33,834 nt of DNA from assembly GCA_031272885.1 (NCBI GenBank), contig JAISSX010000063.1, positions 1-33,834 of the forward strand. The letters are read 5' to 3'. The notes beneath the pieces are model-generated. The model was not told where the DNA came from. It saw only the letters and a list, made by a program, of their open reading frames with translations, and ran no database searches. Of this stretch, positions 1 to 33,834 are shown one piece after another. The translations under genes were made by a program, and so were the position numbers. The stretch comes from Bifidobacteriaceae bacterium. Its GTDB lineage: Bacteria; Actinomycetota; Actinomycetes; Actinomycetales; WQXJ01. Position 1 is the first letter of the stretch. Every line of letters starts with the position of its first letter.

Positions 1-94
1 CGCGCCCGCTCCGGGCTCCCCGCGGGGTCCCCGCGCGCTCCGGGGCGCGGTTTCGGGTAAACCCGGGCGCCGGCGCCCCCCCTTAACCACGTAC

Positions 95-180
95 CCGTCC
101 CCAGTAACCCCGTCGCCCGTGTTACACGGAACCGTCCCCAGTAACCCCCCGTAACCCTCCGTAACCCTCCGTAACCCCCT
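95..180. repeat. Direct repeats upstream of argC
   Basis: The 17-mer CCGTCCCCAGTAACCCC occurs at 95-111 and again at 132-148. From 141 to 180 a decamer close to GTAACCCTCC is repeated four times head to tail. A shorter reverse copy (GTTAC) lies at 121. Positions 1-94 are extremely GC-rich with short palindromes (for example GCGCCGGCGC near 67-76) and no gene. The repeats end about 20 bases before the argC promoter. They could be slipped-strand repeats or protein-binding sites; nothing in the sequence decides this. Confidence 0.75.
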
Positions 181-201
181 GCAGTCCCCGCAGCTTGTTG
201 G

Positions 202-233
202 TTGACTATGCAAACCGGTGTATAGTCATGCGC
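202..233 (+). promoter_or_regulatory. argC promoter and putative ArgR operator
   Basis: A TATAGT -10 hexamer lies at 221-226 and the ATG at 234 follows after 7 bases, the usual geometry of an actinobacterial leaderless transcript. No Shine-Dalgarno sequence precedes this ATG. A 7-bp inverted repeat, TGACTAT (203-209) and ATAGTCA (222-228), overlaps the -10 box, as expected for an arginine-repressor (ARG box) operator. No good -35 is seen at 17 bp. The operator assignment is inference from position and from argR in the same operon. Confidence 0.55.
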
Positions 234-1307
234 ATGTCGTTTACTGTTGCCGTGGCCGGGGCGTCCGGGTACGCCGGGGGAGAGGTGCTGCGGTTGCTGG
301 CGGACCACCCGGACGCCATCGTTGGCGCCGTCACCGCCAACTCCAACGCCGGTGACCCACTGACCCAGCACCACCCGCACCTGGCCGGCCTGGCAGACAA
401 GGTGCTGCAACCCACCACGCCGGACGCGCTGGCCGGACACGACGTCATCGTGCTGGGGCTGCCGCACGGTACTTCGGGCCCGCTGGCGGCGGCGCTGGAA
501 CAGGTCTCTCCGGACTCGATCCTGGTTGACCTGGGGGCAGACCACCGGCTGGAATCAGCCGCGGACTGGGCCCATTACTACAAGTCGGAACACCCCGGCA
601 CCTGGACCTACGGCATGCCGGAACTGCTGACCGGCTGGGCCTGGCAGGGCGAGGTTCCCCCCAAGCAACGTGACCACCTACGCACCGCCAAGCGGATCGC
701 GGTACCCGGCTGCAACGTCACCGCCGTCACCCTGGCCCTGGCACCCGGCATCGCCGCCGGGCAACTCAGCCCCAAGGACCTGGTAGCGGTGCTGGCCTGC
801 GGCGTCAGCGGCGCCGGCAAGGCCCCCAAACCCCACCTGATCGCGGCCGAGATCCTGGGTGCCGCCAGCCCCTACCAGGTAGGCGGCGTCCACCGTCACA
901 TCCCCGAGATCCTGCAGAACCTGGCCAAGGCCGGCGGCGCCGGTGGCACCATCAGCTTCACGCCCACCCTGGTACCGATGTCGCGTGGCATCCTGGCCAC
1001 CTGCACCGCCCTGCCGGGGCCCGGCTTCGACCCGGCCATGCTGCGGCAGGCCTGGGAGCGGGCCTACGGTGATGAACGGTTCATCCACTTGCTCCCCGCC
1101 GGTACCTGGCCCAACACGGCCGCCACCCTGGGCGCCAACACGGCCCTGGTCCAGGTGGCCTACGATGAGCGGGCCGGCCGGGTGGTGGCCATTGCCGCCA
1201 TCGACAACCTGGTCAAGGGCACCGCAGGGGCCGCCATCCAGTCCATCAACCTGGCCCTTGGCCTGCCCGAATGGGCCGGCCTGACCGTGAACGGAGTAGC
1301 CCCATGA
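234..1307 (+). CDS. argC: N-acetyl-gamma-glutamyl-phosphate reductase
   Basis: ArgC is the NADPH-dependent reductase making N-acetylglutamate semialdehyde, third step of cytoplasmic arginine synthesis. The protein is about 357 residues. It opens with the dinucleotide-binding glycine loop GASGYAGGE (residues 9-17) and carries the catalytic cysteine in VPGCNVTAV, the actinobacterial form of the family's PGCYPT motif. An in-frame TTG exists at 195, but the ATG at 234 fits both the leaderless promoter and the family N-terminus ([15 protein letters not shown]), so I chose it. It is first in the arg operon and its stop overlaps the argJ start as ATGA. Identification is secure; only the exact start is open. 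Confidence 0.96.
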
Positions 1308-2476
1308 GCGTCACCTTCCCCGCCGGCTTCAAGGCGGCGGGTGTGACAGCCGGCCTAAAGGTCTCGGGTAAACCGGACCTGGCGCTGGTGGTGAACCAGG
1401 GCCCGGCCCCGGCCGCGGCCGCCGTCTTCACCTCGAACCGCTTCCCGGCCGCGCCGGTGCAGTACTGCCGCCAAGTGCTGGCCGCCGGCGCCACGCCTAC
1501 CGCCGTGGTGCTCAACTCCGGTGGCGCCAACGCCTGCACAGGAGAGCAAGGTATGGCCGATGCCGTCGCCATGGCCGAGGCCGCCGCGCTCGCCTTGGGC
1601 CTGTCGCCCGACCAGGTCTTGGTTTGCTCTACCGGCATGATCGGCGAGTTGCTGCCAATGGCGAAGGTGAGGGACGGCATCGGGCAGGCGGTAGAGGAGT
1701 TGGCCGATGGCGAGCCGGCCGGTACCGCTGCCGCGCAAGCCATCATGACCACGGACACGGTGGACAAACAGGTGGCGGTGAGTTCCCCGGCCGGTTGGAA
1801 GATCGGCAGCATGGCGAAGGGTGCCGGCATGCTGGCGCCCGGCCTGGCGACAATGCTGGTGGTGCTGACCACCGACGCGATCCTGGCCCAGGCGGACGCC
1901 CAGGCGGCGCTGAAGGAGGCGACCAGGCTCAGCTTCGACCGGGCCGATTCGGATGGCTGCATGTCTACCAACGACACGGTGATCCTGCTGGCCTCGGGCG
2001 CCAGCGGCGTGGTGGCCGATCCGTCTGTGTTCACCACAGCGCTGACCTTCGTCTGCCAGCGGCTGGCCCAACTGCTGATCGGCGACGCCGAAGGCGCCCA
2101 CCACGACATCGCCATCACAGTGGCCGGGGCCACCAGCGAGGCGGCGGCCGAGGCGGTGGGACGCGCCATCGCCCGCTCCAACCTGTTCAAGACGGCCATG
2201 GCGGGCGGTGACCCGAACTGGGGGCGCATCCTGGCGGCGGCAGGTACGGTGCCGGCCGAGGTGGCGCCGTACGACCCGGGCCGGGTGGACGTCACCATCA
2301 ACGGTGTCACGGTGTGCCGGGGCGGTGGCGTGGGCGACCCGCGGGAGGGCGTTGACCTGAGCGGGCGCCAGGTGGAGATTGTGGTTGACCTGAAGGTGGG
2401 GCCGGCCCAGGCCACGATTCTGACCAACGACCTCACGCATGACTACGTGAGCATCAACGCGGACTATTCGACATGA
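1304..2476 (+). CDS. argJ: Glutamate N-acetyltransferase / amino-acid acetyltransferase
   Basis: ArgJ transfers the acetyl group from N-acetylornithine to glutamate (and often also uses acetyl-CoA), which makes the pathway cyclic. Length is 390 residues, normal for the family. The autocatalytic cleavage site is visible in [15 protein letters not shown]: cleavage should fall between Ala182 and Thr183, with Thr183 becoming the N-terminal nucleophile of the beta chain. The ATG at 1304 overlaps the argC stop and has a CGGAG ribosome site at 1292; a longer reading frame from 1271 lies inside argC and is not conserved in character. ArgJ suggests that separate argA and argE may be unnecessary, though bifunctionality cannot be proved from sequence alone. 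Confidence 0.96.
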
Positions 2477-3444
2477 GCGACCCGGATTTCATTTTCAACA
2501 CGCGGACGGACCTCAGGGCCGATCAGAAGGCCGAGGTGCTGATAGAAGCGCTGCCGTGGCTACTCAAATTTGCCGGCGCCGTGGTGGTGGTCAAGTACGG
2601 CGGTAACGCCATGGTGGACGAATCGCTCAAGGCCGCCTTCGCGCAGGACATGGTGTTCCTGCGCCGGGTGGGGCTGAAACCCGTGGTGGTGCACGGCGGC
2701 GGCCCGCAGATCAACTCGATGCTGCGGCGGCTGGGGATCCAGTCGGAGTTCCAGGGGGGGCTCAGGGTCACCACTCCGGAAACCATGGACGTGGTGCGGA
2801 TGGTGCTGACCGGGCAGGTGTCGCGCGAACTGGTGGGGCTGATCAACGCCCACGGACCGTTCGCGGTGGGCATGTCTGGCGAGGACGCCGCCCTGTTCCA
2901 GGCCAAGCGGCGCACGGCCGAGGTGGACGGCATGGAACTGGACGTTGGCCTGGTCGGTGACGTGGCCCGGGTCAACCCGGGGGCGGTGCGGGACCTGCTC
3001 GATGCCGGGCGCATCCCCGTCGTTTCGACCGTGGCGCCGGACATGCAGGACGCCACCCAGGTGTTGAACATCAACGCCGACACGGCGGCGGCCGCGCTGG
3101 CGGTCGCGCTGGGGGCCCGCAAACTGGTCATTTTGACGGACGTGGAGGGGCTCTACCGCAACTGGCCGGACCAGGGTTCCCTGATCCGGCGGCTGACCGC
3201 CAACGAATTGGCGGAGATGCTGCCCAACCTGGAAAGCGGCATGCGGCCCAAGATGGAGGCCTGCCTGCGGGCGGTGCGCCAGGGCGTGCCGCAGGCACAC
3301 GTCATCGACGGCCGTCAGCCGCACTCGCTGCTGACCGAGATCTTCACGGCCGAGGGGGTAGGCACCATGGTGACCGACCCGCCGCAGCCGCCCCCTGCGA
3401 TCGGGGGCCCCCGGGCCCGCACTAGGAAGGAGACCACGCCATGA
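2473..3444 (+). CDS. argB: Acetylglutamate kinase
   Basis: ArgB phosphorylates N-acetylglutamate and is normally the arginine-feedback-sensitive step in organisms using ArgJ. The 323-residue protein has the amino-acid-kinase signatures [10 protein letters not shown] near residue 38 (ATP phosphate binding) and [10 protein letters not shown] near residue 73 (substrate binding), and ILTDVEGLY near residue 224. The N-terminal helix of about 30 residues before the kinase fold is typical of arginine-inhibited, hexameric ArgB. The last 20 or so residues are a Pro/Arg-rich tail ([18 protein letters not shown]) beyond the usual end. Start and stop each overlap the neighbours by ATGA, so translation is probably coupled. 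Confidence 0.96.
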
Positions 3445-4673
3445 CCCGTTCCGAGACTTTCCTTGAGCAATACCGCCAGGTCATCACGCCGCTGTTCCGG
3501 CCGGACCTGGTATTGGAGCGTGGCCAGGGCGCGTACGTCTGGGATCCCGATGGCATCCGCTACCTGGACCTGATGAGCGGTATCGCCGTGACCGCCATCG
3601 GGCACGCCCACCCGGCCTGGGTGCGGGCGGTGGCGCAACAGGCGGGCGTGCTGGCCCACACCTCCAACCTGTACGCCAACGAGCCGCAGATTGCCCTGGC
3701 GGCCAAGCTGCTGGAGTTGGCGGGGGCGGGGCCGGAGGGCAAGGTCTACTTCGGCAACTCGGGCGCGGAGGCCAACGAGGCGGCGCTCAAGACGGCGCTG
3801 CTGACCGGCAAGCACCGCGTGCTGGCGCTGGATGGTTCTTTCCATGGCCGCACCCTTGGGGCCCTGTCGCTGACTCACAAGGAGGCCTACCGCAAGCCCT
3901 ATGACGGCTTCACCGGCCAGGTCCAGTTCCTGCCGGCTGGTGATCTAGAGGCGCTTGAGATGGCCCTGCGGGAGGACGACGTGGCGGTGCTCTGTCTGGA
4001 AGTGATCCAGGGGGAGCGCGGCGTGGTGCCGTTGCCGCCCGGCTACGTGGCGGCCGCCCGGCGCCTGACCCGCGAGCACGGCGCCCTGCTTTGGATCGAT
4101 GAGGTGCAGACCGGCATCGGGCGCACCGGCGCCTGGTTCGCCTACCGCAACCCGGCCCTGGTGTCTGAGCCGGTGGTGCCTGACCTGGTGACGGCGGCCA
4201 AGGCCTTGGGTGGCGGTTTCCCCATCGGCGCCTGCCTGATGCTGACCGAGCCGGCCGCCTCGCTGTTCACGCCCGGCCTGCACGGCACCACCTTCGGCGG
4301 CGGGCCGCTGGCTTGCGCCGCCGCCCTGGCCACCCTTGGTGTGATTGAGCATGAAGGCCTGCTTGAGCATGCTCGCGTTGTGGGCGATGCTTGGCGGCGG
4401 GACTTGAGCATGCTCGACGGCGTGACCTCGGTCAGGGGTCAGGGCCAGCACACGGCGTTTGTGCTGGAGCAGCCGGTGGCCCCCCAGGTGGTGGCGCTGG
4501 CCGCCAAGGCGGGTGCTCCCGGCGGGCCGGACGGCTTCTTGATCAACGCCACCGGGCCCGATACTCTCCGCCTGGCCCCAGCCCTGATTCTGACCGCCGA
4601 ACAGGCGGCCACGTTCACGGCCGCCCTGCCCGGCCTGTTGGCCGCCGCCATCCAGGAGGAGAACCCGTCATGA
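3441..4673 (+). CDS. argD: Acetylornithine aminotransferase
   Basis: This PLP-dependent class III aminotransferase converts N-acetylglutamate semialdehyde to N-acetylornithine using glutamate. The protein is 410 residues. It shows the cofactor aspartate in [14 protein letters not shown] and the Schiff-base lysine in [28 protein letters not shown] is the phosphate-binding region. AGGAAGGAG at about 3423 gives a strong ribosome site and the ATG overlaps the argB stop. The end overlaps the argF start by ATGA. Two copies of the palindrome GAGCATGCTC (4365-4374, 4406-4415) lie in the gene and look incidental. It may also act on succinyl-diaminopimelate, as in related organisms; this is known of the family, not visible here. 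Confidence 0.96.
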
Positions 4674-5620
4674 CCCTGCGCCACTTCTTGAAGGACACCG
4701 CCATCAGCCACGACGAGCAGGCGGCCATCTTGCGCCTGGCCATGGAAATCAAGGCCGACCGGCTGAAGTACCAGCCGCTGGCCGGGCCCAAGGCCGTGGC
4801 CATCTTGACCGACAAGCCGACGCTGCGCACCCAGGTCAGCTTCACGGTTGGCGTGGCCGAACTGGGCGGCTACCCCATGTTCGTGGACGGCAACCTGGTG
4901 GCCATCGGCAAGCGTGAGTCGATCAGTGACGTGTCGAAAGTGCTGGGGCGGATGTGCCACGCCATCGTTTGGCGCACCTACGGCCAGGAGCGCATCGAGG
5001 AGATGGCCAGCGTTGTCAGCGTGCCGGTGGTTAACGCCCTGACCGATGACTACCACCCGTGCCAGGTGTTGGCCGATCTGCAGACGGTCGCGGAAGCCCT
5101 GGGCGGGGTGGACAAGCTGCCCGGCGCCAAACTGGCCTACTTCGGCGACGGCGGCAACAACATGGCCCACTCCTATCTGCTGGGTGGCGCCCTGGCCGGC
5201 ATGCACGTGGTGATCGCCACGCCATCGGCCTACCCACCCAAGCCGGAAATCCTGGCGGAAGCCCAGGCCGTGGCCTCACGGGAAGGGGGGTCGGTGACCG
5301 TCACCGATGACCCGGTGGCGGCGGCTACCGGGGCGGACGCCATCGCCACCGACACCTGGGTGTCGATGGGCATGGAGGGCGACGCCGAGGCCCGCCAGGC
5401 GCCGTTTGTGCCGTTCCGGGTTGATGCGGCGTTGATGGCCATGGCCAAACCCAGCGCCATCTTCATCCACTGCCTGCCGGCCTACCGCGGCAAAGAGATG
5501 ACGGCGGACGTCATCGACGGCCTGCAGTCCCGCGTCTTCGACGAGGCGGAGAACCGCCTGCACGCCCAGAAAGCCCTGCTCATCTGGTTGCTGCAGCAAC
5601 TTGAGGGCACCGAAAGCTAG
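4670..5620 (+). CDS. argF: Ornithine carbamoyltransferase
   Basis: ArgF makes citrulline from ornithine and carbamoyl phosphate in the cytoplasm. The 316-residue protein has the ornithine-side HCLPAYRG motif, the DDYHPCQ motif and FGDGGNNMAHS, and matches actinobacterial OTCases along its length. The carbamoyl-phosphate motif, usually STRTR, reads TLRTQ (in KPTLRTQVSF): the central Arg-Thr pair is kept, but Ser-Thr and the last Arg are replaced. The ATG at 4670 overlaps the argD stop and follows the ribosome site AGGAGGAG (4654-4661). A longer open frame from 4391 lies inside argD and is rejected. OTCase rather than acetylornithine carbamoyltransferase is favoured by overall similarity and context. 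Confidence 0.94.
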   Translation: MTLRHFLKDTAISHDEQAAILRLAMEIKADRLKYQPLAGPKAVAILTDKPTLRTQVSFTVGVAELGGYPMFVDGNLVAIGKRESISDVSKVLGRMCHAIVWRTYGQERIEEMASVVSVPVVNALTDDYHPCQVLADLQTVAEALGGVDKLPGAKLAYFGDGGNNMAHSYLLGGALAGMHVVIATPSAYPPKPEILAEAQAVASREGGSVTVTDDPVAAATGADAIATDTWVSMGMEGDAEARQAPFVPFRVDAALMAMAKPSAIFIHCLPAYRGKEMTADVIDGLQSRVFDEAENRLHAQKALLIWLLQQLEGTES

Positions 5621-5627
5621 GTGCCCG

Positions 5628-6152
5628 ATGCCGCTGCCTCCCACCAAGGCCGCCCGCCACGCCCTGATCCGCCAGATCGTGGGCCAGGGGCAGGTCAAGT
5701 CCCAAACCGCTCTGGCCGTGTTGCTGGCCAAGGCGGGGATGGAGGTGACCCAAGCGACACTGTCGCGCGACCTGGAGGAGTTGCGGGCAGACAAGGTGCG
5801 CCTGCCGGACGGCCAGCGGGTCTACGTGGTGCCGCCCGAAGGTGGCCTGGAGCCGGATGCGGCCGGGGGAGCCGTTGGGGTGGCCCACCGCGAAATGCTG
5901 GCCGCCCGCCTGGGCCGGCTGGCGGCCGAACTGCTGGTCTCGGTCGAGGCGGCCGGCCAGATGGTGGTGCTGCGCACCCCACCCGGCGGCGCGCACCTGC
6001 TGGCCAGCGCCATCGACCAATCCGTCCTACCCGGCGTGATGGGCACCATCGCCGGGGACGACACCATCATGGTGGCCTGCCGCGCCCCGGCCGAGGCCGG
6101 GCAGGCGGCCGCCCGCTTTTTGGAACTAGCGAAGGAGAACGCCCATGACTGA
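5628..6152 (+). CDS. argR: Arginine repressor ArgR
   Basis: ArgR is the hexameric arginine-dependent repressor of the arg genes. The N-terminal winged-helix domain contains [28 protein letters not shown], shown here by its hallmark TQATLSRDL; the C-terminal oligomerisation and arginine-binding domain has the motif [11 protein letters not shown]. From the ATG at 5628 the protein is 174 residues, close to family size. An upstream in-frame TTG at 5601 would lie inside argF. The ATG sits in a copy of the dispersed word GTGCCCGATG, with AGG five bases upstream. Its position between argF and argG is the standard actinobacterial order, and it likely controls the inverted repeat before argC. Confidence 0.94.
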
Positions 6153-7359
6153 CCGCGTAGTGCTGGCCTATTCCGGTGGCCTTGACACGTCCGTTTCGAT
6201 CGGCTGGATCGGTGAAGCCACCGGGGCCGAGGTGATCGCCGTGGCGGTGGACGTGGGCCAAGGCGGCGAGAACCTAGAGACCATCCGCCAGCGCGCCCTG
6301 GCCTGCGGCGCCGTGGAGGCGTACGTGGCGGACGTGCGCGAAGAGTTCGCCACCGAATACTGCATGCCGGCCCTGGCCGCCAACGCCCTCTACATGGACC
6401 GTTATCCGCTGGTCAGCGCGCTGAGCCGGCCCGCCATCGTGAAACACCTGGTGCGGGCGGCACGCGAGTTCGGTGCCGGCACGGTGGCGCACGGCTGCAC
6501 CGGTAAGGGCAACGACCAGGTGCGGTTCGAGGTGTCCATCACGTCATTGGCGCCGGACCTGAAGTGCATCGCGCCGGTGCGTGACCTGGCCCTGACCCGG
6601 GCGGCCGCCATCGAATACGCGGAGCGCCACGCCCTGCCTATTGAACAGACCAAGTCCTCCCCGTTCTCGGTCGATCAGAACGTGTGGGGCCGGGCGGTTG
6701 AAACCGGCTACCTGGAGGACATCTGGAACGCCCCCACCAAGGACGTCTACACCTACACCGATGACCCCACCTTCCCGCCGGTCGAAGACGAGGTGGTGAT
6801 CACGTTCGAGAAGGGCGTGCCGGTCGCCATCGACGGCGTGGCGGTGACGCCGCTGCAGGCCATCCAAGAGATGAACCGGCGGGCGGGCGCCCAGGGCATT
6901 GGCCGGATCGACATGGTGGAAGACCGCCTGGTGGGCATCAAGTCCCGCGAGATCTACGAGGCCCCCGGCGCCATGGCGCTGATCGAGGCGCACCGCGACC
7001 TGGAGGGTGTGACCGTGGAGCGCGAACTGGCGCGCTTCAAGCGCACCGTGGGCGCGCGCTGGACCGAGCTGGTCTACGACGGCCAGTGGTTCAGCCCGTT
7101 GAAGCGGGCCCTGGACCAGTTCCTGGTGGAAACCCAGCAGTACGTCAGCGGCGACATCCGGATGACGCTGCACGGCGGCCGGGCCACGGTGACCGGCCGG
7201 CGCTCCGACACGTCGCTATATGACTTCAACCTGGCCACCTACGACGAGGGCGACACCTACGACCAGTCGCAGGCCCGCGGTTTCATCGAGATTTTCGGCA
7301 TGCAGTCCAAGCTGGCGGCCGCCCGCGACGCCCGCTTCGGCAAAGGCGTGGTGCTGTAG
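6145..7359 (+). CDS. argG: Argininosuccinate synthase
   Basis: ArgG joins citrulline and aspartate with ATP cleavage to give argininosuccinate. The 404-residue protein begins with the PP-loop ATP-binding motif [10 protein letters not shown] and has [14 protein letters not shown], both diagnostic. It is of the standard bacterial length. GAAGGAG at 6131-6137 gives a strong ribosome site, and the start overlaps the end of argR by 8 bases. It is the last gene of the arg operon here: argH does not follow within the window, and the sequence downstream is a repeat block without a clear terminator. Confidence 0.97.
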
Positions 7360-7384
7360 CTCAGGGCCGGCTCCGCCCAAAATG

Positions 7385-7576
7385 GGGACCCAATCGCCTA
7401 TTTGGTACGGGTCGGTGCCCGATGGCGCCCGGTTCCTAAGTCGCTTGTGGCACCCCAGGCTTGGGCGCCATCGGGACTAAGTCCCTCACCTGCACAAACG
7501 CGAAGCATGCCCGGGGGGCCAAACCAGGAGTGCCTCGGCCTCGGCCCCACCTGTACCAAATCGGCGATTTGGTCCC
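7385..7576. repeat. Nested inverted-repeat element, gene-less block after argG
   Basis: The gene-less stretch 7360-7664 contains a 192-bp element. Its outer arms (7385-7408 and 7553-7576) are 24-bp inverted repeats matching at 22 positions. Inside lies a perfect 13-bp inverted pair, CCCGATGGCGCCC (7418-7430) and GGGCGCCATCGGG (7463-7475), followed by the 13-nt palindrome GGGACTAAGTCCC (7473-7485). The right outer arm is itself a hairpin, ACCAAATC-GGC-GATTTGGT (7555-7573). No coding gene is convincing in it on either strand. The structure resembles a small non-autonomous or REP/BIME-type element. Confidence 0.7.
7415..7429 (+). repeat. Dispersed 15-nt word, perfect copy
   Basis: GTGCCCGATGGCGCC. 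Other perfect copies are at 21141-21155 (reverse) and 29807-29821; near copies are listed in the findings. Confidence 0.8.
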
Positions 7577-7664
7577 TCTTTCGCCTACCGGTGAGGTTTG
7601 CGACCCCGGTTGGCAGGCCTCCCAGACTTCGAAAGCCCGACAGTCCCGGCTAGGCTTGTCTCTC

Positions 7665-7835
7665 GTGGATGACGCACGCCGAACGATTGAAGCCGGTGCC
7701 GCCCGGGCGGCCGGCCACGTGTCCACGCCTGCGGATTGGCAGCGGTTTGCAGCCCTAACGGCCGACCTGCGCCGACCGGACTTCGAAGAACGCGCGTGGG
7801 CGCATGCCAACGAGGGCGACGCTCTCTGGGAGTGA
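7665..7835 (+). CDS. Small hypothetical protein
   Basis: I do not recognise this 56-residue protein. It begins at a GTG and reads VDDARRTIEAGAARAAG and so on, ending AWAHANEGDALWE. It is hydrophilic, predicted helical, with alternating acidic and basic residues and no membrane segment or cysteine. Third codon positions are mostly G or C, like real genes here. A TAGGCT hexamer at 7651-7656 lies 8 bases before the GTG, compatible with a leaderless start; there is no ribosome site. The open frame extends upstream to 7461 but that part runs through the inverted-repeat element and is not gene-like. It could be a cytoplasmic small protein or a decayed remnant. Confidence 0.5.
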   Translation: MDDARRTIEAGAARAAGHVSTPADWQRFAALTADLRRPDFEERAWAHANEGDALWE

Positions 7836-7940
7836 GTTGTTGCTCACATTTTGGGCCTGGTTAGTGGCTTAGGCCCCCACAAGCAACGCATACTGAGGGA
7901 TAAGCCCCAGAATCGCTGTCCGTAGATTCAAGGGGGCCCC

Positions 7941-10631
7941 ATGCCGAACCGACCCACCCGACTTTGTGCTGCCCTGTTTCTCTCGGCCATCCTGCCGGCT
8001 ACGTTGGCGGCCGGCCTGACCCTGGGCGTCCCGGCGGCATCGGGCACTGGGGACAGCGGCACCGCGGAGCCAACCATCACCAAGGTGGTAGACCCGGCCA
8101 CCATTGGCACCATGCCGCCGGCCACCCTGTCCACCCAGAACGTGGGCCGGATCTGGACCGACAAGACGGTCTCTACCGGCCCCATCGAACTGACCAGCGG
8201 TAACGCGGCAGTCCAGAACACCGGCGACTTCCTGGTGGCGCTGTCCGCCCTCTCGTCTTCCTCCCGGGTCACCGGCGTGGCCGAAACCCCATTGGACGTG
8301 GTCTTTGTCTTGGACCTGAGCGGCTCAATGTCGGATTCGATCTCGGCCGGTGACCCGGCTCCTAAGTATCAAACCCTGGTGCGGCTGCTGAACCAGGCGA
8401 TCGGCGACCTGATGAAGGCCAACCCGCTGAACCGGGTGGCGGTGGTGGGGTTCTCGGGCGCGCTGTGGCACCAGCCGGGCACGTTCCAGGACACCACCTT
8501 GTTCATGGACTTAGGCCACTACCCCCAGGCGGACACCTATTTCACCTACACCACCGGCGACATCCCGGTGGTGACGGCCAACTCGGTCAGCCGCGAGGTA
8601 ACCGGGGGCACCAATATCCAGGCCGGGCTGTACAAGGGGATGGAGTTGCTGACCGCTTCCAACCCTACGTACACGGACAGCAACGGGAGCGGCTACCGGG
8701 TGCCTTCGGTGGTGTTGGTGTCCGATGGCGCCCCCACCTTCACGCGCAACTCCGACACCTGGTGGAACCTGCCCGAGCCTGGCCTGAACACCGACTTGCA
8801 GGGCAATGGCCAGGACATCTACCCGGGCAACTCGTTCCTGGCGCTGCTGACCGCCAGCTTCATGAAAAAGAAGGTCGAGGAGAACTACAACCCTGGCTAC
8901 GTGCCCAGCAACGAGCCGACCAAGACCAAGATCTACACCGTGGGGGTTGGCCTAGGCGACAATTCCTCGGACCCGAACGATGCCAACCTGGCCGCCTACA
9001 CCCTTGATCCGAAGGGCCAAGCGGGGGTGGGCAACGCCATGTCCAACGCGGTGGAGGGGTACTGGACGGCCTATAGCGGCGGCGGCACCCCGGCCATCTG
9101 TGTGGACGGGGCCGCGGTGGGTAGCCCGTGCGACTCGGCCAAGGACTACACGGTGCAGCACCCCACCGGGACGGATGTGCCTTACGACCCGACCTCGCTG
9201 GCCTACAACGACCTGTTTACCCCGGTTGAGTCGGCCGACCAGTTGTGCGAAGCCTTCCGCAGTATCACCGACCACATCGTGGAGAACACCATGACGGTGC
9301 CAACCCGAGTGTGGGACGTGGACGGCAACGCCTCCGGCTACATCACGTTCACCGACCAACTGGGTGACTACATGGCGGTCAAGGACTTGGTGGCAGTGGC
9401 CTACGGCGACACGGTGTTCAGCGCCAAGACGACTACCACCAGCGGTGACACCACCACCTACGCCTTCCAGGGCACAGTCAACGCCAACACCATTTACCGG
9501 TATGGGGATGTCAGCCACATCATCATCCAGGTGACCCGTGGCGCTGTGGCCGACACGGTCAAGGTGCAGATCCCAGCGGCCCTGATCCCGTTGCGCGAAT
9601 ACGCGGTGTTGCTGGACGCCTCCGGGCAGATGGCGGCGCCCTTGACGGTGACCGACGCCTACCCCGTATCGGTTTTCTACACGGTCTCGTTGCGGGACGG
9701 CGTGGCGGCGGCGGTGGCGGCCCCCGGCGGCCCGGCCGATGCCGCCCTTAAGGCTTACGCGTCCGCCAACCGGGACGCTTCCGGCCAGGTGGCCTTCTAC
9801 ACCAACGCCTACGACCGAGCCACGGCCGGTGGTGCCGGCACCAAGGTGCCCGAAGAATCGAAGGGTCTGACCACGGCCACCTTCGAGCCGAATCCCGATG
9901 ACGCCCACTACTACTTCCTGAAGCCGGCCCAGCTCTATGCCGACGCGGCCTGTTCGGTGGCGGCGGTGCCGCCGTTCAACGCCGCCGGACCATACTGGTT
10001 CAAGCACAGTTACTACGAATCGGTTGGGGCAACTCAGGACGCCTGTGTCGAACTGGCCACCGGGGCCAGTGAACTGGCCGCCTACGCCGGCACCGATCAG
10101 AACGTCCAGGGCGTCTCGGAACATGACGGCGGGTTGTGGATCAACCGGCACACCAAACACGTCACGCAGGTCAGCTTCTTCGACCGGGCCAAGGACGTGA
10201 ACGCGACCGGCACGGCGGCCTGCGCCATTGTGCCGGCCGCCTGGGACGGCACCGACCTGTACACCGCCACCACCATGACGGTGCATCTGGGCAACAATGG
10301 GCGGCTATTGGTGGCGCCCCTGACCGAGCCGAGTTCGCCGGCGCCTTCGACGCCTTCGTCCCCTGCGCCGTCGGGCTCTGGCACGCCGCCGGCCTCGAGC
10401 GCACCGCCTAGTGGTGGCGCTTCGACGCCGGCGGAGTCATCTGCGCCGCCAACCGAGCCGACATCGCCTGGCGGCTCCTCTGGCACGCCGGTGGCGACGC
10501 AGGCAGGCAACAGCTTGCCGGTGACGGGTGTGAACCTGGCCGTGCCCATGTGGTGCGTGGTAATCAGCCTGTTCGTGGGTGCGTTGGCCTTGAGCATGGG
10601 GGCGCGCTACCGGGCTCGCCACCGCGCCTGA
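7941..10631 (+). CDS. Cell-wall-anchored VWA-domain surface protein (pilus-tip/adhesin-like)
   Basis: An 896-residue exported protein. Residues 1-33 form a signal peptide (Arg near the start, hydrophobic core, Ala-rich end). A von Willebrand A domain starts near residue 117; its metal site is visible as DLSGSMS (125-131), Thr in VTGGTNIQ (about 221-224) and Asp262 in VSDGAPT. A long beta-rich region follows. Residues about 795-855 are Pro/Ser/Thr/Ala-rich, a cell-wall spacer. The end is a sortase signal: LPVTG (859-863), a hydrophobic helix and a basic tail RYRARHRA. AAGGGGG just before the ATG is the ribosome site. Similar proteins in actinobacteria act as adhesins or pilus tips; no sortase or shaft pilin is adjacent, so ligand and partners are unknown. 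Confidence 0.88.
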   Translation: MPNRPTRLCAALFLSAILPATLAAGLTLGVPAASGTGDSGTAEPTITKVVDPATIGTMPPATLSTQNVGRIWTDKTVSTGPIELTSGNAAVQNTGDFLVALSALSSSSRVTGVAETPLDVVFVLDLSGSMSDSISAGDPAPKYQTLVRLLNQAIGDLMKANPLNRVAVVGFSGALWHQPGTFQDTTLFMDLGHYPQADTYFTYTTGDIPVVTANSVSREVTGGTNIQAGLYKGMELLTASNPTYTDSNGSGYRVPSVVLVSDGAPTFTRNSDTWWNLPEPGLNTDLQGNGQDIYPGNSFLALLTASFMKKKVEENYNPGYVPSNEPTKTKIYTVGVGLGDNSSDPNDANLAAYTLDPKGQAGVGNAMSNAVEGYWTAYSGGGTPAICVDGAAVGSPCDSAKDYTVQHPTGTDVPYDPTSLAYNDLFTPVESADQLCEAFRSITDHIVENTMTVPTRVWDVDGNASGYITFTDQLGDYMAVKDLVAVAYGDTVFSAKTTTTSGDTTTYAFQGTVNANTIYRYGDVSHIIIQVTRGAVADTVKVQIPAALIPLREYAVLLDASGQMAAPLTVTDAYPVSVFYTVSLRDGVAAAVAAPGGPADAALKAYASANRDASGQVAFYTNAYDRATAGGAGTKVPEESKGLTTATFEPNPDDAHYYFLKPAQLYADAACSVAAVPPFNAAGPYWFKHSYYESVGATQDACVELATGASELAAYAGTDQNVQGVSEHDGGLWINRHTKHVTQVSFFDRAKDVNATGTAACAIVPAAWDGTDLYTATTMTVHLGNNGRLLVAPLTEPSSPAPSTPSSPAPSGSGTPPASSAPPSGGASTPAESSAPPTEPTSPGGSSGTPVATQAGNSLPVTGVNLAVPMWCVVISLFVGALALSMGARYRARHRA

Positions 10632-10661
10632 CTCCACTTCCGCCCGGCCGGAGCCCCCTCC

Positions 10662-10795
10662 CTCGCGAAAGGTCACTTTCCCGTCACGAAAGGTCAATTC
10701 CGTTTCCAACGGCACCCGCGGCCAAGGCTCTGACCTGGGGTTATGCCGTCAGCGAAACCACCCGCGGCAACAGAATTGACCTTTCGTGAGGGAAG
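10662..10795. repeat. GAAAGGTCA doublet and large inverted repeat after the VWA gene
   Basis: Positions 10662-10703 carry two CGAAAGGTCA motifs 21 bp apart (at 10666 and 10687). The 42-bp block matches 33541-33582, downstream of rne, at 38 of 42 positions. The second motif pairs with a reverse copy: CACGAAAGGTCAATTC (10685-10700) against GAATTGACCTTTCGTG (10773-10788), a perfect 16-bp stem around a 72-nt loop. There is no T-run, so it is not a classical terminator. It could be an mRNA 3'-end hairpin or a small dispersed element. Confidence 0.75.
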
Positions 10796-10846
10796 TCATC
10801 CCGGGCGTGGTCGTCCGTCATCCCGGGCTTGACCCGGGATCTTCGC
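10796..10846. repeat. GTCATCCCGGG repeat, half copy plus full copy
   Basis: A half copy, GTCATCCCGGGCGTGG, starts at 10796. A full 30-bp copy occupies 10817-10846 and contains the hairpin TCCCGGG-CTTGA-CCCGGGA. The same half-plus-full arrangement recurs at 33594-33643 (27 of 30 positions match in the full copy). Short repeats of this look are scattered through many bacterial genomes; family assignment needs a database. Confidence 0.7.
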
Positions 10847-10878
10847 CGTCAGCGGCCCCAGCCGGGAGCGTCAACGAA

Positions 10879-11102
10879 CCGGAGAGAGTTCCGGTAGCTC
10901 TAGGGCCCGTCGAGGCCGATCCGGAGAGATTTTCGGCAGTTTTCGGGCCCAGATCCACCAAGCGGAGAGAGTTCCGGTAGTTCTGGAGCGCCAGAACTAC
11001 CGGAACTCTCTCCGCCTGGCCTGGACGGGCTTCAGGACTACCAGAAGTCTCTCCGGATCGCCGTATTGGGCCTGGTTGACTACCGGAAGTCTCTCCGGAT
11101 CG
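10879..11102. repeat. Mirrored array A of a 42-bp unit
   Basis: Three forward units (CGGAGAGA starts at 10922 and 10963, preceded by one at 10880) are followed by three reverse units whose CTCCG ends at 11014, 11055 and 11097. The period is 41-42 bp on both sides and the copies are symmetric to the base around 10988.5. The central pair is a perfect 25-bp hairpin (10962-10986 with 10991-11015) with the 4-nt loop AGCG. The unit core reads GGAGAGASTTCCGGTAGT, followed by GGCCC and often CGATC. No gene is credible here. Confidence 0.85.
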
Positions 11103-11130
11103 CCGGGGCGGACGCCATCGGGCACCGGGG

Positions 11131-11400
11131 GGGAGAGAGAGTTGCTGCGCCGCCAGGGCCCAGAACGATCCCCGGGTAGAGAGTCGTTGCGCCGCCAGGG
11201 CCCAGAACGATCCCCGGGGTAGAGACTTGTTGCAGCAACGGAGCCCAGGACGATCCCCGGGTAGAGAGTTGTTGCGCCGAATCGGCCGGATTCGGCCATG
11301 GGGTAGAGACTTGTTGCACTTCCAGGCCCGAGAATCGGCAACAAGTCTCTACCCAAGGGGCCGACAGGGCCCGGCAGGACTGCAACAAGTCTCTGCCCAA
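11131..11400. repeat. Mirrored array B of a related 42-bp unit
   Basis: Five forward units with core GGTAGAGASTTGTTGC (GASTT at 11139, 11181, 11224, 11266, 11308; spacing 42, 43, 42, 42) are followed by two reverse units (AAGTC ends at 11347 and 11391). Between cores the sequence AGGGCCCAGAACGATCCCC recurs at two junctions and in altered form at a third. The last forward and first reverse core form a perfect 17-bp stem (11301-11317 with 11338-11354). The shared GAGAGASTT, GGCCC and CGATC blocks show that arrays A and B are diverged forms of one unit. Confidence 0.85.
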
Positions 11401-11454
11401 GGGTCCGGCGGTGGGCTGCCGGCGGTCGGTAGACTCGCGGGCGGGAGAGAGCCC

Positions 11455-12447
11455 ATGAGTTTTGACCTATATGTCTACGCCCGTGAACCCCTGCCGGACG
11501 CCGAGTGGCCGTTGCTAGTGGGGGATGGTTTGTTTGCCGACGTAGAGCCGGGAAGGATCTGGGTCGCCTTCGTTGACGTTGCCACAGGGGAGATTATTGG
11601 CGGCGCCTCTGGCCCGTTGGCGGTCGATGAGGAGGACGATGAGGAACAAAGGCTCCCCTATGAACTGCAGGATGCGTCCGGCGTCAGGTGGGTCTACGAA
11701 TTCAATTGCAGCTTTGAATATCACTGCTTGTTGCGCACGACGGAAGTGGCCGAGCGGCTGGCGGAGCGCCTAGAAGGCTGGCAGTACGACCCCCAGAACG
11801 ACCTGTTGTACGGTCCAGATGGCGACCCGATAGAGCGGAAGATCACGCCGGAGGAAGAGAAGGATGCCTCGGCGGAGGCCTTCATCCAGGCGCTGCCGGG
11901 CGGTTGGCGGACAGCAAAGCGGGTGGCGCTAGTGGTGATGGGCCTGTTCGGTGCTGCGTTTGCTGTGAGCCTGATCGCCTGGCTGATTCTGGAAGCGCTC
12001 GTAGGCACAGGAGTCCACAAGGCGGAGCACCTCGATGTCTTGCGCTTCAGCGGTGGTTGCCTGGCGGCCGGGTGCGTGGCGGATCTGGTCTGGGCCTGGT
12101 TGGGGGACCGCTACAGCGCACAGGTGCGCCGCTCGCTGCCGGCCTGGCACGCCGCCAACCCGCGCTGGCGGTCTGTGCCCAAGGTGTACCGCAAGTACGC
12201 CAAGGAAGGCGGCAGCCTGGTGGGGCACATTTGTCTTCCTGTTTTCCCGTTGTTGATATTGGCGCCAATTCTTGCCTTCGCGCCCCTTGGGGTTGATGGC
12301 ATGCCGTGGTGGTGGGTGCCGATGTGCCTGGCAGTGATCGCGGCATGCGTCTTGGTGATGTGGCTGCTAGGAAGCGCCGACAGCCGCCGCGTCAAGCGCC
12401 AAGAGGAGTTCCAGGATGCCGTCTTCCACCCCAACAAGGAGACATGA
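11455..12447 (+). CDS. Hypothetical four-TM membrane protein
   Basis: I do not recognise a named family. The 330-residue protein has a soluble, acidic N-terminal part of about 150 residues (MSFDLYVYAREPLPDAEW at the start, an EEDDEE run near residue 60), then four hydrophobic segments at roughly 157-182, 197-216, 257-278 and 285-306, with a basic loop (RRSLPAWHAANPRWRS) between the second and third. The MSFDLYVY opening resembles small proteins sometimes found as immunity or DUF proteins, but this is weak. GGGAGAG at 11443 is the ribosome site; TAGACT at 11430 is a possible -10. The frame is open upstream to 11227 only through the repeat array, so ATG 11455 is preferred. Its stop overlaps the rpmB terminator. 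Confidence 0.75.
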   Translation: MSFDLYVYAREPLPDAEWPLLVGDGLFADVEPGRIWVAFVDVATGEIIGGASGPLAVDEEDDEEQRLPYELQDASGVRWVYEFNCSFEYHCLLRTTEVAERLAERLEGWQYDPQNDLLYGPDGDPIERKITPEEEKDASAEAFIQALPGGWRTAKRVALVVMGLFGAAFAVSLIAWLILEALVGTGVHKAEHLDVLRFSGGCLAAGCVADLVWAWLGDRYSAQVRRSLPAWHAANPRWRSVPKVYRKYAKEGGSLVGHICLPVFPLLILAPILAFAPLGVDGMPWWWVPMCLAVIAACVLVMWLLGSADSRRVKRQEEFQDAVFHPNKET

Positions 12448-12475
12448 AAAAGCCCGGGCCACCTGAGCCCGGGCT
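12446..12475 (-). terminator. Rho-independent terminator of rpmB
   Basis: Perfect 9-bp stem AGCCCGGGC (12451-12459) and GCCCGGGCT (12467-12475) with a 7-nt loop. Read on the minus strand the stem is followed by TTTTT, so it ends the rpmB transcript 23 bp past its stop. On the plus strand no T-run follows, so it probably does not terminate the gene ending at 12447. Confidence 0.85.
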
Positions 12476-12497
12476 GCTTCGCTGCGACCAGCGGCGG

Positions 12498-12683
12498 CTA
12501 GCGCGCCACCTTGCCGGCCTTGATGCACCGCGTGCAGACGTACTGCCGCTTGGGGGTGCCGCCAACCACGGTGCGGACCCGCTGGATGTTGGGGTTCCAG
12601 CGCCGCTTGGTCCGACGGTGCGAGTGGGACACGCTGAAGCCGAAGCCGGGGCCCTTGCCGCAAATATCGCACGTAGCAGCCAC
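12498..12683 (-). CDS. rpmB: 50S ribosomal protein L28
   Basis: L28 is a small structural protein of the large ribosomal subunit. The 61-residue protein starts at GTG (12683, minus strand) with AGGAG eight bases upstream and reads [20 protein letters not shown]. It has the zinc-ribbon form: CDIC near the N-terminus and CTRC near the C-terminus, so it is the C+ paralogue. The [12 protein letters not shown] core is typical. It is divergent from recG, the common actinobacterial arrangement. An open frame extends upstream to 12743 but the extension is not ribosomal. In zinc-responsive actinobacteria a C- copy may exist elsewhere; this is family knowledge. Confidence 0.97.
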
Positions 12684-12741
12684 GATCGTTCTCCTGGAAG
12701 TTTGGGATGGTTCCGCGCCGGGCGTGGAAGACAACCTGCAC

Positions 12742-12771
12742 ATCTTAGCCCATCAGGCCGGGAACGCCCAA
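12742..12771 (-). promoter_or_regulatory. rpmB promoter
   Basis: On the minus strand TTGGGC (12771-12766) and TAAGAT (12747-12742) form -35 and -10 boxes 18 bp apart, giving a 5' leader of about 50 bases before the rpmB GTG. Good match by eye; not tested. Confidence 0.6.
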
Positions 12772-12820
12772 CTGAAGGACCGACCGCCCACCCGACCGCC
12801 CACCCAACCGCGCGGCCACC

Positions 12821-12848
12821 TTACCGTGTCGGTGGTGCCGACTAACCT
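12821..12848 (+). promoter_or_regulatory. recG promoter, probably leaderless
   Basis: TTACCG (12821-12826) and TAACCT (12843-12848) are 16 bp apart, and the recG ATG at 12856 follows the -10 after exactly 7 bases. There is no ribosome site in between. Just upstream, 12779-12807 has a tandem CCGCCCACCCGA-like repeat. Confidence 0.45.
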
Positions 12849-12855
12849 GGCAGGC

Positions 12856-15123
12856 ATGGGTTCTTTCCTGGACGCGCCGCTGGCCAAGCTGTTGGGCCGG
12901 GGCGCGGCCGCCTTGGACAAGGCCTTCGGCTACCGCACCAACGAGGATCTGCTGCGCCACCTGCCCCGCCGCTACGAGGACCCGGCCACACCAACCGACC
13001 TGAGCGGCCTGCGCCTGGGGGAGAACGTGGCGGTGATGGCCCGTGTGGCCGCCGCTTCCGCCCGGCCCATCCAGGGCCGCGGCCTGACGCTCTTCACGGC
13101 GCGCGTGACCGATGACGTTCGCTCGCTCACCCTGACGTTCTTCCTTAAGCGCCAATGGACGGTTGACTGGTATCAGAACGCCTTCCGCCAGGGCCGCATG
13201 GGCTTGTTCACCGGCACGGTGGAGGCCTACCGCGGCAAGCTCCAACTGGTCCACCCGGCCGTGTTGTGGGTGGGCCGGGATGAACAGGACCAGGAAGCCG
13301 CCTTCATCGAGGCCGGCAAACCTACGCCGGTCTACCCTGCCACCGCCAGTTTGACCTCGCCCAAGATTGCCGGCGCCATCCAAACCCTGCTGGGTGCCTT
13401 GGGCAGCGACGAACTGCCGGACCCGCTACCGCCACGACTGCTCCACCAGCGCGGCCTGCCGTCGTTGACGCACGCCTTCCACCTGGTCCACCACCCAGCG
13501 GCCGATGCCGAGTGGCGCCTGGCGCGGGACCGCTTCCGTTTCGAAGAGGCCTACGTGCTCCAGGTGGCCCTGGCCCGGCGTCGGCGTGAACTGGCCGCCG
13601 TCCCCGCCGTCGCCCGGCCGCGCGCGGAGGGCCCCGGCAGCCTGTTGGCCCGGTTCGATGCCGCCCTGCCCTTCACCCTGACCCAAGCCCAGCGCCAAGT
13701 GGGGGAGAAGATCGCCGAACTCCTGGCGCTGCCCACGCCCATGAACCAGTTGTTGCAGGGCGATGTGGGCAGCGGCAAGACGGTGGTGGCGCTGCGGGCC
13801 GCCCTGCAGGTGGTGGCGGCCGGTGGCCAAGTGGCCCTGCTCGCGCCCACCGAGGTCCTGGCGGCCCAGCACTGCCAGACCATCCGCAACCTCCTCGGTC
13901 CCCTGGGAGAAGAGGGGCTGCTCGCAACTGGAGGGGACGGCATCGGGCTCAGGTTGTTGACCGGCTCGTTGACCCCCAAGGCGAAGGCGGCGGTGCTGGC
14001 GGACATGGCGACGGGCCGGGCCGGCCTGGTGGTGGGCACCCACGCCCTGCTGCAAGAGGCGGTGGCGTTCCACGACCTTGGCCTGGTGGTGGTGGATGAG
14101 CAGCACCGCTTCGGCGTGGAGCAGCGCGATGCGTTGCGTTCCCGGGCCGATGTCGCCCCCCACCTCCTGGTCATGACCGCCACGCCGATTCCGCGCACCG
14201 TGGCCATGACGGTGTTTGGTGACCTTGGGGTGTTGGTGCTAGGCCAGGCGCCGCCGGGACGTAGCCCGGTCAGCACGGTTTGGGTCAACCCGGGCGAGCA
14301 TCCGAGTTGGCTGAGCCGGGTCTGGGAACGGGTGGCCGAGGAGGTGGCGGCCGGCCACCGGGCCTTCGTGGTCTGCCCCGCCATCGAGCCGGGTCAGGTG
14401 GAGGAGGGCACCGACCTGATCGACGACGAAACGCCGGGGGAGTGGGGCGGCGTCGAGGAAGGCGCCCTGGCCTTCCCCTTGCCGGGCACGCCGCCGCCGG
14501 CGCCGCGCCGCCCGCCCGTTTCGGTTGCCGAAACTCTGGACAAACTGGCCGCCACCCCGTGCCTGCAGGGTGTCAAGCTGGCGGCCCTGCACGGCCGGTT
14601 GCCGGCCGAGGTTAAGGACCGGACCATGGCGGCCTTCGCGGCCGGCCAGATCGACGTCTTGGTGGCTACCACCGTGATCGAGGTGGGCATCGACATTCCG
14701 GCCGCCACCGCCCTGGTGGTGTTGGATGCGGACCGGTTTGGGCTGTCCCAGTTGCATCAGTTGCGCGGCCGGGTAGGCCGGGGCGAAGCTGCCGGGGTTT
14801 GCCTGCTGGTGTCCGAAGCCGCCGCCGGTTCGGTGGCGGCCAGCCGGCTGGAGGCCATGGTGGCCACCACGGACGGCTTCCAGTTGGCGGAGGTGGATCT
14901 GGAGAACCGGCACGAAGGCGACATTCTGGGCGCCGCCCAGTCCGGCAACCGGTCCGCCTTGAGGCTGCTGCGGGTGGTGAAGGACGCCGGGCTGATCGGC
15001 GAGGCCCGTGTGGCGGCCGAGGCCCTAGTGGCCGAAGACCCTACCCTGGCCGGCTATCCGGCCTTGGCGGCAGCGGTGGAACGCGTGGTGGGTGAACGCG
15101 AAGACTTCTTGGAGCGGGGGTGA
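12856..15123 (+). CDS. recG: ATP-dependent DNA helicase RecG
   Basis: RecG is a double-stranded DNA translocase that remodels stalled forks and Holliday junctions. The protein is about 755 residues. The N-terminal wedge (OB-fold) domain covers roughly residues 1-200. Helicase motifs follow: Walker A GDVGSGKT, the DEQH box in VVVDEQHRFG, motif III TATPIPRT, and in the second RecA lobe DVLVATTVIEVGIDIP and QLRGRVGRG. A Pro/Glu-rich insert sits in the second lobe (EEGTDLIDDETPGEWGG). The open frame extends upstream to 12511 through rpmB antisense; ATG 12856 fits the family start and the leaderless promoter. The next gene, rsmD, begins 10 bases after its stop. Confidence 0.95.
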   Translation: MGSFLDAPLAKLLGRGAAALDKAFGYRTNEDLLRHLPRRYEDPATPTDLSGLRLGENVAVMARVAAASARPIQGRGLTLFTARVTDDVRSLTLTFFLKRQWTVDWYQNAFRQGRMGLFTGTVEAYRGKLQLVHPAVLWVGRDEQDQEAAFIEAGKPTPVYPATASLTSPKIAGAIQTLLGALGSDELPDPLPPRLLHQRGLPSLTHAFHLVHHPAADAEWRLARDRFRFEEAYVLQVALARRRRELAAVPAVARPRAEGPGSLLARFDAALPFTLTQAQRQVGEKIAELLALPTPMNQLLQGDVGSGKTVVALRAALQVVAAGGQVALLAPTEVLAAQHCQTIRNLLGPLGEEGLLATGGDGIGLRLLTGSLTPKAKAAVLADMATGRAGLVVGTHALLQEAVAFHDLGLVVVDEQHRFGVEQRDALRSRADVAPHLLVMTATPIPRTVAMTVFGDLGVLVLGQAPPGRSPVSTVWVNPGEHPSWLSRVWERVAEEVAAGHRAFVVCPAIEPGQVEEGTDLIDDETPGEWGGVEEGALAFPLPGTPPPAPRRPPVSVAETLDKLAATPCLQGVKLAALHGRLPAEVKDRTMAAFAAGQIDVLVATTVIEVGIDIPAATALVVLDADRFGLSQLHQLRGRVGRGEAAGVCLLVSEAAAGSVAASRLEAMVATTDGFQLAEVDLENRHEGDILGAAQSGNRSALRLLRVVKDAGLIGEARVAAEALVAEDPTLAGYPALAAAVERVVGEREDFLERG

Positions 15124-15133
15124 CGGGAGGCCC

Positions 15134-15718
15134 GTGACGCGCATCATTGCCGGCAGCGCCAGGGGGCGTGAGTTGAAGGTGCCGGCCAAGGGCACCCGGC
15201 CCACCTCGGCCCGGGTGCGTGAGGCGATGTTCTCGCTGCTGGAAGCCCGTTTGGGCGGGCCGGGTGGCTGGAACGACCTGGCCGTGCTGGACCTTTATGC
15301 CGGGTCCGGGTCGCTGGGGCTGGAGGCGGCTAGCCGGGGGGCATCCAGGGTGGTGCTGGTGGATTCGGCCCGGGCGGCGGCCCGGGTGGCGCAGGCCAAT
15401 GCCGCCGCGCTTGGTTTGGATGATGTGGTGACGGTGCTGGCGGTTAAGGCCGAGGCCGTGGCGGCGGGTGCCCGCCTACCGGGCCTGGATCAGCCGTTCG
15501 ATCTGGTGTTGCTGGATCCGCCCTACGCGGTGGGCCCAGCCGAACTGGGCGACGTCCTGGCCGGCCTGGCCGCCCACAAGCTGGTTCTGCCGGACAGCCT
15601 GGTGGTGCAAGAGCGCGCCAAGAAGACTGTTGCCCCACCCTGGCCGCACGGCTGGGAAGTGCTGCCGCCGCGCACCTACGGCGACACCGTGCTCCACCTG
15701 GCCCAAGTCTGCCCATGA
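15134..15718 (+). CDS. rsmD: 16S rRNA (guanine-966-N2)-methyltransferase
   Basis: RsmD methylates G966 of 16S rRNA during small-subunit assembly, using SAM. The 194-residue protein has the family opening RIIAGSARGRELKVP, the RPTSARVREAMFS segment, the SAM-binding loop LDLYAGSGSLGLEA and the catalytic LLDPPY motif near residue 126. GTG 15134 is preceded by GGGAGG; a frame open from 15092 overlaps recG and is rejected. It precedes coaD as in most bacteria. Confidence 0.94.
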   Translation: MTRIIAGSARGRELKVPAKGTRPTSARVREAMFSLLEARLGGPGGWNDLAVLDLYAGSGSLGLEAASRGASRVVLVDSARAAARVAQANAAALGLDDVVTVLAVKAEAVAAGARLPGLDQPFDLVLLDPPYAVGPAELGDVLAGLAAHKLVLPDSLVVQERAKKTVAPPWPHGWEVLPPRTYGDTVLHLAQVCP

Positions 15719-15728
15719 GGGGCGTGTC

Positions 15729-16244
15729 ATGGGCAGCGGGGTGTGGCAGGCTAGGGGGGTGCAAAGCTCACTGGCAGTGGTGCCCGGTTCGTTCGACCCC
15801 GTCACCTACGGCCACCAGGACGTGATCCTGCGGGCCAGGGCCCTGTTCGGGCGCGTCATCGTTGGGGTGGCGGCCAACCAGGGCAAGGCGCCCCTGTTCG
15901 GCCTGGAGGCCCGCCTCACACTGCTGCATGCCGCCCTGGCGGACGAACCGAACATCGAAATCCAGGCCGTGCCTGGCCTGCTGGCCGAGTTCTGCCGCCA
16001 GGTGGGCGCCACCGCCATCGTCAAGGGCCTACGCGGCGGGGCGGACCTGGATCACGAGCAGCCGATGGCGGTGGTCAACCGCGAACTGGCCGGCGTCGAA
16101 ACCGTCTTCCTGCCGGCGGCGGCCGCCTGGGGCTACGTCTCCAGTTCGATTGTCAAAGACGTGGCCCGCAACGGCGGCGACGTGTCGAAGTATGTGGCGC
16201 CGCCGGTGGCCGAGGCCCTGCGCGCCGCCCTGGGCGGCCGCTAG
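15729..16244 (+). CDS. coaD: Phosphopantetheine adenylyltransferase
   Basis: CoaD adenylates 4'-phosphopantetheine to dephospho-CoA, the penultimate step of coenzyme A synthesis. The nucleotidyltransferase signature PGSFDPVTYGH (T-x-G-H) lies at the N-terminus and YVSSSIVKDVA is the second ATP-binding motif; IVKGLRGGADLDHEQPMA is the family core. Two starts are possible. ATG 15729 has AGGGG six bases upstream and gives 171 residues with an extra leader (MGSGVWQARGVQSS); GTG 15759 gives 161 residues, nearer the usual length, but its only purine-rich stretch directly abuts the codon. I chose 15729 on the ribosome site, with moderate certainty. Confidence 0.92.
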   Translation: MGSGVWQARGVQSSLAVVPGSFDPVTYGHQDVILRARALFGRVIVGVAANQGKAPLFGLEARLTLLHAALADEPNIEIQAVPGLLAEFCRQVGATAIVKGLRGGADLDHEQPMAVVNRELAGVETVFLPAAAAWGYVSSSIVKDVARNGGDVSKYVAPPVAEALRAALGGR

Positions 16245-16275
16245 ACCGAATAGCAAGGAAGCCCGGCCCGTCTGG

Positions 16276-16281
16276 TAAGCT
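16276..16281 (+). promoter_or_regulatory. Possible -10 of the DUF177-rpmF-rnc unit
   Basis: TAAGCT in the context TGGTAAGCTGG, 63 bases before the DUF177 ATG. No clear -35 is seen. A second candidate is CACAAT at 16311-16316. Confidence 0.3.
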
Positions 16282-16344
16282 GGACGGTCGGTTCAGCCGG
16301 ACGGCGGGGCCCACAATCTTGCGAGCCTGAACAACCCACGCGCC

Positions 16345-16917
16345 ATGTCTACTGCCAGCCCAGCGAGCATTCCCGAACTCACCATCTCGGTGAGGGAGCT
16401 ACGCCGCCAGCCTGGCACGTCCAAGCAGGTGCAGACGGTTTTCCAGGCCCCGGGAGATTTGGGCACCGAGGTGATCGGCATACCGGAAGGTGCGGCGGTG
16501 GAGTTGGAACTGCTCCTCGAATCCGTGCTGGAAGGCGTGCTGGTGACCGGGACGGCCAGCGGTACAGCCCGTGGGGAATGCGTGCGGTGCTTGGACGAGG
16601 TGACCTTGCCTTTGGCGGTCACTTTCCAAGAACTGCATGTATATCCCGAACGGGTATTGGCCGCCGAGGAATCGGGGGATGACACGTCGGACGAACCCGT
16701 GGTGGTAGATGACGCGATCAACCTGGAAAGTGCCGTGCGGGACGCGGTGGTGCTAGCGCTGCCGTTCCAGCCACTGTGCCGGGATGACTGCCCGGGGCTG
16801 TGCCCCGAGTGCGGTTTCCCGCTGCGGGATGATCCAGGCCACGCGCACCGCCAGGTGGACGCCCGCTGGGCCGCCCTGCAAGACCTGTTGGACGTGGAAC
16901 AAGTAGAAGGAAAGTAA
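16345..16917 (+). CDS. DUF177 (YceD-like) protein
   Basis: This 190-residue protein belongs to the DUF177/YceD family found directly upstream of rpmF in most bacteria; it is thought to be linked to ribosome or 23S rRNA metabolism, without a proven reaction. Cysteine pairs typical of the family are visible: [10 protein letters not shown] near residue 77 and [13 protein letters not shown] near residue 147, suggesting a metal site. A central acidic segment ([16 protein letters not shown]) follows the first pair. The ATG lacks a clear ribosome site. rpmF begins 1 base after the stop. Confidence 0.9.
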
Positions 16918-16918
16918 C

Positions 16919-17113
16919 GTGGCCGTTCCGAAGCGCAAGACCTCGCGCGCCAATACCCGCTCGCGTCGCTCGCAGTGGAAGACCAGCGCTGTGGCGCTCA
17001 CCACCTGCCCGCGTTGTGGTGAGCCGACCCGCCCGCACCACGCCTGCCCCAACTGCGGCACCTATAAGGGCCGGCTGTACGCCGAAGCCCAGCGCAGCGA
17101 ATTCGAGGCCTAA
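16919..17113 (+). CDS. rpmF: 50S ribosomal protein L32
   Basis: L32 is a small structural protein of the large ribosomal subunit. The 64-residue protein starts at GTG with AAGGAAAG upstream and begins [20 protein letters not shown], the classical L32 start. The zinc ribbon is intact: CPRC and CPNC separated by 12 residues. It lies between DUF177 and rnc, the normal order. Confidence 0.97.
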
Positions 17114-17119
17114 ACGCCG

Positions 17120-17833
17120 GTGGTGGATGCCCCGGCTAGCCCGGCCGTGCCAGCGGCCCGGGCGTTGTTGGACGCGCTCGGTGTCGAAATCGACCCCGAG
17201 CTGCTGGTGCTCGCCCTAACCCACCGCTCGTTTGCCCACGAGGCGGGCGGTATTCCAACCAATGAGCGCCTCGAGTTCTTGGGTGACTCGGTGCTCGGTT
17301 TCGTGGTGACGGAGCGTTTGTACCGCGACCACGCGGACCTCCCTGAAGGCGAATTGGCCAAAATGCGCGCCGCTACCGTGTCCCAGCGGGCCTTGGCCCG
17401 TGTGGCGCGTTCCCTGGGCCTTGGCCCCTACATCCTGCTGGGCCGCGGCGAGACGGCTACCGGCGGCGCGGACAAGGATTCGATCCTGTCTGACACCCTT
17501 GAGGCGCTGATCGGCGCGGTCTACCTGACCGGCGGTGTGGACGTGGCGCGTGCCACCGTGTTTCGGCTGGTGGGACCCACTCTAGAGCGCGCCGCCCACC
17601 TGGGTGCCGGGCTTGATTGGAAGACCTCCCTGCAGGAATTGGTGGCCGGCCTGGGCATGGGCACCGTTGAATACCGGGCGGAGGGCTCCGGCCCGGACCA
17701 CGCCCGCGAGTTCACCGCCGAAGTGGTGGTGGCCGGCCAGGTGTGGGGCACCGGCTGCGGCAGCGCCAAGAAGTCGGCCGAACAAGAGGCCGCCGAGGCC
17801 GCCTACCACGCCTTGTCGGCCAAGGCCGACTGA
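17120..17833 (+). CDS. rnc: Ribonuclease III
   Basis: RNase III cleaves double-stranded RNA in rRNA maturation and mRNA turnover. The 237-residue protein has the catalytic signature [13 protein letters not shown] (about residues 50-62, with Glu52 and Asp56), the second acidic motif [12 protein letters not shown] (Asp125, Glu128), and a C-terminal double-stranded RNA-binding domain from about residue 170 ending in [17 protein letters not shown]. It starts at GTG 17120; an adjacent in-frame GTG at 17123 is equally possible. There is no strong ribosome site, so translation may be coupled to rpmF, whose stop is 6 bases upstream. mutM, which often follows, is absent here. Confidence 0.95.
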
Positions 17834-17895
17834 GGTTCCCCGGTGCCCGATGCCGCCCGGCCGGGCAAGGGGAAGTGGAATTGCCGCTTTTTCGG

Positions 17896-17941
17896 CATGG
17901 GACTTTTGTTCTAGATTGGGCCGCCAGGTAGTGTTTGAAAC
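17896..17941 (+). promoter_or_regulatory. Response-regulator promoter with a DosR-box-like site
   Basis: TTGTTC (17906-17911) and TAGTGT (17929-17934) are 17 bp apart and the GTG at 17942 follows the -10 after 7 bases, so the gene is probably leaderless. GGGACTTTTGTTC (17899-17911) covers the -35 and is identical at 11 of 13 positions to the site upstream of cydA. It matches the mycobacterial DosR box (core GGGACTWWAGTCCC) well only in its left half. Autoregulation is inference. Confidence 0.5.
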
Positions 17942-18607
17942 GTGCCTGGGAGCCTAACCGAGCCGCGTATTAGTGGTGAAATCAACGTCATGATCGTCGA
18001 CGATCACGAAGTGGTCCGCCGAGGGATCGCCGAGGTGGTCGACCGCAGCGATGGGATGCGGGTGGTGGCCGAGGCCGGCACTGTGGCCGAGGCCCTCCGC
18101 CGGGCCGTGTTGGTTAATCCCCATGTCATCCTGGTGGATCTGCGCCTGCCGGACGGCACCGGCATCGACCTGATGCAGCAGTTGCAGACCACTGCCCCTT
18201 CGATCCGGCCGGTCGTGTTGACGTCCTTCGACGACGATGACGCCCTGGCGGCCGCGCTCGAAGTTGGGGCCGCCGCCTTCCTCTTGAAATCGGTCCGCGG
18301 GGCCGAAATCGCCGAGGTCATCCGGGCAGTCGCCTCGGGGCGCACCCTGCTGGATGAGCGGACCTTGACCCGCCGCCGGGCCGACCACGAAGACCCGACG
18401 GCCGATCTGACGCCGTCGGAGCACAAGGTGCTGGGGCTGATCGGCGAGGGCCTGTCCAACCGCGAGATTGCCGAACGGCTGGGCGTGGCCGAGAAGACCG
18501 TCAAGAACCACATCACGTCGTTGCTGGCCAAGATGGGGTTGCAGCGCCGCACCCAGGTGGCCGCCTGGGTGGCGGCCAAGGAGTCGTCGTCCTGGCGGGC
18601 GGCGTAG
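17942..18607 (+). CDS. NarL/LuxR-type response regulator, DosR/DevR-like
   Basis: A 221-residue two-component transcription factor. The receiver domain begins with INVMIVDDHEVVRRG (acidic pair about residues 20-21), has the phospho-acceptor Asp66 in VILVDLRLPDG, the switch Thr in VLTSF and the conserved Lys in FLLKSV. After a short linker, the LuxR-type helix-turn-helix reads LTPSEHKVLGLIGEGLSNREIAERLG; the recognition helix AEKTVKNHITSLLAKMG is almost that of mycobacterial DosR, including the Lys and Asn known there to touch DNA. By family it would control hypoxia or redox genes. It converges stop to stop with a GAF kinase that is its likely partner. An internal ATG at 17990 would remove 16 residues, but the leaderless GTG fits better. 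Confidence 0.9.
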   Translation: MPGSLTEPRISGEINVMIVDDHEVVRRGIAEVVDRSDGMRVVAEAGTVAEALRRAVLVNPHVILVDLRLPDGTGIDLMQQLQTTAPSIRPVVLTSFDDDDALAAALEVGAAAFLLKSVRGAEIAEVIRAVASGRTLLDERTLTRRRADHEDPTADLTPSEHKVLGLIGEGLSNREIAERLGVAEKTVKNHITSLLAKMGLQRRTQVAAWVAAKESSSWRAA

Positions 18608-20380
18608 CTAGTCCAGGGGGACGGCCCATTCCAACCGTAGGCCGCGGCCGCCATCGGGCACCCGGACGTGAAAATCGCCGCCGTGCTGTTTAGCCCGGCC
18701 GGCCAGGTTAGACAACCCCGAGATGCGGTCGATGGCCGGGTCCAACCCCACGCCATCGTCCTCCACCAGAATTGTCACCGAACCGGGGCCAATCGGGCTG
18801 ACGCCCGGCGTCTCCACCGCCACGGTGACGTTAACCGACTTGGCCTTGGCGTGGCGGGCGGCGTTGGACAGGCCTTCGCGCACCACCGCCACCATGTCGT
18901 CGCCCAGGTTATCCGGGATCAGCGTCTCCAGGCGCTCCACTAGTTCGGCTTCGCCGTCCGCGCTGCCCAGGGCCTGGCCGTCCAGTAGCAGCACTAGCGA
19001 CGGCGCGAAGCCCAGCGACCAGCGGGCCAGCGAGGCTTCGTGGCGCAGGCGTTCGGTCACCTGTTCGCTGGTGGAGGGGCTGCGCAGGTGGGCCACGATC
19101 GACCGAATCTCACGCACCGTCGAATCGATCGAATCCAGGGCGTCGGACAGGGTGGCTTCCAGGCCTTTCGGCTCCTCCCCCTGGGCGGCCTGTTTGCGGG
19201 CCGATTCCAGCCGGATGCCCGTGGCGAAAAGCTGCTGGATGGCCAGGTCATGCAGGTCGCGGGCAATCCGTTCGCGCTCGGCCACCAGGGTGTTGAGGTC
19301 GGCGTTGTGGCGGGCCTCGGACAGTACCAGGGCCAAGGCGGCGTGGGCGGCGAAAGACTCGGCCGTGGTCAGGTCCGCCTGGTCGAACGAGTTGGCACCG
19401 ATCTGCCGCAGCAACACCAGCACGCCAACCCCGCGGCCCAAGGTGCGCAGCGGGGCATACAGCGCCGGCCCGAAGGCCCGCAACTGCTCTACCCGCAGGG
19501 TGTAGGCGGCGGCCAGCGAGTCGACAATCATGCCGATGCCCTCGGTCAACACCGTGTGGGAGCGCCCGCCGGTGGGCATGCGCAGGCCGATCAGGCCATC
19601 GGCCCCCTCGCCGTCCGCGATCTCAATCACCAGTTGATCGCCCACGGACGGCAGCACCAGGATGGCGGTGCAGGCTCCGGCCACGGTGCGGGCCCGTTCC
19701 GCGATCAGGCTGAGGGCTTCCTCTTCCTCCGCGCCGGACAGCAGCATTGTGGTGATCTCTTGCCCGGCTGACAGCCAGTGTTCGCGCCGCTGCGAGGCCA
19801 TGTATAGCTGGGCGTTCTCGATGGCGACCCCCACCGCTGTGGCCAGGGCGGCGATGATCTCGCCATCGGCCTGGGTGAAGCCGCCGGGCTTGCCCACCAG
19901 GTAGAGGTGGGCGAACACGACGTGCCGCACCCGCACACTGGCGCCCATGAAGGCGTCCGAATCGGGGCCGCCCGGGGAGGCCGGCTTGGCGGTCGCCTCC
20001 GCCACCACCGGGATGGCGCCGGTGGCGGTCCGTTCGATGGGGAAGTGGTCCAGGATCAGCGGCTGGTGGGCTGGGATGCGCGTCATCAGGCCGCCGGCGT
20101 GGCGCAGTTCCTCCAGCCGGTCAAGCGGCGCCTGGTCGCTGCTATGGATGTAAAAACGCTGGTCGACGCCCCGGCCGTCCAACACGTTGAGGGCGGCGCC
20201 GCTGGCCCCGGTCAGTTCCGGGGCGGCTACCACCAGGCGCTGCAACAGTTCCCCCAGGTCCAACCGGCTGGACAGGGACAGGACGGCAGACAGTAGTTCG
20301 GATTCCACCTGCGCGGCCCGGGGCGTCTGGCCGGCTTGGTTGCGGCGCGTCAAACGCGCACGGCGAGGGGATGACGCCAT
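18608..20380 (-). CDS. GAF-domain sensor histidine kinase (DosS/DevS-like architecture)
   Basis: A 590-residue soluble kinase, no membrane segment. Two GAF sensor domains occupy about residues 40-195 and 215-355. A HisKA_3 dimerisation domain follows with phospho-acceptor His377 in RIARDLHDLAIQQLFATG, then an HATPase domain with the N-box REGLSNAARHAKA (about 501-513) and DDGVG (541-545). This is the DosS/DosT layout. In those proteins a His in an HPPM-F-G segment of the first GAF holds heme; the matching stretch here, GGPDSDAFMGASVRVR, has no His, so the signal may differ. It lies 43 bp after cydC on the same strand and may be co-transcribed with cyd. The cognate regulator converges on it with no gap. 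Confidence 0.9.
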   Translation of the reverse strand: MASSPRRARLTRRNQAGQTPRAAQVESELLSAVLSLSSRLDLGELLQRLVVAAPELTGASGAALNVLDGRGVDQRFYIHSSDQAPLDRLEELRHAGGLMTRIPAHQPLILDHFPIERTATGAIPVVAEATAKPASPGGPDSDAFMGASVRVRHVVFAHLYLVGKPGGFTQADGEIIAALATAVGVAIENAQLYMASQRREHWLSAGQEITTMLLSGAEEEEALSLIAERARTVAGACTAILVLPSVGDQLVIEIADGEGADGLIGLRMPTGGRSHTVLTEGIGMIVDSLAAAYTLRVEQLRAFGPALYAPLRTLGRGVGVLVLLRQIGANSFDQADLTTAESFAAHAALALVLSEARHNADLNTLVAERERIARDLHDLAIQQLFATGIRLESARKQAAQGEEPKGLEATLSDALDSIDSTVREIRSIVAHLRSPSTSEQVTERLRHEASLARWSLGFAPSLVLLLDGQALGSADGEAELVERLETLIPDNLGDDMVAVVREGLSNAARHAKAKSVNVTVAVETPGVSPIGPGSVTILVEDDGVGLDPAIDRISGLSNLAGRAKQHGGDFHVRVPDGGRGLRLEWAVPLD

Positions 20381-20423
20381 GCCTCAATGGTCCCAGGTTG
20401 GGCCGGGCCGCGCCACCCGCGGT

Positions 20424-22136
20424 TTAGCTGTGCAGACCCGCGGCGACGGGTTCCAGGCGACCGCCGCGTACCGCCAACACCTGGTCGGCCGTGGCCAGGG
20501 CTTCCGGCCGGTGGGACACCACGATCACCCCGCGGCCGGATTGGTGGGCGATGGCGAGCAGCCCCGCCGTCAGCCGGTCGGCCGCTGCCGCGTCCAGGTG
20601 TTCGGCCGGCTCGTCGAACAGCAGGTAACGGGCCGGGCAGGCCAAGGCGCGGGCCATCAGCAAGCGCCGCCGCTCCCCGCCCGAAACATCCGTGGCGCCC
20701 GTTCCTAGGGCCGTGTTCAGGCCATCCGGCAGGGCGGCCAGCCAGTCCGCCAGGCCAACCGTCTCCAGCAGGTTATGGGCTTCGGCCTCGGTCACGTCGC
20801 CGCGGGCCACGCGCAGGTTTTCCAGCACGGTGGTGGCGAAGATGTGGGCGTCCTCGGCCACGAACACCACACCGGCGGCCCGGGTCTGGGAATCCAGCCC
20901 AACCAGCGGTGTGCCGCCGATGACGACCCGGCCGGCTTGGGGCGCCAGCAGCCCTGCCAGGGTGGCCAACAGCGTGGTCTTGCCCGCGCCGGAGGGCCCC
21001 ACCAGACCGATCGACCGGCCCGGTTCCAGGGTCAACTCGACGTCGCTCACCACCGCCGGCCCATCCGGCCAGCCGGCGGCCAGGCCGGTCGCCACCAGTG
21101 GGCCAGCCAGCGTAGTGGCCTCATCTACGGCAGGCGCCTGGGCGCCATCGGGCACCTGGCCTTCGTGGCCGGCCTCCGCTAGGGCCACAATGCGGCGGGC
21201 GGCGGCGCGGGACTTGTAGACCTGGGCGGCGGCGGCGCTGAGGCCCGCCACGGCCTCGAAACAGGCCAGCGGCGTCAGCACCACCACGCCCAGGGCGGTG
21301 GCGCTGAGCCGGCCGTCCCAATAGGCGTGGGCGGACAGGACCAGGGCCAGGATCAGGGCCAGGCCCACGCCCACCTCGGTCAGGGCTTGGGCCAGCGCCT
21401 GGGGTTTGGCGGCGGCGTCGGTGGCCTGCTCCAGGCGGTCCTCGCCGCGCTTCAGGGCCCGGCGGGCGGCGGGCATCTGGCCGCCCACGCGCAGTTCGGA
21501 GGCCGTCTCCAGGATCTCCAGGCCGGCCGCCGAAACCTCTGAGCGAGCGGCGTTGGCCCGTTCCTGGCTGATGCGGGCGGCCCGGAAGGTCAGCGCCGGC
21601 CCGCCCACGGCCACCAGGGCCAGGCAGAGGAACAGGGCCACCCCCATTTCCGGCAGCAGCCAGCCCACCGCCACCGAACTGCCCACCATCAGCAGGCCGG
21701 CCACCATGGTGGGGATCAGGCCGCGTACCACCAGGTCGCCCACGTCATCGACGTCCGCGCCCACTCGGGCCAGCAGGTCGCCGCGGCGCAGGGCGGCGGC
21801 GGCCGATGGCGCCCCGGCGGCCAGGCGTTCATACAGCCGCACCCGCAGTTCGGTCATGCCGTTCAGCGCCACCCGGTGGGCCGTCAGGCGTTCGACGTAG
21901 CGCGAGACGCCCCGGGTGATACCGCAGGTGCGGACCATCACGACGGCGATCTGCAGGGACAGCACCGGTGGCATCTGGGAGGCGCGCACAATCAGCCAGG
22001 CCGAAACGGCGGCCAGCGCCACCGAGGCGGTTTGGGTCAGGGCACCGAAGAAGACGGCGGCGGCCAGTGGGCCGGGCTTGAGGCCGGTCAGGCGGATGGC
22101 GCGGCGCAGGGCGTGCTTGGGTGCGGAGGTGGTCAT
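20424..22136 (-). CDS. cydC: ABC transporter subunit CydC (cytochrome bd assembly)
   Basis: CydC with CydD forms the heterodimeric ABC exporter needed for cytochrome bd maturation; E. coli work links it to thiols and heme. The 570-residue protein has an N-terminal six-helix membrane part (about 1-310) and a nucleotide-binding domain with Walker A GPSGAGKT (380-387), signature VSGGERRR (484-491), Walker B YLLFDEP (504-510) and switch His542. The Q-loop position reads VAEDAHIF, with Glu428 where Gln is usual, and the D-loop is AEHLD. The linker contains a perfect copy of the dispersed 15-nt word (21141-21155), encoding VPDGA. ATG 22136 overlaps the cydD stop; a frame open to 22637 lies inside cydD. 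Confidence 0.92.
   Translation of the reverse strand: MTTSAPKHALRRAIRLTGLKPGPLAAAVFFGALTQTASVALAAVSAWLIVRASQMPPVLSLQIAVVMVRTCGITRGVSRYVERLTAHRVALNGMTELRVRLYERLAAGAPSAAAALRRGDLLARVGADVDDVGDLVVRGLIPTMVAGLLMVGSSVAVGWLLPEMGVALFLCLALVAVGGPALTFRAARISQERANAARSEVSAAGLEILETASELRVGGQMPAARRALKRGEDRLEQATDAAAKPQALAQALTEVGVGLALILALVLSAHAYWDGRLSATALGVVVLTPLACFEAVAGLSAAAAQVYKSRAAARRIVALAEAGHEGQVPDGAQAPAVDEATTLAGPLVATGLAAGWPDGPAVVSDVELTLEPGRSIGLVGPSGAGKTTLLATLAGLLAPQAGRVVIGGTPLVGLDSQTRAAGVVFVAEDAHIFATTVLENLRVARGDVTEAEAHNLLETVGLADWLAALPDGLNTALGTGATDVSGGERRRLLMARALACPARYLLFDEPAEHLDAAAADRLTAGLLAIAHQSGRGVIVVSHRPEALATADQVLAVRGGRLEPVAAGLHS
21141..21155 (-). repeat. Dispersed 15-nt word, perfect reverse copy in cydC
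   Basis: GGCGCCATCGGGCAC, the complement of the copies at 7415 and 29807. On the coding strand it reads GTG CCC GAT GGC GCC (VPDGA) in the linker before the ATPase domain. Confidence 0.8.
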
Positions 22137-23875
22137 AGGAACCAGGCCTCCCGGGCTTGGACCGGCTCCGCCTGGGCTGCTTCGGAGGCTTCGGCTGCGT
22201 CCTGGGCGGGGGCCCAGGCCACGGTCACCGTCTGGTGAGCCATGGCCAGCAGCGAGGCCCGGTGGGCCACCACCAAAACGGTGCGGCCGGCCCGGTGCAG
22301 AGCCTCGATCGAGGCGATGACGTGCGCCTCGGTGGCGGCGTCCAGGTGGGCGGTCGGCTCGTCCAGGATCACCAGCGGGCTGGGGGAGAGGAAAGCCCGG
22401 GCTAGCGCCAGGCGTTGGCGTTGGCCAACCGACAGCCCCACGCCGCCCTGCCCGATGGCGCTGTGCCAGCCGTCCGGTAGGCTCGCCACCACTTCGGCGA
22501 AGCCGCTGGCGGCGGCCGCCGCCTCGACCGCCGGGCTGACGGCGCCCGGCTGGTCCCAGTCCTGCAGCAGGTTTTGCAGGGCGGTACCGGGCAGCAACAT
22601 GGGCCGCTGGGGCGCCCAGGCGATCTGGTTCCACCAACTGTCGGGGGCGACATCGGCCAGGTCGATCGGTGCGCCGCCGGGAGCCTGGACGGTGACCCGC
22701 CCGGCATCGGGCCTGATAAGACCAAGCAGGGCCAGTACAGTGGTCGACTTGCCGGCGCCGTTGGGGCCGGTCAGGGCGGTCAGGGAGCCGGGCTCAAGGG
22801 TGAAGCTGAGGCCGGCCGGTGCCAGGCGGCCGCGGCCTTTGGCCAGCACGCCCAGGTCGCTGACCGTGATGGTGGCTTGGGCCAAGTCAGGGGCCGGCAC
22901 CGTGCCGGCCTGCGGCAGCGGCAAGGCCAGCAGGTCGAAGGCCCGCTCCGAGGCGGCCACGCCGTTGGCCGAGGCGTGGAAGTGGGTGCCCACGTGGCGT
23001 AGCGGCGCCAAGACTTCCGGCGCGATCATGATGATGGCCAGGCCGCGCACCAGGTCCAGGTGGCCGGCCTGCAGGCGCAGGCCCACCCACACGGCCACCA
23101 GGGCCACCGACAAGGTGGCGATCAGTTCCAGGGCGGCGCCGCTCAGGAAGGCGATGCGGACGGTGCCGAAGGTGGCCTTGGAGTGGGCCTGGCTGAGCGC
23201 CCGGACGCGGGCCGCCGGGCCGCGCTCCCTGCCCAGGGCCTTCAGCGTGGGCAGGCCGCTGATCAGGTCCAACACCTGTGATCCTAGTGTCGTCATGGAG
23301 CGCAGGCGCCGGGCTGAGGCGGCCTGGGTCAGCCGGCCAATCAGAATCATGAAGAGCGGAATCAGGGGAATTGTCAGGAGCAGCAGCAAGGCGGATTGCC
23401 AGTCGGTGAAGCCGGCCACCAGCAGCAGGATGGGGGTCACCGTGACCACCATCAACAGTTGCGGCAGGTAGCGGGCAAAGTAGGCGTCCAGGGCGTCCAG
23501 GCCGCGGGTGACCAACTGGGTGGTCTTGGCCAGTTGCCCCGCGCCGGCGCCGCGTGGGCCGAGTTTGACGGTGTGTTCCAGGACCGCGCCGCGCAGTTCG
23601 GCGATGGTGTGGATGGCGGCCCGGTGGGCGTAGCGTTCCTGGGCCCAACTGGCGGCCACGCGGGCGGCCACGATGCCGGCCAGGGCCAGCACGGTGTGGC
23701 CCAGGGCGGTGCCGTCGAAGGGGTCCCCGGCTGCGAGGCGGCCCACCGCCCGGGCCACCAGCAGGGCCTGTGCCACCACCAGCACCGACAGCGCCACGCC
23801 CAATGCGGCCGTCACCACGATGTAGCGGCGGGCGGCTTGGGCATGCCTGATCAAACGGGGATCGAGCGGTTTCAT
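22133..23875 (-). CDS. cydD: ABC transporter subunit CydD (cytochrome bd assembly)
   Basis: Partner of CydC in the inner-membrane exporter required for bd oxidase assembly. The 580-residue protein has six hydrophobic segments in residues 15-300, then Walker A GPNGAGKS (370-377), Q-loop Gln423, signature LSVGQ (481-485; usually LSGGQ), Walker B LVILDEP (501-507) and His538. A 25-residue Ala/Glu-rich tail ends the protein. The names CydD and CydC follow gene order (cydA-B-D-C as in mycobacteria). It starts 124 bp after the cydB stop, behind GC-rich hairpins, and ends in a 4-bp overlap with cydC. Confidence 0.92.
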   Translation of the reverse strand: MKPLDPRLIRHAQAARRYIVVTAALGVALSVLVVAQALLVARAVGRLAAGDPFDGTALGHTVLALAGIVAARVAASWAQERYAHRAAIHTIAELRGAVLEHTVKLGPRGAGAGQLAKTTQLVTRGLDALDAYFARYLPQLLMVVTVTPILLLVAGFTDWQSALLLLLTIPLIPLFMILIGRLTQAASARRLRSMTTLGSQVLDLISGLPTLKALGRERGPAARVRALSQAHSKATFGTVRIAFLSGAALELIATLSVALVAVWVGLRLQAGHLDLVRGLAIIMIAPEVLAPLRHVGTHFHASANGVAASERAFDLLALPLPQAGTVPAPDLAQATITVSDLGVLAKGRGRLAPAGLSFTLEPGSLTALTGPNGAGKSTTVLALLGLIRPDAGRVTVQAPGGAPIDLADVAPDSWWNQIAWAPQRPMLLPGTALQNLLQDWDQPGAVSPAVEAAAAASGFAEVVASLPDGWHSAIGQGGVGLSVGQRQRLALARAFLSPSPLVILDEPTAHLDAATEAHVIASIEALHRAGRTVLVVAHRASLLAMAHQTVTVAWAPAQDAAEASEAAQAEPVQAREAWFL

Positions 23876-23899
23876 GGCCGTCCAAGGCTATCGGATCAG

Positions 23900-23988
23900 C
23901 CCCCTTCCCTCATGAAGAAGGGGGGTGGGGGTCTGGGTGGACCCTCACCCCCCTTCGAGGGGGTACAGCTACTTCAGGGGGTACAGCT
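23900..23988 (-). promoter_or_regulatory. Intercistronic hairpins and direct repeats between cydB and cydD
   Basis: Two GC-rich stems: CCCCCTTC (23900-23907) with GAAGGGGG (23917-23924), and CCCCCT (23949-23954) with AGGGGG (23958-23963). A 13-bp direct repeat AGGGGGTACAGCT occurs at 23958-23970 and 23976-23988. No T-run follows. A stability or processing element that sets different cydAB and cydDC levels is plausible but unproved. Confidence 0.5.
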
Positions 23989-23999
23989 TGGCGCTATTT

Positions 24000-26036
24000 T
24001 CAGGCGACCTTCTCCAGGCCGGATTCCTCCGGGATACGGTCGGCCGAGATGCGGCGGCGGAACACGATGATGCTCCACGCCTGGTAGGCCAGGACGATCG
24101 GCACCAGGCAGCCCGCCACAATGGTCATCAGCTTCAAGGTCAGGGGCGAAGAAGCCGCGGCGTGCATCGGCAGGCCGGTAATCTTCGCACCATCTTCGAA
24201 ACCTTCCAGCGTGGTGTGTTCATCCAACAGGCCCAGCGCCACGAGGGCATCGAGCGCCACGTTGGCGTTCTCCAGGCGGCCGTTGATGTTGGCCAGGGCC
24301 AGGTCGTTGTCCCAAGCCGAGCCGGTGATGATGGGCAGCAGTTCCATGCCGTCCTTGAACACCGGCGTTTCGGCCTCAGGCGCATCGGCCACGGCCTGCA
24401 GCGTGTCGACCACCTTGCCCAGCACGCCCTGCACGGAGGCGGGGATCTGGTTCAGGGCTGCCGCCACGGTCTTCTGCACCTCGGCCACCACGGTTTCGGC
24501 CGGCAGGCCGCCAATGGTGTCCGATTCACCAGCCAAGGCCGGCCCGATGTCGCCCACCACAGCCGCGATGGTCTCATCGGTCGGGTCAACGCCCACGCGG
24601 GCCAGGGTGATGGTCACCACGTCGACCACGTTGCCCAGCGGGATGACGCCGATCACCGGATCGTCACCGGCCACCACGGACTGCAGGATGGCGGTGGTGA
24701 CCTGGTTCTGGAAATCGGTCGGTTCGGCTTGGATGTCATCGACCGTCAGGGCGCCGCTCTCAAGCGCGGCCTTGACCCGGTCGAAGCACTTGACCACCAC
24801 CATCTCAACGTCTTCCTGCGGGATGAGGCCGGCGGCGGGATAGGTGCCGGTGGCCACGTCGGCCAGGATGGCGTCGGTCAAGGCGACGGTGTGTTCGGTC
24901 GGCTCGCCCACCAGGTCGGCCCCAGGCGTGGCCTCCACGGCCTGGAACGTCAAGGTGACCACGTCCCCCACGTTGAGGCCGGCGCCGCCGTTGTCCGTGC
25001 CCAACACCACGCGGCCCACAATCGGGTCGGCAATGGCATCGCCCTTGACCGTCACGCTGGAGGCGTTGATGACGTTGGGGAACAGGGACACGAAGATGGT
25101 GGCCACGGCGGCGGCCAGGGCAACCGTCATCGCCACGAAGGAGACGCCGAACTTCTTCGACAGGGTGAACAGCACCACCAGCACCAGGGCCACGGCGGCC
25201 ACGGCCACGGTGATCCATTCGATGGTGGGGTTGTTGCCGAACTTGAAGGCCAGCCAGACGGCCCACACGGCCGCCAGGACCGTGGCGACGATGGCCAGCT
25301 TGGGGGCAAGGGATTCGGCCCTGTGCCGCAGTTCGCCGTCCGTCTTCAACGCCAGGAAGATGGCGCCGATGGTCAGGAACAGCGAAGCGGTGACCAGGCC
25401 ACCCAGCAGGACGAAGCCCTGGTGGGCAATGACCAGATCCCAGAAGCCGCCCGCGTAGACGATCTTCGAGGGGCCAACCTGGGTGGCATCGACCGCGGCG
25501 GGCACGCCCGCCACCAGATCGGAGAACGCCACGCCCCACAGCACAGCGGGGATCCAGGAACCGAGGATGATGCAGTAGTCCCACATCTTGCGCCAGCCGG
25601 CCCCGTTGATCTTGCCGCGGTATTCGAACGCCACCGCGCGGGCGATCAGGCCCAGCAGGATCAGGAACAGGGGCAGGTAGGCGGCCGAGAACAATGTGGC
25701 GTACCACTCGGGGAAGGCCGCGAAGGTGGCGCCACCGGCGGTGAGCACCCAAACCTCGTTGCCGTCCCACAGTGGGCCGATGGTGGAAAGCATGGCCCGG
25801 CGCTCGGAATCCTTCTTGCCCAGGATGGGCAGCAGCATGCCGACGCCGAAGTCGAAGCCCTCCAGCACCAGATAGCCGGTCCACAGGACGGCGATCAGGC
25901 CGAACCAGAGGATCTCCAGGCCGGTGGGATCGGTAGTCAGGAAGTGCAGCAGGTTCACCACTGCGTTGGCGGTGCCTTCAGTGTTGGCCGGATCGACCGG
26001 CGCAGCCGCTAGAACGGAAGCCAGAATGTCAGTCAT
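24000..26036 (-). CDS. cydB: Cytochrome bd ubiquinol/menaquinol oxidase subunit II with a large loop insertion
   Basis: CydB is the second core subunit of the membrane-bound bd oxidase, which reduces oxygen to water with quinol electrons. At 678 residues it is nearly twice the usual 340-380. Family sequence covers residues 39-325 (ILWFGLIAVLWTGYLVLEGF, the DGNEVW motif at 91-96) and 628-678 (SSPLTLKLMTIVAG, the last helix and tail). Between them, after SLFPNVINASS, lie about 300 soluble residues. From E. coli topology this loop faces outside. A 38-residue N-terminal extension is also unusual but is preceded by a strong AAGGAGA ribosome site. The frame is open throughout, with no sign of frameshift. 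It follows cydA by 23 bp. Confidence 0.93.
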   Translation of the reverse strand: MTDILASVLAAAPVDPANTEGTANAVVNLLHFLTTDPTGLEILWFGLIAVLWTGYLVLEGFDFGVGMLLPILGKKDSERRAMLSTIGPLWDGNEVWVLTAGGATFAAFPEWYATLFSAAYLPLFLILLGLIARAVAFEYRGKINGAGWRKMWDYCIILGSWIPAVLWGVAFSDLVAGVPAAVDATQVGPSKIVYAGGFWDLVIAHQGFVLLGGLVTASLFLTIGAIFLALKTDGELRHRAESLAPKLAIVATVLAAVWAVWLAFKFGNNPTIEWITVAVAAVALVLVVLFTLSKKFGVSFVAMTVALAAAVATIFVSLFPNVINASSVTVKGDAIADPIVGRVVLGTDNGGAGLNVGDVVTLTFQAVEATPGADLVGEPTEHTVALTDAILADVATGTYPAAGLIPQEDVEMVVVKCFDRVKAALESGALTVDDIQAEPTDFQNQVTTAILQSVVAGDDPVIGVIPLGNVVDVVTITLARVGVDPTDETIAAVVGDIGPALAGESDTIGGLPAETVVAEVQKTVAAALNQIPASVQGVLGKVVDTLQAVADAPEAETPVFKDGMELLPIITGSAWDNDLALANINGRLENANVALDALVALGLLDEHTTLEGFEDGAKITGLPMHAAASSPLTLKLMTIVAGCLVPIVLAYQAWSIIVFRRRISADRIPEESGLEKVA
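24156..25061 (-). other. Novel extracytoplasmic insertion domain within CydB
   Basis: Residues about 326-627 of CydB. The segment is acidic, without membrane helices. Two parts look alike: residues 333-432 (ADPIVGRVVLG ... NVGDVVTLTF ... TEHTVALTDAI ... AAGLIPQEDV) and 454-545 (DDPVIGVIPLG, NVVDVVTITL, TDETIAAVVGDI, IGGLPAETVV). The rest (550-625) is less repetitive. It contains a single cysteine (Cys417). I do not recognise the fold. Confidence 0.75.
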
Positions 26037-26059
26037 GATGATGTCTCCTTAGCTCTCCG

Positions 26060-27610
26060 TCAGTAGCTGAAGGTCAGCGGCTTGGACTCGTCCAAGTCGG
26101 CCTTCACCTCGGGGGGAACCTCTTCCAGCGGCGCGCCCTTGGCGACATACCGCTTCATGAGGTAGAACCAGGCGATTGCCAACACCAGATACAACAGCGT
26201 GAAGACAATCACCGTGATGATGACGGAACTGGCCGGCACAACCGGCGAGACCGCGTTGACGGTGGTCAAGGAGAGGTCGGCCGCATCGGGCGACAGGCTC
26301 TGCACACCACCGCTGTTGGAGTAGTTGAGCACCGGATAGACGATGAACGGTTGGCGGCCGATTTCGGTGAAGATCCAGCCGAAGGCCGCGCCCAGGAACG
26401 GCATGGGCAGCGACAGCACCGACCAGAACTTCAGGAAGCCGGAACCGGTGGTGCGCCCGCCCCGCAAGGCGAACAGGCCCACCAGCGCCAACAGGGCGCT
26501 GAAAGCCCCGAACGCGATCATCAGGCGGAAGGTCCAGAAGACCGTCATCTGATTCGGGATGAAGTCGAGACCAACCTCGTCCGCCACCTCGGGCGGCGTC
26601 TGGTAGCCGTCTTGCAGCAACTGCTCGGCATCGTTGATGCCGGTCACCTGCGCACCGGTGTCGTTGTAGGCCAGCAGAGAGAGCAGCTTCGGGATGGTGA
26701 TGATGCGGGTGGGTTCGGTCCATTCGCCCTGCAAGTTGGCGGGATCGACCGGCGCGCACTCGCCGAAGGCCACCACGGTGAAGCCGGCGCCCTCGCCCTC
26801 GGCGGGCGTGACGCACAGCATTTCGGCGGCGGCCATCTTGGTCGGCTGGATCTTGGTGATCACCTGGGCCTGGTGGTGGCCCGAGAAGATCAGCGAGATG
26901 CCGGCGATGATCACAACCCAGCAACCCACCACGCCGGCCTTGCGGTAGACCTTGGCGCCGTCTTCGTTGCCGGCCCGGACCGCCTTAACCACCCACCAGA
27001 TGGCGATGCCGGCCATGAACGTGCCGGCCACCACGAAGGAGGTGGAGATGGTGTGCCAGAAGGTGGAGAGTGAGAGCTGCGAGAACAGCACCGACCCCAG
27101 AGAGTCCATCTGGGCGCGGCCAGCCACAGGATCATACGAGGACCCGACCGGGTACTGCATGAAGCTGTTGGCGGCCAGGATGAAGAAGGCCGACAGGTTG
27201 ACGGCGAAGGCCACCAGCCAGATGGAGAGCAGGTGGACGCCGCGGCTGAGGCGACCCCAGCCGAAGATCCACACGCCCAGGAACGTGGATTCGATGAAGA
27301 ATGCCGCCAAGGCCTCCATGGCCAGTGGCGCGCCGAAGATGTCGCCGACCATCCGGGAGTACTCGGACCAGTTCATGCCGAACTGGAACTCCTGGACGAT
27401 GCCGGTCACAATGCCCAGCGCGAAGTTGATCAGCAACAACTTGCCGAAGAACCGCGTGAGCCGGTACCACTCGTCTTTGCCGGTCTTGTACCAGATGGTC
27501 TGGAGCAGGGCGACCAGGGGCGTCAGGCCGATGGTCAGCGGCACAAAGATGAAGTGGTACACAGTGGTGATGCCGAACTGCCATCTGGCAAGATCAAGCG
27601 CTTCTAACAT
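26060..27610 (-). CDS. cydA: Cytochrome bd ubiquinol/menaquinol oxidase subunit I
   Basis: CydA carries the three hemes and the quinol site of the bd oxidase. With the ATG at 27610 the protein is 516 residues, and numbering matches E. coli: His19 (heme b595/d side), His185 (heme b558), Glu99 and Glu106 of the proton path, and Met363 in FRLMIAFG (heme b558). The Q-loop motif QPTKMAAAE (about residues 254-262) and GRQP (417-420) are intact; the Q-loop is the short type. GGAGG five bases before ATG 27610 rules out the GTG at 27616. First gene of the cyd unit, divergent from the radical SAM gene across a 255-bp regulatory region. Confidence 0.96.
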   Translation of the reverse strand: MLEALDLARWQFGITTVYHFIFVPLTIGLTPLVALLQTIWYKTGKDEWYRLTRFFGKLLLINFALGIVTGIVQEFQFGMNWSEYSRMVGDIFGAPLAMEALAAFFIESTFLGVWIFGWGRLSRGVHLLSIWLVAFAVNLSAFFILAANSFMQYPVGSSYDPVAGRAQMDSLGSVLFSQLSLSTFWHTISTSFVVAGTFMAGIAIWWVVKAVRAGNEDGAKVYRKAGVVGCWVVIIAGISLIFSGHHQAQVITKIQPTKMAAAEMLCVTPAEGEGAGFTVVAFGECAPVDPANLQGEWTEPTRIITIPKLLSLLAYNDTGAQVTGINDAEQLLQDGYQTPPEVADEVGLDFIPNQMTVFWTFRLMIAFGAFSALLALVGLFALRGGRTTGSGFLKFWSVLSLPMPFLGAAFGWIFTEIGRQPFIVYPVLNYSNSGGVQSLSPDAADLSLTTVNAVSPVVPASSVIITVIVFTLLYLVLAIAWFYLMKRYVAKGAPLEEVPPEVKADLDESKPLTFSY

Positions 27611-27699
27611 GCGCACCTCCGCTGTGAGGATGGGGTGGTCTATGGTCAGGGTATGAAAATGGCGCCAGCCCAGGACAGCCCAAGGACCGTTGATGGGCC

Positions 27700-27780
27700 T
27701 AGGTTCAACCTATGAGCCAACAGCCGAAGAGTATAGGACCAAAGTCCCAAGTTCTTCACACTTTCTCCCCGTTTCTTCAC
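27700..27780 (-). promoter_or_regulatory. cydA control region: DosR-like box, palindrome, direct repeats
   Basis: On the minus strand GGGACTTTGGTCC (plus 27736-27748) matches the DosR box at 14 of 20 positions and keeps its GGAC-N4-GTCC spacing. TATACT (plus 27730-27735) directly follows. A second possible -10, TAGGTT (plus 27707-27712), would put the box at about -42, the usual DosR position. That hexamer belongs to the 13-nt palindrome TAGGTTCAACCTA (27700-27712). Upstream, TTCTTCAC occurs at 27752-27759 and 27773-27780, exactly 21 bp apart. Confidence 0.5.
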
Positions 27781-27805
27781 CAAATGTGACCGCTTCGGAG
27801 CAAGT

Positions 27806-27811
27806 TAAAGT
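27806..27811 (+). promoter_or_regulatory. Possible -10 of the radical SAM operon
   Basis: TAAAGT, about 55 bases before the ATG at 27866, with ATGTGA 16 bp upstream as a poor -35. Low certainty. Confidence 0.3.
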
Positions 27812-27865
27812 AGAAATACCCACGTAGCAAAGCTCCACGACAACCCAAGGAAGACCACCCCGCCC

Positions 27866-29797
27866 ATGACCCAGCCCAGCGCCATCGAGCCCCCTCGACT
27901 GACGGACCGCTTGGAAGCCCTTCTAACGGGGGTCCAAGGTCCCGTCCAATACATCGGCGGCGAGGTCAACGCGCAGGTCAAAGACTGGCAGGCGGCCGCG
28001 GGGGAGCGGGTCCACTGGGTGCTGGCCTTCCCCGACGCCTATGCCGTGGGCCAACCGAACCTGGGCCTGGCCATGCTGTACGAGATCCTCAACGAACGCG
28101 AAGACGCCCTGGCAGAACGGGCCTACGCCCCCTGGCCAGACATGGAACAGGCCATGCGCCGCGCCGGCCTGCCCTGGTTCACGCTGGACGCCCACCGGCC
28201 GGTCAATCGGTTCGATCTGCTCGGCGTGTCGCTCTCCACCGAACTGGGTTACTCCAACCTGCTGACCTGTTTGGACCTGGCCGGCATCGGGCTGCACCAG
28301 GCGGATAGGCCCGATTCCGCCCCGCTCGTCATCGTGGGCGGGCACGCCGCCTTCAACCCGGAACCGCTGGCGGACTTCATCGACGGCGCCGTACTGGGGG
28401 ACGGCGAGGAAGTGGTGGGCCGGATCACCGACGTCACCCGGGACTGGCGGGCGGCCGGGCGGCCCGGCGGGCGGGACGGCCTGCTGTGGGAACTAGCCCA
28501 CCGTGACCTGCTCTACGTACCGTCCCTCTACCAGGTGAGCTACGACCCGGTGAGCCACCAGATCACGCAGGTGGCGCCATCGGGCAGTGTGGCCGGCCGC
28601 GGCCTGCCGGTACCGACCAAGCAGACGGTGCAGGACCTGGACCGCTGGCAGTACCCCAAGGCACCCCTGGTGCCGTTCGCCGAAACCGTCCACGAGCGCC
28701 TCAGCGTGGAGATTTTCCGCGGCTGCACCCGCGGCTGCCGCTTCTGCCAGGCCGGCTTCATCACCCGGCCGGTGCGGGAACGCTCACCGGAGACGATAGC
28801 GCAGATGGCGCGGCGCGGCCTGGCCGCCACCGGCTTCGATGAGGTGGGGCTGCTGTCGCTCAGTTCGGCCGACCACACGGGGATCGGGCGGATCGCCAAG
28901 AACCTGGCGGACGAATACCAAGGCACCCAGGTGGGCCTGTCGCTGCCGTCTACCCGAGTGGACGCCTTCAACGTCACCCTAGCGGAGGAACTGCTGCGCG
29001 GTGGGCGCCGGCCCGGCCTGACCTTCGCGCCGGAGGGCGGCTCGGAGCGGATGCGGCGCGTCATCAACAAGCAGGTCACCGAGGCGGACCTGTTGGACAC
29101 CGTGGCCACCGCCTTCGGCCACGGCTGGCGTTCCGTCAAGCTCTACTTCATGTGTGGCCTGCCCACCGAGGAAGAGGCGGACGTGACCCAGATCGCCACC
29201 CTGGCCCAGGCCGTCATCCGGCGGGGCCGCGAGGTGACCGGCAGCCGCGACATCCGCTGCACCATTTCGATCGGGCCGTTTGTGCCCAAGGCCCACACTT
29301 CGTTCCAGTGGGCGGCCCAGGCCCCGGCCGAGGTGGTGGATGCCCGCCTCGCGGCGCTGCGGGCGGCCATCTTGGCGGACCGGCCCACCGCCCGGGCCAT
29401 CACGCTGCGCGCCGCCCCCGGCCGGCCGGCCCAACTGGAAGGGCTGTTGGCGCGGGGCGACCGGCGGGTGGGGGCCGTCATTGAGCGGGCCTGGCGCGGC
29501 GGCGCCCGCTTCGACGGCTGGCGCGAACACCTGAAACTGGACGTGTGGGAGGCGGCGGCGCGTTCTGTCTTGGAGCCGCAGGGCCTAAGCCAGGAGTGGT
29601 ACACCCAGCGGGAACGAGGCTGGGACGAGGTGCTGCCGTGGGACCACTTCGAGACCGGCCTGGACCGGGATTGGCTGTGGGATGACTGGGAGGCAGCCAA
29701 GGACGGCGGCGGTGTGGAGGACTGCCGCTGGGCCGGCTGCTACGACTGCGGCGTGTGCACCACCTTAGGTACGGCGATTCAGATCGGGGTGGGCTAG
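27866..29797 (+). CDS. B12-binding-like/radical SAM protein, TIGR03960 family
   Basis: A 643-residue cytoplasmic protein of the radical SAM superfamily. The first 250 residues resemble the B12-binding-like region of the family (VGQPNLGLAMLYEILNER, VIVGGHAAFNPEPLADFIDG). The iron-sulfur motif is CTRGCRFC: Cys287, Cys291 and Cys294 (CxxxCxxC). FAPEGGSERMRRVINK follows in the barrel. The C-terminus has a second cysteine cluster, CRWAGCYDCGVC. AAGGAAGA precedes the ATG. The family nearly always sits beside a DUF2344 gene and an RNase E/G gene, as here, suggesting an RNA or ribosome-related modification; the substrate is not established as far as I know. The next gene starts on the base after its stop. 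Confidence 0.9.
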   Translation: MTQPSAIEPPRLTDRLEALLTGVQGPVQYIGGEVNAQVKDWQAAAGERVHWVLAFPDAYAVGQPNLGLAMLYEILNEREDALAERAYAPWPDMEQAMRRAGLPWFTLDAHRPVNRFDLLGVSLSTELGYSNLLTCLDLAGIGLHQADRPDSAPLVIVGGHAAFNPEPLADFIDGAVLGDGEEVVGRITDVTRDWRAAGRPGGRDGLLWELAHRDLLYVPSLYQVSYDPVSHQITQVAPSGSVAGRGLPVPTKQTVQDLDRWQYPKAPLVPFAETVHERLSVEIFRGCTRGCRFCQAGFITRPVRERSPETIAQMARRGLAATGFDEVGLLSLSSADHTGIGRIAKNLADEYQGTQVGLSLPSTRVDAFNVTLAEELLRGGRRPGLTFAPEGGSERMRRVINKQVTEADLLDTVATAFGHGWRSVKLYFMCGLPTEEEADVTQIATLAQAVIRRGREVTGSRDIRCTISIGPFVPKAHTSFQWAAQAPAEVVDARLAALRAAILADRPTARAITLRAAPGRPAQLEGLLARGDRRVGAVIERAWRGGARFDGWREHLKLDVWEAAARSVLEPQGLSQEWYTQRERGWDEVLPWDHFETGLDRDWLWDDWEAAKDGGGVEDCRWAGCYDCGVCTTLGTAIQIGVG

Positions 29798-30853
29798 GTG
29801 AGCACAGTGCCCGATGGCGCCAAATCCCCTGAGCCGGTGAAGCGGCGGACGCCGAAGCCGGATGGTCCCCCGCCGCCGCCCGCGTCGCCGAGCGCAGCGG
29901 AGGAGTCGCGGCCGGCTGGCACCGCAGGGACCGGCGGGGGCGGGCGGGTGAAGCGGCGGACGCCGAAGCCGGCTGGTCCCCCGCCGCCGCCCGTGTCGAC
30001 GAGCGCAGCGGAGGAGACGCGGCCGGCTAGCATCGCTGGGACCGGCGGTGGCGGGCGGGTGAAGCGGCGGACGCCGAAGCCGGATGGTCCCCCGCCGCCG
30101 CCGGCAGTTCAACGAGTGGCGATTCGGTACGCCAAGCGGGGGCCGCTGCGGTTCGCCTCCCACCGGGTATTGCAGCGGGCCTTCGAGCGGGCCGTACGCC
30201 GGGCACAGATGCCGGTGGCCTTCTCGGCCGGGTTCACACCCCACCCTCGGCTCAGCTACCTGGGGGCCGCCCCCACCGGCGCCGCCAGTGAGGCGGAATA
30301 CCTCACCATCCGGTTGTCGGAGCGGCGCGACCCGGCGGCCTTGGCCCAGGCACTCGACGCCGCCCTGCCGCGTGACCTGCGAGTCTTGGCGGCCGTTGAA
30401 TGGCCGGGCGACGACCTGCCGGGACGGCTGGAGGCTTCGGCCTGGCGGCTGGTTTTCGCCGACCTGCCGGGGCCGGTGCTCGATGCCGCCGTGGACCGCT
30501 TGTTGGCGGCGGCCAGTTGGGTGGTGACCCGTGGCGATGGGATTCCCGGGGCGGCCCGTGACCCGGCGCGCGGCCCGGCCAAGCCGGCCCGCTTGGTGGA
30601 GGTGCGCCCCGCCATCGTCGACCTGACGCGCCAGGCGGCGGCGGTGGACGGGTCCCACGGCTACCCAGACACCTGTGCGATACTGAGTGTGATCTTGCGG
30701 CATTCCACACCGGCCGTGAGACCAGACGACTTGACTACCGCGCTCGCTGAAGCGTCCGATGGTGCCGTGCCCTCGCCCCTCGAGGTGACGCGGCTGAGCC
30801 AGGGGATGCTCCAGAAGCTGGATGGGGTCACCACCGTGGTGAACCCCTTCTGA
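29798..30853 (+). CDS. DUF2344 (TIGR03936) protein with repeated N-terminus
   Basis: The 351-residue protein has the family domain from about residue 105: VAIRYAKRGPLRFASHRVLQRAFERAVRRA, then SAGFTPHPRLSYLGA, both hallmark segments shown by GPLRFASH and FTPHPRLS. In many bacteria this domain is fused to or encoded next to the TIGR03960 radical SAM protein; it is the likely partner. Residues 14-103 are an added basic, Pro-rich region of 37-residue repeats (VKRRTPKPDGPPPPP each time). It starts at GTG adjoining the upstream stop; an in-frame GTG at 29807 inside the dispersed 15-nt word is an alternative start. Translational coupling is likely. Confidence 0.88.
   Translation: MSTVPDGAKSPEPVKRRTPKPDGPPPPPASPSAAEESRPAGTAGTGGGGRVKRRTPKPAGPPPPPVSTSAAEETRPASIAGTGGGGRVKRRTPKPDGPPPPPAVQRVAIRYAKRGPLRFASHRVLQRAFERAVRRAQMPVAFSAGFTPHPRLSYLGAAPTGAASEAEYLTIRLSERRDPAALAQALDAALPRDLRVLAAVEWPGDDLPGRLEASAWRLVFADLPGPVLDAAVDRLLAAASWVVTRGDGIPGAARDPARGPAKPARLVEVRPAIVDLTRQAAAVDGSHGYPDTCAILSVILRHSTPAVRPDDLTTALAEASDGAVPSPLEVTRLSQGMLQKLDGVTTVVNPF
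29807..29821 (+). repeat. Dispersed 15-nt word, perfect copy at the DUF2344 start
   Basis: GTGCCCGATGGCGCC, read in frame as VPDGA four codons into the DUF2344 gene. Confidence 0.8.
29837..30106 (+). repeat. Three tandem 111-bp coding repeats
   Basis: Units begin at 29837, 29948 and 30059 (GTGAAGCGGCGGACGCCGAA in each), with a period of exactly 111 bp, 37 codons. The first two are complete, the third stops after about 48 bp. The copies differ at only a few bases, so the expansion is recent or homogenised. It keeps the frame and encodes KRRTPKP plus a run of five prolines. Confidence 0.9.
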
Positions 30854-30990
30854 ACAGCCTGTTGAGCAGCGTGGAGCAGGGCGCAACCCAAGTTTGCGCG
30901 GTCTTGGCCAACAGGCCAGGGGCCGTGGACATTACGGACCGGCCGCGGTCCGCGTGAGGTGTGGCGCGCGGCAACGGCCCTGGAGCGATT
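30854..30990 (+). promoter_or_regulatory. rne leader with hairpin
   Basis: The gap between DUF2344 and rne holds CGGACC (30935-30940) and GGTCCG (30947-30952) around the loop GGCCGC, and CTGTTG/CAACAG farther apart (30859, 30909). A weak promoter (TTGGCC 30904-30909, GACATT 30928-30933) is possible. RNase E genes are often controlled through their 5' leader; that is analogy only. Confidence 0.35.
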
Positions 30991-33534
30991 GTGGCTGAGC
31001 AACAACCCACAAGGCGCGCCCCTAGGCGTGCCACCAAGACTCAATCGGCGCCCGATGCGGCGCTGACCGAAACGACCATCCCGGCGGTGTCGGAGCCGTC
31101 CGGGCCTGCGCCCGCCGCGACGACGGAGCCGGCGGCAGAGGTGGTACCCAAGGCGCCGGCCAAGCGGGCGCCGCGCCGGGCCACCAAGGCGGCCAGTTCA
31201 CCGGAGGCAGAGGTGCCGGCGGCTGAACCAGCGCCGGAGGCAGCCGAACCGGTGGCCAAGGCCCCTGCGGCTCGTAAGCGGAGCGGGACCAGAAGCAAGG
31301 CGGCGGCAGCCCAGACGGGTGAGGCCGCGGAACCGGCCGCTCCGGCCGAAGCGCCGGCGGACACCTCCGAACCCGCTGCCAAGGCCCCTGCGGCCCGCAA
31401 GCGGGGCGGGGCCAGAAGCAAGGCGGCGGCGGACGCGCCGGGCGAGGCTGCGGCATCGGGCACCGAGAAGGCAACCGAACCGGCAGCCCCGGCGCCCGAG
31501 GTAGCCGCGCCGCGCCTACCGATGACGGCCCTACTGTTCCAGGCGCCAGACCCAGTGGCGTTGGCGCCGCGGCGGGCCACCAAACCACAGCAAGCCCCCG
31601 AACCGGTTCCGGCTGAAGCACCGGCCGAAGCCAAGGGCCAAGGCGGCGCCAAAGCCGGCCAGGCCGCCAAGGCCGGCGGCGAAGACAAGGCCGGGCAACC
31701 GGGCCAGGCCGGGAGTTCGGGCAGTGGCTCTTCCCGGCGCCGGCGAGGTGGAGCCAAGGCGGCGGGCGAGGACGCCGAGGCCGGCCAGGCCGCCGAAGAG
31801 GCCAAGGAGACTCAGGCGGCCGAACCGGCTCACGGCCAGGGTGTGATTGAAGCGGACGGCGAAGAAGGCGACGAGGGTTCGAGCCGGCGCCGGCGGCGCC
31901 GGCGGTCCACCCGCAAGGGCGTGGCCGATGACGCCGGCAGTGATTCCGTCACCGCGCTGGCTGGGTCCACCCGGCTGGAGGCCAAGCGCCAACGGCGCAA
32001 AGAGGGCCGCGAATCCGGCCGCCGCCGCACCGTCATCACCGAGGCCGAATTCCTGGCCCGGCGCGAGGCGGTAGACCGCCAGATGGTGGTCCGTGAACGG
32101 GACGGCCGCACCCAGATCGCGGTGCTGGAAGACGGCGTGCTGGTGGAACACTATGTGGCCCGGCGTACCCAGACCACCATGGTGGGCAATGTCTACCTAG
32201 GCCGAGTGCAGAACGTGCTGCCGTCTATGGAGGCGGCGTTTGTCGACATCGGGAAGGGGCGTAACGCCGTCCTCTATGCCGGCGAAGTCAACTGGGATGC
32301 CGCCGGACTTGAAGGCCAACCCAGGCGGATCGAGACGGCCCTCAAGTCTGGTGACTCTGTCATGGTGCAGGTCACCAAGGACCCGATCGGCCACAAGGGT
32401 TCGCGCCTGACATCGCAGATCACGCTGGCGGGGCGTTACCTGGTGTTCGTGCCCGGCGGCGGCATGACCGGCATCAGCCGCAAACTGCCTGAGGTCGAAC
32501 GGACACGGCTCAAGAAGCTGCTGAAGGAGATTGTGCCCGAGGGTACGGGCGTCATCGTGCGCACCGCCGCCGAGGGCGCTTCGGACGCGGAACTGCGGGC
32601 CGATGTCGAACGCCTCCACGCCACCTGGGAGAAGATCCAGACCCGCGCTAAGACGGCCCAAGCGCCGGCACTGCTGAAGGGCGAACCCGACCTGGCGATC
32701 CGCGTGGTGCGGGACGTTTTCAACGAAGATTTCAAGTCGCTCACCATTTCGGGCGACGGGGCCTACCGGGAAATCACCGACTACCTCGAAGAGGTGGCGC
32801 CCGAACTGTGTGAGCGCGTGACCCGCTGGACCGATGAGAAGGACGTATTCGCGGCAGACCGGATCGATGAGCAACTGGCCAAGGGCATGGACCGCAAGGT
32901 GTGGCTGCCCAGCGGCGGTTCGCTGGTGATCGACCGGACCGAGGCGATGACGGTGATCGACGTCAACACCGGCAAGTTCACCGGTTCGGCCGGCGGCACC
33001 CTCGAGGAAACGGTGACCCGCAACAACCTGGAAGCGGCCGAGGAGATTGTGCGGCAGCTGCGGCTGCGCGACATCGGCGGCATTATTGTCATCGACTTCA
33101 TCGACATGGTGCTGGAATCCAACCGTGACCTGGTGCTGCGCCGCCTGATCGAAGCCCTGTCGCGGGACCGCACCCGCCACCAGGTGGCCGAAGTGACATC
33201 GCTTGGCCTGGTCCAGATGACCCGCAAGCGGGTGGGGCAGGGCCTGGTGGAGGCGTTCTCGGAACCGTGCGAGGTGTGTGGCGGCCGGGGCTTCATTGTG
33301 CACAGTGAGCCGGTGGAGAAGGGCAGGGAGAAGGCCGCGGTGGCGGCGGTCGGTGATGGCGAGGCGCAGCCCAAGCGCAAGAAGCGCGGCGGCAAGAAGC
33401 ACAAGAAGAAGGACGCCTCGGCGGTGGTGGCGGCCGAGCCGGTGGCGGTGCTGCCCACGGCCACGCCAGAGGTCAAGGCGACCCTGGCCTCGATCGCGGC
33501 GGCGGCTGCGCATTCCCGCGAGGCTGCCGGCTGA
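30991..33534 (+). CDS. rne: Ribonuclease E/G
   Basis: Main endoribonuclease of mRNA decay and rRNA processing. From GTG 30991 (GGAG five bases upstream) the protein is 847 residues; GTG 30961 would add 10. Residues 1-300 are low-complexity Ala/Pro/Glu with basic clusters, including two near-copies of AKAPAARKR and the run RRRRRRRR near residue 302 (split by no acidic residue). The S1 domain begins near residue 386 (VGNVYLGRVQNVLPSMEAAF). Catalytic Asp657 (TVIDVNTGKFTG) and Asp702 (IVIDFIDM) bind magnesium. The zinc-link is CEVC (Cys760, Cys763). A lysine-rich KRKKRGGKKHKKKD segment is near the end. It follows the radical SAM/DUF2344 pair as in other actinobacteria. Confidence 0.94.
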   Translation: MAEQQPTRRAPRRATKTQSAPDAALTETTIPAVSEPSGPAPAATTEPAAEVVPKAPAKRAPRRATKAASSPEAEVPAAEPAPEAAEPVAKAPAARKRSGTRSKAAAAQTGEAAEPAAPAEAPADTSEPAAKAPAARKRGGARSKAAADAPGEAAASGTEKATEPAAPAPEVAAPRLPMTALLFQAPDPVALAPRRATKPQQAPEPVPAEAPAEAKGQGGAKAGQAAKAGGEDKAGQPGQAGSSGSGSSRRRRGGAKAAGEDAEAGQAAEEAKETQAAEPAHGQGVIEADGEEGDEGSSRRRRRRRSTRKGVADDAGSDSVTALAGSTRLEAKRQRRKEGRESGRRRTVITEAEFLARREAVDRQMVVRERDGRTQIAVLEDGVLVEHYVARRTQTTMVGNVYLGRVQNVLPSMEAAFVDIGKGRNAVLYAGEVNWDAAGLEGQPRRIETALKSGDSVMVQVTKDPIGHKGSRLTSQITLAGRYLVFVPGGGMTGISRKLPEVERTRLKKLLKEIVPEGTGVIVRTAAEGASDAELRADVERLHATWEKIQTRAKTAQAPALLKGEPDLAIRVVRDVFNEDFKSLTISGDGAYREITDYLEEVAPELCERVTRWTDEKDVFAADRIDEQLAKGMDRKVWLPSGGSLVIDRTEAMTVIDVNTGKFTGSAGGTLEETVTRNNLEAAEEIVRQLRLRDIGGIIVIDFIDMVLESNRDLVLRRLIEALSRDRTRHQVAEVTSLGLVQMTRKRVGQGLVEAFSEPCEVCGGRGFIVHSEPVEKGREKAAVAAVGDGEAQPKRKKRGGKKHKKKDASAVVAAEPVAVLPTATPEVKATLASIAAAAAHSREAAG

Positions 33535-33540
33535 CCCCTC

Positions 33541-33643
33541 CTCGCGAAAGGTCACTGTTCCGGCGCGAAAGGTCAATTCCGTCACGCCTTCCCGTCATCC
33601 CGGTGCCGCTAGCGTCATCCCAGACTTGATCCGGGATCTTCGC
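33541..33643. repeat. Second copy of the composite 3'-end repeat
   Basis: 33541-33582 matches 10662-10703 (two CGAAAGGTCA motifs 21 bp apart; 38 of 42). A half copy of GTCATCCCGG starts at 33594 and the full copy at 33614-33643 matches 10817-10846 at 27 of 30. It begins 6 bases after the rne stop. The order of modules is the same as after the VWA gene. Confidence 0.8.
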
Positions 33644-33653
33644 AGGTCAGGGT

Positions 33654-33777
33654 CATCGAGTCCGCCAGATCCGGTGTTTCGACCCGTCAAGTCCGCCAGA
33701 TCCGATGTTTCAGCCCATCGAATCCGCCTTTTTCGGTGGGGTTTTCCATCGAATCCACCAAATCTGGCGTCACCCGG
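33654..33777. repeat. Four-unit 31-bp tandem repeat
   Basis: Units start at 33654, 33685, 33716 and 33747. The consensus begins CATCGAATCCGCCAGATCCG; units 1 and 2 are close, units 3 and 4 diverged. No gene is supported in 33535-33834 on either strand; a 62-codon minus-strand frame simply reads through the repeats. The last bases (33817-33830) carry a near copy of the dispersed word. Confidence 0.75.
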
Positions 33778-33834
33778 CCCCACCGCCAGGACGAAACCGC
33801 AGGTCAGCGGGTTGGGGCGGCATCGGGCAACGCC

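Follow-up and report, generated by a model that had tools for sequence, protein, structure and literature searches.

A predicted helical repeat domain within the TM8-TM9 loop of CydB in one family of the Actinomycetales

Introduction

CydB is regarded as a conserved, cofactor-free partner of CydA. Among actinobacterial CydB, those of M. smegmatis (7D5I), M. tuberculosis (7NKZ), and C. glutamicum (8B4O) are the closest described systems. The CydB investigated here is like these in its core of TM helices 1 to 8 and TM9, in its CydA operon partner, and in the cydD/cydC-like genes downstream. It differs in having 296 residues between TM8 and TM9 where the others have approximately 7 to 10, and in an N-terminal extension of approximately 38 residues that these three lack.

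Additional residues in outer loops of bd subunits have been described before, in the periplasmic insertions of CydA: the long-Q-loop extension and the 8-residue PL8 insertion of mycobacteria. These are, however, in the catalytic subunit, are far shorter, and lack a folded repeat domain (PMC8951039, PMC8413341). A respiratory component with a carboxylate-rich extension on its outer side is also known, namely the cytochrome c of alkaliphiles, whose acidic N-terminal segment has been proposed to act as an H+-capacitor (PMC12457358). The inserts described here share the acidity of that outer segment, but the segment itself is short, Asn-rich, and part of a c-type cytochrome, with neither repeats nor fold. 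A folded repeat domain in the TM8-TM9 loop of CydB is not described in the literature that was found, in a search of partial coverage, in agreement with a preliminary description of the locus that knew of no such CydB.

Results

The window, a stretch of 33,834 nucleotides from a Bifidobacteriaceae bacterium, contains cydB, for cytochrome bd oxidase subunit II (678 aa), at 24000-26036 on the minus strand. The start codon is ATG, and a ribosome-binding sequence (AAGGAG) lies ahead of it. Its product matches TIGR00203 (E 1.2e-87) and, in two stretches, PF02322 (E 1.8e-94); the two pieces (profile 1-269, then 265-302) keep their order in a single open frame, and the PF02322 score of 316.9 bits is above the curated cut-off of 35.6. 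The core of an AF2 model, of moderate confidence, has the CydB fold of nine TM helices, matching M. smegmatis CydB (7d5i_B) with a VIA Z of 21.0 and an rmsd of 3.5 (274 aligned). An ordinary cydA of 518 aa (26060-27616, minus strand; PF01654 E 6.1e-142) adjoins cydB. By every test made, the protein is CydB. Antisense to the gene there is a 695-aa open frame (23925-26012, plus strand), which is probably a shadow frame of GC-rich DNA.

Two ABC transporter halves are also encoded on the minus strand, one cydD-like (22133-23875; PF00664 and PF00005) and one cydC-like (20424-22127; PF00005 and PF00664). After the cyd cluster there is a GAF - HisKA_3 sensor histidine kinase (18608-20380, minus strand), possibly a redox or oxygen sensor. 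There is one copy of cydA per family genome, some copies being cut by contig ends. The Q-loop of the CydA in the window has a Cys pair (LC..EC), kept in the relatives that were read, that recalls the Q-loop disulfide of M. tuberculosis. The length of this loop is 97-108 residues in insert-bearing species versus 90 in two short-loop ones.

The phmmer alignment of the window protein to solved CydB ends at residue 325 and picks up again at 622. Approximately 7 residues occupy this place in CydB of M. tuberculosis (281|289) and M. smegmatis (285|293). The core with TM helices 1 to 8, supported by both the phmmer and the VIA alignments, thus comprises residues 39-325 (25062-25922, minus strand), and it resumes with TM9 and the cytoplasmic tail at 24003-24173 (minus strand; second phmmer stretch, 622-676). 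Between them, in periplasmic loop 8, is an insert of approximately 296 aa, residues 326-621 (24174-25061, minus strand). The preliminary description had recognised this as an extra in-frame, soluble, acidic segment of the CydB loop, which it is. Its border at 25061 agrees with the alignment, but its border at 24156 was six residues too far and is corrected to 24174.

The same description had put the loop outside the cytoplasm, and the topology of solved bd oxidases agrees. The TM8-TM9 loop is on the outer side in these, as shown for CydA, to which CydB is pseudo-symmetric (PMC8413341). In CydB itself the TM6-7 connection is on the periplasmic surface (PMC9846854), and the TM8-9 loop is therefore on the periplasmic side too. 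The positive charges of the flanking loops of the window protein fit this arrangement, with none in the N-terminus and the TM6-7 loop, whereas the TM7-8 loop and the tail each contain several. The N-terminal extension, approximately 38 residues ahead of TM1 (25923-26036, minus strand), was delimited by the alignment to solved CydB, which begins at residue 39. It contains no Lys or Arg, is predicted to be helical, and lies, like the insert, on the outer side. An extension of approximately 35-38 residues is present throughout the family, in both short- and long-loop CydB, and has no counterpart in the CydB proteins of eight genomes from elsewhere in the order.

Within the insert, a stem is found at either end with an array of repeats between. 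The N-terminal stem (..GDAIADPIVGRVVLG..) is residues 326-354 (24975-25061) and the C-terminal stem (..TGSAWDNDLALANINGRLENANVALDALVALGLL..) residues 559-621 (24174-24362), all features of the insert being on the minus strand. Conservation among 13 inserts peaks at these two membrane-adjacent stems, with a mean majority-residue frequency of 0.82 for residues 319-338 and likewise for residues 579-598, and is lower in the repeats (0.52-0.68). The array starts with a partial unit 0 that has the second helix only (residues 355-374; 24915-24974; repeat HMM E 3.5e-5). This is followed by unit 1 (LTDAILADVATGTYPAAGLIPQEDVEMVVVKCFDRV..., residues 386-438; 24726-24881; repeat profile E 6.3e-22), unit 2 (TTAILQSVVAGDDPVIGVIPLGNVVDVVTITLARV..., residues 446-492; 24561-24701; repeat profile E 2.5e-17), and a degenerate unit 3 (..DTIGGLPAETVVAEVQKTVAAAL, residues 493-527; 24456-24560; repeat HMM E 9.8e-8 and 1.2e-8). 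The consensus of the approximately 60-residue unit is LTxAILxDVAxGxFPAAGVIPQxxVxxVVxITFARV.

The best 45-residue self-match of the insert scores 66 at an offset of 60, compared with a mean of 26 (sd 6) and a maximum of 51 for 500 shuffled sequences. An internal duplication of residues 333-432 and 454-545 had been proposed previously. These two stretches do align (BLAST E 6e-8, no composition correction), but each holds two units, in register, of the array. The 'duplication' is a tandem array of two-helix repeats of approximately 60 aa, variable in copy number and flanked by conserved stems. Most long inserts have 2-4 recognisable copies, with fewer in those of records L035, L038, and L040. The end units tend to be orthologous across species with extra copies between them, in a unit tree that is weakly resolved. 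In two of these records (L038:5035-7275 and L040:5038-7203) the CydB inserts have an additional segment, with a YGPCSM motif within a repeat, and the L038 insert contains three Cys.

AF2 prediction of the insert alone, from a 13-sequence alignment, gave eleven helices at moderate confidence (mean pLDDT 72.3, pTM 0.65), arranged as two-helix units with short loops as joints. The insert is therefore predicted to be folded and all-helical, rather than an unfolded sequence. In the full-length CydB prediction (12 sequences) confidence in the core was low (mean pLDDT 59), and the geometry between core and insert was set aside. The insert has 45 Asp/Glu and 11 Lys/Arg, giving a pI of 4.05 and a net charge of -34. 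All long inserts are strongly acidic, from -26 to -48, and the charge rises with length. There is one Cys in the window insert and 0-3 across the inserts, with no CxxC in any insert and no CxxCH heme attachment motif in 19 loops or inserts, which makes a redox-active or cytochrome c domain unlikely. The EF-hand/dockerin loop D-x-[DNS]-x-[DNS]-G is likewise absent from the 19 loops or inserts.

The insert is like alpha-helical tandem repeat proteins in having helix-loop-helix units in tandem and in variable number. When the window insert was compared with known helical repeat families (TPR, HEAT, ARM, and others), Pfam gave nothing up to E 1, and among PDB folds Foldseek gave nothing below E 0.6 (best E 0.63) and VIA no Z above 3.0 (best Z 3.0, rmsd 9.5, 104 aligned). 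Across 11 inserts Pfam gave two weak single matches, although degenerate repeats may escape profiles. No match to the window insert was found in NCBIfam or PDB sequences, nor to the insert in plasmids and phages by tblastn, to its alignment in viral contigs, or to its fold in BFVD (viral folds). A known domain is thus not indicated by Pfam, NCBIfam, PDB sequences and folds, or BFVD, although such absence is no proof of a new fold. When the domain was searched for on its own, the repeat profile matched no protein other than CydB in 18 family genomes and nothing convincing outside this family in 198 genomes of the order, which argues against recruitment from another protein.

CydB is present in 17 of the 18 family genomes, and a long insert interrupts it at the same point in 11 of these 17 (G000, G004-G010, G012, G013, G015). 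A scan of genome contigs provided 12 MAG records, labelled 'Bifidobacteriaceae bacterium' or 'Micrococcales bacterium', three of which add long inserts to this set: L035 (324 residues), L038 (357 residues), and L040 (335 residues). Long inserts of 286-462 residues are therefore found at one insertion point in 14 genomes or records of one Actinomycetales family. Genome G016 has an insert of 148 residues at the same point, in which a weak counterpart of the C-terminal stem can be seen; the extra segment is thus conserved in relatives, in these 14 long sequences and one 148-aa form. The loop is 30-53 residues in G001, G003, G014, and G017; it is short in G002 also, where an apparent split is due to a contig break within it. 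Outside the family, 149 genomes sampled from the order and 159 from the phylum yielded no split CydB. The isolate codes of L035, L038, and L040 (Emb289, Th196, and Lab288) correspond to termite species in PMC7024585, and three named relatives come from termite gut sections P3 and P4.

In the CydB core tree, rooted on other families, the short-loop lineages branch first, then the 148-residue form, and then the long forms. Support is 98/91 for the long group and 98/92 for the long and 148-aa forms together, with the short loops outside. From this branching order, the loop grew in steps, from ordinary to 30-53, to 148, and to 286 or more residues. For the two closest pairs, dN/dS is 0.11 in the insert and 0.09 in the core (G008/G013), and 0.38 and 0.17 (G000/G015). 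Insert values in the remaining pairs reach 0.66 and are rough, as dS is often high. All pairs tested have an insert dN/dS below 1; the insert is under purifying selection, weaker than that on the core.

The insert of G005 is nearest to that of G006 (82% identity), whereas its CydB core and CydA are nearest to those of G008 and G010. The nearest relative switches at the start of the insert and reverts past its end. In AU tests, the insert data reject the core clade (p 2.9e-5) and the core data reject the insert pair (p 0.0027). Window by window, G005 and G006 are 61-92% identical over the exchanged stretch, so the G006 contig was not simply copied; a chimera involving some unseen third genome keeps a residual probability. 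Judged from these comparisons, the insert appears to have passed as a unit from one species to another on at least one occasion.

In the contig records, the exchange appears to take in the whole CydB insert, between two species binned from the same sample code, Cd354 (L037:6001-7224 against L036:6001-7173). The cydA and cydB core flanking that insert follow another lineage.

Heme-copper oxidase subunit I (COX1) was found in none of the 18 family genomes. As a positive control, the same search was run on a sample of 39 genomes from across the order and detected it in 30. C. glutamicum, used as a control, should have COX1 and gave no match, so single misses are possible, but 18 out of 18 is not plausibly chance. 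Cytochrome bd therefore appears to be the sole terminal oxidase of the family. Contact of the outer domain with another oxidase, which had been among the suggestions of the preliminary description, is consequently unlikely.

Discussion

In this lineage, an extracytoplasmic domain, predicted to be folded, has arisen in place in the CydB loop that joins TM8 to TM9. Its conserved membrane-side stems hold an array of approximately 60-residue units, predicted to be helix-loop-helix, whose number varies by species. The insert would then be a non-catalytic, acidic, exposed canopy above the outer face of the apparent sole terminal oxidase, where it would most likely dock another extracytoplasmic component, or shield or space the enzyme in the cell envelope. 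Such a docking or shielding role has a probability of roughly 0.45. A broader proposal, in which a stepwise, in-place, exchangeable repeat module of undescribed fold couples the sole oxidase to an envelope partner, the gut environment, or predators, is more doubtful.

The faster evolution of the insert relative to the core and its variation in length count against a docking or shielding canopy, as does the moderate confidence of a fold predicted from 13 sequences, and a weakly constrained, largely neutral expansion is possible. A tolerant loop could have grown by slippage and duplication, with harmless folding as the only requirement. CydB is non-catalytic and more variable in sequence than CydA (PMC8413341), and the insert lengths vary widely, as would be expected. 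Yet no sampled long-insert lineage has lost the insert, the stems are strongly conserved, and dN/dS in the two closest pairs is well below 1 at 0.11-0.38, which leaves neutral or near-neutral growth improbable, if not negligibly so.

It is less probable still that the acidic surface serves to retain protons or cations, with its many carboxylates keeping the protons that quinol oxidation releases close to the membrane surface. Such retention would be an advantage where the termite gut is alkaline. It fits the acidity of every long insert and its growth with length, the mechanism proposed for acidic cytochrome c segments of alkaliphilic Bacillaceae (PMC12457358), and the P3 and P4 origin of the three named relatives, these sections being moderately alkaline or circumneutral and P1 highly alkaline (PMC7024585). 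However, the segment in the published case is short and rich in Asn, whereas the insert is predicted to consist of folded repeats with conserved hydrophobic positions. Acidic surfaces are also common in secreted proteins, and the short-loop relatives manage without an insert.

Similarly improbable is a variable surface module, a target or decoy for phage, bacteriocins, or host factors, with these rather than respiration driving variability and exchange. Changes in repeat number, the faster evolution of the insert relative to the core, and its exchange between species of the same termite sample would all be accounted for. Against this, dN/dS is below 1 in all pairs tested, the domain may fail to extend beyond the cell wall, and the searches turned up no related sequence from phages, plasmids, or viruses. 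An artefact, whether an assembly chimera or two joined genes, can be dismissed: although these are fragmented, MAG-like genomes, many assemblies with different sample codes have the insertion point, stems, and repeats in common, and the insert matches the core in GC (67% vs 66%) and GC3 (87% vs 90%).

The domain offers a direct way to test whether cytochrome bd makes contact, through its outer face, with other components of the envelope. CydB has here gained nearly its own former mass again, in what appears to be the bacterium's only terminal oxidase. The living intermediates, with 30-53, 148, and 286-462 residues, are a rare readable record of a domain growing from a loop by tandem duplication.

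Follow-up and report, generated by a model that had tools for sequence, protein, structure and literature searches.

A short inverted repeat upstream of cydA, the gene for subunit I of cytochrome bd oxidase, is conserved across many actinobacterial families, and in the Bifidobacteriaceae genome considered here it probably serves as operator for a two-component system of DevSR type that is dedicated to cytochrome bd. The whole stretch of DNA that was analysed, referred to as the window (33.8 kb), has a single occurrence of GGAC-N4-GTCC, at 27735-27748 on the minus strand; from sequence and conservation this is the predicted operator of the cydA promoter, the DosR-type box GGGACTTTGGTCCT. The original prediction had put a palindrome with this core at 27736-27748 of the minus strand, and re-reading of the letters bears it out, 27748 to 27736 being GGGACTTTGGTCC, with 27735 adding a T. 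That the neighbouring two-component system would govern bd oxidase, as was also proposed, is supported by conservation of the motif, its spacing from a -10 hexamer, the DevR-like character of the regulator and the linkage to cyd.

The cydA gene (26060-27610, minus strand; PF01654, 6.1e-142) has its ATG at 27610, in an ORF open from a GTG at 27616. Downstream of it, all on the minus strand, are cydB for subunit II (24000-26036; profile and sequence), two CydDC-type ABC exporter halves assigned by profile (the first, cydD/cydC, at 22133-23875 and the second at 20424-22637, where the listed ORF exceeds the likely gene) and, at 18608-20380, the gene for a DevS-like histidine kinase with GAF, HisKA_3 and HATPase_c domains (profile and alignment). 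On the plus strand, and convergent with the kinase gene, there follows the gene for a DevR-like response regulator with a receiver and a LuxR/GerE helix-turn-helix whose helix has EKTVKNH (17942-18607; profile, alignment and tree). The kinase gene is likely the final gene of a cydABDC-HK operon, and convergent kinase and regulator genes adjoining cyd recur in many relatives belonging to several families. As a separate matter, the 678 amino acid CydB has a long insert, of about 270 amino acids, before its last hydrophobic segment; the insert is shorter or absent in relatives, with Cellulomonas CydB being ~340 amino acids when counted from the aligned start to its stop, and it increases towards the window's lineage.

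The 20-mer CTTGGGACTTTGGTCCTATA (27751-27732, minus strand) agrees with the DosR consensus TTSGGGACTWWAGTCCCSAA at 14 of 20 positions, a figure already given in the original prediction and now verified against the consensus as printed in PMC2275270. Such a match is by itself weak and not significant; when the 249-bp intergenic region is Markov-shuffled, ~6% of the shuffles contain an equally good one (P ~0.06), and five further places in the window score 14 or 15 of 20. The significance of the box comes from its conservation in relatives, and not from this score.

That conservation was assessed on 73 regions upstream of cydA. Genomes, the window's own and relatives, gave 55 of these (from 59, three being without a cydA match and one, G001, without upstream DNA), and 18 came from 80 named loci that a search with the regulator alignment had brought up; in the fetched DNA 60 of the 80 were without cydA and 2 had only part of it. 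The exact core is present in 42 of the 73 regions (28/55 genomes and 14/18 named loci), with 0.92 expected from base composition, and with a mean of 1.3 and a maximum of 6 in 200 Markov shuffles. When all 3328 candidate inverted repeats (256 tetramers by 13 gap lengths) are ranked, GGAC with a gap of 4 is first and the runner-up is found in just 21 regions; first rank is kept within the window's family (14 of 16 regions, runner-up 5) and also outside it (28 of 57, runner-up 16), and some of the runners-up, such as GACC with gap 2 and GGGA with gap 6, are the same box in another register. The exact core is found at least once in 10 of the 20 families sampled. Among the named loci, the box is carried by Actinotignum schaalii, Flaviflexus massiliensis, Georgenia satyanarayanai, Cellulomonas phragmiteti, C. 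denverensis and Demequina pelophila, and also, among others, by Actinosynnema pretiosum, Gandjariella thermophila and Kibdelosporangium persicum. It is missing, although cyd is within reach, from Arcanobacterium ihumii, Actinomyces massiliensis, Yinghuangia soli and the bin-01319 locus. Absence of the motif upstream of cydA in relatives had been named at the outset among the outcomes that would refute the prediction, and what is found is conservation. As a control, 30 regions upstream of the regulator gene were scanned likewise and gave 0 exact cores.

Of the proposed likeness to the DosR box, one part stands and another does not. The GGGAC...GTCCC inverted-repeat core is shared, but the full 20-mer is not: across the 42 sites agreement with TTSGGGACTWWAGTCCCSAA varies from 11 to 16 of 20, and the outer TTS/SAA ends are not conserved. 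What is conserved is the 14-bp core only.

On the minus strand a TAGGTT hexamer (27707-27712) starts 23 bp after the box core, and a TAnnnT hexamer 22-26 bp past the core is present in 32 of the 42 exact-core regions, at precisely 23 bp in 18 of them, with 1.1 of 42 expected from local frequencies. This near-constant spacing has the consequence that the centre of the box falls at about -41.5, for cydA in the window provided that TAGGTT occupies -12 to -7 of the putative promoter, so that the earlier suggestion of TAGGTT as an alternative -10, with the box centred at about -42, gains support from relatives. The box would then overlap the -35 region. A consensus scan of the region upstream of cydA yields no sigma-70-type promoter that passes, as is expected of an activated promoter. 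For M. tuberculosis, a proximal DevR site overlapping the -35 is described as a common feature, as are promoters that often carry two or more boxes (PMC3029386); the cydA promoter region has one.

A site near -41 that overlaps the -35 can also block, and the direction of control is not readable from sequence. It is pertinent, then, to ask if the regulator could be a repressor that excludes polymerase from the -35, with cyd derepressed when the kinase is off. This seems unlikely, given that there is no good -35, that the recurrent distance to the -10 is typical of contact between activator and polymerase, and that DevR activates from such sites (PMC3029386).

The closest PDB match of the regulator is M. 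tuberculosis DevR (3c3w, E 8.5e-52), with VraR next at 1.6e-35. It was predicted to have nearly the DosR recognition helix, AEKTVKN; in the alignment to 3c3w the helix is in fact identical to that of DevR. The window regulator has the receiver Asp (Asp54 of DevR) along with the DevR recognition-helix residues, and in 20 aligned sequences D66 and E184-K185-T186-V187-K188-N189-H190 are invariant. By our numbering K188 corresponds to DevR K182, and, to go by a reference title in PMC12919924, change of DevR K182, or of C8 of the box, impairs binding of DevR to DNA. In a midpoint-rooted tree of 103 regulators the window's is in a clade of 44 and DevR is in the remainder of 59, the split having support of 100/100 and placements within the tree being unsure due to a few long branches. 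With its position in a clade apart from DevR, the regulator is better termed DosR-like than DosR. Linkage to cyd is in more than one place in the tree, e.g. in Pseudonocardiaceae.

The box could alternatively be the operator of a different DevR/NarL-type regulator encoded elsewhere, the linkage of the pair to cyd being incidental. The window genome has 16 further response-regulator hits, and there are genomes, G018, G021, G039 and G030 being examples, in which the box is present and cydA does not have the best regulator hit in its neighbourhood. Against this, the linkage of kinase and regulator to cyd recurs in several families, and EKTVKN is absent from the other plausible helix-turn-helix segments read in the window genome (a comparison in which the segment was printed for some, not all, of the 16): these have ETTVKT (L250, and L253/L258, which are one gene), EQTVKT (L252), EATVKK (L254) and RRTVEN (L257). 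Presence of the box is also associated with presence of the regulator. Among genomes whose best regulator hit has E<=1e-40 the exact box is found in 27 of 41, versus 1 of 14 others (Fisher p 1.3e-4, shared ancestry being ignored), and outside the window's family the counts are 14 of 26 versus 0 of 13 (Fisher p 6e-4, with the same disregard of ancestry). The association is incomplete, with the exact core missing in 14 of the 41 genomes that have a strong hit and, in G036, G049 and G052, with regulator hits of 3e-84 or better, no core even at 7/8. Overall, a regulator encoded elsewhere is an improbable owner of the box, and the linked regulator is preferred.

Immediately upstream of the box there is a second conserved block, seen only in the window's family, which is CGGGGAGAAAGTGTGAAG in the window (27754-27771, minus strand) and has a family consensus of about GGCAGAAAcTGTGAAG and a fixed distance from the box. 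In many members of the family there is a further GTGAAG ~21 bp upstream. The TGTGAAG of the conserved block raises the issue of whether Rex or CRP exerts the main control, the box being secondary; Rex controls cyd in Streptomyces, and Crp1 controls cydAB in M. smegmatis (PMC7739888). This is very unlikely for the window: the block in the window's family matches neither a Rex nor a CRP site, near the cydA promoter a scan allowing up to 3 mismatches gives no Rex operator (TTGTGAA-N4-TTCACAA) and one allowing up to 2 gives no CRP-type site, and in 18 family genomes no Rex N-domain scores above the cut-off.

The intergenic region is common to cydA and a divergent radical-SAM gene that starts at 27866 on the plus strand, and the box might be thought to serve the latter. 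It is towards cydA, however, that a -10 is kept at conserved spacing, and it is cydA that the box tracks over many families, which makes service to the radical-SAM gene highly improbable. Finally, a chance palindrome, as the frequency of equally good consensus matches in shuffled regions and elsewhere in the window might have led one to suppose, is barely credible with conservation so far above that in shuffles.

A box-like site, GGGACTTTTGTTCT, is located upstream of the regulator gene (17899-17912, plus strand) and has 13 of 15 agreement with the cydA box; it is kept by 0 of 29 relatives, so that autoregulation via this site is unsupported. In 18 family genomes there are 70 exact RGGACNTWNGTCCY sites versus 13 of the reversed pattern, in a count over both strands that scores each palindrome twice. 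The window genome has four exact sites, of which the one at cydA is at the location found repeatedly in the family, and when one mismatch is allowed 42 sites versus 46 for the reversed control is no excess. A wide regulon, like the DosR dormancy regulon with its many targets, stress proteins among them, was considered and is not favoured, the only genes besides cydA that clearly recur in the 18 genomes being those for type IV prepilin. For these the exact site is 165-339 bp upstream in five genomes of one genus (L135, L158, L160, L163 and L165), and they are a possible second target on the strength of these sites. Single sites are near feoA, sucA/kgd, nrdH, a ferredoxin oxidoreductase gene and atpB, the names being assigned from sequence.

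The kinase matches DevS and DosT and has their GAF-GAF-HisKA_3-HATPase architecture. Absent from it is the proximal haem His, in the HPP motif of GAF-A: the PPYHPPM of DevS, whose His (residue 149) we take to be the haem ligand, aligns with PGGPDSD in the window. Relatives vary in this regard. In the GAF-A part of the alignment, HP at the place of the haem His is kept in 10 of 21 relatives' kinases (G032, G049, G044, G026, G003, G002, G019, G035, G051 and G029), the kinases without it are that of G001, of the same genus as the window, and those of G004, G007, G009, G010, G011, G015, G016 and G036, and in those of G045 and G028 most of GAF-A is missing. Named loci that keep the haem His include several from Cellulomonadaceae and others from Georgenia, Flaviflexus, Demequina and Yinghuangia; Schaalia vaccimaxillae, Pauljensenia hongkongensis and Actinomyces sp. 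B33 are without it.

A proposed sequence of events, on the reading that the box is the operator of the linked pair, begins with a main oxidase unable to keep pace, whether due to low oxygen or to another block on respiration. The kinase would then phosphorylate the regulator at Asp66, and a dimer of phosphorylated regulator would bind at the box, where with a centre at about -41.5 it would cover the poor -35 region, and recruit RNA polymerase to turn on cydABDC and the kinase gene. With the kinase gene last in the operon, activation would raise the level of kinase too, and the resulting positive feedback would be on the sensor and not on the regulator.

The closest parallel is with DosR/DevR and the DevSR (DosSR/DosT) system of M. 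tuberculosis. Shared are the GGGAC/GTCC core, a site over the -35 (here of the putative promoter), the recognition helix of the regulator, and a kinase with GAF domains, HisKA_3 and HATPase. The target differs: in M. smegmatis cyd reportedly does not belong to the DevR regulon, and devR mutants of that species are reported to induce cydAB about like wild type (PMC7739888). In further contrast with the M. tuberculosis arrangement, the outer TTS/SAA ends are not conserved, the box in the window is single, the regulator is in its separate clade and the kinase is without the haem His.

Other comparisons are with HrrSA of Corynebacterium glutamicum, with its NarL-type output domain, with ArcBA of Escherichia coli, where the output domain is of OmpR type, and with OsdK/OsdR of Streptomyces coelicolor, an organism in which the kinase gene SCO3948 presumably adjoins cydABCD. 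SCO3948 is reportedly the kinase most similar to OsdK (PMC5069765) and is listed as an orphan kinase (PMC9739842). OsdK/OsdR is a DevSR-type pair and the OsdR sites are likewise palindromic, being of 16 bp, but their consensus, AGGGCCGATCGGCCCT, is unlike the window box (PMC5069765); cyd has 0 occurrences in the text of that paper. HrrSA is a two-component system that activates cydAB but, unlike what is envisaged for the window pair, it is haem-responsive and global, with >200 targets, and the available portion of its description has no account of linkage to cyd (PMC7337898). ArcBA has an output domain family and a site unrelated to those of the window pair. It provides two-component control of bd oxidase (cydAB) by oxygen availability (PMC7739888).

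A search of open-licence papers, to the extent of their accessible text, found no DosR-type box or DevSR-type pair described for cyd in actinobacteria, and no description in that literature of how bd oxidase is switched in actinobacteria beyond mycobacteria, streptomycetes and corynebacteria. Most likely, what the window contains is a switch of DevSR type that is dedicated to bd oxidase. A broader reading, to be held tentatively and as possible rather than probable, is that there is a second DevSR-type branch in Actinobacteria apart from DosSR, with cytochrome bd as its main recurrent target, in which operator and recognition helix have stayed fixed and the sensor has changed: the haem-type GAF would be present in Cellulomonas, Demequina and others, the ligand gone from the lineage of the window and from several Actinomycetaceae, and GAF-A as a whole lost elsewhere, with output re-coupled at least once to a non-haem signal, e.g. 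quinone redox state. What kinases of this sort sense could be learned from the variants that occur in nature, some having the haem ligand and others lacking it. With control of mycobacterial bd oxidase reported to be different, the comparison bears on rewiring within the DosR family, and the conserved operator together with its linked two-component system would provide an answer to how bd oxidase is switched that can be put to direct test in many families.
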